This document shows, piece by piece, positions 1 through 53,495 of a stretch of 53,495 nucleotides of DNA. The translations under genes were made by a program, and so were the position numbers. The notes beneath the pieces are model-generated. The model saw only the letters and a list, made by a program, of their open reading frames with translations. It had not been told where the DNA came from and did not search any database. Position 1 is the stretch's first letter; each line of letters opens with the position of its first letter. This stretch comes from Alphaproteobacteria bacterium (lineage in GTDB: Bacteria; Pseudomonadota; Alphaproteobacteria; M2410). The DNA lies in the NCBI GenBank assembly GCA_030614785.1, contig JAUWTJ010000022.1:1-53495 (forward strand), in the 5' to 3' direction.

Positions 1-314
1 ATGCAGAGCTGGACGTCGCTCAGGACGTCGACAATGGGAAACTCTCCGGCGAGGCGGATCGAGGTCTGGATGTCCTGCTCGGAGTAGGTCGCCTGAAAGC
101 CAGGTTGGGAGCGGTCGTAGAGGGAGGGGGCGATAACGTCGAAGCCGCGCTCCGCATAGCCATCGCACAGATCCTTGATATGGTCGGTGACGCCGAAGAT
201 TTCCTGGATGAGCACGAGACCGCCTTTGCGGGTCCCTGATGCGAGGACTTCGTAAGCCGTGAAGTCAAAGCCATCCTTGCCGGTGATGGTGATCATTTCG
301 CCTTTATGAGACAT
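1..314 (-). CDS. Dienelactone hydrolase family protein (N-terminal part)
   Basis: The gene starts with ATG at 314 and runs off the left edge, so only about 104 residues are visible. The translation begins MSHKGEMITITGKDGF and contains VLIQEIFGV and YAERGFDVIAPSLYDR, the usual start of the alpha/beta-hydrolase fold of dienelactone hydrolases (the E of QEIFG is a conserved family residue). The catalytic Cys, Asp and His would lie beyond the window. A very strong ribosome binding site, AAGGAGGAGG at 321-330 on the minus strand, sits 6 nt before the start and fixes it. It follows two MaoC genes on the same strand with a 39-nt gap. Substrate is unknown; many family members are general esterases. 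Confidence 0.8.
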   Translation of the reverse strand, partial: MSHKGEMITITGKDGFDFTAYEVLASGTRKGGLVLIQEIFGVTDHIKDLCDGYAERGFDVIAPSLYDRSQPGFQATYSEQDIQTSIRLAGEFPIVDVLSDVQLC

Positions 315-353
315 GCGGTTCCTCCTCCTTTTGAATTTGGAGCACATCTAATC

Positions 354-833
354 TCATTTGGGCCGTCTTGGATAGAGCCCCTGGCCGATGAAGGAAAAGA
401 CCAGTTCACCCTTCTGATTGACGCCCTTTGATCGGGACTGAATGATGCCCAGGTCGGTGCGTGAACCGAGTTCGACACGGCGCCAGGTCGTGTTGGAGAA
501 ACTGATCGTATCGCCGGGTCTGACCGGACCGTGCCAGCGCATCTTGAGGAAGCCGGGGGAGGCGCCGCCGGTGCGGGCATTGGGGTCTTCGCCGCGCGCT
601 TTGGCCTCTTCCAGCATCTTGCTGCGAAAGGCGATCATCAGGCGCATCCACGTCGCTCCGGTGTGAAAGCCGGATGCGACCACGCCGCCGAACTCGTGAG
701 ATTTTGCGGCTTCGGGATCGACATGAAAAGGCTGTGGATCATACTTTTTGGCGAAGGTGATAATCTCTTCTTCGGTGAAGGTGTGGGAGCCGACCTCGAT
801 GGTCTCGCCCAGGATGACATCTTCAAAGAACAT
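354..833 (-). CDS. MaoC family dehydratase (first of a tandem pair)
   Basis: 159 residues, a single hot-dog domain. MaoC proteins hydrate enoyl-CoA esters or reverse the step. The hydratase motif is visible as YDPQPFHVD, giving the expected catalytic pair Asp32 and His37, followed by SGFHTGATWMRLM of the central helix. The C-terminal half keeps RPGDTISF, typical of the second strand layer. It starts 3 nt after the stop of the next MaoC gene (837-1304), so the two are almost certainly co-transcribed and may form a heterodimer or act on related acyl-CoA substrates. The true substrate cannot be read from sequence. Confidence 0.88.
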   Translation of the reverse strand: MFFEDVILGETIEVGSHTFTEEEIITFAKKYDPQPFHVDPEAAKSHEFGGVVASGFHTGATWMRLMIAFRSKMLEEAKARGEDPNARTGGASPGFLKMRWHGPVRPGDTISFSNTTWRRVELGSRTDLGIIQSRSKGVNQKGELVFSFIGQGLYPRRPK

Positions 834-836
834 GGC

Positions 837-1304
837 TCACACCTCCCCGAGAGGCGCGCGTCGCCGATAGAGGGCGAAGCAATCCATGGTCATGAGCGGC
901 TTGCCGTCCTGGTTCTTTACATCAAAGAAGACCTGAACCATGCCGCGGTCGCCCTGGCCGGGAACGCCTTTTGCGGCCTTGACCGTGCGCATCACGTGAA
1001 AGATATCGCCGGGCACGATGGGCTTGCGCCATCTGACTTCATTAACGCCGGGTGATCCGATGTGTTCAGCCTCATTGAGATAGGTGTCACAGATCAGACG
1101 CATGAGCATGGCGCAGGAGTGCCAGCCGCTGGCGCAAAAGATGCCGAGAATGGATTGTTTGGCGGCCTCTTCATCAAGATGATGAGCTTGCGGGTCGTAG
1201 AGTTCGGCAAACTCGATAATCTCTTCTTTGGTGACAGGGGTGCCTTTGAACTCAAAGACGTCGCCGACCTTGAAATCTTCAAAGTATTTGCATCCATCAC
1301 TCAT
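837..1304 (-). CDS. MaoC family dehydratase (second of a tandem pair)
   Basis: 155 residues, hot-dog fold. The active-site motif YDPQAHHLDEEAA places Asp37 and His42 with the same D-x4-H spacing as the neighbouring paralogue, and RKPIVPGDIFHVM matches the conserved PGD turn. The family hydrates trans-2-enoyl-CoA. It lies 18 nt downstream of ychF and immediately upstream of the first MaoC gene, inside a minus-strand run. The two paralogues are diverged but collinear along their length, which points to an old tandem duplication. Specific substrate unknown. Confidence 0.88.
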   Translation of the reverse strand: MSDGCKYFEDFKVGDVFEFKGTPVTKEEIIEFAELYDPQAHHLDEEAAKQSILGIFCASGWHSCAMLMRLICDTYLNEAEHIGSPGVNEVRWRKPIVPGDIFHVMRTVKAAKGVPGQGDRGMVQVFFDVKNQDGKPLMTMDCFALYRRRAPLGEV

Positions 1305-1322
1305 GAGACCATTGCCCCCGTA

Positions 1323-2420
1323 TTAATTGGCAAAGCGGAAGTGCATGACGTCGCCGTCCTTGACGATATAGTCCTTGCCTTCGAGACGCATCTTGCCCTT
1401 GTCCTTGGCACCCTGTTCGCCACCAAATTCGATAAAGTCTTCATAGGATATTGTTTCTGCCCGGATGAAGCCTTTTTCAAAGTCGGTGTGGATGACACCG
1501 GCGGCCTTTGGTGCACTATAGCCCGTTTTGATCGTCCAGGCCCGGGCTTCCTTGGGACCGGTGGTGAAATAGGTCTGGAGCCCGAGGAGGCCGTAGCCGA
1601 CATGGATCAGACGATTGAGCCCGGGTTCTTCAAGGCCAAGTTCCTCAAGGAATTCTGATTGTTCCTCATCGTCGAGGGTGGCGAGTTCAGACTCGATCTT
1701 TGCGGAAATGATCACAAAGGCCGCGCCTTCCTTTTGCGCACGGTCTTCGACTATTTTGGAATAGTCATTGCCGGTCGCGGCTGATCCTTCATCGACGTTT
1801 GCGACATAGAGAATGGGCTTTGCGGTCAGAAGGTTGAGCTGGCGGTATTCACGCTTGTGATCATCGGAAATGTCTGCGGCGCGGGCAGGGCGACCTTCGC
1901 GAAGTTCAACCAACGCCAGGTCGATTAATTGCTTCTGCAGAATGGCTTCCTTGTCATTGCCGCGGATGCGCCGCTCAATGTTGTGCATGCGGCCTTCAAG
2001 GCTCTCCATGTCGGCGAGCATCAGCTCGGTCTCGACGGTTTCGGCATCGGACAACGGGTCGATTTTGCCATCGACGTGGGTGACATCATCATCCTCAAAA
2101 CATCTCAGGACATAGGCGATGGCATCGACTTCGCGAATGTTGGCGAGGAACTGGTTGCCGAGGCCTTCGCCTTTTGAGGCGCCTTTCACGAGGCCTGCGA
2201 TGTCGACGAAGGTGAGGCGTGACGGGATCACTTCCTTTGAGCCCGAGATCTCGGCCAGCTTGAAAAGCCGCGGCTCAGGCACAGCCACTTCACCGACATT
2301 GGGCTCAATGGTGCAGAACGGATAGTTCTCGGCCTGCGCGGCAGCCGTTTTGGTGAGCGCATTGAAGAGTGTTGACTTGCCGACATTGGGCAGACCAACG
2401 ATGCCGCACTTGAAACCCAT
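1323..2420 (-). CDS. ychF: Redox-regulated ribosome-binding ATPase YchF
   Basis: 365 residues from [17 protein letters not shown], close to the usual family length of about 363. YchF/OLA1 is an Obg-type P-loop NTPase that prefers ATP and binds ribosomes. Visible are the P-loop GLPNVGKST, the G3 region [16 protein letters not shown] and the C-terminal TGS region ending in [11 protein letters not shown]. An upstream in-frame start at 2480 would add 20 basic residues that read through the 3' end of pth; the start at 2420 is preferred because it matches family length and begins next to the pth stop (2422). The pth-ychF order is a common bacterial arrangement. Confidence 0.96.
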
Positions 2421-2421
2421 T

Positions 2422-3051
2422 TTATTCGTCTCCGCTCTCTTTGATCTTCTTTTTATCTTTAGGGGGTTTGGGCGGCGCAATATCGAGCGCCACCTGGTTC
2501 ATAAAATTGGCATCGTCACGCGCTGCCAAAAGTCCGGCATGGCGAGCTATGGCATCGAGCAAGGGCTCGACCCACTCGCGGTCCGCCTTTGAAAAATCAC
2601 TGAGGACATGACCAGTGACGCGGGTCTTTTCTCCCGGATGGCCGATGCCGAGGCGGATGCGCCGAAAGTCGGTGCCGACATGATTTGCGATGCTCTTCAG
2701 ACCATTGTGCCCGGCAAGACCGCCGCCCTGTTTGGCGCGCACCTTTTGTGCTGCCAGATCCAGTTCATCGTGGAAGATGACGATGTCTTTGGGATCAATT
2801 TTGTAGAAGCGCGCCGCCTCGCCAACCGAGCGCCCTGATTCGTTCATATAGGTGGTCGGACGCAGGATGAGGGCTTTTTCGCGGCCCTTTGGACCATCGA
2901 GAAAGCCTTCGCGTGTCATGCCTTGAAAGCGCGCGCGCTCCGGCTCGAAGTTATTGGCGTCAGCAATGCGTTCCACCGCCATAAAACCAATGTTATGGCG
3001 GTGGTTCGCGTATTGTTTGCCCGGGTTTCCCAGGCCGACCAGAAGGATCAT
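2422..3051 (-). CDS. pth: Peptidyl-tRNA hydrolase
   Basis: 209 residues. Pth cleaves the ester bond of peptidyl-tRNAs that drop off ribosomes. The start MILLVGLGNPGKQYANHRHN shows the signature with catalytic His19. FHDELDL and the conserved GGGLAGHNGLKS segment follow. The C-terminal tail is Lys-rich (PPKPPKDKKKIKES) and beyond the conserved core. It sits between rplY (55 nt upstream) and ychF (adjacent downstream), consistent with a rplY-pth-ychF translation operon. Confidence 0.97.
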   Translation of the reverse strand: MILLVGLGNPGKQYANHRHNIGFMAVERIADANNFEPERARFQGMTREGFLDGPKGREKALILRPTTYMNESGRSVGEAARFYKIDPKDIVIFHDELDLAAQKVRAKQGGGLAGHNGLKSIANHVGTDFRRIRLGIGHPGEKTRVTGHVLSDFSKADREWVEPLLDAIARHAGLLAARDDANFMNQVALDIAPPKPPKDKKKIKESGDE

Positions 3052-3106
3052 GGTTCAGCGTGCCCAGATGGTTCAGCTAACGAAGTACTGGCAGGAAGGA
3101 GACGGC

Positions 3107-3784
3107 CTACTCGCCGCCTTCCTCGGTTGCCTCTGTAGCACCTTCTTCGCCTTCAGCACCTTCTTCGCCCTCGACACCTTCAGCGCCTTCATCACCCTCG
3201 ACTTCGTCTACGATGGCGAGCGTCGGTGAAGCGATTGTGACAATGGTAAAGTCACGGTCCGTGATCGTTGGCTTGCAGTCAGCTGGAAGCTTGACGTCTG
3301 AAATGTGTGCGGAATCGCCTATGTTCATCTCGGACAGATCAATCTCGAGGGCTTCCGGAATAGCATCGACAGAGACATTGAGCTCAACCGTGTGACGAAC
3401 AATGTTCAAGGCTCCGCCCTGCTTCAGGCCCGGGCTTTCTTCTTCGCCGAGGAAGTGCACCTCAACTTCAATGTTGAGACGGGCACCTTTACCCAGACGC
3501 AGGAAGTCGACGTGCAGAGGCTGGTCGGTGACCGGGTGGATCTGGACTTCACGGGGGATAACCCGTGTTGCCTTGCCGTCGATTTCGACCTGGCACAGCT
3601 CACGAAGGAATGTTCCTGTGTGCCATGCCTTGCGAATGACAATCTGGTCAAAGGCCACAAGTTCGGGGTTCTGCTTGCCGCCATAAACGACGCCAGGGAC
3701 CTTGCCCTCACGACGGACGGCCCGGGCGGCCCCCTTGCCGGCCCGATCGCGCTTTTCAGCAACGAGAACGATTTGTTCGCTCAT
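3107..3784 (-). CDS. rplY: 50S ribosomal protein L25/general stress protein Ctc
   Basis: 225 residues from MSEQIVLVAEKRDRAGKGAA. This is the long CTC form: an N-terminal L25 domain that binds 5S rRNA (about 5-95), the TL5/Ctc beta domain (about 100-185), and a strongly acidic low-complexity tail of Glu, Gly and Ala (EGEEGAEGEEGA and similar). The start at 3784 is preferred over the longer frame to 3943 because AGGAGA lies just upstream at about 3792-3797 and the extra 53 residues overlap the end of prs without resembling the family. The acidic tail is typical of alphaproteobacterial members. Confidence 0.95.
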   Translation of the reverse strand: MSEQIVLVAEKRDRAGKGAARAVRREGKVPGVVYGGKQNPELVAFDQIVIRKAWHTGTFLRELCQVEIDGKATRVIPREVQIHPVTDQPLHVDFLRLGKGARLNIEVEVHFLGEEESPGLKQGGALNIVRHTVELNVSVDAIPEALEIDLSEMNIGDSAHISDVKLPADCKPTITDRDFTIVTIASPTLAIVDEVEGDEGAEGVEGEEGAEGEEGATEATEEGGE

Positions 3785-3914
3785 ATCAAATTCTCCTAAA
3801 ATTACCGGCGCTCCCTCCAAGGGTGTGGGCACCGTCAAGGCGCGCCTTGTAACGCAGGCGAGGGGAAAGGGCAAGCTTTGAGGTGGATCAGGGAGGAGCG
3901 GCTGATAACCGGGC

Positions 3915-4847
3915 CTAATTAAACAGGCTGGAGACTGATTCATTGTGGCTGATCCGGCGGATTGCCTCGCCTATGAGATCTCCGATACTCATAATCCTGA
4001 TGTTCTTTGTGGCCAGGACTGCTTCGGTGGGCTGGATAGAGTCGGTGATGACCAGCTCTTTCAACTTGGAGTTACCGATCCTTTCAGCCGCATTGCCGGA
4101 GAGGACGCCGTGGGTGATATAGGCGGAGACCTCGGTTGCGCCCTGGTCGAGAAGGGCTTCGGCGGCATTGCACAGCGTGCCCCCTGAATCGACCATGTCG
4201 TCAACAAGGATGCAGCGGCGTCCGGAGACATCGCCGATAATGTGCATGACTTCGGAAACACCGGCTTTTTCGCGGCGCTTGTCGACAATAGCCATTTCGA
4301 CACCGAAGCGTTTGGCCATGGCGCGAGTTCGGACAACGCCGCCAACATCCGGCGAGACCATCATGAGGTCGGACGTGTCGTAATTTAGTTCAATATCGCG
4401 AGACATTTTCGGTCCGGCAAAAAGATTGTCGGTCGGGATATCAAAGAAGCCCTGAATTTGTCCGGCGTGAAGATCAAGAGTGAGGACCCGGTCGGCTCCA
4501 GCGGCGGTGATCAGGTTGGCAACCAGCTTGGCGGAAATCGGTGTGCGCGGGGCGGGCTTCCTGTCCTGGCGAGCGTAACCGAAATAGGGGATGACGGCAG
4601 TGATCTTTTTTGCCGAGGCGCGCTTCAGCGCATCAATACAGATCAGAAGTTCCATCAGATTGTCATTGGCAGGGTAGGAGGTTGACTGCAGGAGGTAGAC
4701 GTCCTTGCCTCGCACGTTTTCCTCGATCTCGACAAAGACCTCCATATCGGCAAAGCGCTTTATCGAGGACCTGGTGAGAGGGGCGCCAAGATATTTGGCG
4801 GTCGCTTCGGCGAGGACTGGATTGGAATTTCCGGCAAGCAGGATCAT
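3915..4847 (-). CDS. prs: Ribose-phosphate pyrophosphokinase
   Basis: 310 residues, full length for PRPP synthase, which makes phosphoribosyl pyrophosphate from ribose 5-phosphate and ATP for purine, pyrimidine, His and Trp synthesis. Visible are [10 protein letters not shown] of the flexible loop, [12 protein letters not shown], the KRREKAG flexible segment and the PRPP-binding loop [12 protein letters not shown]. It lies 130 nt upstream of rplY and 164 nt downstream of a lipoprotein gene, and may have its own promoter (see 4943-4971). rpiA at 44237, far away in this window, supplies its ribose 5-phosphate. Confidence 0.97.
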
Positions 4848-4942
4848 GGACGGGGTCTCTTCTTCTCAAGCCGCTTGATTGGACCCTTGATCCGGTCCGG
4901 GGCTTGTGATGGCTGGCCTTCAAAACCAGGATTGTCGCGGCG

Positions 4943-4971
4943 GTTTTAACAAAGGGTCATGAGACTGTAAA
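4943..4971 (-). promoter_or_regulatory. Possible sigma70-type promoter of prs
   Basis: On the minus strand TTTACA (4966-4971) and TAAAAC (4943-4948) are 17 nt apart, about 95 nt ahead of the prs start codon. Both hexamers match the consensus only partly, so this is a weak prediction. Confidence 0.25.
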
Positions 4972-5011
4972 CAGGCTGTCGCTTTCAGAAGGGTTTATTG
5001 GTTCCTCGTAT

Positions 5012-5947
5012 TCATTGTGTCTGGCTTTGTTTTCGGAAGAAGTCGGCAATACCTGTTGCTGCGCCTTGGGTTACGAGAGGCGCAAGATCCTCCCAACCGC
5101 TCTCCAAGGTTGCTGAAGGAACCTCGTTTGACTGATCGATGGTGGCCAGAACGACATCTCGAGGTGACTTTAATTCCCATGTGAGCGCAAGGCGGGCAAA
5201 ACCGGGCCGTGATTCGGCGATGCCAACCGTGCACTGGAGGCGAAAGGTTTTTTCATCAGGACGGCCTGTGACGTCAAAACCGGCCTGGCGCAGCGCGGCA
5301 TTTATCTCTCGTCGAAGCGGGCGTTCGCCGTCCCCGGGAACATCGAAGAGGGCCGTTACAATGATTTTCTCACCGGTGCCTGTCGGTTGACCTTGTTCCC
5401 CGCGTTGACCGGGGCTCATGGCTTGACCGGGCCTTACCGGCTCAAGCCTCGGATCTGGTTCGCTTCGGAGCAGCCCCAGAACTCTGGTGGTGACGGCGCT
5501 CGCCATATCTTTGGCTAGCATCCGCGTGGCAAGAGAATCAGGGTCAAGGTCGGTCAGGTTTGTCGCCAGCGGGATCTCAAAGTCATCAAGGGTGACGCCA
5601 TAGGGATCGCGAAACGTCCAGCGGATCGATGTGGCTCCGTCGGCTCTTTCGATGAACTCACCGTAGAGGCTTGATGTTCGTCCTGCCGGCCGTGATATTG
5701 TGGCGATGGTCTCCTTCTGCAGGAAGTCATCAATCACGGCGCGTGTCACCAGGGTGGCTGCTGCTTCATCAAGACCGCGCACCTGCGGAATGACGATGTG
5801 ATCAGGCAGGATCATCTGCGCCACGCGGTTCTGCCCCTTGTCACCGGGTTTGTAAGGCATGGGCAAAAAGGCGGTCGGGTTGGCGCAGGCGGTGAGCATG
5901 AGTATGGCGAGCAAGGTGAGGGGCCATGATCCGGGGGCATTCATCAT
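5012..5947 (-). CDS. Predicted lipoprotein of unknown function with two similar domains
   Basis: 311 residues. A short signal peptide ends in the lipobox LTAC, so Cys21 would be lipidated. Residues about 49-160 and 195-306 look like two copies of one alpha/beta domain: each has a helix, then strands ending in a W-containing strand (RWTFRDPYGVTLDDFE versus LTWELKSPRDVVLATI), then a final helix. They are joined by a Pro/Gly/Gln-rich linker at 161-192. It overlaps pgeF by ATGA, so the two are translationally coupled. lgt, the enzyme that would lipidate it, is in the same run of genes. I do not recognise the family. Confidence 0.75.
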   Translation of the reverse strand: MMNAPGSWPLTLLAILMLTACANPTAFLPMPYKPGDKGQNRVAQMILPDHIVIPQVRGLDEAAATLVTRAVIDDFLQKETIATISRPAGRTSSLYGEFIERADGATSIRWTFRDPYGVTLDDFEIPLATNLTDLDPDSLATRMLAKDMASAVTTRVLGLLRSEPDPRLEPVRPGQAMSPGQRGEQGQPTGTGEKIIVTALFDVPGDGERPLRREINAALRQAGFDVTGRPDEKTFRLQCTVGIAESRPGFARLALTWELKSPRDVVLATIDQSNEVPSATLESGWEDLAPLVTQGAATGIADFFRKQSQTQ

Positions 5948-6732
5948 GATTTGCTCGCCTCAAGCATAATGACAGAGATGTTCCGGCCGTAGTCTGCCTC
6001 CTTGCGATGGGTAGCGCGGCGATACGAAAAATAGTCCTCTTCCAGGGTGCAGGTGCACAGATCAAGATTTTCTACCTCGCCAATGGCAAGATCATCGAGG
6101 CGGGCGATAATGAAAGCGGGTAGATCGAAGGTGTGATGGCCGCTGCGCCCGGAGGGTTGGAAGAACTCCTCGTAACCAGCGGATTTATCGAGGAAACGTT
6201 CGATGAACTCGGGACCAACTTCATAGGCCTTACCGGATATGGTTGGCCCGAGGCTGGCGCGAATGCGGGCGCGGTCTGCGCCGAGGCCAATCATCTCGTC
6301 AACCGTTGCATCAAGAACGCCGGTGAAAGCGCCTTTCCATCCGGCATGGGCGGCGCCGATGACGCCGGCCTCCGGGTCTGCGAAGAGCACCGGTCCGCAA
6401 TCAGCCGTCAGTATGCTGAGGGCAAGTCCGGGTTCGCGTGTCACTATCGCATCGGCTTCAGGCCTCGCATCAGACGACCAGGGTGCGCGCACTTCCACGA
6501 CTTGAGGCGAATGGATCTGGTGGAGAGAAAGAAGATGACTGGACGCGATGCCAAAGTGACCGGCAACGCGGGCACGGTTTTCAATGACGCTCAGCGCGCT
6601 GTCACTGGAACCTTGTCCACAATTGAGGTCGGCGAAGAGACCGCGGGATACACCGCCGCGCCGCCCGAAAAATCCGTGCGCGATGCGTTCGCTCTCTAGT
6701 AACTCGCTCTTGATTGGCTCCACTTTGTCCAT
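5944..6732 (-). CDS. pgeF: Peptidoglycan editing factor PgeF (YfiH, multicopper-polyphenol-oxidase-type fold)
   Basis: 262 residues. The YfiH/LACC1 family has a CNF1-like fold; the E. coli member removes L-Ser wrongly incorporated into peptidoglycan precursors, and LACC1-type members act on nucleosides. Conserved metal-site and core motifs are visible: LHQIHSPQVV, TADCGPVLFAD, GAAHAGWKGAF and SLGPTISGKAYEVG. The old name laccase or polyphenol oxidase is probably misleading. It starts 3 nt after the methyltransferase stop (6736) and ends overlapping the lipoprotein gene. Confidence 0.9.
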   Translation of the reverse strand: MDKVEPIKSELLESERIAHGFFGRRGGVSRGLFADLNCGQGSSDSALSVIENRARVAGHFGIASSHLLSLHQIHSPQVVEVRAPWSSDARPEADAIVTREPGLALSILTADCGPVLFADPEAGVIGAAHAGWKGAFTGVLDATVDEMIGLGADRARIRASLGPTISGKAYEVGPEFIERFLDKSAGYEEFFQPSGRSGHHTFDLPAFIIARLDDLAIGEVENLDLCTCTLEEDYFSYRRATHRKEADYGRNISVIMLEASKS

Positions 6733-6735
6733 GCC

Positions 6736-7875
6736 TTACAAATTCTCGTGCTCAGGCTCAAACCCGGGAGGAACGGCAAGCCCTGAAGTATAAACCGAAA
6801 GAACCTTGAAGAGAGAGCCCATCTGCTGCGGCCCGGTGAGGCGATCAAAAGCACTTTTGATATCGCTGGACTGGGCGGCGCTGGCGTTTTCCATCAGCTT
6901 TTCTGCGCGGGTCTTGATGCCCAGGGCTTTGAGAAAGGCTTTCTGGGTCACGACTGGCGATGTTTCGAGGCCCGCTGAAACTGCAGCCGTGATCAGGGCC
7001 GCGAAGTCTACGTGGGCCGTGAGGTCTGCTTCACCTGTATTGAAGAGGACATGCTGCGGTATGTGGTTTTTGACCGCCTGAAATGTGTCACCAAAGCCGC
7101 TCCTGGCATGGCCGTAGTCGATGATGAGGGCAGCACCATTGTGGACACCGAGTTTGTTACCGAGGTCCTGCATCAAGGTATTGGCCTCAGGCCTTGTTTC
7201 GGCAATGGTTTCGACCTCGATGCGGGCATTTATGTCCTGCGGTAAGACTTGTGGGTAGGGGATCGGCGTTTCGGCCAGGCAGAAGCCGAAGGCCGCGGGC
7301 CCGCCTGAAGCGCCATCAGCGCCGAGCCCGACCAGTCGCTCGTGCCAGCCCGACCCGGATTTGACATATTGGTGAACGGGAAGGGCGTCGAAAAATTCGT
7401 TGGCGATGATAATCATCGGTGTATCAGGCAGGGTGTCGATGCCGTCGTGCCAGGTTGGTGGTCTTGTCGTCTTGTTCTTCAGCACCTTTTTCTGCTCTTG
7501 CCTGAGCTGCGGGCTCATCTCAACGAGATGGATATCGGCTGCATCATGTAGCGCCGGAACGGCTTTTGCGAGGGTGCGCATGATGTCTGCCATCAAAGTG
7601 CCCCGGCCTGGACCGAGCTCGACGAGAGAAACGTTTTCAGGGCTCTCCATGTTCAGCCAGACCTGCGCGGCCCACAAGCCGACAAGTTCTCCAAACATTT
7701 GCGAGATTTCCGGCGCCGTCGTGAAATCGCCGTCTCTGCCAAAAGGCTCGCGGCTCATGTAGTAGCCAAATTCAGGATCGCCGAGGGCTGTGTTCATGTA
7801 TTCCGCGACACTGATCGGCCCGGCTTGTTCTATGTGGCGCGCGAGTTTTTCTGTCAATGTGCGCGGCAAGGTCAC
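6736..7875 (-). CDS. SAM-dependent methyltransferase, MidA/NDUFAF7 family
   Basis: 379 residues. This DUF185 family includes mitochondrial NDUFAF7, which dimethylates an arginine of a complex I subunit; the bacterial role is inferred to be similar but is unproven. Visible are PFGRDGDFTTAPEISQMFGE near the N-terminus, the SAM motif VELGPGRGTL (GPGRGT at 88-93), and NEFFDALPVHQYV, all hallmarks of the family. It sits 9 nt downstream of lgt and 3 nt upstream of pgeF; the lgt-MidA-pgeF order is seen in other alphaproteobacteria as I recall it. Confidence 0.88.
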   Translation of the reverse strand: MTLPRTLTEKLARHIEQAGPISVAEYMNTALGDPEFGYYMSREPFGRDGDFTTAPEISQMFGELVGLWAAQVWLNMESPENVSLVELGPGRGTLMADIMRTLAKAVPALHDAADIHLVEMSPQLRQEQKKVLKNKTTRPPTWHDGIDTLPDTPMIIIANEFFDALPVHQYVKSGSGWHERLVGLGADGASGGPAAFGFCLAETPIPYPQVLPQDINARIEVETIAETRPEANTLMQDLGNKLGVHNGAALIIDYGHARSGFGDTFQAVKNHIPQHVLFNTGEADLTAHVDFAALITAAVSAGLETSPVVTQKAFLKALGIKTRAEKLMENASAAQSSDIKSAFDRLTGPQQMGSLFKVLSVYTSGLAVPPGFEPEHENL

Positions 7876-7884
7876 GATTTGGTC

Positions 7885-8742
7885 TTATCCCTGTCTGGAA
7901 GCGATTTTTTCGGAGCGAAAGGCGCGATGGAAAAACCAGCCGCCGATAAGAACCATGACGAGGGAAAGCAGCATGCCCTGGGTCAGCCAGTGGTCCGGGC
8001 CAAAGGGCCGGGTGTCTGAATCGCGGAAAAACTCGACAAATATTCGGGCGGCTCCGTAGCCAGTGAAGAAGATACCGGTGAGGAACCCGCTCTTTGACAG
8101 CGCCTTGAACCGATATGTGAGAATGGCGATAACGAGGAAGAGGAGGATCCCTTCAAGAAAGGCTTCGTAAAGCTGGCTCGGGTGGCGCGGCAATGGCCCG
8201 CCATAGGGAAAGATCATGGCCCACGGCACATCCGACACCCGGCCCCACAGTTCGCCGTTAATGAAATTGGCCATCCGGCCGAAGAATAGACCGATGGGCG
8301 CAGCACCTGCGAGCAGATCGCCCATCATGAACATATCACTGCTGCGTTTGCGGCAGAAAAGGATCGTGGCGACTACGACACCGGCAAAGCCGCCATGGAA
8401 GGACATGCCGCCGTTCCAGACTTTCAGGATTTCCAGCGGGTGGTCGAGGTAGATTTCGGGCTGGTAGGGAATGCCGTAGAAGAAGATGTAGCCGATCCGC
8501 CCGCCCAGAATGACGCCGATGGCCGCCCAGAACACAAAGTCTTCCAGCAGGGCTTTGTCAAACGGTGGCTTGTTTTTTTTGTAGCTCTGCCACAGGGGGG
8601 CGTGATCCATGAGGCGGCGGACATAGACCCAGGCAAGGGCAATGCCGGCGATATAGGCGAGCGAATACCAGCGCAGAGCCACAGGGCCAATGCGGATGAT
8701 TTCCGGGTCGATATCGGGGAATGGCAGGACGAGAGAATGCAT
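7885..8742 (-). CDS. lgt: Prolipoprotein diacylglyceryl transferase
   Basis: 285 residues, an inner-membrane protein that moves diacylglycerol from phosphatidylglycerol to the lipobox Cys of prolipoproteins. The Lgt signature GRMANFINGELWGR is present at about 155-168, along with MSFHGGF (His116) and RHPSQLYEA. About seven hydrophobic segments are visible. It is the first gene of the minus-strand run and is divergent from ubiK across a 160-nt gap. Confidence 0.97.
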   Translation of the reverse strand: MHSLVLPFPDIDPEIIRIGPVALRWYSLAYIAGIALAWVYVRRLMDHAPLWQSYKKNKPPFDKALLEDFVFWAAIGVILGGRIGYIFFYGIPYQPEIYLDHPLEILKVWNGGMSFHGGFAGVVVATILFCRKRSSDMFMMGDLLAGAAPIGLFFGRMANFINGELWGRVSDVPWAMIFPYGGPLPRHPSQLYEAFLEGILLFLVIAILTYRFKALSKSGFLTGIFFTGYGAARIFVEFFRDSDTRPFGPDHWLTQGMLLSLVMVLIGGWFFHRAFRSEKIASRQG

Positions 8743-8902
8743 GGCGGGACCTTGTCGCGCGGTCAGGCTGCTGTCAAGATTTCCGTTTGAAGCCGCACAC
8801 CATATTTTGACCTGAAATGTTGGCCGTAAACACTTGAATGTTTTCGTCTTATGGGCGTAAGAAGGATGACGCCCAGGTTCAGCCGATCAGGAGACAAGAC
8901 CC

Positions 8903-9160
8903 ATGCAGACCAGCAACAAGGTTCTCGATGACATTGCCAAAGTCATGACCGGGGCTGCCGGGGCGGCGCAGGGGGTTCGCGAGGAGGTCGATGGCCATGT
9001 GCGGAACCTGATGGAGCGTCTGCTGCGGGATATGGATCTGGTGACCCGGGATGAATTTGAAGCGGTCAAGGAAATGGCGCGCCTCGCCCGGGAAGAAAAT
9101 GACGCGCTGTCGGCCCGGATTGCCGAACTCGAGGGCAAGAGCGCGACCCCCACGCAATAA
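8903..9160 (+). CDS. ubiK: Ubiquinone biosynthesis accessory factor UbiK-like (BMFP domain)
   Basis: 85 residues. UbiK/YqiC proteins are small trimeric coiled-coil, membrane-fusogenic proteins that assist the aerobic ubiquinone-synthesis complex. The sequence shows an amphipathic N-terminal half and a C-terminal coiled coil (about 50-76, DEFEAVKEMARLAREENDAL). AGGAG lies about 9 nt before the ATG. Next on the strand are the YbjN-like gene and proC. Confidence 0.8.
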   Translation: MQTSNKVLDDIAKVMTGAAGAAQGVREEVDGHVRNLMERLLRDMDLVTRDEFEAVKEMARLAREENDALSARIAELEGKSATPTQ

Positions 9161-9331
9161 TATTTCGTACTTATCAACAGGGACGTCCAATCTTTGCTTG
9201 CCGAGGGTGGAATCCTTCGGCACATTTTAGCCATAATTGCTTCATGGCTCCCTGGTATCGCGGGCGTGCCTCACGTCGGTAGCGTTGCGTTCCTCCTGAA
9301 AATCATCTCCTGATGAAAGAGGGCAACCCGC

Positions 9332-9835
9332 ATGGTTCTTGTTGAGAGCGATGGCTTTTTTGCGCCGCATAATCCGGTCGACACATTCGAAGATGTGGTC
9401 GGGCGCTTTGACTGGCCTTATGAGCGACCCACCGAAGAACATTTGGCGATCACCATCAAAGGCAGCTGGTGCGACTACCATGTATCGGTGATATGGGCAC
9501 CGGACCTTGAGGCTGTCCACATGTCCGCGACCCTTGACGTCAAGGTGCCTGAGGCGAAGCGGGGCGAAGTCCACACGCTGCTCGCCTTTATCAACGAACA
9601 GCTCTGGTTTGGTCACTTCGATCTTTGGTCGGAAGAATCCGCGCTGATGTTTCGGCTTGCCCTGCCGCTGGGCGGGGTCGGCGACGCAACGCACGAACAG
9701 TGCGAAACACTGTTGCAGGTTGTTGTTGAGGCCTGTGAGCGCTACTATCCTGCCTTTCAGTTTGTACTTTGGGCTGGCAAGACCGCACAAGAGGCCATCG
9801 ATGCCTCGATGTTTGATACGGTCGGCACCGCCTGA
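9332..9835 (+). CDS. YbjN domain-containing protein
   Basis: 167 residues, without signal peptide or membrane segments. The fold resembles type III secretion chaperones; the biochemical role of the family is unknown. Features are WPYERPTEEHLAITIKG near the N-terminus, NEQLWFGHFDLW in the middle and YYPAFQFVLWAGKTAQEAI at the end, all typical of alphaproteobacterial YbjN proteins. AGAGGG precedes the ATG by about 8 nt. It is 17 nt upstream of proC, so the two are probably one transcript. Confidence 0.82.
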   Translation: MVLVESDGFFAPHNPVDTFEDVVGRFDWPYERPTEEHLAITIKGSWCDYHVSVIWAPDLEAVHMSATLDVKVPEAKRGEVHTLLAFINEQLWFGHFDLWSEESALMFRLALPLGGVGDATHEQCETLLQVVVEACERYYPAFQFVLWAGKTAQEAIDASMFDTVGTA

Positions 9836-9852
9836 AAAGAGGCGGTTTTACT

Positions 9853-10680
9853 ATGACAGATCAGGGATTCGGCAAGCTGGTGCTCATCGGCGCTGGCAAG
9901 ATGGGCGGCGCGATGCTCGATGGCTGGCTCGACAAGGGCTGCGGCGCGCGGGTTATTGAAGTTGTCGACCCTGGCGCATCGGATGAATTGAAGGTATTGG
10001 CCAAAGCGGGCCGCATCACAGTGTCGGTGGCGATCGGTGCCGACGGGGTCGGGGCGGGCGATGTGCTGGTCCTTGCTGTCAAGCCGCAGATCATGGCGGC
10101 AGCGCTTGCGCCCGTCACCAAAGTCGCGCACGCCGGCGTCCTCGTTATCTCCGTCGCGGCAGGGACTTCTCTGAAGTCTTTCGAAGATGCCTTCGGTAAG
10201 GAGACCGCCATCATCCGCGCCATGCCCAATCTGCCAGCCTCCATCGGCCTTGGCATGACCGTCGCTGTCGGTAACGCCGGTGTCGGCGAGGACGAGAGGG
10301 CGCTCGCGACAGGCTTGCTGGAAGCCGTTGGCAAGGTCGCCTGGATCCAGGATGAGGCGCAGATGGATGCGGTCACCGCGCTGTCGGGCAGTGGCCCGGC
10401 CTATGTCTTCCACATGATCGAGGCGATGGCGAAGGCAGGTGTTGCAGAAGGTCTCGCCCCCGATCTTGCCCTTGAGCTCGCCACAGAAACCGTCCGCGGC
10501 GCCGGTGTCCTTGCTGCAACATCAGATCTCGCCCCCGGCACCTTGCGCGAAAACGTCACCAGCCCTGGCGGTACGACGCAAGCCGCGCTTGACGTGTTGA
10601 TGGGAGAGGGACGGCTTGAGAAACTGATGATGGAGGCTGTGACGGCGGCGGCGAAGAGATCGAGGGAGTTGGGGAGTTGA
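9853..10680 (+). CDS. proC: Pyrroline-5-carboxylate reductase
   Basis: 275 residues. ProC performs the last step of proline synthesis, reducing pyrroline-5-carboxylate with NAD(P)H. The Rossmann motif LIGAGKMGGAM is at about 11-21, RAMPNLPASIGLGM follows, and the family signature lies in SGSGPAYVFHMIEAM and the C-terminal TSPGGTTQAALDVL. Full length. It follows the YbjN-like gene by 17 nt. Confidence 0.97.
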   Translation: MTDQGFGKLVLIGAGKMGGAMLDGWLDKGCGARVIEVVDPGASDELKVLAKAGRITVSVAIGADGVGAGDVLVLAVKPQIMAAALAPVTKVAHAGVLVISVAAGTSLKSFEDAFGKETAIIRAMPNLPASIGLGMTVAVGNAGVGEDERALATGLLEAVGKVAWIQDEAQMDAVTALSGSGPAYVFHMIEAMAKAGVAEGLAPDLALELATETVRGAGVLAATSDLAPGTLRENVTSPGGTTQAALDVLMGEGRLEKLMMEAVTAAAKRSRELGS

Positions 10681-10802
10681 GCGAGTGGGCTGTTGAATTG
10701 ATGGCCCGGAACGGATTATCAGGATATTGTTGGGGAAACCCTGGCTGAAGGATTGCCCTCTACGGCAATGGCCTGGTCTGACCCCGAGTGGAATGAAGAC
10801 CC

Positions 10803-11789
10803 ATGAAAGCGATTGTCTTTACAAGATATGGACCGCCGGATGTTCTTTATCTTGAGGAGGTGGCAAGGCCTCAACCCGGGGACCGCGAAGTCCTGGTCAA
10901 AATTCATGCGGCCTCTATAAATTCCTGGGACTGGGATCTCCTGAGAGGAACGCCGTTTGTGAACCGGTTAATGGCAGGGCTCCTCAAACCGAAAAGAATA
11001 AAGATTCCGGGATGTGACATAGCCGGACGAGTTGAAGCGGTCGGCAAAAACGTAAAACAGTTTCAGCCTGGCGATGAGGTGTTCGGAGACCTGTCGAGGT
11101 GTGGGTGGGGCGGGTTTGCCGAATATGTATCCGTTCGTGAAAAAGGCCTGTCATTGAAGCCGTCCTGTTTGTCCTTCGAGCAGGCAGCGGCTGTGCCGCA
11201 AGCGGGGCTTCTCGCCCTGCAGGCGCTTTGCGATAAAGGGCAGGTTCAGTCAGGACAAAAGGTTTTGATTAATGGCGCCGGGGGGGGAGCCGGTACGTTT
11301 GCAATTCAGATTGCCAAGTCATTGGGAGCTGACGTGACGGGTGTCGATCACACATCGAAGCTGGTTTTTATGCGCTCGCTTGGTGCAGATCATGTTCTGG
11401 ACTACACGCAAGAAGATTTCACCAGGAACGGGCAGCAGTATGATCTCATTCTTGATGTTCAGGGATATCATTCGATTTTTGACTACAAGCGCGCGCTGAG
11501 CCCCGGAGGGATTTATGTCATGGTTGGAGGGTCCTCCGCTCTGGCAAACCAGGTTATGTTTCTGGGTCCGTGGATTTCAATGATCAGCGGTAAAAAAATG
11601 GGTCTCCTGTTGCACAAAGCGAACAAGGGAATGGCTTTCATGAAAGAGCTTCTTGAAGCCGGCAAGGTCGTCCCTGTTATTGATAGATGCTACCTGCTGG
11701 AGGACGCGGCTGAAGCTCTCCGGTATTTTGGTGAGGGACAGGTCAAAGGAAAAGTCGTAATAACCCTGGAGCATAATAACAAAACCTGA
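10803..11789 (+). CDS. NAD(P)-dependent medium-chain (MDR) oxidoreductase, quinone-reductase-like
   Basis: 328 residues. The N-terminal GroES-like domain (about 1-125) carries HAASINSWDWDLLRGTP and PGCDIAGRVEAVG; the Rossmann domain carries INGAGGGAGTFAIQIAKS. There is no four-Cys structural zinc motif, so a zinc-free reductase of the quinone or enone type is more likely than a classical alcohol dehydrogenase. Its codon use looks less GC-biased than that of proC next to it. It stands 122 nt after proC and 161 nt before the hybrid kinase gene, so it is probably transcribed alone. Substrate unknown. Confidence 0.85.
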   Translation: MKAIVFTRYGPPDVLYLEEVARPQPGDREVLVKIHAASINSWDWDLLRGTPFVNRLMAGLLKPKRIKIPGCDIAGRVEAVGKNVKQFQPGDEVFGDLSRCGWGGFAEYVSVREKGLSLKPSCLSFEQAAAVPQAGLLALQALCDKGQVQSGQKVLINGAGGGAGTFAIQIAKSLGADVTGVDHTSKLVFMRSLGADHVLDYTQEDFTRNGQQYDLILDVQGYHSIFDYKRALSPGGIYVMVGGSSALANQVMFLGPWISMISGKKMGLLLHKANKGMAFMKELLEAGKVVPVIDRCYLLEDAAEALRYFGEGQVKGKVVITLEHNNKT

Positions 11790-11950
11790 AAACAGGATGT
11801 CGCCGTCCGTTGTTTCGTTCCCGGGCATCGCAGATTACACAACTTAAGGTAAATGTGATGTATTGTAGTGTGTCCTGAGTTGTTTCTGCTTCGCTTATAT
11901 TCCTGGATCCGGTGATAAAGCTGTTGGATATGGACCTTCCCTAAACCATA

Positions 11951-14536
11951 GTGTCGGTCATGCGAATCCTTGATGTTATCAGACGCGAACGCCTCAGTAT
12001 CCTTTTCATTATCGGGCTCCTGATTTCGAGTTTGGTGCTGGTCGCGATGACGCGGGGAATCAAATCCGACATATCGCTGGTTTTCAATAACTGGCGCCGG
12101 TTTTCTGTCGAGCGGTCGGAAAAAGTGGAGGCCGTAACGACACTGCGCAAGGAACTTGGCTACGGGGGCATGATCCACCAGTTCAAGAATTTTGTCCTGC
12201 GCGGTGACCCGTCCTACCGCGCCAGCATGGGCGAACATCTGGGCGGGGCGCGGGCGGCGATCACCCGATACCGTTCTCTTGGTGCCAACCAGGCCGAGAC
12301 TGCAGCACTCGATGACCTGGACGCAACCTTGCAGGCTTACAGAGCAGCAGCCGACCTGGCCCAACGCCTGGTGGACACCGGAGCTTCCATCGCAGAAGTG
12401 GACCGGCAGGTCAGGATCGATGACGGTCCGGCATTGGCGGCGCTAAAAGTGTTGTCAGAACAATCTCAATCCCGAATTTATGACGATGGAAGCGTTTTGA
12501 GTAAAGCTTCAGCCATCAATGCACTATGTGCCGCTATCGGTTACGGCGGGATGATTCACAACTTCAAAAACTACGTATTGCGTGGTGACGAGACCAGGGC
12601 TTTGATGGCTGAAAGCCAAATCAATGAGGCGAGACGTGCCCTGACCGCCTATGCACGAGACAGCACGAACCTGGAAGAACAAGCGGCTCTGGTTGATTTG
12701 AGGGCAATGCTCGATGCCTATGGTGAGGCGATCAAAGTAGCCACGGCGATGAGGGAAAAAGGCGAAAGTGCTGCGACCATCGACAAGAGGGTGCGGGTTG
12801 ACGATCAACCGGCCTTTCTCGCACTCACTATTATTCAACGTCAGCTTCACCTTCAAAGTGAAACAAACGCGCTGGCCGTCTCCAATGCGCTCGGCGGGGC
12901 ATCCGCTCTGTCCCGCGCCAGTTATTGGGTGACGTTTGGTCTGATGGTGTCCCTGCTTGCCGGAGCGATATGGACCCTTTGGGATCGGCAGCGGCGCGAA
13001 CAGTTATTGCGGACCAGCGAGGAGCGCACCCTGGCTATTGTCGATAATATCGTCGACGGCGTCATCGTTGCAGATGCGAAAGGGATCATCGCAGAATTTA
13101 ACAAGAGTGCGGAAGGCATCTTTGGTTACTCGGCGGATGAAGTTCTTGGCAAAAACATTGCAATGCTCATGCCGGAGTCATATTCCAACCGGCACAACCA
13201 ATATATAGACAACTACATTGAAACCAATGACCCGAAGATTATCGGGACAGGACGCGAGCTGGAAGGGTTGCGCAAGGACGGAACGGTTTTTCCCATGCGC
13301 ATTGCTGTGGGTGAGCTCCATTTGGGAGCGGAGAAAGCCTTCGCCGGTATCGTCGCCGACATTTCCGGGCAAAAAAATCTTGAGGCGCAACTTCATCGCG
13401 CCCAGAGAATGGAAGCGGTAGGCCAATTAACGGGCGGTATTGCTCACGACTTCAATAACCTTATGGGGGTGATGCTAGGCAACGCCGAAATATTGCTGGA
13501 TCAGGCCGGAGAAAATGAAAAGGCAAGACGCAGTGCAGAAGCGGTCGTTGAATCGGTGAAACGCGGCGCATCTCTGACACAGCGACTTTTGGCGTTTTCT
13601 CGCCAACAGGCTCTGTTACCCCAGCCAACTGTCATTAATGATCAGATTTTTGGTCTTGAGGAGCTGCTGCATCGGGCGCTTGGAGAGACAATAGAATTAC
13701 ATTCGAACCTGGGGCTGGGGACCTGGACGGCACTGATTGATCCGTACCAGTTCGAGAATGTACTGATTAACTTGTCGATTAATGCCCGGGACGCCATGCC
13801 AAGGGGTGGTGTGTTGACAATAGAGACTGCCAACACAACCCTTGATGAAGACCATGCGGCGCAGTTTGAAGACGTAATGCCCGGAGACTATGTGAAAGTC
13901 ACGGTGAGCGACACCGGAGCCGGGATGTCGCCGGAAACCCTGAAAAAGGCCTTTGAGCCGTTCTTCACGACCAAGGATGTGGGTGAAGGCAGCGGGCTGG
14001 GCCTAAGCATGGTCTACGGGTTTGCCAAACAGTCAAACGGACATGCAACAATCAACAGTGAGGCTGGCCACGGCACGACGATCGAGCTCTATCTGCCGCG
14101 ATCAGAGGAGTTTGTTAGCCAGGAAGACGTCAGGGGCGAGGCGCCAGGACCAGCGCGCGGATCGGTACGCATCCTCGTCGTTGAGGATGACGAGGACCTT
14201 CGGGAAATCCCGACAACCATGCTGCGCGACTATGGTTACGAGATTGTGGAGGCACGCAATGGCAAGGAAGCTATCCAGTGTCTTCAAGATAGCCAGCCCT
14301 TCGATCTTCTGTTTACTGATGTTGTGCTTGCGGGCGGCATGAATGGTTTGGAGATTGCGGATGAAGCGAAACGGATACAGCCACGGATTAAAGTCCTCTT
14401 CACCTCGGGGTATCCGGAGAGTATTATCTCTCATGGTGGCAAGGTGAACCAGGACACGGCCCTGCTTAACAAGCCCTACCTCCGGACTACGTTGCTTGAG
14501 ATGGTTCGGGCGGCCCTGGATAGCCCGGATGTTTAA
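11951..14536 (+). CDS. Hybrid sensor histidine kinase with a tandemly duplicated sensor module
   Basis: 861 residues. Layout: TM1 about 17-33; an extracytoplasmic region of two homologous modules; TM2 about 324-343; PAS about 355-470; HisKA with phospho-acceptor His499 (GGIAHDFNN); HATPase with N611 (NARDA), DTGAGM at 654-659 and GSGLGLS at 680-686; receiver at about 739-857 with acidic E745/D746/D747, phospho-acceptor Asp790 (FTDVV), Thr818 and Lys841. The two sensor modules share GYGGMIH-x-FKN-(F/Y)-VLRGD at 70-86 and 197-213 and VR(I/V)DD near their ends, offset by exactly 127 residues. The start is GTG at 11951; ATG at 11960 is equally possible, with no clear ribosome binding site. No DNA-binding output is present, so a partner must lie elsewhere. 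Confidence 0.92.
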
Positions 14537-14591
14537 GCACCACGTGCGATCATCCGTCTGAGCCCGCCGATGCGTGACAGGCTTCCTGGCC

Positions 14592-14621
14592 GGGGCTGTG
14601 GAGCGCCCCTAAAAAGTTTTT
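14592..14621 (+). terminator. Possible terminator between convergent genes
   Basis: GGGGC (14592-14596) pairs with GCCCC (14605-14609) and is followed by TAAAAAGTTTTT. It lies between the 3' ends of the hybrid kinase (14536) and the DUF2336 gene (14625). The stem is short, so confidence is low. Confidence 0.35.
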
Positions 14622-14624
14622 GAA

Positions 14625-15773
14625 TTAGTCCTCCTCGGTATCCAGGGCGCGTATGGCGTTCAGGAGTTCCGGGTTTCTTTGCAGCCGCTTCAGGAGTGCC
14701 GAGGCTTCCTTTGTACTCATTTTCTCAAAGTAGGCAGAGACATTTTTGATCTCATCCGAGGGTACCCGTTTGTCGCCAAGGCGTCCTTGTCTCAGCAGGA
14801 TAAAGATTGCCAGGAAGCTTTGAGAGTCGATTCCGACTGCCTTGCATATTGCTGCAAAGCACTCTCCGCCTTCTTCAAACATGATCCTGTTAGCCAGACC
14901 CTCTCGGAGGTGACAGGCCGTGGCGAACCATGTCGTAAATCTGGGGATCTGTGTCGCATTTAACAGAGCCAGTAGTGTATCTCCGAGCTCGCCTTGCCGG
15001 ACGGCCCTTTCGACCTGATTGGCGAACTCTTCGCCGGCGCTTTTCTCTTCTTCAATACCTTCAATCATCTGTGGGATGACATCTTCAATAGCATTGTCAA
15101 TGCTGTCTTCATCAATACCATGATTGAAAATCAGGTCCTGCCGCAGTGCGGCCGTGATCGCCCAGTAGAGTTGTTTGGCGACGGATTTTGGCAAGTCATG
15201 CCGCCTGACGATGGCAGCACTGAAAATGCTGTCCTGATTTGTTCTTCTGGCAATGTCTTCGAAGGTTTTATCATCGATCTCTGCACCCTTGTTTTCAAGA
15301 AGCGATTTGACGACCCCGTCGTCGCCCCTATCTACCAGAGCTCTTGACACACTGGCGGGGAGAATGGCCCGCATGGAGACGGCCATATGGTGTTCCCTGG
15401 TCTTGTTCATGACGATGTTGATCAGGTCCGGATCTCTTAGTGCTGTCGAGTTTTTCAGAATCGGGAACGCAATGCTGCTCTCCATGTTGGCAAAGTGCAG
15501 AGCCAGCTTTCGCGGTACATTGGGTTCGTCGGCCAATCGTTCTGCAAGGGCCGCCTTAACAGTTTTTTCAATTCCGTCGATGAGCTTGATGATGATATCC
15601 GTCATTACTTCGTAGTCAGATCCTGTGAAGAGCCGTGACTTCCCTGAAAACAACTCGACGACTGCTGTTGTCAGCAACGTTCGACCTTTCCTTGACCTGT
15701 CATTGGCCAGCTGAATAAGTTGCTCTTGGCGCGTCTTTGCCAATGGTGAAGTTCCTGACATGCGGCCTGCCAT
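14625..15773 (-). CDS. DUF2336 domain-containing protein
   Basis: 382 residues, all-helical by appearance, without signal peptide or membrane segment. DUF2336 proteins are almost confined to alphaproteobacteria and have no assigned function; the helical repeats resemble HEAT-like scaffolds. The family pattern shows in RTLLTTAVVELF, PRKLALHFANME and the following central segment FPILKNSTALRDPDLI. The C-terminus, from ECFAAICKAVGIDSQSFLAIFILLR in two segments, is also typical. It is convergent with the hybrid kinase. A GTG or TTG start slightly upstream cannot be excluded; ATG at 15773 is used, although MSG at residue 5 is an alternative. Confidence 0.8.
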   Translation of the reverse strand: MAGRMSGTSPLAKTRQEQLIQLANDRSRKGRTLLTTAVVELFSGKSRLFTGSDYEVMTDIIIKLIDGIEKTVKAALAERLADEPNVPRKLALHFANMESSIAFPILKNSTALRDPDLINIVMNKTREHHMAVSMRAILPASVSRALVDRGDDGVVKSLLENKGAEIDDKTFEDIARRTNQDSIFSAAIVRRHDLPKSVAKQLYWAITAALRQDLIFNHGIDEDSIDNAIEDVIPQMIEGIEEEKSAGEEFANQVERAVRQGELGDTLLALLNATQIPRFTTWFATACHLREGLANRIMFEEGGECFAAICKAVGIDSQSFLAIFILLRQGRLGDKRVPSDEIKNVSAYFEKMSTKEASALLKRLQRNPELLNAIRALDTEED

Positions 15774-16130
15774 CTGATTATTTCCCTCTTGTTCAACAAT
15801 CGGTCAGGTTGGTCGCTTCATCCCTGACATGCGTTTACTTTATCAAGCGATAATGTGAACGGAAGCTAAACTAATTTGGGTACTAAACGATATATGTTTC
15901 GTGGATGAGTCGCGGCGTTGGGAAGGGGTTCTGGAACATTTCAGTCGCTGCAAGCCAGGAGGGCTTTGACCCGAGGATCGCATGCTGCGGCGATCTTTGA
16001 TCGCGTCAGAACTGGAGGGGACGTTACAATCTTCCTGTCTCCCGGGTGGTTGTTCTCACGATCCCGTTGAACGACTGCCAGGGAGACAGGCGCAGTGCAA
16101 TTGTTTCAGGAAGCTGGATGGTCTGGCGCC
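15774..16130. other. Intergenic region with nested inverted repeats
   Basis: A 357-nt gap between the DUF2336 start and the Sel1 gene stop. No coding region is supported. It holds GCGATC-TTT-GATCGC (15990-16004), and a perfect 10-bp inverted repeat CCTGTCTCCC (16034-16043)/GGGAGACAGG (16081-16090) whose loop contains a second pairing, GTTGTTC with GAACGAC. Neither hairpin is followed by a T-run on either strand, so they are not ordinary intrinsic terminators. Confidence 0.5.
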
Positions 16131-17567
16131 TTACTTGCCGTGCTTTTCGAGCCAGGCAGCAATACGCGACTGCGCTTCAGACACTTGCTCCGGCGTCAGG
16201 TGTTCACGGGCGAAATCCTGTGTATCCCGAGACAGATAGGTGTCTCCACACGCCACAGAGATGCCATACCATTTGTAGGCTTCGACCTTGTCCCTGGGAA
16301 TCCCGTCGCCACTTGAATAGTGGATCCCGAGCTGGTAGCCGGCCTTCGGGTGGCACTGTTCGGCAGCTTTCGTGTACCATTCGATGGCTATTTTATCCCG
16401 ATCCTCAAAAGCGTTTTCACTATAGTGGGCGGAAGGGTGCGTCAGTCCGATCAGGGACATGTCAAATATGGCGCCAAGCATGTACTGCGCCCCGGCATGA
16501 TTATTTTTCCCGGCCGTCAAATACCACTTCAGGGCATCTTCTGAGTCCTGTGCCGTGTTGTTTCCGTTGTGAAGGGCCTCGGCAAGCTGGAACTGGGCCT
16601 CGATGTAACCTCGTTCGGCAAGTTTTCCATACCATTTGATCGCCTGCGGGTAGTCCTGCGGTGTCCCGGTTCCTGATGCATACATTTTCGCTACGGAAAA
16701 CTGAGCGGGGATAGCAATCTTGTCCGGCGCCGTTTCGTTCTCTGCAGCCATTTTGAACCATTTGAAGGCTTCAGCATCGTCTTTGGGCGTGCCTATGGCG
16801 TTGTCATGGAAATAGCCAAGGTTAACCTGTGCTTCGCCAACACCTTGCTGACCTGCCTGTTTGAACCACTTGATGGCCTTCTTGTAATCCTGCGGGGTGC
16901 TCTCACCCTTTTGATAAATGTAACCAAGTGCAAATTGCGCCACTCGATCATTGCCTTTGGCCGCCCGTGTGAACCATTTGATCGCTTGCCCGTAATCCTG
17001 CGGCGTCCCGACACCGGCGTAATACATGGCGCCAAGATAGAGCTGCGCTTTTACCTGACCTCTTTTCGCGGCTCGCTCAAAAAGCGCCAGGGCTTTGGAG
17101 GGGCTTTGACCCTTGTCCCATTCGTCTTCTTCATAGAAGTTTTCGATCAGAAGCTGCATTTCAAAATCGTCGGTCCTGTCGGTTCCAAGGACCCACAGCG
17201 CAACGTCCGGAAGCTCTTCTCCATTGCCCCACTGGCCCTCGGCGTATAACCGCCCGTAGAGGTATAGCGTGTCCGGATAGCCTTGTTCGGCGGCCAGCGC
17301 GAACCATCTGGCGGATTCCGTAATGGAGAAGCGGATGCCATAGCCCGGGGTGAGCCCGAAATGAACCAGCCCCATCAGGTGTTGCGCAGAGGCGTTGCCT
17401 TTTTCTGCTTTTCTTTTCAGCTCTATAAAACTCTTTCGTGCCGCATCCTCCAACTGATCCCAATTGATTTCTTCAGCCTGAGCCACCCCCGATACGGGAA
17501 GGCCTGACATAGTCAGAAAGAGGGATAGAACGACAACGGGGAGATGCATTCTAATACGTTTGATCAT
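16131..17567 (-). CDS. Exported Sel1-repeat (TPR-like) protein
   Basis: 478 residues. A signal peptide of about 31 residues ends near VAQA-EE. The rest is a solenoid of Sel1 repeats of about 36 residues with the recurring motif TPQDY-x-x-AIKWF-x-x-A, followed by G-x-x-x-AQ-x-x-LG. Sel1 proteins are scaffolds that bind other proteins, often in envelope signalling. The repeats around residues 160-330 are the most regular; the last ones are degenerate. It is 90 nt downstream of the membrane protein gene at 17658-18356 on the same strand, so both could share the CtrA-like site upstream of that gene. Partner unknown. Confidence 0.88.
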   Translation of the reverse strand: MIKRIRMHLPVVVLSLFLTMSGLPVSGVAQAEEINWDQLEDAARKSFIELKRKAEKGNASAQHLMGLVHFGLTPGYGIRFSITESARWFALAAEQGYPDTLYLYGRLYAEGQWGNGEELPDVALWVLGTDRTDDFEMQLLIENFYEEDEWDKGQSPSKALALFERAAKRGQVKAQLYLGAMYYAGVGTPQDYGQAIKWFTRAAKGNDRVAQFALGYIYQKGESTPQDYKKAIKWFKQAGQQGVGEAQVNLGYFHDNAIGTPKDDAEAFKWFKMAAENETAPDKIAIPAQFSVAKMYASGTGTPQDYPQAIKWYGKLAERGYIEAQFQLAEALHNGNNTAQDSEDALKWYLTAGKNNHAGAQYMLGAIFDMSLIGLTHPSAHYSENAFEDRDKIAIEWYTKAAEQCHPKAGYQLGIHYSSGDGIPRDKVEAYKWYGISVACGDTYLSRDTQDFAREHLTPEQVSEAQSRIAAWLEKHGK

Positions 17568-17657
17568 TTGACACTATCCGGCAATGTTTGCGAACCGGAC
17601 CTGAAGAGGGCCCCGATCCTGGTTGGTAATTTGAGATGAGCCCGGTCCCTTGCAGGA

Positions 17658-18356
17658 CTACCCATCTGCGTCTTCGGGATCATCCATCCGGGAGCCGATA
17701 CCGACCAGCAATGTGAGGACGCTTGCGATGACCGAGAGCCAGAACCATCCCCTGGCAATCCTGCCGGGGACTTCGTATCCTTCCGGCTTCAACCGAATTT
17801 CGGCCTCATCGGACACCGGCTTGACCTCTTCAATAAAGGATGTGTCCATGCCCAGTGATCGGGAAACAACGTCGTCACCTTCTTCCATGATCGGGAGCGT
17901 GACCTGTCCGGTGAAGCGGATTGTAGCGAGTTGCCCGACCGATTCCGTCAGGTTCGGGACGGCAAAAGACAGATGCAGGCTGATCGGATCTAGGTAATCG
18001 GTTACCGAAACGCCTTTGACACTCAGGCTCGAGACCTCGATCGACTGGCTCCAGTCATCATTTTCGAACGGGGAGACCTCGACAGGGACAATATCTCCCG
18101 AAGACAGTTCGATCTCACCCTTGAGGTCGAAGACATTTGAAAGTCCGTTGACTGAACTGTAGTGACCTGTGGACGTGAGCCTCCACTCCTGATTGACAGG
18201 AATGCAGAATTCCGACTTGCGACATTCCTGCATGTTATTGTTCCACCAGATCCACCCGGCGGCACTCACCGAGATCAAGAAGAGTATGGTGTAAAATTTG
18301 GAAGCCTTTGCGGCCTCTTCCGCTGTGAGTTCCTGATCATCCTGACTGCTGGCCAC
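17658..18356 (-). CDS. Membrane protein of unknown function with large extracytoplasmic domain
   Basis: 232 residues. One hydrophobic helix at about 21-38 and a second near the C-terminus (about 200-221) flank a domain rich in beta-strands that contains two cysteines, Cys45 and Cys51, close enough to form a disulfide. The N- and C-termini are acidic. I do not recognise the family. Upstream, at 18415-18429, is a TTAA-N7-TTAA site. The Sel1-repeat gene follows, and the two may function together at the envelope; this is inferred only from position. Confidence 0.65.
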   Translation of the reverse strand: MASSQDDQELTAEEAAKASKFYTILFLISVSAAGWIWWNNNMQECRKSEFCIPVNQEWRLTSTGHYSSVNGLSNVFDLKGEIELSSGDIVPVEVSPFENDDWSQSIEVSSLSVKGVSVTDYLDPISLHLSFAVPNLTESVGQLATIRFTGQVTLPIMEEGDDVVSRSLGMDTSFIEEVKPVSDEAEIRLKPEGYEVPGRIARGWFWLSVIASVLTLLVGIGSRMDDPEDADG

Positions 18357-18405
18357 TTTTTCCCCCTGATACGCAAAGCATGGTTCGATTGCGGCGAATG
18401 TCAGG

Positions 18406-18429
18406 TTAAATCGTTTAATTTTCAGTTAA
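18406..18429. promoter_or_regulatory. CtrA-like binding site (TTAA-N7-TTAA)
   Basis: TTAA at 18415-18418 and 18426-18429 are separated by exactly 7 nt, matching the consensus of the alphaproteobacterial cell-cycle regulator CtrA. A further TTAA lies at 18406-18409. The site is about 60-72 nt ahead of the membrane protein start (18356) and just after the 3' end of the kinase gene, so it would serve the former. Confidence 0.45.
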
Positions 18430-18482
18430 TTCCAGTCAGGCGTGTATAAGGGGCGCGTTTGCGATTCATGATTTGGCAGGTC

Positions 18483-19868
18483 TTACCCCGGTAAACTCAC
18501 CACAGCCTTGAGCCCGCCAAGATCGGACTGCCCCAATTCAATATCTCCGCCGTGCGCCCGGGCGACGTCGCGTGCGATGGCGAGGCCGAGACCGGAGCCG
18601 CCGTTGTCCAGGTTGCGGCCTTCGTCGAGGCGGTGGAAGGGGCGGAAGGCCTCTTCGCGGCGATCAGGCGGGATGCCGGGGCCGTTGTCCTCGACGGCGA
18701 TGTTGATGCCGCTGTCATCCCGGGTCGCGGTGACGGTAACCTGCGTGCCGAAATTGCAGGCGTTGTTGACGAGGTTGGTGATGCAGCGCTTGAAGGCTGT
18801 GCGGCGCAGCGGAACTTCGAGGGTGCCGGGCGCGTCGACCTGGATCTCGCGGCCGCGGACAGAGGCGCTTGCTTTTATTTCATTCAGGACATCCGACACG
18901 TTTGTCAGTGCCGTGTCCTCGCTGGCCTGGCCGCGGGCGAAGTCGAGATATTCCTGCAACATGAATTCCATTTCGACAAGATCAGCCTTCATGTCCTCAA
19001 TGTCGGGTGTGTCGCCCAGCATGGCGAGTTGCAATTTCATCCGGGTGATGGGGGTGCGCAGGTCGTGGCTGACACCGGCGAGCATTTCGGTGCGTTGCAT
19101 GACATGGGCATTGACCCGGTCACGCATTTCAATGACGGCCTTTGCGGCGCTGCGTACCTCGCGCGCGCCAGCGGGTTTGAAATCAGGCACGTCGCGGCCC
19201 TTGCCGAAGTTTTCAGCCGCAAGGCCAAGGCGCAAAATGGCGCGAACCTGATTGCGCAGGAACAAAATCGCAATGGTCAGGAAGAGTGCCGTGGCGATGA
19301 CCATCCAGACCAGGAAATTGTGCCAGTTGGTGGCGATGATCTGGCTGCGGCGCAGCTCGACGAACATAACGGCGCCGTCGAGCTGGACCTGGATTTCCAC
19401 TATGGACGGACGTTTCTCAAGGTCAAACCAGAGGGGGCGCCGGATTTGCGCTTCGAGTTGCTGGCTCATGATAGCGGGAATGAACTTAAAGAAGACGGTG
19501 GGCTGATAGGTCGGAATCGTCGCGTCTTGTTCAATTCGTATGGTCAGATTCTTGTGGGTCTCTGCGAGACGAAACAGCTCAGCTTGATCTTTGCCACCAA
19601 ACTTTTCGGTTTCAGCAATGATGAAGGCGATTTCGCCGGCAATCCCCGCCGACAGGCGCTGCGTGACCTGCTGTGAATAGCGCTCCATATAGAGCCATGT
19701 CGATACAATCTGTATCAGGAGGATTGGCGTCACGATGATAAGGACAAAGCGCCCGTAGAGGCTGCGCGGCATCAAAGGCTTCAGCAGGGCCCCGGCGGCG
19801 CGCAGGGTGTGGCCCGGAATGTTGAGCCCCGGCGTCTGGCGTATGAAGGTTTGGATGCGGTGTAACAT
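18483..19868 (-). CDS. Sensor histidine kinase, EnvZ-like (partner of the OmpR-type regulator)
   Basis: 461 residues. TM1 about 39-60, an extracytoplasmic domain of about 125 residues, TM2 about 185-204, HAMP about 205-255, HisKA with His268 in GVSHDLRTPITR, and HATPase with NLVNNA (365-370), DNGPGIP (394-400) and GSGLGLAIA. The EnvZ-type H-box H-D-L-R-T-P and the compact size match kinases that pair with OmpR-family regulators. It begins 17 nt after the regulator stop (19886), so the two form one operon with the MarR gene upstream. Signal unknown. Confidence 0.93.
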   Translation of the reverse strand: MLHRIQTFIRQTPGLNIPGHTLRAAGALLKPLMPRSLYGRFVLIIVTPILLIQIVSTWLYMERYSQQVTQRLSAGIAGEIAFIIAETEKFGGKDQAELFRLAETHKNLTIRIEQDATIPTYQPTVFFKFIPAIMSQQLEAQIRRPLWFDLEKRPSIVEIQVQLDGAVMFVELRRSQIIATNWHNFLVWMVIATALFLTIAILFLRNQVRAILRLGLAAENFGKGRDVPDFKPAGAREVRSAAKAVIEMRDRVNAHVMQRTEMLAGVSHDLRTPITRMKLQLAMLGDTPDIEDMKADLVEMEFMLQEYLDFARGQASEDTALTNVSDVLNEIKASASVRGREIQVDAPGTLEVPLRRTAFKRCITNLVNNACNFGTQVTVTATRDDSGINIAVEDNGPGIPPDRREEAFRPFHRLDEGRNLDNGGSGLGLAIARDVARAHGGDIELGQSDLGGLKAVVSLPG

Positions 19869-19885
19869 ATCTCTTTCTGTGGCAA

Positions 19886-20662
19886 TCAGTCAGGTATCAG
19901 GGTGTAGCCGACACCGCGAATGGTCTGGAGATAGATTGGCATTTTGGGGTCGGTTTCGATCTTGCGCCTGAGCCGGGTGATCTGAACGTCGATGGAGCGT
20001 TCCTGACCAACGCCGGTGCGCTCGCACAGGTCTGCCCGTGAAAAGGTTTCACGCGGATTTTCTGCAAAGAAGCGCATCAAGGTGCCTTCGCCGGTGGTCA
20101 GTTTGACGAGCTTGTCGCCGCGCCACAGCTCGCCGCGATCAAGTGTGTAGCGATTGGGGCCCATGTTAATCTCGGTCCTGATTTCCGGCAGGGGTTTTTG
20201 CGCTCGTCGTAAAATTGATGACAGACGCAGGACAAGTTCGCGGGGCTCAAAGGGCTTTTGAAGATAATCGTCGGCACCTGCCTCAAGTCCCATGATCCGG
20301 TCGGCGGCTTCGCTGCGCGCGGTGAGGAGCAGGATCGGCACCGGGGAAATTTCGCGCAGGCTTTTTGTCAGCGCCAGGCCGTCCTCGCCGGGCATCATGA
20401 TGTCGAGCACCAGGATGTCGAATTCCAGACCGCGCAAATAGTCCCGGGCTGCCGCCGCATCGGCCGCCGCGGTTACCTTGTAGCCGTTTTCAACAAGGAA
20501 TTTTTGCAGCAGCGTTCGAATACGTCTGTCGTCATCAACAACCAGGACATGGGGAGCCTCGTCCTGGTTCTCTGGCCGGTTCTCTGGCCGGTTTTCTGGC
20601 GACTTGTCCAGGGGGGGCGATGAAGGGGTAGAGTGGGCGGGCACTAAATGTTCCTTGTCCAT
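19886..20662 (-). CDS. OmpR-family response regulator (PetR-like)
   Basis: 258 residues from MDKEHLVPAH. The receiver domain (about 37-155) has acidic DDD at 43-45, phospho-acceptor Asp87 (LVLDIMMPGEDG) and LLTARSE; the winged-helix output (about 165-258) has RSIDVQITRLRRKIE and TIRGVGYTL. A Pro/Glu/Asn leader precedes the receiver and contains the short repeat NRPE encoded by 12-bp tandem units. A TTG start at 20674 is possible; ATG at 20662 is preferred. Together with the MarR gene upstream this resembles the petP-petR pair of Rhodobacter, which is why PetR-like is suggested rather than asserted. Confidence 0.92.
   Translation of the reverse strand: MDKEHLVPAHSTPSSPPLDKSPENRPENRPENQDEAPHVLVVDDDRRIRTLLQKFLVENGYKVTAAADAAAARDYLRGLEFDILVLDIMMPGEDGLALTKSLREISPVPILLLTARSEAADRIMGLEAGADDYLQKPFEPRELVLRLSSILRRAQKPLPEIRTEINMGPNRYTLDRGELWRGDKLVKLTTGEGTLMRFFAENPRETFSRADLCERTGVGQERSIDVQITRLRRKIETDPKMPIYLQTIRGVGYTLIPD
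20566..20601. repeat. 12-bp tandem repeat, three units, inside the response regulator gene
   Basis: Units at 20566-20577 and 20578-20589 are identical (GGTTCTCTGGCC); the unit at 20590-20601 differs at two positions. On the coding strand it gives the repeated residues Pro-Glu-Asn-Arg in the linker ahead of the receiver. Length changes would stay in frame. Confidence 0.85.
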
Positions 20663-20695
20663 GTCAGGTCCCAACGGATCTGATTTGGTAGCAGC

Positions 20696-21229
20696 CTACC
20701 TCTTTTTGATGGTCTTTAAAATCTCTTCGCGTTCCGAGGTGTTGATGAGGCCCTCGAGGATCTTCCGATAGCCCTTGATGGCGTCAGGCCCGGCCAAACG
20801 GTAGGCGTCGCTGACCCGCTTGCGTTGCAGGTCCGAGAGGCTCTGTTCGAGTTCGCGGCCCTTGTCAGTCAGGCTGAGCAGCCGCTGACGCCGATCCAGA
20901 GAGCCGCTGGACTGCAAGATGAAGCCTTGTTCAACAAGCTGCTTCAGAACCCTGCCGAGGCTCTGTTTGGTGATCCGCAGGATGGCAAGGAGTTCACTGA
21001 CCGTCATGCCCGGATTGCGTCCGACAAAGTGGACGACACGGTGATGCGCCCGGCCAAAGCCGTATTCTTTTAACATTTCGTCGGGATCTGATATGAAGTC
21101 GCGATAGGCATAAAACAACAGTTCGATTCCCTCGCGAATTTCTTCGTCAGAAAGATCATCGGGGCTCTTGTCAGATCCGTCCAATTCGGGGCGGACAGGC
21201 AGGCGATCTGGATTTTTTATGTCAGACAT
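20696..21229 (-). CDS. MarR family transcriptional regulator (PetP-like)
   Basis: 177 residues. The winged-helix core is visible: HHRVVHFVGRNPGMTVSELL, the recognition-helix region ITKQSLGRVLKQLVEQGFI and the wing LDRRQRLLSLTDKGRELE. MarR proteins are dimeric and usually repress themselves and neighbours, often in response to small ligands. A 21-bp inverted repeat at 21218-21238 covers its start codon and is the obvious candidate autoregulatory operator. It is upstream of the OmpR-type regulator (33 nt) and the kinase, and divergent from ilvE. The spacing suggests a three-gene regulatory operon. Confidence 0.93.
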   Translation of the reverse strand: MSDIKNPDRLPVRPELDGSDKSPDDLSDEEIREGIELLFYAYRDFISDPDEMLKEYGFGRAHHRVVHFVGRNPGMTVSELLAILRITKQSLGRVLKQLVEQGFILQSSGSLDRRQRLLSLTDKGRELEQSLSDLQRKRVSDAYRLAGPDAIKGYRKILEGLINTSEREEILKTIKKR

Positions 21230-21238
21230 GTTGACATA
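21218..21238. promoter_or_regulatory. Candidate MarR operator overlapping its own start codon
   Basis: TATGTCA (21218-21224), 7-nt spacer, TGACATA (21232-21238) is a perfect 7-bp inverted repeat. It spans the MarR start codon at 21227-21229. Symmetric sites of about 20 bp close to the start are typical for MarR autoregulation; which protein binds is inferred. Confidence 0.5.
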
Positions 21239-21434
21239 TAATGCTCATAATGTTACGAAATGCAAGCTATATGAGAAAGAAAATTACGACAGATCCACTT
21301 TTTCTCGCAGAACTCGACATTTTGATGCCAGGCAGTCTGAACGGGGTCTGATGTCGGCCTTCTGAAGGTCGGAAACCGGTGACAGGACTGACAATGGCGA
21401 CAATAGTGGCCATGATAATAGCAAGGTTTGGAAG

Positions 21435-22307
21435 ATGAGCACACAGCCTTTTGATGATCGCCCCGGATTTATCTGGATGAATGGTGAGATGGTCCCCTGG
21501 AAAGAGGCGACCCTTCACGTCCTTAGCCACGCGCTGCACTACGCCAGCTCGGTCTTTGAGGGGCAGCGGGCCTATAGCGGGACGGTGTTCAGGCTGCAGG
21601 AGCATACCGAACGGCTGCACTTTTCGGCGGGTCAGCTCGGCTTTGAAATCCCTTATTCGGTGGAAGAGATCAATCAAGCCTGCCGTGATATTCTGGAGAA
21701 ACAGGGCCTCGTTGACGCCTATATGCGTCCCGTCGCATGGCGTGGGTCGGAGATGATGGGCGTCTCGGCGCAGACCTCAAAAATCAATCTGGCCATCGCA
21801 GTCTGGGAATGGCCGAGTTATTTTGCGCCCGAAGAACGGCTCAAGGGCATCAGGCTGAATATTTCGAAGTGGAAACGCCCTTCGCCTGAGACGATCCCGT
21901 GCAAGGCGAAGGCGGCCGGACTCTATATGATTTGTACGCTGTCGAAGCATGATGCGGAGCGCCAGGGGTATGCGGACTCGCTGATGATGGATTATCGCGG
22001 CCGCATCGCCGAGGCCACTGGCGCGAATGTATTCTTTCGCCGCGGCGACGAGCTGCACACACCGACACCGGACTGTTTCCTCGACGGGATTACCCGGCAG
22101 ACGGTGATCGGACTGGCAAAAGCGCGGGGCGTCGAGATTATTGAACGTGCGATCATGCCTGATGAGATGGAAGGCTTCGAGGAGTGCTTCATTACCGGCA
22201 CGGCAGCTGAAGTCACGCCGGTCTCGGAGATCGGAGCTTACCGGTTTACGCCAGGTGAGCTCTCCATGAACCTGATGGAAGATTATACCAGGCTGGTAAA
22301 CAGCTAA
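21435..22307 (+). CDS. ilvE: Branched-chain amino acid aminotransferase
   Basis: 290 residues, class IV PLP aminotransferase that performs the last step of Val, Leu and Ile synthesis with glutamate as donor. The start is typical (FIWMNGEMVPW, then HYASSVFEGQRAY). The PLP lysine is in PCKAKAAGLY (Lys159 by comparison with E. coli IlvE), and EATGANVFF and ITRQTVIGLA are conserved. The gene is divergent from the MarR regulator, with a 205-nt gap that carries the 21-bp inverted repeat near the MarR end, so co-regulation is possible. Confidence 0.95.
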   Translation: MSTQPFDDRPGFIWMNGEMVPWKEATLHVLSHALHYASSVFEGQRAYSGTVFRLQEHTERLHFSAGQLGFEIPYSVEEINQACRDILEKQGLVDAYMRPVAWRGSEMMGVSAQTSKINLAIAVWEWPSYFAPEERLKGIRLNISKWKRPSPETIPCKAKAAGLYMICTLSKHDAERQGYADSLMMDYRGRIAEATGANVFFRRGDELHTPTPDCFLDGITRQTVIGLAKARGVEIIERAIMPDEMEGFEECFITGTAAEVTPVSEIGAYRFTPGELSMNLMEDYTRLVNS

Positions 22308-22442
22308 GGGTTTTCCTGGTTTGAATGGTGTGATAGCGTTGTCTTGCTTTGGCGAAGCTGATGACCCTGCCTGTTGGCGGGTCGAAAACTAAATGCTCCT
22401 GCGTAGTACGGGTTTGTGCTGCAGCGATCAATGGGAGCCTTT

Positions 22443-23144
22443 ATGAAACAACCATCAAAAACATCCGCAGTCTCGCAAAAGATACTCGATAGCCGGTCTG
22501 CCTATGATCAGTGGGCTCAAAGTTATGACACGCACCCGAATCCAACTGTTGCCATGGCCCGGATTGCACTCGCAAGGGATCTGCAACATGTGGAAGGGTT
22601 GAGTGTTTTTGAGTTCGGATGTGGCACGGGTGAGAACCCCTACAATTTGGGATGCAGAGGAGCAGCCTCACTTGTTGGCGCGGATGTATCTGCAGGGATG
22701 CTGGGCAGAGCGCGCGGCAAGCTGGATGGAATGGATGCGCATTTGCACCATATCAATGATATGGAAACATCATTTTTGATGAATGAAACATTCGATCTAA
22801 TAATGGCGATCCTTGTTCTTGAGCATGTAGAAAATATTGATCGCTTCTTCCAACTTGCTTCACATCGCGTTGCCGAGGGGGGATTAATTTATGTTTCGGA
22901 ACTCCATCCCGTTCAGTCATCCATGGGCATCAGAGCACATTTTCAGGATGAGGAAGGCATTGAAATTTCGACACATAGTTTCCACAGGACGGAGAATGAA
23001 TTCATCGCATCTGCTGAACGCTCTGGACTAAGACCTGACTTCATTAGAAGCTGGACGCCTGATGAGGAAGTTATTGCAGCTGAGCCTAAAACGTTGAAAT
23101 ACAAGGATCAGCAATTGTTGCTAACAATGTGTTTTGTGAAATGA
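22443..23144 (+). CDS. Class I SAM-dependent methyltransferase
   Basis: 233 residues from ATG at 22443, preceded by GGGAG at 22433-22437; an in-frame upstream start at 22416 lacks such a site. The SAM motif FEFGCGTGENPYNLG is clear, followed by GADVSAGMLGRAR (motif II acidic Asp) and FDLIMAILVLEHVENI. The substrate cannot be inferred; the layout fits small-molecule methyltransferases of the UbiE/COQ5 type. The base composition is visibly more AT-rich than ilvE and the GST gene around it, which may mean acquisition. It converges with the GST gene with a gap of only 24 nt. Confidence 0.85.
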   Translation: MKQPSKTSAVSQKILDSRSAYDQWAQSYDTHPNPTVAMARIALARDLQHVEGLSVFEFGCGTGENPYNLGCRGAASLVGADVSAGMLGRARGKLDGMDAHLHHINDMETSFLMNETFDLIMAILVLEHVENIDRFFQLASHRVAEGGLIYVSELHPVQSSMGIRAHFQDEEGIEISTHSFHRTENEFIASAERSGLRPDFIRSWTPDEEVIAAEPKTLKYKDQQLLLTMCFVK

Positions 23145-23168
23145 GGATGTGAAACAATCCAGATTAGT

Positions 23169-23774
23169 CTACTGTTGCGCCGTCGGAAAGTCGCTCGGTG
23201 TCTGTCTGAAGGCGGGTCTGTCCGCGCAGTCCCGGGCGTACCGGATGAGCCTGTCGTGGCCCTCGAGCAATCCCTGATCAAAGAACCACATCATTTGTGA
23301 GCCGATGAGGCAGTCGGCGGCGGTGAACTGCTGACCAAAAAGCCAGGATCTGCCGGAGTTATCGATGAGGCTGGTCTCAAGGACGGTGATGACCTCATCG
23401 AAGCGGGCGCGGGCAGCATCCTTTTGCTGGTCCGTCGCGGTGAAGAGGGCGACGGCGGCCGGTTCGAGGGTGGCCACACCATAGATCATGAACTGGTAAA
23501 ACCCCGCGCGCTGCGGCCCGCCGGGGGGCGGTGCGAGGTTTCGGGCGCGAAAGCGGTCCACCAGATGCATCATGATGGCGGCGCGCTCGATGATAATGTT
23601 GCCTTCGTCCTCGAGAGCGGGCAACTGGCCGAGCGGATGAATGGTTTTGTAGAAGTCCGACTTGTGTTCATCGTTTTCGAAGTCGACAACCACGACGTCG
23701 TAATCAGCCATCAGTTCATCAAGCAGCCAGCGGACGCATTCGGCGCGGGTATGGGGCGCATAGAAAAGCTTCAT
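23169..23774 (-). CDS. Glutathione S-transferase family protein
   Basis: 201 residues. The thioredoxin-like N-terminal domain (MKLFYAPHTRAECVRWLLDEL, in two segments) contains the usual LPALEDEG turn with the cis-Pro; the all-helical C-terminal domain contains WLFGQQFTAADCLIGSQM, the N-capping region of the GST core. A Tyr, Ser or Cys catalytic residue cannot be assigned with confidence; Ser or Thr near residues 8-10 is the likely position. It overlaps the ABC-F gene by ATGA, so the two are coupled. Confidence 0.88.
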   Translation of the reverse strand: MKLFYAPHTRAECVRWLLDELMADYDVVVVDFENDEHKSDFYKTIHPLGQLPALEDEGNIIIERAAIMMHLVDRFRARNLAPPPGGPQRAGFYQFMIYGVATLEPAAVALFTATDQQKDAARARFDEVITVLETSLIDNSGRSWLFGQQFTAADCLIGSQMMWFFDQGLLEGHDRLIRYARDCADRPAFRQTPSDFPTAQQ

Positions 23775-25705
23775 CAGTCTACCTCAGCGGTTCGGTCTGA
23801 TTTGGCACGGTTCGCCCCTTCCTGGCTCAGGGCGGCGCGGGCTTCTTCATACTCTTCCGTCGCGTCGAGCCATTCTTCCTCGATCTCCTCGATCAGGGCG
23901 ACAACCTGCGACCGCTTCCTGGCAAACAGTCCCGCCTTTTGTGGGTTGCTCTGGTAAAATCCCGGGAGGGCGAGGGCGCGTTCAAGTTTCTCAAGGTCGC
24001 TCTGCCTGGCATTCAGGGTTTTCTCAAGCTCCTTGATGGACTTCTTCAGTGGCTCAATGGACTTGCGCCGCTCGGCGGCATCGCGCCTTGTGTCCTGGCG
24101 GGTTGGTGTCTCGGAAACGGATTTGGCCTCGCCCCTGGGGCGCCGGCCAAGCAGGAGGTCCTGATAATCATCAAGGTCACCTTCATAGGGTTTTACGGTC
24201 CCGTCGGCCACCAACCACAATCGATCCGCAGACGTCTCAATGAGATGTCGATCATGGGAAATTAGAATAACGCAGCCTTCGAATTCATTGAGGGCATGAA
24301 CCAGCGCTTCGCGGCTATCCACGTCGAGGTGATTGGTCGGCTCATCGAGGAGCAGAATGTGGGGGCCATGGTAGGTGGCAACGGCGAGCAGAAGCCGCGC
24401 TTTTTCACCGCCTGAGAGAACCTTGATTTGGGTGTCTGCCTTCTCATAACCAAAGCCATAGGAGCCAAGCCGGGCGCGGATTTGCGCGATTGTGGCCTCG
24501 GGTCCCATGAGCGTGCGGAACGTATCGAAGGGCGTTTCCTCGGCGTTCAGCTCGTCAAGCTGGTGCTGGGCGAAATAGGCGATCTTGAGTTTTTTGTGGC
24601 GATAGAGATTGCCGGCCATGGTCTCAAGGCGTCCGGCGAGCACTTTGGCAAAGGTCGACTTGCCGTTACCATTGGCGCCCAGAAGCGCGATCCGATCCTC
24701 AAGATCAATACGCAGATCCAGGTCCTTGAGAATGGGTTTGCCGGGTTCATATCCGGCCGACACGTCCTCGAGGCGGATGATGGGGGAGCGCATCGGCTCG
24801 GGATTGGGAAACCGAAACCCCAAGGTATGGTTCTCGGCCATGGAGGCGATGGGTTGCATTTTTTCCAGCATCTTGACACGTGACTGGGCCTGCTTTGCCT
24901 TGGAGGCCTTGTAACGGAAGCGCTCGACAAAGCTTTCCAGGTGTTTGCGGTGCAAATCCTGTTTTTTCTTCATGGCGAGTTGCAGCTCGAGTTGTTCGCG
25001 GCGGGTGCGCTCGAAGCGATCATAACCACCGGCGTATATCGAAAGACGGTGCTCGTTGAGATGCAAAATGTGACTGACGGCCTTGTTGAGAAGGTCGCGG
25101 TCATGACTTACCAGAAGAACCGTATGCGGATAGGTCTTAAGATAATTTTCAAGCCAGATCGTGCCTTCCAGATCGAGATAGTTGGTCGGCTCATCAAGCA
25201 GCAGGAGATCGGGCTCGGCAAATAGCACAGCAGCAAGCGCCACGCGCATGCGCCAGCCGCCGGAAAACTCCGAACAGGGGCGTTGCTGTTCTACAGCGCT
25301 GAACCCGAGCCCGGAGAGAATTGCCCCGGCACGCGCTTCTGCGGAATGGGCCCCGATGTCGGTGAGGCGAAGCTGGATTTCGGCAATCCGGTTTGGATCT
25401 TCAGCGGTCTCGGCCTCTTGGAGAAGCTGCGCGCGCTCCTTGTCGGCGGCGAGCACGGTATCAAGGAGGCTCGTTGCGCCGGCCGGGGCTTCCTGGGCAA
25501 CAGAGCCGATTTTGCGTCTGCTGGGGATTTTGATCGTGCCATCGTCGGGCATGATCTCGCCGAGGATCAGGCGCAGAAGAGTGGACTTGCCGGTACCATT
25601 GCGCCCGACAAAGCCGACTTTATGGCCAGCCGGGATGGCAACCGTGGCGTTTTCAATGAGCGGGCGCCCGTCAATGAGATATGTGAGATTATTAATATGT
25701 AACAT
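23774..25705 (-). CDS. ABC-F family ATPase (Uup/YheS-like)
   Basis: 643 residues with two ATPase domains and no membrane segment. Walker A motifs are GRNGTGKST (about 34-42) and GANGNGKST in the second half; signatures are FSGGWRMRVALA and LSGGEKARLLLA; Walker B/D-loop motifs are LLLDEPTNYLDLEG and LLLDEPTNHLDVDS. A basic coiled-coil linker separates the domains and a C-terminal helical extension (about 530-640) resembles the Uup/YheS tail. ABC-F proteins act on ribosomes or tRNA; the exact subfamily is not decided here. It is translated together with the GST downstream. Confidence 0.92.
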   Translation of the reverse strand: MLHINNLTYLIDGRPLIENATVAIPAGHKVGFVGRNGTGKSTLLRLILGEIMPDDGTIKIPSRRKIGSVAQEAPAGATSLLDTVLAADKERAQLLQEAETAEDPNRIAEIQLRLTDIGAHSAEARAGAILSGLGFSAVEQQRPCSEFSGGWRMRVALAAVLFAEPDLLLLDEPTNYLDLEGTIWLENYLKTYPHTVLLVSHDRDLLNKAVSHILHLNEHRLSIYAGGYDRFERTRREQLELQLAMKKKQDLHRKHLESFVERFRYKASKAKQAQSRVKMLEKMQPIASMAENHTLGFRFPNPEPMRSPIIRLEDVSAGYEPGKPILKDLDLRIDLEDRIALLGANGNGKSTFAKVLAGRLETMAGNLYRHKKLKIAYFAQHQLDELNAEETPFDTFRTLMGPEATIAQIRARLGSYGFGYEKADTQIKVLSGGEKARLLLAVATYHGPHILLLDEPTNHLDVDSREALVHALNEFEGCVILISHDRHLIETSADRLWLVADGTVKPYEGDLDDYQDLLLGRRPRGEAKSVSETPTRQDTRRDAAERRKSIEPLKKSIKELEKTLNARQSDLEKLERALALPGFYQSNPQKAGLFARKRSQVVALIEEIEEEWLDATEEYEEARAALSQEGANRAKSDRTAEVD

Positions 25706-25821
25706 GGCTCGGATCCCCTAATCCCTGGATTAGTGGACTTCTCCTCGGTTCTGGTTGTCAGGCATTTTATCACAAAACCGGTTCGCGCTTGTGTGAATGC
25801 TCTCGGGACCCATAACACGGG

Positions 25822-25850
25822 TTGCCCGCTTGCCAAAGCCCGGTTATAAA
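25822..25850 (+). promoter_or_regulatory. Likely sigma70-type promoter of ndk
   Basis: TTGCCC (25822-25827), 17-nt spacer, TATAAA (25845-25850). This would start transcription near 25857 and leave a 5' untranslated region of about 36 nt before the ndk ATG. GAGGAA lies about 7 nt ahead of that ATG. Confidence 0.5.
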
Positions 25851-25893
25851 CCGCCGAAAATTATATTCTGATCCACATTGAGGAAATTCCGGC

Positions 25894-26316
25894 ATGGCCA
25901 TTCAACGTACGTTTTCGATCATCAAACCAGACGCAACAGCCCGCAACCAAACTGGTGTTATCGCCGCCAAGCTGGAAGAAGCCGGTCTGCGTATCATCGC
26001 ATCAAAGCGCATCCGGATGAGCCGGGAACAGGCTGAAGGCTTCTATGGCGTCCACAAGGAACGCCCGTTCTTTGGGGATCTTGTCGCTTTCATGACCTCG
26101 GGACCAGTTGTTGTTCAGGTTCTGGAGGGCGAGGACGCCGTCGCAAAGAACCGCGAAGTGATGGGTGCGACCAACCCGACTGAAGCTGCAGAAGGCACGA
26201 TCCGCAAGCTTTTTGCCGAAAACATCGAGCGTAACTCGGTGCACGGGTCAGACGCGCCCGAGACCGCAGCTGAAGAAATCAAGTTCTTCTTCACCGATGC
26301 CGAGCTTGTTGGTTAA
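25894..26316 (+). CDS. ndk: Nucleoside diphosphate kinase
   Basis: 140 residues, full length. Ndk moves the gamma phosphate from ATP to other nucleoside diphosphates. The phospho-histidine is His117 in NSVHGSD; other family positions visible are the N-terminal [26 protein letters not shown] and [14 protein letters not shown]. It stands alone, with its own promoter-like sequence and a strong terminator. Confidence 0.98.
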
Positions 26317-26339
26317 TCCAGCAGACAGAGAATTGAAAA

Positions 26340-26369
26340 GGTCGGGCGGCGAGTGCCCGGCCTTTTTTT
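26340..26369 (+). terminator. Intrinsic terminator of ndk
   Basis: GGTCGGGC (26340-26347), 7-nt loop, GCCCGGCC (26355-26362), then seven T (26363-26369). An 8-bp stem with one G-U pair and a T-run, 24 nt after the ndk stop. Confidence 0.88.
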
Positions 26370-26393
26370 GTGGGCGGTCTTACGGACCCTTTG

Positions 26394-26575
26394 AGTCCCT
26401 CTCCCCGGGAGAGGGGGGGACCCATTGCAAGGCAATGGGAGGGTGAGGGACCAGGCTTCCATCACATTCAGTTCGTTGCCACCATCGCCCCTCATCCGTC
26501 ATGGCTGCGCCTGTTACCGACAGGGTGCGGTAAGCGCACCCGAGAGGAGGCCACCTTCTCCCGGGGGGAGAAGGA
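26394..26575. repeat. Mosaic palindromic element, copy A (with extra hairpins in the right arm)
   Basis: Shares with copies at 44933 and 48459 the outer inverted arms AGTCC(C/T)TCTCCC...GGGAGA(A/G)GG and the inner GTGAGGG...CCCTCA(T/C)CCG blocks. Its left hairpin is CCCATTGC-AAG-GCAATGGG (26421-26439). The right arm is longer than in the other copies: after GGC-TGC-GCC it carries about 37 additional nt with CCTGT...ACAGG and GGGTGC...GCACCC hairpins before CCACCTTCTCCC. It lies between the convergent 3' ends of ndk and the gene at 26646. Confidence 0.85.
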
Positions 26576-26590
26576 TTAGAGTTCATTTGT

Positions 26591-26630
26591 CATCAAATAG
26601 TCATCGGAGCGAGCAGGTTTGCGAAGTGCG
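26591..26630. repeat. Left copy of an imperfect direct repeat flanking 26646-27185
   Basis: Blocks CATCAAATA, CGAGCAGGT and CGAAGTG occur in the same order and nearly the same spacing at 27245-27285. The unit is about 40 nt, imperfect, with a one-base spacing difference. Confidence 0.5.
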
Positions 26631-26645
26631 TTAGCGGCGAAACAA

Positions 26646-27185
26646 CTACTCCTGAGGCGGATCTGCGGCGGGTTCATAGTATTCCCAGTCTTCGAAGTTC
26701 TCGGGAGGACCGCCAGTATTATCATAACACATGGAGAAATCATCCCCACTTAATCTTCCTTTTCTTATTGTAAAGACGTTTGAGAAAAACGGCCTACCCC
26801 TATATCTAGAACGCCCTATCTCACCATGGATGGTAATGAGTTGCCCAAGACATTCGTCCGGTATGGGATATTGAAACCCATCGTCAGTCTCAGAAGCGAA
26901 ATAAATTCGCATTGAACTGGCATTCGCCCCAATCGTCGTGCCTCCTGCTTCTTCGAGTTGGAAAGGTACCATAATATGCTCGCGAGTGGCCTCATTCTCC
27001 AAAATCATACCTTCAACAATTACTCTTTTGCCCTCGAAGAGCGGCGTGAGATACACAATTTTCGTCACTCCAATGGGTGCACCTGGTTCGCCTGTCCAAA
27101 ACACAATGTTACCGGCCCGAATAGACAAGACTGCTATCGTCAGGAGGAGTACCGTTCTTATAGATAGCTTAAGAAACCGGGCCAA
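26646..27185 (-). CDS. Hypothetical exported or membrane-anchored protein
   Basis: 179 residues. A hydrophobic N-terminal segment (about 8-30) could be an uncleaved anchor or signal peptide. The rest is beta-rich; VIVEGMILEN and LGQLITIHGEIGR resemble paired strands of a small barrel such as an OB fold, but no family is recognised. The C-terminus is acidic and aromatic. The stretch is clearly more AT-rich than its neighbours, and the surrounding direct repeats at 26591 and 27245 suggest it may have been inserted or duplicated as a unit. It converges with ndk. Confidence 0.6.
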   Translation of the reverse strand: MARFLKLSIRTVLLLTIAVLSIRAGNIVFWTGEPGAPIGVTKIVYLTPLFEGKRVIVEGMILENEATREHIMVPFQLEEAGGTTIGANASSMRIYFASETDDGFQYPIPDECLGQLITIHGEIGRSRYRGRPFFSNVFTIRKGRLSGDDFSMCYDNTGGPPENFEDWEYYEPAADPPQE

Positions 27186-27244
27186 AAGTTTTCCTTTCCT
27201 CAGTATACGCCTGCTGTATCGTTATCTTCTTCTGGTCTGGATAG

Positions 27245-27286
27245 CATCAAATATGGCGTCGTAACGAGCAGGTGCACGAAGTGTGC
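27245..27286. repeat. Right copy of an imperfect direct repeat flanking 26646-27185
   Basis: Contains CATCAAATA, CGAGCAGGT and CGAAGTG in the order seen at 26591-26630. The segment between the two copies is the AT-richer gene. Confidence 0.5.
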
Positions 27287-27383
27287 CTGTGCTCTGAGTA
27301 TTCGCAGATTAGTTGCATGTAGAGCCGCTTTCAATCACTATTCGCCAGCTTGGGGGATCATTTGATCCAGAGGGGAGAGATCC

Positions 27384-27860
27384 ATGGTTATTCTTTCAAA
27401 AATGCTGGCTGTGTTTTTTTCGGTGCTTGTTGTCTCGGGGGCGGCTTTTGCCGGGTCTGTCGAGGACGAGCTCATGGCCGTTGACCGGGCGTTTAATGCA
27501 ATGGCGCAGGAAGAAGGCGTCGGCAAAGCCTTTGCTCACTACATGTCCGAGGACGCCCGGATGCTGTCCGGAGGATCGCAACCGGTTTTGGGGCATGAGG
27601 CAGTGGCGGCTGCCATGGCGGGCTATCCCGCAGATGCTACCCTGGTCTGGGACCCTGAAGAGGCTGTCGCGGCATCAAGCGGCGATATGGGCTTTACCTG
27701 GGGGCGCTATGTTTCGACCTTCACGGACGCCGAGGGCGTGGTTCACACCGGCCACGGAAAATATGTATCCATCTGGCAGAAGCAGAGCGATGGCAGCTGG
27801 AAGGCGTCGGTTGATATCGGCAATACCAATCCGGATCCAGCAGAGAGTTCACCGGAATAG
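27384..27860 (+). CDS. Exported SnoaL-like/DUF4440 protein
   Basis: 158 residues. A signal peptide ends at AAFA-GS (about residue 23). The mature part resembles the DUF4440/NTF2-like fold: VDRAFNAMAQEEGVGKAF, then YMSEDARMLSGG, GHEAVAAAMAGY and a closing YVSIWQKQSDGSWKASVDIG strand pair. Family members are small cone-shaped pockets, some enzymes and some binding proteins; the ligand is unknown. GGGGAGAG lies about 5 nt before the ATG. It converges with the membrane protein at 27874. Confidence 0.8.
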   Translation: MVILSKMLAVFFSVLVVSGAAFAGSVEDELMAVDRAFNAMAQEEGVGKAFAHYMSEDARMLSGGSQPVLGHEAVAAAMAGYPADATLVWDPEEAVAASSGDMGFTWGRYVSTFTDAEGVVHTGHGKYVSIWQKQSDGSWKASVDIGNTNPDPAESSPE

Positions 27861-27873
27861 TTCACTGGAATAA

Positions 27874-28248
27874 TTAGCCATATTTGTCATCCTGATCGAC
27901 ATCGATCGAGCGGCCTGCGCCGAAGATCATCAGGACGTAAATCACAACCAACATGGTGAGACCGGCGGCAGAGGCCATCGCCATGCGGACGGCTTCGTGT
28001 GTGAGCAGTGTTGCCGTCAAAATACCAATGCCAACAGCCAGTGCGAGGATGAAGATGAGTTTGTTGCGGCGGCGGGCGGCGCGCGCTTCCTCGCGCGGCT
28101 TTGAGTCTCGCGGGCCGAAGAGTAGTTTCCCGGTGACGGGGAAGGCAGCAAGCAGCACGAAGAAGACATTGCCGGTCACGAATGACAGAAGCAGGCTGAA
28201 GGCGATGGACATCAGCACAAAGCCCCAGGTAAAAAGGCGTGCATTCAC
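27874..28248 (-). CDS. Small membrane protein of unknown function
   Basis: 124 residues from a GTG at 28248, chosen because AAAGGA precedes it by 6 nt; an ATG at 28272 would add eight residues but has no clear ribosome binding site. Four hydrophobic segments are visible (about residues 4-22, 24-40, 61-79 and 85-107), with a basic loop rich in Arg and Lys between the second and third (PREEARAARRRNK). The C-terminus is acidic. No family recognised. Confidence 0.65.
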   Translation of the reverse strand: MNARLFTWGFVLMSIAFSLLLSFVTGNVFFVLLAAFPVTGKLLFGPRDSKPREEARAARRRNKLIFILALAVGIGILTATLLTHEAVRMAMASAAGLTMLVVIYVLMIFGAGRSIDVDQDDKYG

Positions 28249-28348
28249 GTCAGATCCTTTCTGAACTGCCATTAAAGCTGTTCAAAACCTCCCTTGCCCG
28301 GGACAGAGCATAGCCTACTTTAGAGGGATTGGCAAAGCATGTGCGGGA

Positions 28349-29107
28349 TCACAATTTTGTGTTTTCGTCCGCCGCAGCCTTTGGGACTTTCGTTCCCTCA
28401 GGGGACGGATCAAAGCGTCCGACGATCCAGGCCAGAGCCATGGAGATGAGGGCGACGCAGCCGATGACCAGGATGAGGATACCGAGCCGTTCGGCAGAGG
28501 GATCCTTGAGGTAGGATGACAGATTAACACCGAGGAAGATCAGCGCCCCGGCTTTCGGGATGATGCCAATGGCGGCTCCCAGAAGGAAATTATAGCCGCG
28601 CATGCCTGACGCGCCGCACACGACATTGACGAAAATGAACGGCCCGGCCGGAACGTTGCGAACCACCGCCGAGGCGACAAGGCCGTTTCGTGCGATGAGA
28701 GATTTCAGCTTGTTGACCCTGGTGCCGGAAGCCGCTTCAATCCAGTCGGAGAACTGCCGGCCCATATAAAAATGAAGTGTTGCGGAAATCAGTGTGGCGA
28801 CCCAGGCGTAGCCAAAGGCCATGGCCGGCGGCAGGACCGCGCCGGTCACAGTGATGAGGAGAAATTGCGGCGTGCCAATGAGGCCAAAACCGACAAAAAC
28901 GGCGACCACGATCAAGAGCGAGAGCGGACTTGTGGCGGCCCAGGCCATGAAATCTTGCATCGCCGCGCTATCAAGATCGAAAACCGCGCCGATGACGAAG
29001 AAGCTGGCCAGCGACAGGAGGACGAGCGCCGGCAGGAGCACGCGCCCGATCCTCTTAGGGCCGTCGTCACCGGACGCCCAGGTATTCAATCGTTGCTTGA
29101 GGCTCAT
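28349..29107 (-). CDS. TVP38/TMEM64 (VTT domain, DedA-like) membrane protein
   Basis: 252 residues from MSLKQRLNTW; an upstream GTG at 29149 would add 14 residues. About five to six membrane segments. VTT/DedA-superfamily hallmarks are GTPQFLLITVTGAVLPP (a re-entrant loop with conserved G and P), and AASGTRVNKLKSLIARNG followed by VRNVPAGPFIFVNVV. Members are implicated in lipid scrambling or transport. It is 84 nt downstream of plsC on the same strand, which fits a phospholipid context. Confidence 0.85.
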   Translation of the reverse strand: MSLKQRLNTWASGDDGPKRIGRVLLPALVLLSLASFFVIGAVFDLDSAAMQDFMAWAATSPLSLLIVVAVFVGFGLIGTPQFLLITVTGAVLPPAMAFGYAWVATLISATLHFYMGRQFSDWIEAASGTRVNKLKSLIARNGLVASAVVRNVPAGPFIFVNVVCGASGMRGYNFLLGAAIGIIPKAGALIFLGVNLSSYLKDPSAERLGILILVIGCVALISMALAWIVGRFDPSPEGTKVPKAAADENTKL

Positions 29108-29191
29108 ATGCAAAGCTTCCGGAGAACTCCCCAGTTTCAACAGTTTCACTTACCGCCTGAACGCACCAGGTGACAAGTCTCAGGCCGGTTA

Positions 29192-29971
29192 TCACACATC
29201 AGGGATTAACGCCAGATTTGCGGGCATCGGGCGTTGGGCTACGGTCTGAGTTAATGGTCGCTTGAACCCTGCCTCCGCAAGCAGCGCGTCGGTTTGTTGT
29301 TCAATGCGGGCCTCAAGTTCCGCCATGAAGGGTTCGCGGTCCATGCCTGGCTCAACGGGGGCAAGGAATTCGACGACCGCATGCCCCCGGGTCTTGACCC
29401 ATTTGTTCTGGCTCCAGCGCAGGCCAATGTTGGTTGCGACCGGCACGACGGCAAGGCCGCTGGCCTGTTGCAGATGCCAGACGCCCTTCTTGAAGGGCAC
29501 GCGGGCGCCGACCTCGGGGATATAGCCTTCAGGGTAGATCAGGATCGAGCGGCTCTGCTTGATGGCTCTGCCGGCGCCTGATGCCAGATGATGTGCGCCC
29601 TTGCCGCCGGAGCGGTCGATCATGATCATGCCGAGCTTTTTGAAGACGAGGCCGACAAACGGCACGTCTGCAAGCTCCGCCATGGCGACAGCGGCAATAT
29701 CGGGCATTTCTGAATAGAGAAGGACCGCATCGACGTATGAATGATGCTTTGATGCGATGATCGCGGTTTTGTTTTTTGGCATGAACTCCCGGCCGCGGAT
29801 CTCGAGCGTGATCCCGGCAATGTGCTTCATGCCAAAGCGAACACTGCGCGACCACCGGAAAATCCAGCGCCGCAGCGGCATGGGTGACCGCAGCAGTGCC
29901 AGCGGCGCGCCGACAAGGGCGAAAAAGGCGGTGAGAGTGTAAAAGTAGAAATTGAACAGAAGCGACGTCAT
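29192..29971 (-). CDS. 1-acyl-sn-glycerol-3-phosphate acyltransferase family protein
   Basis: 259 residues, PlsC-type. It would acylate lysophosphatidic acid at position 2 or a related lysolipid. The catalytic HX4D motif is H76-H-S-Y-V-D81, and the phosphate-binding block reads YPEGYIPEVG (PEG at 147-149), a variation on the usual EGTR. A hydrophobic N-terminus (about 5-27) anchors it to the membrane. GAGGGA precedes the ATG. Two GTGAG...CTCAC palindromes lie directly upstream (29987-30030), implying a dedicated repressor. Another acyltransferase of the same superfamily (ornithine or haemolysin-like) cannot be excluded. Confidence 0.88.
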   Translation of the reverse strand: MTSLLFNFYFYTLTAFFALVGAPLALLRSPMPLRRWIFRWSRSVRFGMKHIAGITLEIRGREFMPKNKTAIIASKHHSYVDAVLLYSEMPDIAAVAMAELADVPFVGLVFKKLGMIMIDRSGGKGAHHLASGAGRAIKQSRSILIYPEGYIPEVGARVPFKKGVWHLQQASGLAVVPVATNIGLRWSQNKWVKTRGHAVVEFLAPVEPGMDREPFMAELEARIEQQTDALLAEAGFKRPLTQTVAQRPMPANLALIPDV

Positions 29972-29986
29972 GGCTGATCCCTCGAT

Positions 29987-30002
29987 GTGAGTGTTTGCTC
30001 AC
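29987..30002. promoter_or_regulatory. Operator-like palindrome, site 1 upstream of plsC-type gene
   Basis: GTGAGTGTTTGCTCAC, an inverted repeat with GTGAG/CTCAC arms and a 6-nt centre, 16 nt before the acyltransferase start codon. Same arms as site 2, with centres 28 bp apart. Confidence 0.6.
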
Positions 30003-30014
30003 AACAGGAGATAA

Positions 30015-30030
30015 GTGAGTATATACTCAC
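30015..30030. promoter_or_regulatory. Operator-like palindrome, site 2 upstream of plsC-type gene
   Basis: GTGAGTATATACTCAC is a perfect 16-bp palindrome containing TATACT, which could be the -10 element of the minus-strand promoter. Together with site 1 it looks like a two-site operator for a TetR- or GntR-type repressor; no such gene is next to it. Confidence 0.65.
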
Positions 30031-30085
30031 ATTCAAGGGTCGTTCGTAGAGCGGCGCTCACAAAGCTCTGATTACTGGCAGGTGA

Positions 30086-30391
30086 CTATTGATTCAGGGC
30101 CCAGAAAACCCCCGTTATCAGGACTATAATCCCGGCGACGAGGGCGCTTGAGAGGTCCCAGGGGGTGATGCCCCAGCCGTTGGCGGCCTGATTGAAGCTC
30201 GAGGTAAAGCCGAGGCTCTGGACGATATCGCCGAATTTCATGGTCGGGAAGACGAAGCCGACATAGCCCACGGCGGCCAGGATCAGAGTGCCGCGATGAA
30301 AGATCCGTCCGGCGAAAAAGCCGAAGAGAACGGCGCCGGAGAGCCAAAAGTAGTTCAGCGTGAAGAGATGGGTTTGAAAGTCCTGGAGCAT
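30086..30391 (-). CDS. Small membrane protein of unknown function
   Basis: 101 residues from ATG at 30391, with AAGGAGA 5-6 nt ahead, which rules against the longer frame to 30424. Two to three hydrophobic segments: about 15-31, 34-50 and 83-99. Between them FPTMKFGDIVQSLGFTSSF is amphipathic. No family recognised. It is 114 nt upstream of the plsC-type gene, on the other side of the palindromic operators. Confidence 0.7.
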   Translation of the reverse strand: MLQDFQTHLFTLNYFWLSGAVLFGFFAGRIFHRGTLILAAVGYVGFVFPTMKFGDIVQSLGFTSSFNQAANGWGITPWDLSSALVAGIIVLITGVFWALNQ

Positions 30392-30557
30392 GGTGGTCTC
30401 CTTCTGCCGACCAGTAAAAAGCAAAACAGTAAAATTCCGATTACCATATTGCTAACCTGTTGATTTAATTCATATTTTCTCACCTCTGGCATCTGGCTTT
30501 CATAGTTTCACCAATCCGCTAAGATCTGCGCGGGTTTGGACGGAAAGGGAGGGTCTT

Positions 30558-31553
30558 GTGGGCAAGTGGATAGCGGGTTTGACGGCCGCCATGCTTCTGG
30601 CAAGCGGAGGAGCGTCTGCCGACGGTCCAGGCGAACTTGAGTTAAAGGAATGGACGGTGCCCTGGGAGAAAACCAGGCCGCGTGATCCTTTCTATGAGAG
30701 CGAGACATCGGTCTGGTTTGCCGGGCAGCGCGGGAATTATCTCGGGCATCTCAATCCCCAGACCGGCAAGATGACGAAGGTGGACCTGGGCCCGAAAGCC
30801 GGCCCGCACAATCTGATCGTCGGCAAGAATGGCACGGTCTGGTATGCGGGCAATCTTCAGGGCTACATCGGCCGCTATGATCCGAAGGCCGGAGAGGTCT
30901 ACAAGATCCAGATGCCCGACGACGCGGCGAAAGATCCGCATACGCTTATTTTCAATGAAGACGAGAGTATCATCTGGTTCACGCTCCAGGGATCCAATAT
31001 GGTCGGTAAGCTGACCATCGCCACCGAAGAAGTGAACCTCCTTACTGTTGAAACTCCAAGGACCAGGCCTTACGGAATTCGCATGGGACCTGATGGCACG
31101 ATCTGGGTCGCGCTTTTTGCCAAACCAATGATCATGAGTATTGATCCTGAAACGATGCAAATGCATGAGGTGACATTGCCGCGCGAAGAGACCCGTCCGC
31201 GCCGACTTGAAGTCACATCGGATGGCCGCGTCTGGTATGTAGATTTCCGTGGCGGCAAGCTCGGGGTCTATGATCCCGGGACGCTCAAGATCCGCGAATG
31301 GGCTTTGCCATCCGGTAAAAAGGCGCGTCCCTATGGCACGGCGCTTGATGATCAGGATCGGATATGGTTCGTGGAAACCGGCGTAAAACCCAATAGATTT
31401 GTGGGGTTTGATACGGGGAACGAAACGTTCATAGAGGGCGTTGATATTACTTCAGGCGGCGGATCGGTTCGTCATATGCACTATGATGCGGAGAGCCAGA
31501 CAGTATGGTTCGGCACCGATGCGAATACGATTGGCAAGGCGAAGCTGCCTTGA
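30558..31553 (+). CDS. Exported Vgb-like beta-propeller (streptogramin lyase fold)
   Basis: 331 residues from GTG at 30558, preceded by GGGAGG. A signal peptide ends at ASA-DG (about residue 21). The mature protein has about six to seven propeller blades; the repeated blade core shows as GKNGTVWYAG, NEDESIIWFTL, GPDGTIWVAL, TSDGRVWYVD, DDQDRIWFVE and AESQTVWFG. The fold is that of virginiamycin B lyase and related six- or seven-bladed proteins. Activity against streptogramins should not be assumed: such exported homologues are common in non-resistant proteobacteria. It converges with gph (31556) almost without a gap. Confidence 0.82.
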   Translation: MGKWIAGLTAAMLLASGGASADGPGELELKEWTVPWEKTRPRDPFYESETSVWFAGQRGNYLGHLNPQTGKMTKVDLGPKAGPHNLIVGKNGTVWYAGNLQGYIGRYDPKAGEVYKIQMPDDAAKDPHTLIFNEDESIIWFTLQGSNMVGKLTIATEEVNLLTVETPRTRPYGIRMGPDGTIWVALFAKPMIMSIDPETMQMHEVTLPREETRPRRLEVTSDGRVWYVDFRGGKLGVYDPGTLKIREWALPSGKKARPYGTALDDQDRIWFVETGVKPNRFVGFDTGNETFIEGVDITSGGGSVRHMHYDAESQTVWFGTDANTIGKAKLP

Positions 31554-31555
31554 CG

Positions 31556-32233
31556 TCAGGGCAGCAATTTTGCAATGGCGTCGTCAAGCTCACTAAAATG
31601 ATCGATGACGATATCGCCGCCAAGACTTGCAACCGGCTCAACCGTATAGCCGAAGCTGACAAGGACGCATGGCACTTTGGCAGCAATGGCGGTTGAGGCG
31701 TCAGTGATGCTGTCGCCGACAAAGACGCTGCGCTCCGGTACCCCGCCGGCGCGGGCGATGGTCTCGAACAGGGTTTTGGGATCGGGCTTTTGGGTGTCGA
31801 GGGTGTCACGGCCCACAATCGTGTGGAAGTGATCGTGGATGCCCAGGTCGCGGAGCAGCTTGCGTGATAGATTCTCCGGCTTGTTGGTGCAGACGCCAAG
31901 CCGTGTCCCGACTTCCATATGCCGAGACAGAAGGGTGTCGAGACCGGGGAAGAGCTTGGTGTGGACGCTGACGTTGGCATTATAATAGACAAGGAACTTT
32001 TCGAAAAGTGCGTCGATATCGACGCTCTCACGGGCAATGCCGAAATGGGCGAGTCCCTCATTGATCAGGGCCAAGGCGCCTTGTCCCACCATATTGCGAG
32101 CATGGTCAAGGGTCAGGAGTTCGTCAGTCAGGTCTCCAAGCACATGGTTGACGGCGGCCAGGAGGTCCGGCGCCGTATCGGCAAGAGTCCCATCGAGGTC
32201 GAAAATGAGAGTAAGCGAAGGTTTTGCAGTCAT
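31556..32233 (-). CDS. gph: HAD family phosphatase, probable phosphoglycolate phosphatase
   Basis: 225 residues from MTAKPSLTLIFDLDGT. Gph dephosphorylates 2-phosphoglycolate. The HAD motif I is FDLDGTLADT with nucleophile Asp12 and Asp14; motif II is CTNKP; motif III/IV region is KPDPKTLFE and VFVGDSITDASTA. The cap domain sits between residues about 20 and 85. A GTG start at 32272 would add 13 residues, and its ribosome-binding site is too close. It is divergent from glmU across 83 nt. Another HAD phosphatase of the same subfamily is possible. Confidence 0.88.
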   Translation of the reverse strand: MTAKPSLTLIFDLDGTLADTAPDLLAAVNHVLGDLTDELLTLDHARNMVGQGALALINEGLAHFGIARESVDIDALFEKFLVYYNANVSVHTKLFPGLDTLLSRHMEVGTRLGVCTNKPENLSRKLLRDLGIHDHFHTIVGRDTLDTQKPDPKTLFETIARAGGVPERSVFVGDSITDASTAIAAKVPCVLVSFGYTVEPVASLGGDIVIDHFSELDDAIAKLLP

Positions 32234-32316
32234 AATAAGATCGTAATTCCTTGATTCTATGCTGAAATCCACTATGCCTCTAAATGTTTAATATGGTCAA
32301 AGGATGAGGGCCTCCA

Positions 32317-33711
32317 ATGGCAAACTCCGAAGCGAACATACCTTTTGCTGTCGTCATTCTGGCGGCTGGCAAAAGCACGCGCATGAAATCGGCACGCTCC
32401 AAAGTGCTGCATGAAGTCGGCGGGCGCAGCCTTATTGGCCATGTGATTGGCGTGGCTGAAGGGGCAGGGGCCGCGCTGACCGTTGTTGTCACTGGCCATG
32501 ACGGCGAAGCTGTTGCCGCTGAGGCAAGCGTCCATGCGGCGAATTTTGCTCATGCGGTTCAGGATCCACCAATGGGAACCGGACATGCTGTGGCGGCCGC
32601 GATTGCTGCGGTTGATGCGCTGACGACTTTTGACGGCGATGTAATTGTTGTCTTTGGCGATACGCCGCTCTTGCGGGCCGAGAACTTCACGGCGCTGCAG
32701 GGCGCCCGCGCTGCCGGGGCCTCCGTCGCAGTGCTTGGTTTTACGCCGGATGATGCGGCAGCCTACGGCCGTCTCCTTGTGTCGGGAGAGCTGGCACCCG
32801 GCGTTCACGGTCTTGAGGCGATTGTTGAATTCAAGGAGGCCACTGAAGGGCAGAGGGCGATTGATTTTTGTAACGGCGGCGCGATGCTGATCGACGGCGC
32901 GCACCTGCCCGCGCTGGTGGCGGCGATCGGAAATGATAATGCCAAGGGCGAATTTTACCTGACCGACGCCGTGGCGCTTGCCGTCGGGAAGGGTCTCAAA
33001 TCAGCCGCTGTGGAGGCTGCCGAAGACGATGTCATGGGGGTGGATTCCCGCATGGGCCTGGCAAGGGCGGAAGCCGTCTTTCAGAAACGGGCGCGCGTGG
33101 CCCATATGGCAGAGGGTGTCACCCTGCGCGACCCGGAAACAGTTTACTTCTCGTTTGATACGAAAATCGGCCGCGATGTTGTGGTGGGCCAGAATGTGGT
33201 CTTTGCACCCGGCGTCGAGATTGCCGACAATGTGACGATCAAACCCTTCTCGCATCTTGAAGGCGCACGCGTCGAGGACGCCGCCCAGGTCGGTCCCTTC
33301 GCGAGACTGCGCCCGGAAGCCGTGATCGGCAGGCATGTCAAAATCGGAAACTTTGTCGAAGTTAAAAAGGCAACCATCGAGGAAGGCGCAAAAGTCAGTC
33401 ATCTGACGTATATCGGCGATGCCCGGGTCGGGGCGGGGAGTAACATCGGTGCCGGGGTCATCACCTGCAACTACGATGGCTACAACAAATATTTCACCGA
33501 CATCGGCGCCGATGTCTTCGTCGGCGTGAACGCGGCCCTGGTCGCGCCGGTCACAATTGGTGACGGCGCCAATGTCGCGGCTGGCAGTACGGTCACAACA
33601 GACGTGCCCCCCGATGCCCTCGGCGTCGCGCGCGGCAAACAGCGCAATATCGACGGCTGGGCGCCAAAGTATCGGGCGCGCAAGAAGGCGGAGAAAGACG
33701 CGAAGAAGTAG
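32317..33711 (+). CDS. glmU: Bifunctional UDP-N-acetylglucosamine pyrophosphorylase/glucosamine-1-phosphate N-acetyltransferase
   Basis: 464 residues. The N-terminal uridyltransferase domain has LAAGKSTRMKS (15-25) and QDPPMGTGHAV; the C-terminal left-handed beta-helix acetyltransferase has hexapeptide repeats and the acetyl-CoA site GAGVITCNYDGYNK. It makes UDP-GlcNAc, the precursor of peptidoglycan and lipid A. The gene pair at 45087-47252 may use the same UDP-GlcNAc to make a 3-amino sugar. Divergent from gph. Confidence 0.97.
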   Translation: MANSEANIPFAVVILAAGKSTRMKSARSKVLHEVGGRSLIGHVIGVAEGAGAALTVVVTGHDGEAVAAEASVHAANFAHAVQDPPMGTGHAVAAAIAAVDALTTFDGDVIVVFGDTPLLRAENFTALQGARAAGASVAVLGFTPDDAAAYGRLLVSGELAPGVHGLEAIVEFKEATEGQRAIDFCNGGAMLIDGAHLPALVAAIGNDNAKGEFYLTDAVALAVGKGLKSAAVEAAEDDVMGVDSRMGLARAEAVFQKRARVAHMAEGVTLRDPETVYFSFDTKIGRDVVVGQNVVFAPGVEIADNVTIKPFSHLEGARVEDAAQVGPFARLRPEAVIGRHVKIGNFVEVKKATIEEGAKVSHLTYIGDARVGAGSNIGAGVITCNYDGYNKYFTDIGADVFVGVNAALVAPVTIGDGANVAAGSTVTTDVPPDALGVARGKQRNIDGWAPKYRARKKAEKDAKK

Positions 33712-33839
33712 GGCTTTCGGGTACGCGCCTTTTTGCAGCGAGAAGCTGAATCCGACCAATTATCCCCGATATTTACCCTTGTCTCGACAGGCCAAATGTA
33801 AAACTGTGGGGCAACGAAAATAATAACAGGGAGATGACC

Positions 33840-34250
33840 ATGCCGCTCAAGATAACAAAAGACTCGATTGATCTGGGGGTCATTACCACGGACGCTGATG
33901 CTGCGCTGAAATTCTACCGCGATACGCTGGGCCTTGCGCCGGATGGTGAAATGGACATGCCTGGCGGTGGCCACATGACCCGGCTGGCATGCGGCACGAC
34001 GACGATCAAGATTGTCGTCAACGCGAAGGAACCGCGCGCCACGTCGGCGCCGGGCGGCATCGGCGGCTCTACAGGGTATCGCTACTTCACGATTTCAGTC
34101 AGTAATCTGAAAGCGGCAACGCAGGAATGTTCTGACGCTGGCTACAAAGTTGTTGTCGAACCGACAGAGATCCGCGCAGGCATCACCATATCCATCATTG
34201 AGGATCCGGATGGCAACTGGGTCGAGCTTTTGCAAATGGATGCCGGTTAA
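33840..34250 (+). CDS. VOC superfamily protein (glyoxalase/bleomycin-resistance fold)
   Basis: 136 residues from ATG at 33840; AGGGAG at 33828-33833 is 6 nt ahead of it, while the ATG at 33834 would be too close. Two beta-alpha-beta-beta-beta modules are visible: the first ends in GGHMTRLACGTTTIKIV, the second closes with SIIEDPDGNWVELLQMD, the C-terminal metal Glu motif of the family. Substrate unknown; members include glyoxalase I and dioxygenases. It converges with the biotinyl carrier gene. Confidence 0.88.
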   Translation: MPLKITKDSIDLGVITTDADAALKFYRDTLGLAPDGEMDMPGGGHMTRLACGTTTIKIVVNAKEPRATSAPGGIGGSTGYRYFTISVSNLKAATQECSDAGYKVVVEPTEIRAGITISIIEDPDGNWVELLQMDAG

Positions 34251-34254
34251 TTCT

Positions 34255-34279
34255 GAAGGGGGTCTGACAGGCCCCCTTC
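34255..34279. terminator. Hairpin between convergent genes
   Basis: GAAGGGGG (34255-34262), 9-nt loop, CCCCCTTC (34272-34279): a perfect 8-bp stem between the ends of the VOC gene (34250) and the biotinyl carrier gene (34295). There is no clear T-run, so termination is inferred from position. Confidence 0.4.
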
Positions 34280-34294
34280 ACGTATATGGCGCAA

Positions 34295-34516
34295 TCAGGT
34301 CTCGATTGTCGCGACGACCTGACCTTCGTCGACGGGATCGCCTTGCTTGACGAAAATCTCTTTCACTTTGCCGTCTGACGGGGCGCCTACGGGGATTTCC
34401 ATTTTCATGCTTTCGAGCACGATCACCGGATCGTCTTCCTCGACTGTATCGCCGACTTTCGCCTCGATCTGCCAGACCTTGCCCTTAACTTCTGAAATCA
34501 CATCCTCGATCGCCAT
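34295..34516 (-). CDS. Stand-alone biotinyl/lipoyl carrier protein
   Basis: 73 residues, a complete biotinyl-domain hammerhead. The modified lysine is Lys38 in VLESMKMEI, the classic biotin motif. It is a small form rather than AccB (no N-terminal extension), comparable to free carrier subunits of decarboxylases or carboxylases. It lies 33 nt downstream of modC, in line with modABC, but no carboxylase gene is near. The partner could be elsewhere in the genome. Confidence 0.87.
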   Translation of the reverse strand: MAIEDVISEVKGKVWQIEAKVGDTVEEDDPVIVLESMKMEIPVGAPSDGKVKEIFVKQGDPVDEGQVVATIET

Positions 34517-34549
34517 AGGTGTTTCCTCATTTTTGTTTTGTTGTTGTTA

Positions 34550-35689
34550 TCAGGATTCCAGAGACGGGGGAACCGGTTCTGCGGTGCCCCGCGCCACGGC
34601 GACGGATTTGACCAGCGCCCAGATGTCGTGACCGGTGGTGAGGTTGAGTTTCATGGCGGATTTTTGCGTCACCCGGGCCCAGAGCGTCGCCCCGGTCGCC
34701 ATGCGGATTTCGACGTCGGCGAAGCCGGCACGGGAGGCGTCGAGGGTCTCGATGGTGCCATGAAAATGATTGAGAATGCTGGTGTTTTGCGGCTCGTCCG
34801 TGGAGAGGGTGACATCGGTGGCGCGGACCTGCAGGCGCAGGCGCGAGCCGATGGGGCGCTCCAGTCTCGGAACCCAAAACGACAGCCCGTTGCCATGCAG
34901 CCGGGTGAGTTCAAAGGCGCGGTCATGTTCGGCGACCTTGCAGGCGATGATGGTCTGCGGCGCGCTGAGGCCACGCGAGGGATCTGCCAGACCAAAAATT
35001 GGCTGAAGATCGTGGCGGTTCCAGATGTCTTCGGCTTGCCCGCGCGCGATGACTTTGCCGTCCTGCAGGAGCACCGCTGTGTCGGCGAGCCGGATAACCT
35101 CATTGAGCGAGTGGCTTACGTAGATGATCGGAATGTCGAAGGCATCGCGCAGTCGCTCGATGAAGGGCAGAATTTCCAGTCGGCGGGCAAGGTCAAGGCT
35201 GGCGAGGGGCTCATCCATCAGGAGAAGTTCGGGGCTGGTCATGAGGGCGCGGCCAATGGCGACGCGTTGCCCTTCGCCGCCCGACAGGTCGTGAGTGCGG
35301 CGCGCGAGGAGAGGCCGAATGCCGAGGACATCGACAACTTCGTTGAAATTGATCTGCGGGGCGTCATCGGGTACGAAGCGAACACCGTAGAGGAGATTGG
35401 CTTCCACGCTCAGGTGCGGGAAGAGACGGCCGTGTTGAAAGACATAGCCGATGCGTCTTTTGTTTGGCGCGAGATTGACCTTGTTCTCTGAATCAAACAG
35501 CGTTCTTCCGTTGAGGGTGATGTGTCCTCTGGCAGGCGTTGCAAGGCCGGCGATGGCGTTGAGCACCATGGTCTTGCCTGCACCGGAGGGTCCGAAGAGG
35601 GCGCTGATGCCGGGGCCCAGATCAAAAGCTGCGCCGAGATGAAAGTCACCGGTTTGTTGCTCGATCTCTGCGCTGAGGACTGTGGTCAT
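34550..35689 (-). CDS. modC: Molybdate ABC transporter, ATP-binding protein
   Basis: 379 residues. Walker A is GPSGAGKTM (33-41), signature LSGGEGQRVAIGRAL, Walker B LLLMDEPLASLDLA. The C-terminal region (about 290-370) is the TOBE domain found in ModC, including the segment SAMKLNLTTGHDIWALVKSVAVA in two parts, which binds oxyanion and regulates the transporter. It overlaps modB by 4 nt. No modE repressor gene is in the window. Confidence 0.94.
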   Translation of the reverse strand: MTTVLSAEIEQQTGDFHLGAAFDLGPGISALFGPSGAGKTMVLNAIAGLATPARGHITLNGRTLFDSENKVNLAPNKRRIGYVFQHGRLFPHLSVEANLLYGVRFVPDDAPQINFNEVVDVLGIRPLLARRTHDLSGGEGQRVAIGRALMTSPELLLMDEPLASLDLARRLEILPFIERLRDAFDIPIIYVSHSLNEVIRLADTAVLLQDGKVIARGQAEDIWNRHDLQPIFGLADPSRGLSAPQTIIACKVAEHDRAFELTRLHGNGLSFWVPRLERPIGSRLRLQVRATDVTLSTDEPQNTSILNHFHGTIETLDASRAGFADVEIRMATGATLWARVTQKSAMKLNLTTGHDIWALVKSVAVARGTAEPVPPSLES

Positions 35690-36384
35690 GTGTCCCCGCC
35701 ATAGATTGTCCGCCTTGCGCGGCGGGCGAGGATTTCTGATCCGACCAAGGCGAGCATCGCGATGATGATAGACAGGATTGCGATCCGCAAGGCGGCGAAC
35801 TCACCGCCTGGCATTTGCTGGGCGGTATAGAGGGCCGAAGGCAGTGTTTGCGTGACCCCTGGAATATTGCCGGCGAAGGTAATGGTCGCGCCAAATTCGC
35901 CGAGGGCACGGGCAAAGCCGAGGACGGAGCCGCCGATCAACCCGGGCATCATCAGGGGCAGCGTAATGGTTCGGAAGACGTGGGATCGCGGCGCGCCAAG
36001 GGTGCGGGCGGCGCGTTCAAGGCGCGGATCGATGGCCTCGATGGAAAGCCGGATCGCGCGCACCATGAGCGGAAAACCCATGATGGCGGCGGCAATCCCG
36101 GCGCCAACCCATGTGAAGGCCAGCGAGATGCCGAAGGTCTGGTCCAGCCACGCGCCGATGATGCCATTCCTCCCGAGGCCAAGAAGTAGCAGATAGCCGA
36201 CGGCGACAGGGGGCAGGACGAGGGGCAGGTGAACAAGGCTGTCGACGAGAACCTTGCCGGGGAAAGACTTGCGCGCCAGAATCCAGGCGACGGCAATGGC
36301 GACGGGCAGGCTGATCACGGTGCTGAGAAGCGCGACTTTCAGAGAAAGTAAAAGCGCGCTGATTTCAACAGGGGTGAGCATCAT
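35686..36384 (-). CDS. modB: Molybdate ABC transporter, permease
   Basis: 232 residues, about five to six membrane segments. The EAA loop reads EAARTLGAPRSHVFRTITLP with small substitutions (RAARTLGAPRSHVF), typical of ModB. It overlaps modA at its start and modC at its end by 4 nt each, so the three are one translationally coupled unit. Confidence 0.93.
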   Translation of the reverse strand: MMLTPVEISALLLSLKVALLSTVISLPVAIAVAWILARKSFPGKVLVDSLVHLPLVLPPVAVGYLLLLGLGRNGIIGAWLDQTFGISLAFTWVGAGIAAAIMGFPLMVRAIRLSIEAIDPRLERAARTLGAPRSHVFRTITLPLMMPGLIGGSVLGFARALGEFGATITFAGNIPGVTQTLPSALYTAQQMPGGEFAALRIAILSIIIAMLALVGSEILARRARRTIYGGDT

Positions 36385-37154
36385 GGCGTGTTTTGAAATC
36401 CGTGTGCTGCAAAAAGGGTCTTGGCTTCAGGTGAAAACAGATGATCGAACACGGCCCGCGCGGCGGGAGTGTTTTTCCCCTTGACCATGGCCGCTGTGTA
36501 AAAGACCGGCGTGAGGCCACTTGTTTTCCCGGGTCTGAATATACTACGTATGGTGACTTTTCCTGAGGCGAGAGCGTCGGACTGATAGACGAAGGCAAGA
36601 TCTGCCTCGCCGCGCTCGACCCAGGCCAATACATTCCTGACGCTGTCGGCGGGCAGAAGCTTTGGTTTGACAATCACCCAGAGCCCCATTTTCTGCAACA
36701 CCTCGCGGCCATAGATACCGGCCGGGACAGAGCTTGTTTCGCCAATGGCGATACGGTGCACGGCCCCAAACTGAAGCAGGTGCCAGGGCGACAGCTCCGG
36801 CAGGGTCGAGGTCTTCGGGCTGACGAGGACAAGATGGTTTGCGGCGACCGCGCGCCGGGTGCCTGGCTCCAGCAACCCGCGCTTGCCCAGCTGATCGGCC
36901 CATTGCTCATTGGCTGAAATGAAAATATCAGCGGGCGCGCCGGCCTCGATCTGACGGGCGAGGGTCGCCGTCCCGGCAAAGGATGTTTTCGTTTCAGAAG
37001 CATGCGGCCCGGATGCCAGAATTGCCTCGATGACATTTGTCAGGCTTGAGGCGGCAAAGACAGTGACCCGGTTTTCTTCTGCGGCGGCTGACGTGGTGAG
37101 CAGCAAGAAGAAAGAGAGAGCGAGAATTGATGCGGCCAGTTTTTCTGAAATCAC
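36381..37154 (-). CDS. modA: Molybdate ABC transporter, substrate-binding protein
   Basis: 257 residues from a GTG at 37154. A signal peptide ends near TTSAAAEE. The mature protein starts VTVFAASSLTNVIEAI, the ModA hallmark; FAGTATLARQIEAGAPADIFISA and ARRAVAANHLVLV-like segments follow, with the conserved Ser and Tyr oxyanion ligands inferred. The GTG overlaps the metC stop as GTGA. A longer start at 37262 would run antisense-free but add 36 Arg-rich residues from metC; it is rejected. Confidence 0.92.
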   Translation of the reverse strand: MISEKLAASILALSFFLLLTTSAAAEENRVTVFAASSLTNVIEAILASGPHASETKTSFAGTATLARQIEAGAPADIFISANEQWADQLGKRGLLEPGTRRAVAANHLVLVSPKTSTLPELSPWHLLQFGAVHRIAIGETSSVPAGIYGREVLQKMGLWVIVKPKLLPADSVRNVLAWVERGEADLAFVYQSDALASGKVTIRSIFRPGKTSGLTPVFYTAAMVKGKNTPAARAVFDHLFSPEAKTLFAAHGFQNTP

Positions 37155-38311
37155 TCCATCTGCCCCCGAAAGCCTTCGAAGGCCTGGTCGAGATCGGCAA
37201 TGAGATCGCTGGCATCTTCGAGCCCGGCGTGGCAGCGGAACGAGAGGCCCTCGGGTCTCCACACGGTCGCCGTGCGCTTGACCTTTGAATTGGGGATCAT
37301 CAGGCTTTCAAACCCGCCCCAGGAGAAGCCCATGCCGAAGTGCTCAAGCGCATCGAGGAAGGCATCGGATTGACGGGTAACCCCGCCTTTCAGGACAAAG
37401 CCAAAGAGGCCGGTCGCGCCCAGATAATCGCGCTTCCACAGGGAATAACCCGGGTCCTGCGGCCAGGCGGGATAGAGGATGCGGCTGACTTCCGGTTGCT
37501 CATTGAGCCATGTGCACAGCGCCATGGCCGTTTCCTGATGTTGTCTGAGACGCACACTGAGCGTTCTGAAACCACGCAGGCCGAGATAGGCATCGTCCGG
37601 CGCCACCGCCATGCCGATGGTTCTGTTGCAATCAAGCAGGCGCTGCCAATGGCTTTCGCGGGCGGTTATCACGCCAAGCATGGCATCCGAATGACCAACA
37701 ATATATTTCGTCGCTGCATGAATCGAGATATCGACACCCTTGTCAAACGCCTTGAAATAGAGCGGCGTGCCCCAGGTGTTGTCGGTCATGACGGTGATAT
37801 CATTGTTGGCCTTGGCAGCCGCCGAAATGCCGGGGATGTCCTGGATTTCGAAAGTGCGCGAACCCGGGCTTTCGGTGAAGACGACCTTTGTATTTGGCTT
37901 GATCAGGGCGGCTATACCGGCACCGATCAGCGGGTCGTAGTAGGTTGTCTCGACACCGAAGCGCGCCAGGTGTTTGTCACAGAAATTGCGGGTTGGTTCA
38001 TAGACCGTGTCGACCATCAACAGGTGATCGCCTGCGTTCAGGAACGCCTGAAGCGCTGTCGTAACAGCAGCAAGACCTGATGGGGACAGAACGGCCTTGT
38101 AGCCGCCTTCGAGTTCGGCCATGGCATCCATCAGCGCGTGCTGGGTGGGCATGCCGTGGCGGCCATAGCGGTATTTCATGCTGTCATAGTCACGCAGCTC
38201 TTTGGTCGATGGCATGAGGATAGTGGAGGCATGCACAACCGGCGGGTTGACCGCGCCGAATTGCTCTGAGGCGTTGCGACCGGAGGTCACGAGTATGGTT
38301 TGATCTTTCAT
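37151..38311 (-). CDS. metC: Cystathionine beta-lyase
   Basis: 386 residues, Cys/Met metabolism PLP enzyme. It converts cystathionine to homocysteine in methionine synthesis. Visible are the Tyr/Arg pair of MKYRYGRHGMPTQHALMDAM, VMTDNTWGTPLYFKAF and the PLP lysine in SIHAATKYIVGHSDAML. The C-terminal SWGGFESLM supports beta-lyase over gamma-synthase. It is divergent from aapJ (230-nt gap) and heads a metC-modABC-biotinyl carrier run; the modA start overlaps its stop, so they are likely co-translated. Related lyases cannot be fully excluded. Confidence 0.9.
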   Translation of the reverse strand: MKDQTILVTSGRNASEQFGAVNPPVVHASTILMPSTKELRDYDSMKYRYGRHGMPTQHALMDAMAELEGGYKAVLSPSGLAAVTTALQAFLNAGDHLLMVDTVYEPTRNFCDKHLARFGVETTYYDPLIGAGIAALIKPNTKVVFTESPGSRTFEIQDIPGISAAAKANNDITVMTDNTWGTPLYFKAFDKGVDISIHAATKYIVGHSDAMLGVITARESHWQRLLDCNRTIGMAVAPDDAYLGLRGFRTLSVRLRQHQETAMALCTWLNEQPEVSRILYPAWPQDPGYSLWKRDYLGATGLFGFVLKGGVTRQSDAFLDALEHFGMGFSWGGFESLMIPNSKVKRTATVWRPEGLSFRCHAGLEDASDLIADLDQAFEGFRGQME

Positions 38312-38541
38312 GAGGGCTGCCGATGATCCTTTGCGGGGGCGCTACTACACGGTTCTATGATTAACCCGTGATTGGCTCCTGCGCAATGCGCTGAAATGGC
38401 CAATTTTCGACAGCGTTTGACCCGTTTGCTGCTTTGCGGTTTTGGCCAGACTTGAGTTTGGCGCATTTCCCCGGCATGGTGCTTTGAGAAACACTCGTCC
38501 GGCTGAACGGACGCAAAAACAAGACAGATTTGGGGATTTTC

Positions 38542-39576
38542 ATGCGGATCGGAATTATTGGCAAGGCAGGGCTCGCGTCGCTGTTGGCACTGGGTATATG
38601 GGCGAGCATTTGGGGTTCTGCCAGCGCGGGTACTCTTGATGACATCAAGGCGCGCGGCGTTCTTCACTGTGGCACGGGGCCAGGGCTCGCGGGCTTTTCG
38701 TTGCCCTCGTCCTCGGGCGAGTGGATCGGCTTTGATGTTGATTTCTGCCGGGCGATTGCCGCTGCTATTTTCGGCGACCCAAAGGCCGTGAAGTTCACGC
38801 CGCTGACCGCTCAGGAGCGATTCACGGCGCTTCAGTCCGGCGAGGTCGATGTTCTGTCGCGCAATACGACCTGGACGTTTTCGCGGGACGTTAATCTCGG
38901 GCTCGAATTTGCCGGTGTGACCTATTATGACGGGCAGGGTTTTCTGGTGCGCGAGGATCTTGGCGTTAAAGCTGCCGGCGATCTTGATGGCGCGCGCATC
39001 TGTATCGACAGCGGGACCACGACAGAGCTTAATCTGGCAGACTATTTTCGGACCCATGGACTTGAGTTTGATTCTGTTATCGTGAAGGGCGCTGATGATG
39101 CGCGCTCGAATTATGATGCTGAGTCTTGCGACAGTTATACGACGGACGTCTCGGGCCTCGCCTCGATCCGCGCGTCGCTGCCGGATCCGGAAAATCACAT
39201 TATTCTGGATGAGGTCATTTCAAAAGAGCCGCTCGGTCTCATTGTGCGCCACGGTGATAGCGAATGGGGCGATGTGGTGCGCTGGGTCAGAAATGCCGTC
39301 ATCCTCGCCGAAGAGCTTGGTATCAACTCCGGCAATGTTGAAAAGATGAGCGCCAGTTCAAACCCGGAAGTACGCCGGCTGCTTGGCACCGAGGGCGATT
39401 TTGGCTCCCAGCTTGGTCTTGAAAAGGAGTGGGCGGCGCGGACTATTCGTCTCGTGGGCAATTACGGCGAGATCTTCGAGCGCAATGTGGGCAAGGATAC
39501 AGAGCTCGGGCTCGAGCGCGGTCTCAATGCGCTGTGGAACAACGGCGGTATCCTTTTTGCACCGCCGATGCGATAG
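38542..39576 (+). CDS. aapJ: General L-amino acid ABC transporter, substrate-binding protein
   Basis: 344 residues from ATG at 38542. A signal peptide ends at ASA-GT. The mature start LDDIKARGVLHCGTGPGL and FDVDFCRAIAAAIFGD are characteristic of AapJ. The protein is longer than classical family-3 binding proteins, as usual for AapJ. A small hairpin, CGTCCG-6 nt-CGGACG (38496-38513), lies in the leader. A large nested palindromic element (39594-39817) separates it from aapQ, which may keep its message more abundant than that of the permeases. Confidence 0.94.
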   Translation: MRIGIIGKAGLASLLALGIWASIWGSASAGTLDDIKARGVLHCGTGPGLAGFSLPSSSGEWIGFDVDFCRAIAAAIFGDPKAVKFTPLTAQERFTALQSGEVDVLSRNTTWTFSRDVNLGLEFAGVTYYDGQGFLVREDLGVKAAGDLDGARICIDSGTTTELNLADYFRTHGLEFDSVIVKGADDARSNYDAESCDSYTTDVSGLASIRASLPDPENHIILDEVISKEPLGLIVRHGDSEWGDVVRWVRNAVILAEELGINSGNVEKMSASSNPEVRRLLGTEGDFGSQLGLEKEWAARTIRLVGNYGEIFERNVGKDTELGLERGLNALWNNGGILFAPPMR

Positions 39577-39593
39577 TGCTTCTATCTATTCCT

Positions 39594-39817
39594 GTCATCC
39601 CGGATGCCTTGCAGCACGAAAGTGATGCTCCAACGCATTTTCAATGAAAATGCGTTTGGTCCTCTCTTTCGTGCGTCCGGGCGCAAAACCGGATCCCACT
39701 TTTGCTGACGCACATTGCGCTGGTCCGGGATCCAATTTGGCCATATCATATGGCCTGCAACACTTAGGCCCCGGACCAGCGCAGCAGCGTTTCACGCCGC
39801 AGCGCATCCGGGGTGAC
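39594..39817. repeat. Composite nested palindromic element between aapJ and aapQ
   Basis: Outer arms GTCATCCCGGATGC (39594-39607)/GCATCCGGGGTGAC (39804-39817, one mismatch). Inside are GCACGAAAG (39614-39622)/CTTTCGTGC (39666-39674) enclosing ACGCATTTTC-AAT-GAAAATGCGT (39633-39655), and GCGCTGGTCCGGG (39717-39729)/CCCGGACCAGCGC (39770-39782) enclosing GGCCATAT-C-ATATGGCC (39739-39755). A long multi-hairpin element in a codirectional gap. Confidence 0.9.
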
Positions 39818-39844
39818 GATGAGAAGAAAAGTAACTTCATCCAC

Positions 39845-41017
39845 ATGCCCCTCTCTCTCTCAACACTCTGGACAGACAAGAAGAAGCGCAGCCTTCTTAT
39901 TCAGACAGCGGTGATCGTTGCGCTTGTTCTCTTTGCCTGGACTGTCATCTCCAACACGGCGACCAACCTGGAAAAGCGCGGCATTGCCAGCGGGATCGGG
40001 TTTCTCTCGCAGCCTGCGGGATTTGATATCGTTCAGACGCTCGTGCCGTGGGAGATGTCAATGTCCCACGGGCGCGTGCTTTTGATCGGGATACTGAATA
40101 CTCTGCTGGTTTCGGTTCTCGGAATCATTGCGGCGACGATTATCGGAGTCCTGATGGGGATCGCGCGCCTTTCGGACAACTGGCTGCTTGCGAAGCTTGC
40201 TGCGACCTATGTAGAAGTGTTGCGAAATCTGCCGCTTCTGCTGCAGGTTTATTTCTGGTACGGCCTGACGCTGATGTGGCCCAAGGTGCGCGACAGTTTT
40301 GATATTGGCGGTGTGATTTTCGTCAACAATCGGGGCATTGAGCTGCCGGTGCCGCAGTTTCAGGACGGGGCCGGGATTGTGCTCGGCGCGCTGCTTGCGG
40401 CGATGATCGGCGCGGGGCTGTTCTGGCACCTGGCAGGCCGTTCTGCGGAGCGCGAGGAACGCCCTCTGCCGCGCGGTTTGATCTGCGCTGGTCTTGTCAT
40501 CGGTGTGCCACTGCTTGCGGCGCTGGCTCAGGGTTTTCCATGGACGTGGGACGTGCCGGTGCGCAAGGGGTTTAATTATCGCGGCGGCTTGAGCGTCCTG
40601 CCGTCCCTTGTGGCGCTGTGGTTTGCGCTGTCGACCTATACGGCCTGCTACATTGCTGAAGCGGTACGATCGGGTATTCAGTCGGTCAGCCGGGGCCAGC
40701 ATGAGGCCGCCTTGTCGCTGGGCCTGAAGCCGAGCTGGACCATGCGGCTTATCATCCTGCCCCAGGCGCTGCGCGTGATCGTGCCGCAACTGATCAGCCA
40801 GTATCTCAATCTGGTGAAAAACTCGTCGCTGGCCGTCGCCATCGGCTATCCGGAAATCATGAGTGTCTTCGCCGGGACATCGCTCAGTCAGACCGGCCAG
40901 GCGATTGAGATTATTCTCATCACCATGGTGTTTTATCTTACGGTCAGTCTGACAATCTCCTTCTTCATGAACATCTATAACCGGCGCGTCGCGCTGCGCG
41001 GCGAGGCAGGCCAATGA
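39845..41017 (+). CDS. aapQ: General L-amino acid ABC transporter, permease AapQ
   Basis: 390 residues from MPLSLSTLWTDKKKRS. The frame extends upstream to 39644, but the extra 67 residues are translated palindromic element and are rejected. Several membrane segments (about eight), and the EAA-type loop GQHEAALSLGLKPSWTMRLIILPQ is in place. Larger than classical His/Gln permeases, as in Rhizobium AapQ. It overlaps aapM by ATGA. Confidence 0.93.
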   Translation: MPLSLSTLWTDKKKRSLLIQTAVIVALVLFAWTVISNTATNLEKRGIASGIGFLSQPAGFDIVQTLVPWEMSMSHGRVLLIGILNTLLVSVLGIIAATIIGVLMGIARLSDNWLLAKLAATYVEVLRNLPLLLQVYFWYGLTLMWPKVRDSFDIGGVIFVNNRGIELPVPQFQDGAGIVLGALLAAMIGAGLFWHLAGRSAEREERPLPRGLICAGLVIGVPLLAALAQGFPWTWDVPVRKGFNYRGGLSVLPSLVALWFALSTYTACYIAEAVRSGIQSVSRGQHEAALSLGLKPSWTMRLIILPQALRVIVPQLISQYLNLVKNSSLAVAIGYPEIMSVFAGTSLSQTGQAIEIILITMVFYLTVSLTISFFMNIYNRRVALRGEAGQ

Positions 41018-42114
41018 GCGAGATGTATCGTGCCGGTGAACATCCTGACCTGCCACCGCCGGTCGAAACCTCGGGGGTCCGGCGCTGGCTCAGGGCCAAT
41101 CTGTTTTCGTCCGTCTTGAGCAGCCTGACGACGCTTGTGCTGGCCGGTTTCATTTTGTGGATCCTGAAGAGCGCCCTGATCTGGGGCATGCTTGAGGCTG
41201 ACTTTTTCGGAGCTTCGTTCCGGGATTGCGCGTCGGCGGGGGCCTGCTGGGCGGTTGCCTCGGCGCGTTTCCCGCAATACTGGTTCGGGTTTTTCTATCC
41301 ATCGGCGCAGTATTGGCGGCCGCTGCTGGCGTTCGCGCTGCTGAGTGTCGCCGTCGCACCGTGGCTGTCGGAAAGTATCAAATATCGCCGTGAGCTGAAG
41401 ATCTTCTCACTCTTCTATCCGCTCATCGCGCTCCTGCTGCTTTATGGCGGCGCGGGTCTTGCGATTGTGGAGACAGATCGGTGGGGCGGGTTTCTTTTGA
41501 CCCTGGTGATCGGCGTTGTCGGGATTGTGGCCTCGCTGCCGATCGGCATCCTTCTAGCGCTGGGGCGCCGTTCGGAGATGCCGGTTGTGCGGACGCTCTG
41601 CGTCGTCTTCATCGAGATTGTGCGCGGTGTGCCGCTGATCACGGTGCTGTTCACCGCCAGCGTGCTCCTGCCATTGTTCCTGCCGGACGGCATGTCGTTC
41701 AACAAGCTGCTGCGGGTTCTCATTATGGTGTCGCTCTTTGCCTCGGCCTATATGGCGGAGATTGTGCGCGGCGGCCTGGCCGCGATCCCGCCCGGACAGG
41801 AAGAGGCCGCACGGGCCATGGGACTTGGCTACTGGCAGACCATGGGGCTCATTGTCCTGCCGCAGGCGCTGCGCATCGTCATTCCGGGGATCGTCAGCTC
41901 CTTCATCGGGCTCTTCAAGGACACATCGCTGGTTGCCATTGTCGGGCTTTATGATCTTCTCGGGCTGACCCAGGCGATCCTGAAAGAGACCGGCTGGATG
42001 GGCGTCAAGATCGAGGCCTATGTTTTCATCGGGGCTATCTTCTGGATCTGTTGCTTCTCCATGTCGCGATATGCCAAACATCTGGAAGAAAAACTCAAAC
42101 GAGGTCATGTGTGA
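41014..42114 (+). CDS. aapM: General L-amino acid ABC transporter, permease AapM
   Basis: 366 residues. Multiple membrane segments; the EAA loop reads [24 protein letters not shown] in two adjoining parts. The second permease of the Aap complex. Its stop at 42114 lies between the possible aapP starts at 42107 and 42116, so the whole aapQMP block is coupled. Confidence 0.93.
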
Positions 42115-42115
42115 G

Positions 42116-42880
42116 ATGAGTGACGGGATGGAAACAGAGCAAGGCCCGGAAGCGGCGGCGATTGTCCTGCGCGGCGTCCACAAGTGGTATGGCCAGTTTC
42201 ATGTTTTGAAGAATATTGACCTGACGGTTCAAAATGGCGAACGGATTGTCATCTGCGGGCCGTCGGGCTCGGGCAAATCGACGCTGATCCGCTGCATCAA
42301 TCGTCTGGAGGAGCATCAGCAGGGCGAGATCCTTGTCGAGGGCATCAAGCTCACCGATGACCTCAAGCGGATCGACGAGATCCGCAGCGAGGTCGGCATG
42401 GTCTTCCAGCAGTTCAATCTCTTTCCGCACAAGACTATCCTGGAAAATTGCGCGCTGGCCCCGATCCGGGTCCGCAAGATGCCCAGGAAGGACGCTGAAG
42501 AGCTCGCGATGCAATACCTGGAGCGGGTCAAGATCCCCGAGCAGGCGGACAAGTATCCGGCGCAGCTGTCCGGCGGCCAGCAGCAGCGCGTCGCCATTGC
42601 CCGCGCGCTCTGCATGAACCCGCGTATCATGCTGTTTGATGAGCCGACCTCGGCGCTCGATCCGGAAATGATCAAGGAAGTGCTCGATGTGATGATCGAG
42701 CTGGCCGAGGAGGGTATGACCATGATCGTGGTGACCCATGAGATGGGGTTTGCGCGCACCGTTGCGGACCGGATTATCTTTATGGATGGCGGCGAGATCA
42801 TCGAGGACGCCCCGCCACAGAAGTTTTTTGAAGCGCCGGAGAGTGAGCGCACGAAAGAATTTCTGGCGCAGATTTTGTAG
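42116..42880 (+). CDS. aapP: General L-amino acid ABC transporter, ATP-binding protein
   Basis: 254 residues from ATG at 42116 (MSDGMETEQ); ATG at 42107 would overlap aapM and is also possible. Walker [10 protein letters not shown], signature [15 protein letters not shown], Walker [15 protein letters not shown] and the switch His in VVTHEMGFA are all intact. It powers AapQM. It converges with the DUF2817 gene across a palindromic element. Confidence 0.95.
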
Positions 42881-42893
42881 TCTCACATATTTA

Positions 42894-42999
42894 TGTCATC
42901 CTCGGGCCGACCGGAGGGAGGAACCGGGGATCTTCTCCCGGCGCTTCTCGGGCTGAGAGAAGATCCCCGGCCGATGCTTGCGCATCGCCGAGGATGACA
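42894..42999. repeat. Palindromic element between convergent aapP and DUF2817 gene
   Basis: TGTCATCCTCGG (42894-42905) and CCGAGGATGACA (42988-42999) are perfect inverted arms. Inside, CCGGGGATCTTCTC and GAGAAGATCCCCGG form a second stem. TTTTTT follows on the plus strand, so it could also end aapP transcription. Confidence 0.88.
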
Positions 43000-43003
43000 T
43001 TTT

Positions 43004-44134
43004 TTATTGGGTACTTTCCACCCAATCCTTCAACCCTTGCAAAGTTCTTTCATAAATATCCATTGATTTTGTCAGTGCCGCTTCCTTCCACTCCTCATCA
43101 TCGGGGCGGTAATAGCATTCGCGCACGGCCTTCAGGAACTCTTCATTCTCCGGGGCAAAGCGCTGTGTTTCGAAGCGCAGGTATCGATCGTAGAGGCTGG
43201 CTCTTGCGGCGCCTCTTGTGTCGGTGTGCTCGCGCGTGCCGATCTCGATGACGCCGCCGGCTGCGACGCCGCCAAGGTCCGCGACGAGGTTTTGAATGCC
43301 GTGGAACATGACGCCTTCGCGGCCCGGGCGCTTGCTGCCCCACTGGCTTTCAACCTTTGTCGGGCGGATGTTGTCTTCGTCCCACAGGCGCGCGGCGTTG
43401 GCGTAGCTCTCGCTCCCTGGCTCGCTGTAACACAGATAGATGATCTCGCCGATGCCCGGCGTGCCGGTATGCCAGTCGATGAAGGCGACTTTTGCGGCGC
43501 GGGCGAGATTGTCCTTGATGATCGACGTCAGGCTCTCGCGACTCCATGTTGGTTTCTGGCCGCCGAACCCGAGGCCATCGGGGCGGACATATTGCCCCCG
43601 GCTCATAGCGTCTTCCAGCTCCCACTGGCCGCGTTGCTCCGCCAGGGTACCAAGCTCTCTGAGGATGCGCGCCTCGACCTCGGGGTTGATGGTTTTCGGT
43701 GTGAGGATGTCGTGATAGTCCGCATAGTGTGGATTGTCCGGGGCGGGTTTGGTGAAATCAATCCAGTTGCGATTGAGGTCGACATTGTCCTCGGTGGTGC
43801 GCGAGAAATGGGCAAAGCCGTAAGGGTTGACGCCGTGCACCATGAGGACGGCGATCCCCTCGGGCAGGGCGTCAAAGCCGCGCGCCTCGATCCACGCCAG
43901 CTGCGCCGCGGAGCCGGCAAAACCCTCGGTGCCGTGGGTGCCGGACAGATTAAGGAGGACGCCTTTGGCATCCGCTGGTCCGAACCAGACCACGTCCATG
44001 GCGAGGTCGGCGCCGTCCGGGCCTTTGGCATCGGGGTGCACATGAGCCGTCGCGGCATGGTCCGACGCTTTGACCGCGCTCCGGAATTTCTCGCGAGCCT
44101 CTGCGTAAGTGTCTGAAAAGAATGGTGAGTTCAT
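43004..44134 (-). CDS. DUF2817/M14-like metallopeptidase
   Basis: 376 residues, no signal peptide. The M14 carboxypeptidase-like zinc motif is H67-G-T-E70 in SGTHGTEGFAG; RTTEDNVDLNRNWIDF carries the conserved Asn-Arg, and FIDWHTGTPG the third ligand His. DUF2817 proteins are predicted zinc carboxypeptidases or amidohydrolases of unknown substrate. It lies downstream of nothing on its strand and is divergent from rpiA (102-nt gap). Confidence 0.85.
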   Translation of the reverse strand: MNSPFFSDTYAEAREKFRSAVKASDHAATAHVHPDAKGPDGADLAMDVVWFGPADAKGVLLNLSGTHGTEGFAGSAAQLAWIEARGFDALPEGIAVLMVHGVNPYGFAHFSRTTEDNVDLNRNWIDFTKPAPDNPHYADYHDILTPKTINPEVEARILRELGTLAEQRGQWELEDAMSRGQYVRPDGLGFGGQKPTWSRESLTSIIKDNLARAAKVAFIDWHTGTPGIGEIIYLCYSEPGSESYANAARLWDEDNIRPTKVESQWGSKRPGREGVMFHGIQNLVADLGGVAAGGVIEIGTREHTDTRGAARASLYDRYLRFETQRFAPENEEFLKAVRECYYRPDDEEWKEAALTKSMDIYERTLQGLKDWVESTQ

Positions 44135-44236
44135 GGATCAGGATCCTGAAGACCGGTTTTGGGTTCGTCGTGTAAAAGGGCTCTTTCGCCCATACTGCGC
44201 CGATGATATGCAGGGGGCAACAAAAGGAGAAGCCCC

Positions 44237-44929
44237 TTGTCCGCATCAGACCAGAAAAAAGCCTGTGGCGAATATGCCATGAAGTTCATTGAGCGCGGCA
44301 TGAAGGTCGGGCTCGGGACCGGCTCCACCGCCGAGCATTTCGTGCGCGCCCTGGCGGCGGCGGATCTGGGCGTGAAATGTGTTGCAACGTCGGAGCAGAC
44401 GACGGCGCTGGCAACCGGCCTCGGGCTGTCGCTGTTTTCGCTTGATGAGCTCGGGCGGGTCGATGTGACCGTGGACGGGGCGGATGAATTCGATGCACAG
44501 CTCACGCTGATCAAGGGCGGCGGCGGGGCACTCCTGAGGAAGAAGATTGTCGCTCATGTTTCGGATATGATTGTCACCATCGCCGATGAGAGCAAACTGG
44601 TCGACCGTCTTGGCGCTTTCGCCCTGCCGATTGAGGTGGTGGATTTTGCACCGGATCTGGCGGTCAGGGAAATTATGGCGGTCGCCGCCGATCTTGGCTG
44701 TGCGACGAACGAGGCGCGCATCCGTGTTGATGATATGGGCGAGCCTTTTATCTCCGACGGCAGTCATCTCATCATCGATTGTGCGTGCGGCGCCATCCCT
44801 GATGCCGCCCGTCTTGAAGCGGCGCTCAATGCCCTGCCGTTCGTGGTTGAAAACGGGCTTTTCGTCGGGCTCTCAAGCGTTGCCGTGCTCGGGACCGATG
44901 AGGGAGTGAGGGAAGTGACGGCGGGTTAG
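44237..44929 (+). CDS. rpiA: Ribose-5-phosphate isomerase A
   Basis: 230 residues from a TTG start. The start is fixed by AAAGGAG at 44223-44229, 7 nt before the TTG; no ATG is available upstream in frame. RpiA interconverts ribose 5-phosphate and ribulose 5-phosphate. Motifs: GLGTGSTAEHFVRAL, VTVDGADEFDAQ, KGGGGALLRKKIV and the Lys/Asp pair. It converges with the aminotransferase gene across mosaic element B. Confidence 0.96.
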   Translation: MSASDQKKACGEYAMKFIERGMKVGLGTGSTAEHFVRALAAADLGVKCVATSEQTTALATGLGLSLFSLDELGRVDVTVDGADEFDAQLTLIKGGGGALLRKKIVAHVSDMIVTIADESKLVDRLGAFALPIEVVDFAPDLAVREIMAVAADLGCATNEARIRVDDMGEPFISDGSHLIIDCACGAIPDAARLEAALNALPFVVENGLFVGLSSVAVLGTDEGVREVTAG

Positions 44930-44932
44930 CAA

Positions 44933-45071
44933 AGTCCCTCTCCCTCCGGGAGAGGGTGGATTGGGCGAAGCCCAAGACGGGTGAGGGGCGATGCTTCAAC
45001 ACCCTCAGAGTGTGGAAACATCGCCCCTCATCCGGCGCTTGCGCGCCACCTTCTCCCGGAGGGAGAAGGAC
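44933..45071. repeat. Mosaic palindromic element, copy B
   Basis: Outer arms as in copies A and C. Left apical hairpin TTGGGC-GAA-GCCCAA (44961-44975), right hairpin GGCGC-TTGC-GCGCC. Central inverted blocks GTGAGGGGCGATG...CATCGCCCCTCA. Lies between the convergent 3' ends of rpiA and the aminotransferase gene. Confidence 0.9.
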
Positions 45072-45086
45072 AGGAAATGTTGCTAT

Positions 45087-46259
45087 CTACTCTTGGACTT
45101 CCAGCACTGCATCACAAACCTGATGCACATGATCTTCCGTCAAATAGGGGTGCATGGGGAGGGCGAAGATGCGGGTTGAGGCGTCTTCGCAGACTGGCAG
45201 GCCACTCTTTGGTGCAAAGCCGGCAAAGGCTGCATGGCGATGGAGCGGTGTGGTGTAATAGATCGCCGACGGGATGCCGCGGATCTTGAGGTGCTCCTGC
45301 ATACGGGTGCGCTCGGTCGTGTCCTTGGCCAGAACCGAGAACAGGCCCCAGGAGCTTTTGTCTTCCTCGGTGATCGGCGTCAGCGCGACGCGCTCGGCGA
45401 GACGGTCATGGTAGATCTGCGCGGCGTTGTTGCGCACTTTTGATTCTTCGTCGAAGATCTTCAGTTTTTCGATCAGGATCGCGGCCTGAATGGTATCGAG
45501 GCGGCCGTTCATGCCAACGCGCAGGCTTTCCTTGCGCTGGTCATCGGTGCCATGGAAGCCGATGGAGCGCCACAGGGCGGCCTTTTCACGGTCCATGGTG
45601 AACATCGCGCCGCCGTCGCCGTAACAGCCGAGTGTCTTGGACGGAAAGAAGCTTGTTGCCGACACCGGAGCCAGAGCGCCGACCTGTTTGCCGTTTTGTG
45701 CGCCGCCAAAGCTTTGTGCTGCATCGGCCATAAGGAACATGCCGCGGCCATCGGCAATACACGAAAGCGCGGTGTAGTCAGCTGGCAGACCAAAGAGGTC
45801 AACGGCGATAATTGCGCGGGCTTTCAATTTGCCTTCAGTTTCAACCGCCTCGATCCTTTCAAGCAGATCGTCGGGGTCCATGTTGAAAGTCAACGGATCT
45901 GAGTCGACGAAGACCGGTGTTGCGCCGGTCATCAGGACGGCATTGGCCGTTGCGTTATAGGTAAAGGACGGAATGAACACCGCGTCGCCGGCGCCGATGC
46001 CCTCGCCGAGGAGCGGAATGACAAGGGCGTCTGTGCCCGAAGCACAGCCAACAACTTCTGCCGCGCCGGTGCGCCGGGCCAGTTCGTCTTCAAGCCACTC
46101 AATGTCTGGACCCATGATGTATTTGCCGTGAGCCAGTACGCGCTGGATAGCAGAGTCGACCTGGTCCTTGATGGCAGCCTGCTGGGTCTTCAGGTCAATG
46201 AATTGAACCTGCGACTCGCGGGCCTCTGTCCGCACTATGAGTTTTTCCTGGATATTCAT
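45087..46259 (-). CDS. DegT/DnrJ/EryC1 family sugar aminotransferase (GnnB/WbpE-like)
   Basis: 390 residues, PLP sugar aminotransferase. The PLP lysine is Lys208 in SFFPSKTLGCYGDGG and Asp179 lies in LMADAAQSFGG. The N-terminal QFIDLKTQQAAIKDQV and the C-terminal FALPMHPYL are very close to the WbpE type, which aminates the 3-keto sugar UDP-GlcNAc(A). With the oxidoreductase directly upstream it matches the GnnA-GnnB pair that makes UDP-GlcNAc3N for amide-linked lipid A. WbpE-like use in a 2,3-diamino uronate pathway is the alternative, but no wbpA, wbpD or wbpI is near. Confidence 0.87.
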   Translation of the reverse strand: MNIQEKLIVRTEARESQVQFIDLKTQQAAIKDQVDSAIQRVLAHGKYIMGPDIEWLEDELARRTGAAEVVGCASGTDALVIPLLGEGIGAGDAVFIPSFTYNATANAVLMTGATPVFVDSDPLTFNMDPDDLLERIEAVETEGKLKARAIIAVDLFGLPADYTALSCIADGRGMFLMADAAQSFGGAQNGKQVGALAPVSATSFFPSKTLGCYGDGGAMFTMDREKAALWRSIGFHGTDDQRKESLRVGMNGRLDTIQAAILIEKLKIFDEESKVRNNAAQIYHDRLAERVALTPITEEDKSSWGLFSVLAKDTTERTRMQEHLKIRGIPSAIYYTTPLHRHAAFAGFAPKSGLPVCEDASTRIFALPMHPYLTEDHVHQVCDAVLEVQE

Positions 46260-46271
46260 ATTCTAATTCCT

Positions 46272-47252
46272 TTAATCGACGTTCTTCGCATTGGTCTCAC
46301 TGCTGGAAACTTTCGTTGCCTCAATGATCCCAAGCGCGGTTTCCAAAGCTCGCCGCGCATCGCCCCCGGTTACGAAAACGTCTTCCCCGGTTTTTACACA
46401 TGCTACAAAAGCCCCGATGGCATATCCCAAAGGATCGTCGGCAACCGCCGGCAGTCCTTCTTCGGAGGCTTCAAAGGCTGACTTCAGGTCTGCCTTTGTG
46501 GTATTTTTTAACGTGCGAGCGATGAAATCGATCTCCACACGGCCATCTTCATAATCCAGCGTCATGGTCCGCTTGCGCTCATCAGCCATACGGCTGGCCA
46601 GCAGGCGAACCTCGCAGCCATCCGTCAGGCGGAGGCGCGCATCAACTTCGTCTTCAAACTCTCCATGAACGACCTTTGACACTGCCTCGGTTTCTTCAAC
46701 AGGGGCAGGGGCCACCTGATGTACAAGGTCGAGGTCGTGGATCATCAGATCAAGAACAACGGAAACATCCATGGCGCGCCCTGTGAAGGGACCGGCGCGG
46801 ACGCATTCAATTTTTCGCGGCGTGGCCCGGCGCGACAGCAAGCCGAACTCGGCAAAGACAAAACGCTCCTGGTGGCCGACCTGGATCATCAGGTCACGTT
46901 CTTCGGCCAGCTCCATCAGGATATCGGCATCGATCACTTCAAGGGCGATCGGCTTTTCGATGTAGACATGCATCCCGGCTTTAAGAGCGTCGCGGGCGAG
47001 GGCATAGTGGAACGAGGCGGGCGACGTGATCGAGATGACGTCGGCCTTGCCTTTCAGGTCCTCGACGGAAGTGAAGACCTCTGCGCCATATTCATCGGCG
47101 AGTTTTGCCGCGGCTGTCTTGTCGATGTCGATGATGCCGACAAGCGTGACGCCTGGCAGCGAGGCATATTTTTTCGCGTGAAGGCCACCGAAAAATCCCG
47201 CGCCGACAACAGCCGCGCGCAGGTCCCCATTATTTTGTCTTGTTCCAGCCAA
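46272..47252 (-). CDS. Gfo/Idh/MocA family oxidoreductase (GnnA/WbpB-like)
   Basis: About 326 residues. Rossmann motif GAGFFGGLHAKKY, then EKPIAL (catalytic Lys) and the C-terminal sheet domain. Gfo/Idh enzymes here would oxidise the C3 hydroxyl of a UDP-GlcNAc derivative, ready for the aminotransferase 12 nt downstream. The start is uncertain: the frame opens at a GTG at 47306, but GGGAAG directly abuts it; a TTG at 47252 gives an N-terminus of usual family length and is used here. Divergent from the CurA-like gene. Confidence 0.85.
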   Translation of the reverse strand: MAGTRQNNGDLRAAVVGAGFFGGLHAKKYASLPGVTLVGIIDIDKTAAAKLADEYGAEVFTSVEDLKGKADVISITSPASFHYALARDALKAGMHVYIEKPIALEVIDADILMELAEERDLMIQVGHQERFVFAEFGLLSRRATPRKIECVRAGPFTGRAMDVSVVLDLMIHDLDLVHQVAPAPVEETEAVSKVVHGEFEDEVDARLRLTDGCEVRLLASRMADERKRTMTLDYEDGRVEIDFIARTLKNTTKADLKSAFEASEEGLPAVADDPLGYAIGAFVACVKTGEDVFVTGGDARRALETALGIIEATKVSSSETNAKNVD

Positions 47253-47416
47253 TTCTCTACCCGGTCTTCTGCACAATATTTGTTCAGTGTCGGATCCCGT
47301 TTTCACCTTCCCGAAAGATCGTTAAAATCTTAGGTAAATTCCCGGAAACCTTGTTATCTTCCAACCGGTTATCCCGCAGGAAAACGCTCGATGCAAATAA
47401 AGGAACATTACAAAAA

Positions 47417-48442
47417 ATGACGGAATTGAAGAGCCGCGAAATCAGGTTGACCGCTTATCCCAAAGGCCTGCCAACCGCAGAAACCTTTGAGATTTGTGAG
47501 GTGGATGTTCCAGAACCCGAGGGCCGTGCGTTCCGGGTCCGTAACATTTACATGTCGGTTGACCCCTATATGAGGGGCCGAATGCGCCAGGGCGAAAGCT
47601 ATGTGGCCGCCTTTGAGGTCGGAAAAGCACTTGATGGGGGTGCCATCGGGGTGGTCGAGCAGTCGAACAATCCGGACTTTCCGGAAAATACCCTGGTTAT
47701 GTCATCTTATGGCTGGCGCGAGTATTTCGTCTCGGACGGCGAGGGCCTGCGAAAGCTTGCGCCAATTGAAGGCGCGTCCCTGACGGCGCATATGGGGGCT
47801 GCGGGCGGGACCGGGCTTACCGCCTATGTCGGGCTCATGCGCATCGCGGCGCTCAAGACGGGCGACAAGGTTTTTGTCTCGGCGGCTGCCGGGGCCGTCG
47901 GCCAGATCGCCTGCCAGATCGCGAAAATCAAGGGCTGTTATGTCGTCGGCTCTGCCGGGTCGGATGAAAAGTGCAAATGGCTGGAAGAGACCTGCGGCGT
48001 TGATGCGACGATCAATTATAAAACCGCAGGCAATTTGACTCAGGCGCTGCGTGAAAAATTCCCCGAGGGCATTGATGTCTATTTTGAGAATGTCGGCGGC
48101 GACCATCTTCAGGCGGCGCTTGATGTGATGAACGTCAAAGGGCGCATCGCGGTCTGCGGTATGATCTCGGTCTATAATGCCGACGAGCCCGTGCCCGGGC
48201 CGACCAACCTGACCCAGATCATCGGCAAGGACATCACCATGCGCGGCTTCGTGCTCGGCAATCACTTCGATATGGCGGGGGATTTCTACCGCGACATTGC
48301 GACCTGGATCAGGGAGGGCAAGATCAAATGGTCGGAGACGATTTACGACGGCATCGAGAAGGCGCCCGAGGCGTTCATGGGTCTGTTCGAAGGCAAGAAC
48401 TCCGGCAAGATGCTGGTGCGATTGAGCGACGAGCCGAAATAG
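47417..48442 (+). CDS. CurA/PTGR1-like NADP-dependent MDR oxidoreductase
   Basis: 341 residues from MTELKSREIRL; AAGGAA precedes the ATG at a longish distance. The frame extends upstream to 47240 but those 59 residues lie over the divergent promoter region. YMSVDPYMRGRM is the hallmark of zinc-free leukotriene/2-alkenal/curcumin reductases. Rossmann region SAAAGAVGQIACQIAKIKG. It likely reduces alpha,beta-unsaturated carbonyls; substrate unknown. Converges with the DAHP synthase gene. Confidence 0.9.
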   Translation: MTELKSREIRLTAYPKGLPTAETFEICEVDVPEPEGRAFRVRNIYMSVDPYMRGRMRQGESYVAAFEVGKALDGGAIGVVEQSNNPDFPENTLVMSSYGWREYFVSDGEGLRKLAPIEGASLTAHMGAAGGTGLTAYVGLMRIAALKTGDKVFVSAAAGAVGQIACQIAKIKGCYVVGSAGSDEKCKWLEETCGVDATINYKTAGNLTQALREKFPEGIDVYFENVGGDHLQAALDVMNVKGRIAVCGMISVYNADEPVPGPTNLTQIIGKDITMRGFVLGNHFDMAGDFYRDIATWIREGKIKWSETIYDGIEKAPEAFMGLFEGKNSGKMLVRLSDEPK

Positions 48443-48458
48443 GGCGTGTGCAGAAAAG

Positions 48459-48594
48459 AGTCCTTCTCCCTCCGGGAGAAGGTGCCGCGAAGCGGCGGAT
48501 GAGGGGCGATGCTGCAGCACATCGAGCGTGTTGTGGCATCGGTCCCTCACCCGTCAGGCTGCGCCTGCCACCCTCTCCCGGAGGGAGAGGGACT
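48459..48594. repeat. Mosaic palindromic element, copy C
   Basis: Outer arms AGTCCTTCTCCCTCCGGGAG and its inverse. Left apical hairpin GCCGC-GAA-GCGGC (48484-48496), right hairpin CAGGC-TGC-GCCTG. Lies between convergent ends of the CurA-like and DAHP synthase genes. Confidence 0.9.
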
Positions 48595-48694
48595 CAGTCC
48601 CGGTTGACCACTGCAACGAGCATGGCCGCGAAAGCTTCGTGGGCCTCCGGCGGCAGATCAAGGCTACAGGCAAGGGGAGCGTAAGCATCGACCA

Positions 48695-48752
48695 GGGACC
48701 CATACTTGAGAACGCACGCCTCATTCTACGGGAGCTTTCAGGTATGGGTCCC
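48695..48752. repeat. Inverted repeat next to mosaic element C
   Basis: GGGACCCATACTTGA (48695-48709) and TCAGGTATGGGTCCC (48738-48752) pair at 14 of 15 positions. GTCGAGGATGAC follows at 48771, close to the arm of the element at 42894. The rest of the 48599-48818 gap shows nothing coding. Confidence 0.8.
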
Positions 48753-48818
48753 CGATCAACGCTGGCGCGTTGTCGAGGATGACGATGCGTTAGTTAAGAG
48801 GAAACCCAAGGCCAACCC

Positions 48819-50204
48819 TCAATCAAAGCTCACAGCCGCCGCCATGCCCATATCCTCGCGCTCCTTCTTGATGCCTTCGGCCAGCAGGAACGCGAGTTCC
48901 AGGGCCTGGGACGCGTTGAGGCGCGGGTCGCAGTGGGTGTGGTAGCGCGATGACAAGTCCTCTTCGGTGATCGCCTGGGCGCCGCCGATGCATTCGGTGA
49001 CGTCCTGGCCGGTCATCTCAAAATGGACGCCGCCGGCGTGGGTGCCTTCGGCCTGGTGGATGGCGAAGAAGTCCTGAACCTCTTTCAGAATGCGGTCAAA
49101 CGGCCGGGTCTTGAAGCCGGTTGAGGCCTTGATGGTGTTGCCGTGCATCGGGTCACACGACCACACGACGTTGCGGCCCTCTTCCTTGACCTTCCGGAGC
49201 AGCGGCGGCAGGCCCTTGCCGACATTTTCAGAGCCAAAGCGGGCAATCAAAGTGAGGCGGCCGGGCTCATTGTCCGGGTTGAGCTTGTCGCACAGCCGGA
49301 TGAGCTCATCGGGCTCGAGGCTCGGACCGCATTTCATGCCGATCGGGTTTTTGATGCCGGAGAAGAATTCGACGTGGGCGCCGTCCAGCTGGCGCGTGCG
49401 GTCGCCGATCCACAGCAAGTGGGCGGAGGTGTCGTACCAGTCGCCGCTGGTGCTGTCGATGCGGGTCATGGACTGTTCATAGCCGAGCAGCAGGGCTTCG
49501 TGCGAGGTGAAGAAGTCGGTCTGATGGATTTGCGGCGCGGTCTGCGAGGTGATGCCGCAGGCGCGCATGAAGTCGAGCGCATCGGTGATGCGGTTTGCCA
49601 GCGCCTGATAACGCTCCGTCTGCTGAGAATTGGCGACAAAGCCAAGCGTCCATTTGTGCACATTGCTGAGATCGGCAAAGCCGCCCGAGGCAAAGGCGCG
49701 AATAAGATTGAGGGTCGAGGCGGACTGGCCGTAGGCCTGCACCAGCCTCTGCGGATCGGGCTCGCGCGAGGTCGCGTCAAAGTCGATCGCGTTGATGATG
49801 TCGCCGCGATAGGACGGCAGCTCGACGCCGTCGATGGTCTCAAAGTCGCCGGAGCGCGGCTTGGCGAACTGTCCGGCGATGCGGCCGACCTTGACCACGG
49901 GGACGGAGCCGCCAAAGGTCAGAATGACCGCCATCTGCAACAGCACGCGGAAGGTGTCACGAATGTTGTCGGGATGAAACTCGGCAAAACTCTCGGCGCA
50001 GTCGCCGCCCTGCAAGAGGAAGGCGCGACCTTGTGAAACTTCGGCCAGATGCGCCTTGAGGGCGCGCGCTTCACCGGCAAAGACCAGCGGCGGATAACCC
50101 GACAGCTGCTTTTCAACAGCCGCCAGGGCTGCCTTGTCCTTGTAGGTCGGCATCTGAATTGCCGGGAATTCGCGCCAGGTTGCAGGCGACCATTTCGTAC
50201 TCAT
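48819..50204 (-). CDS. Class II 3-deoxy-7-phosphoheptulonate synthase (DAHP synthase)
   Basis: 461 residues from [10 protein letters not shown]; a TTG at 50213 would add three residues. It condenses phosphoenolpyruvate and erythrose 4-phosphate, the first step of aromatic synthesis. The plant-like class II motifs are clear: [47 protein letters not shown] and [15 protein letters not shown]. Near full length. Alphaproteobacteria commonly have this class as their sole enzyme. Divergent spacing to GIY-YIG gene contains repeat R1. Confidence 0.96.
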
Positions 50205-50302
50205 CGGTCTCAACTTTCAATAAATTACCCAATACGGCCAATCTCTATACCGGATCGTGCGCAAATGCGCCAGTGCTGCGGTGCAGCAGAGTTAATGGTG
50301 GG

Positions 50303-50357
50303 TGACAAACCCCGTAACATTGTCGCCCCGCACGTGATGCGGGGCCTCAGGCCCGGG
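50303..50357. repeat. R1 repeat, left copy (flanks GIY-YIG gene)
   Basis: 55 nt, 52 of 55 identical to 50753-50807 and in the same orientation. Contains the palindrome CCCCGCA-N5-TGCGGGG and ends CAGGCCCGGG. Confidence 0.9.
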
Positions 50358-50371
50358 GGCAGACGAAGCAC

Positions 50372-50662
50372 TCACTGATTGAGCTTCAGGTAGAGGTCGA
50401 GCCAATCCGGATTAGTGGTCTTGATCAGGTCTTCTTTCCAGACTCGCTTCCAGCGCTTGATCTTCTTCTCGCGCTCAAGGGCGATTTGAATATCGTTGTG
50501 AGCCTCAACGTAGACGAGCTTCTTTAGATTGTACTTCTTCGAAAACCCTTTGGCGAACCCTTCTCTATGTTCCCAGACACGCCTTGCAATATCGCTGGTT
50601 ACGCCGACATACAGCGTTGAGTGAACCTTGTTGGTCAGTATGTAGACGTAGTAGATCTTCAT
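50372..50662 (-). CDS. Small GIY-YIG nuclease domain protein
   Basis: 96 residues from MKIYYVYILTN. The frame extends to 50770, but those extra 36 residues come from the repeat sequence upstream. GIY-YIG motifs: YYVYI, TLYVGVTSD, the Arg of RRVWEHREG and the Glu of ALEREKKIKRW, so catalytic residues look intact. It resembles the short UPF0213/YhbQ-type proteins, whose role is unknown. 55-bp repeats flank it on both sides, 450 bp apart, so the unit may be mobile or repeat-associated. Confidence 0.85.
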   Translation of the reverse strand: MKIYYVYILTNKVHSTLYVGVTSDIARRVWEHREGFAKGFSKKYNLKKLVYVEAHNDIQIALEREKKIKRWKRVWKEDLIKTTNPDWLDLYLKLNQ

Positions 50663-50720
50663 ACCTGTGATTGTAGCGAAAGCGCTGATGCTACACCAGA
50701 ACTGGATTGAACTGGAAAAT

Positions 50721-50758
50721 GGTGCCCCGAGATCCTGGCTCGGAGGCCGGGATGACAA
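50721..50758. repeat. Rb repeat, copy 1 (fused to R1 right copy)
   Basis: GGTGCCCCGAGATCC, a variable middle (TGGCTCGGAGGCC), then GGGATGACAA. Same outer blocks as 50842-50878 in the same orientation. It runs directly into R1 at 50753. Confidence 0.75.
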
Positions 50759-50807
50759 ACCCGGTAACATTGTCGCCCCGCACTTGATGCGGGGTCTCAG
50801 GCCCGGG
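50753..50807. repeat. R1 repeat, right copy (flanks GIY-YIG gene)
   Basis: Direct copy of 50303-50357 with three mismatches. Lies upstream of the GIY-YIG gene start. Confidence 0.9.
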
Positions 50808-50841
50808 CGTTGTCGTCGATTTCGATATGTGTGTCCGGCGC

Positions 50842-50878
50842 GGTGCCCTGAGATCCCGGGTCAAGCCCGGGATGACAA
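50842..50878. repeat. Rb repeat, copy 2
   Basis: GGTGCCCTGAGATCC, then CGGGTCAAGCCC, then GGGATGACAA. CCCGGG-TCAAG-CCCGGG forms a small hairpin. It ends 9 nt before the gor stop. Confidence 0.75.
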
Positions 50879-50887
50879 TTGAACAGA

Positions 50888-52264
<1,377 letters not shown>

Positions 52265-52396
52265 GCGAAGAGGCCTTTCCGGGGTGTGCCTTAAAGTTCT
52301 ATCATTGATCCATACTTGTGCCTCATTGAGGCCGAGAACAGGTAAGGTATTCGGGGCCCGGCTTCAAGGACCAGGCTGTGTGCCGGTCATCACCCT

Positions 52397-52432
52397 GTTG
52401 TGATTTGGGTTGTGATTTGGGTTGTGATTTGG
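52397..52432. repeat. 12-bp tandem repeat, three perfect units
   Basis: GTTGTGATTTGG repeats at 52397, 52409 and 52421. It lies 45 nt upstream of the chosen start of the ferritin-like gene, between it and gor. A GTG at 52378 with AAGGA 7 nt ahead would make it coding (C-D-L-G repeats). Confidence 0.9.
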
Positions 52433-52476
52433 CCCTTGATTGGCCCCTGGTTGGGCCCTGTGATTTGGAAAGAGTT

Positions 52477-53298
52477 GTGAATTTGACCACGAAAACAGGC
52501 GCGCGCGCAGGACAGCCGGATTTTGCCAGCTTTGACCTTGCGGACTGGCTTGTCTGGTTTGACGCCCAAGCGGACCAGCAACACAAGGAACGGCTGATCT
52601 ATGACGAGCGGCTGCTGAGCGGCGCCGAGGCAAAAGTCCTCGGCCGGTCGATTGCGCAGTTCCAGCTTGGCGAGGTTTCCGACGGGGCCTATCTGGTCAA
52701 GGCCATGACGTCCTGGGCGATGCGGAACGGGCAGGACGATCTTGTGACCCTGGCGCACAAGCTGGTTCGCGAAGCGCGCCACCATGCCTTTTTGCTGGCG
52801 GAGTTCATGAAGCATCACGATTTGCCGCAGGCGCGGGCCCATCCGCTGGACGCGGGGTTTCGCATTATCCGGCGGCTCGGGCGGGTGGAAACCATGCTCT
52901 CGACCCTCATGGTCGCCGAGCTGATTGCAACCCACTACTACCAGTGTCTGGGCCATTCGACCCGCTCCACCATGCTGAAGCGGATTTCGGCTGAACTGCT
53001 GGAGGATGAAAAGGCGCATATTTATCTCTATCGCAGGCTTCTGGCGGATCTTCGGGGCGAGCGTGGCCGGTTTCATAATCTGGTCATCAAGGGGATCGAG
53101 CACTGCGTCTTTTTGACGGCGCTGGTGGCCGTCTGGCCGTTTCATCACAAGGTCTACCGCCGGGCCGGGACGGGGCTTTCGACCTATTGGCATGTCTATT
53201 GGGCGCGGTTTCGCGAGACCATCAAGGATCCCCAGAGCGACCAGGAAGGGCGGCTTGAGGCTGTTTTCGCCCAGGCGAAAGAAGTCGATTTAATTTGA
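52477..53298 (+). CDS. Ferritin-like di-iron protein of unknown substrate
   Basis: About 273 residues from GTG at 52477; TTG at 52483 fits GGAAAGAG better, and GTG at 52378 (AAGGA 7 nt ahead) would give 306 residues with a Cys-rich CDLG-repeat leader. All three are possible. Four-helix ligand pattern: Glu66, E99-A-R-H102, Glu148 and E178-K-A-H181, that is E, ExxH, E, ExxH as in ferritin-like di-iron enzymes. A hydrophobic stretch near the C-terminus (VFLTALVAVWPF) may touch the membrane. I do not recognise the subfamily; oxidase, hydroxylase or desaturase-type chemistry is possible. Divergent from gor. Confidence 0.78.
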   Translation: MNLTTKTGARAGQPDFASFDLADWLVWFDAQADQQHKERLIYDERLLSGAEAKVLGRSIAQFQLGEVSDGAYLVKAMTSWAMRNGQDDLVTLAHKLVREARHHAFLLAEFMKHHDLPQARAHPLDAGFRIIRRLGRVETMLSTLMVAELIATHYYQCLGHSTRSTMLKRISAELLEDEKAHIYLYRRLLADLRGERGRFHNLVIKGIEHCVFLTALVAVWPFHHKVYRRAGTGLSTYWHVYWARFRETIKDPQSDQEGRLEAVFAQAKEVDLI

Positions 53299-53495
53299 AG
53301 ATTGCGCGCGGGCGTTGACGAGATTAACCAAATGTCGTCTTGCGCGCGCCGGCAAAAACTCCTAACAGATCACAGATCTGGATCAAACTTCCAGGCTAAG
53401 ATCCGCAGATTTGTGCGCCTTACAACATGATACCGCATCGGCTCAATTAAGGTTAACAGATCTTCATCCTGATACGGATGGATCTTAACAGTGTA
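53299..53495. other. Right-edge intergenic region
   Basis: 197 nt without a supported gene. It contains TAACAGATC twice (53363-53371, 53454-53462) and TTAAC-type words at 53325, 53453 and 53485, probably the upstream region of a gene beyond the edge. The words do not match TTAA-N7-TTAA. Confidence 0.35.

Follow-up and report, generated by a model that had tools for sequence, protein, structure and literature searches.

The window analysed here, a stretch of 53,495 nucleotides of alphaproteobacterial DNA, carries a small GIY-YIG nuclease gene among near-identical repeats, and this raises the question of whether gene and repeats belong together and, if so, what the one does to the other. The gene, located by its open reading frame, its Pfam match and its gonococcal homology, lies at 50372–50662 on the minus strand and encodes a single-domain protein of 96 residues. 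Its motifs are intact, as had been proposed: the GIY-YIG domain is complete (PF01541, E=2e-14) and all of the residues that are invariant in the subfamily are present (Y18, G20, R28, E31, H32, E65, N84, W87 and D89). GIY-YIG was the only domain found in the domain search, and an HUH domain with a catalytic tyrosine of the IS200/IS605 type is absent. The best matches among solved structures are proteins of the UPF0213/YhbQ type (1zg2 and 1ywl), which are similar in fold and size; however, the matches are weak (E of 4e-4 and 0.02), and these proteins constitute another subfamily that lacks the C-terminal NPxWxDLY motif. A much closer relative is found in Neisseria gonorrhoeae, with 38 of 89 residues identical (43% over 89 aa, E=2e-29). 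The phage records searched contained no homologue.

The gene is situated in the gor–aroG intergenic region (50214–50887), which is about 675 bp long in this genome. The original prediction described two 55 bp direct repeats (R1) at 50303–50357 and 50753–50807, identical at 52 of 55 positions and 450 bp apart from start to start, and a second repeat type (Rb) close by. The direct repeats are as described and can be extended to 58 bp (50300–50357 and 50750–50807, both on the plus strand, 54 of 58 positions identical), with a self-match score of 46, whereas none of 30 Markov shuffles of the region scored above 15. Rb does occur, as a perfect copy at 50850–50876 and a degenerate one at 50729–50756, both on the minus strand, but it is not a separate type; R1 and Rb contain sequence variants of one palindrome family in opposite orientations. 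There are four variants of this palindrome, which we refer to as A, B, C and D, sharing a GTC tag, a stem of 7–8 bp, a loop of 5 nt and a CTC tail (consensus GTCRYCC..stem-CTTGA-stem..GGRYCTC). D (50322–50348, in the left R1) and B (50772–50798, in the right R1) are on the plus strand, and A and C are the perfect and degenerate Rb copies respectively. A, B and D were recognised by the repeat pattern and by folding, and form clean hairpins of 8 bp (A and D) or 7 bp (B), whereas C, which was read from the sequence, is decayed and gives no clean hairpin. Copies A and D have a TTGTC tag, an 8 bp stem and a 5 nt loop; the stem of A starts with complementary AT (GTCATCCCGGG..CCCGGGATC), and B and D have GC instead.

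Along the plus strand the order is D(+), gene(−), C(−), B(+), A(−), such that D and C oppose each other across the nuclease gene, and B and A oppose each other across a 51 bp spacer to form a pair without a gene (50772–50876). C and B are separated by 10 bp (ACCCGGTAAC; junction consensus ACCCSGTAAC), and ahead of D stand the final 9 bp of a reverse repeat and then the same 10 bp junction with one base changed. The right copy of the 58 bp direct repeat thus consists of the end of C, the junction and B, and the left copy consists of the end of a lost reverse repeat, the junction and D; the direct repeat arises because two forward–reverse units stand in tandem, and is their junction. We therefore rejected the possibility that the R1 copies are a target-site duplication or transposon ends, and the proposal that they flank the gene as the borders of a unit does not hold. 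What look like the functional ends of the gene unit are two inverted copies, at 50322–50348(+) and 50729–50756(−).

We surveyed the genome from which the window derives (148 contigs, 3.86 Mb) with the tag-and-stem pattern GTCRYCCYS..SGGGRYCTY and obtained 46 matches, mostly in inverted pairs of two families, P1 and P2, with none in a reversed control. R1 was considered as a high-copy dispersed repeat and rejected as such, blastn giving only the two window copies; the family surfaced when the pattern was relaxed to tag plus stem. P2, to which the window palindromes belong, is small, with about five loci, and includes four opposed pairs without a gene on contigs C28, C48, C73 and C119, with spacers of 54, 54, 54 and 55 bp (range 51–55 bp with the window pair included). 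P1 has fourteen opposed pairs with spacers of 23–27 bp and a CTT tail in place of the CTC of P2; one of the fourteen, a gene-less inverted pair, is located in the window between convergent genes (42895–42998), where it folds into one long hairpin (z −7.7). The inner hairpins of P1 are conserved without sequence conservation: 28 of 33 have a stem of at least 5 bp, with 21 different stem sequences, versus 5.7% when arms are swapped between copies. An inverted repeat-like stretch (CCTTCTCCCTCCGGGAGAAGG..CCCTCTCCCGGAGGGAGAGG) is also present in the window at 48463–48592, adjoining a class II DAHP synthase gene; repeats of this type are often dispersed in proteobacteria.

Besides uvrC, this genome has five small GIY-YIG genes. 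A second gene (C37:5816–6094) is the partner of P1, and is flanked by a pair with a 39 bp spacer and by a further degenerate copy. A third (C44:3681–4107), of a GYTASRRP-type subfamily, occupies precisely the interval between two opposed members of a palindrome family with 35 copies (CATCCTGAGG..TCTCGAAGGA), suggesting that the gene–repeat partnership may extend to several GIY-YIG subfamilies. The remaining two, on C91 and C143, adjoin an 8-copy palindrome family (CCCTGCGCTCTWCGAGCTTCGGG repeats); read by eye, they are also near tRNA-like stretches. With these three layouts added to those of P1 and P2, all five small GIY-YIG genes stand beside a palindrome family, with four families in total.

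The original prediction regarded a GIY-YIG enzyme in such a role as unusual, but the nuclease subfamily is present in 122 of 385 genomes of the class. We collected 80 homologous loci from named genomes with flanks of up to 10 kb; most are from alphaproteobacteria, with others from Rickettsia, Massilia, Kangiella, Omnitrophota, Parcubacteria, a Clostridia bin and further groups, although assignments based on single-contig MAGs need caution. Perfect palindromes with stems of at least 8 bp occur at 6.69 per kb within 100 bp of the gene and at 0.40 per kb at 2–10 kb, and restricting the count to the intergenic sequence of the same loci gives 7.5 per kb near the gene versus 1.4 per kb away from it. 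For GTC-tagged palindromes the density in the gene flanks is about 21 times that in control regions (165 in 160 flanks, 71 in 1442 control regions), bearing out the expectation that repeats are enriched at GIY-YIG homologues; they are not scattered independently of these genes. The two sides of the gene also resemble each other, with a best left–right match score of at least 18 at 49 of 75 loci compared to 4 of 590 controls, and where repeats on both sides could be oriented the arrangement is forward–gene–reverse at 33 of 48 loci and reverse–gene–forward at just one. A T or C precedes the GTC tag, and the tail is CCA at most loci. Whether the loop is CTTGA or a 4 nt type follows the protein tree (9 changes versus 20.7 when shuffled, with none of 500 shuffles as low), albeit for a tree built from 96 columns with many unresolved forks, in which near-copies help the clustering.

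A similar association is seen at the level of whole genomes. The pattern GTCAT..CTTGA..ATCCA has 1359 matches in the 385 class genomes and 4 in the reversed control, and at least two copies are present in 53 of 122 genomes with the gene versus 25 of 263 without it (p=2e-13, uncorrected for phylogeny). We conclude that the GIY-YIG gene and the repeats are, with near certainty, functional partners. The repeat also occurs in 44 of the 263 genomes in which the gene was not detected. Several genomes (G269, G278, G318 and others) contain 40–120 repeats of the CGTC type and no detected nuclease of the window subfamily; these resemble orphan REP populations, and the nuclease could have diverged or been lost.

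Comparison with Neisseria suggests a family for the enzyme and also an alternative role. The gonococcal homologue lies among eleven copies of the dRS3 type; in the record used, its reading frame has no in-frame ATG at the usual start. Chenal, Veyrier and colleagues (Nat Commun, 2025) reportedly named a GIY-YIG family Ssn that cuts single-stranded DNA site-specifically at a Neisseria repeat, and the same study is said to describe an effect on transformation and variety among the homologues. The window protein shares with Ssn a small single-domain GIY-YIG architecture and homology to the Neisseria member, and its gene, like that of Ssn, is beside copies of a dispersed repeat (P2, which surrounds the gene and recurs at four loci elsewhere); the dRS3-like repeat with its GTCAT tag is likewise comparable to the window repeats, although the latter end in CTC rather than CC or CCA and form a small family of forward–reverse pairs. 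The 43% identity to a homologue set among dRS3 copies suggests that, by homology and layout, the window gene is best filed with the Ssn family. The enzyme could alternatively be a guard of genome dynamics, cutting incoming or exposed single-stranded DNA at the repeats and so tuning transformation or recombination nearby, with the repeats spreading by other means; such a role is said to apply to Neisseria Ssn/NTS. This is the most serious of the alternatives: the gonococcal homologue is within a dRS3 array, and a gene beside its own repeats and conserved hairpins are accommodated equally well. We nonetheless regard it as less likely than not, because by itself it leaves unexplained the forward–gene–reverse unit, the correspondence of one gene to one repeat family, and the insertion of gene and repeats as a block.

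Evidence for this last point comes from orthologous sites. The gor–aroG neighbourhood is widely kept in the class, and the nuclease is absent from it in all 29 other genomes compared, such that the gene–repeat order is not fixed at this locus; in three genomes of the same family the gap is 107–127 bp, with neither gene nor repeats. A repeat left behind, as the original prediction envisaged, was sought at gor–aroG within the window's own family and none remains, these relatives being too distant, but it is seen in Sphingobium. There the nuclease gene region lies beside fnrL on seven plasmids, with forward–gene–reverse order in TomMM7A, and in two of three sister plasmids (TomTYG64, and TomTYG74 in degenerate form) the same site has a single hybrid palindrome, its left half derived from the forward repeat and its right half from the reverse one; this hybrid could have arisen by excision or slippage over the shared ACCCCGGG. 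The third, TomTYG72, has no palindrome at the site. In Azospirillum lipoferum 4B a nuclease gene flanked on either side by an opposed repeat pair separates sufB from sufC, and in A. ramasamyi, A. oryzae and Azospirillum B510 the corresponding interval is about 90–130 bp without gene or repeat, between flanks that are 94.7–96.3% identical; with three relatives empty, parsimony argues for insertion in A. lipoferum. These closer comparisons, in Azospirillum and Sphingobium, come from plasmids.

Loss within the unit is also observed. Separate loci in Sinorhizobium have gene remnants in which the interior is deleted and both gene ends and the repeat are kept, and in S. meliloti Ak57 (upstream of 4001) an interior-deleted gene copy with both repeats is in tandem with an intact nuclease unit. 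A pair of S. medicae loci ('beta') was examined as a clean empty site and rejected, the strain difference being a deletion with AGCC microhomology, and for the Rhizobium CIAT894 locus no relative covering both flanks was found. No target-site duplication is visible in the Azospirillum or Sphingobium comparisons, in which the flanks have diverged, and there is no clean transposition product at the loci compared. We consider it very likely that, in some lineages, gene and repeats were inserted, and lost, together as a single block. The mobility that had been proposed is therefore upheld as presence or absence of gene and repeats at orthologous sites; for the enzyme as its driver, or as the driver of the spread of gene-less pairs, we would lean slightly to the negative.

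The Sphingobium allele bears on a further alternative, that of a homing-type selfish gene in which the gene is copied into an uninterrupted palindrome that its product has cut, the palindrome being an insertion site and not a part of the element. GIY-YIG is a classic homing-nuclease fold and the gene-less allele has one palindrome at exactly that spot, but this explanation is unlikely given that filled sites contain two complete hairpins rather than two halves, that the prevalent form is a pair at fixed spacing with no gene, and that the relatives of A. lipoferum have no palindrome at the site. That the hairpins serve as terminators, or for autoregulation, in the mRNAs of the nuclease and its neighbours, without DNA mobility, is in keeping with strongly folding pairs between convergent genes such as that at 42895–42998; it predicts neither one dispersed family per nuclease gene nor block insertion at new sites, and we consider it very unlikely. 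Least probable of all, and disfavoured, is that CGTC-type repeats collect in any relaxed intergenic space in which a short, horizontally moving gene also lands, for although these repeats are intergenic and common in the class and some genomes have them without the gene, the enrichment remains when intergenic sequence from the loci themselves serves as the control (7.5 versus 1.4 per kb), and the orientation bias, the left–right matching of repeat types and the association with the protein tree would be left unexplained.

The window repeats resemble a described class of repeats. Di Nocera et al. (2013) defined the CGTC-tagged REPs, including Neisseria dRS3 and Rickettsia RPE-4 and RPE-6, as having a terminal CGTC, TGTC or CCTC tag, an 8–9 bp stem starting with complementary AT, a 4–5 nt loop and an unpaired tail that is mostly CCA, and as occurring mainly as opposed dimers and mainly in alphaproteobacteria (PMC3733652). 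The window repeats match these in tag, stem length, loop length and opposed dimers (the window pair and, at fixed spacing, four pairs of P2 and fourteen of P1). They differ in the tail, which is CTC in the window family and CTT in P1, and P1, unlike CGTC-tagged REPs, carries a hypervariable extra hairpin. The 2013 survey reported the lack of a dedicated transposase (PMC3733652), whereas here a GIY-YIG nuclease adjoins such repeats. The resemblance to RAYTs and REPs noted in the original prediction is strongly supported: as in RAYT/REPIN systems, an enzyme gene lies between opposed palindromes, gene-less pairs with fixed spacers are dispersed, there is one family per enzyme, and the layout recurs across phyla. 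However, RAYTs (TnpA-REP) have an HUH tyrosine transposase domain and repeats with a GTAG tag, and the window enzyme is an unrelated GIY-YIG protein beside repeats with a GTC tag. By this analysis the window system would work like RAYT/REPIN, yet it is not one, lacking both the HUH domain and the GTAG tag.

The interpretation that we consider likely is that the GIY-YIG nuclease of the window is site-specific, is devoted to the palindromes around its gene, and acts as follows. The unit would be forward repeat, nuclease gene and reverse repeat, about 430 bp in all, and the gene-less pairs of about 105–125 bp would be related to it in the way that REPINs are related to RAYTs, or MITEs to a transposon. 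When the repeat becomes single-stranded, at a replication fork or during repair or DNA uptake, it would fold into a hairpin; the nuclease would read the hairpin together with the unpaired GTC tag and nick there, both the cleavage and its position being postulated, and repair or recombination at the nick would copy, move or delete the pair. The partnership, the conservation of the hairpins, the preferred orientation and the gain or loss of whole units are directly supported, and it is quite likely that the protein recognises and cuts a single-stranded hairpin. Counting against the interpretation are the small size of P2, the decay of copy C, the repeats in genomes where no gene was detected and the microhomology deletion in S. 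medicae; gene-less pairs and solo palindromes can also arise from ordinary slippage at palindromes. More tentatively, and somewhat doubtfully, GIY-YIG nucleases may be the dedicated mobilisers of the CGTC-REP superfamily, in which case the RAYT/REPIN arrangement would have been invented twice, independently, with several subfamilies each driving its own palindrome population in one genome (P1–P4) and reading hairpin shape and tag rather than stem sequence.

The link between enzyme and repeat is in itself less novel in view of the reported Ssn work; the unit structure, the REPIN-like pairs and the partnership across several families may be the new parts. Few small repeats are as common in alphaproteobacteria and Neisseria as the CGTC-tagged palindromes, for which the defining survey came upon no enzyme (PMC3733652). 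Very probably, the window nuclease is the enzyme so long missing for these palindromes, which it would recognise and may also spread. With matched nuclease–repeat pairs, several of them in one genome, and empty sites in close relatives, the question of how such repeats spread becomes testable both biochemically and genetically, and if the interpretation is correct, the pairing would also provide nucleases able to recognise hairpins in single DNA strands.
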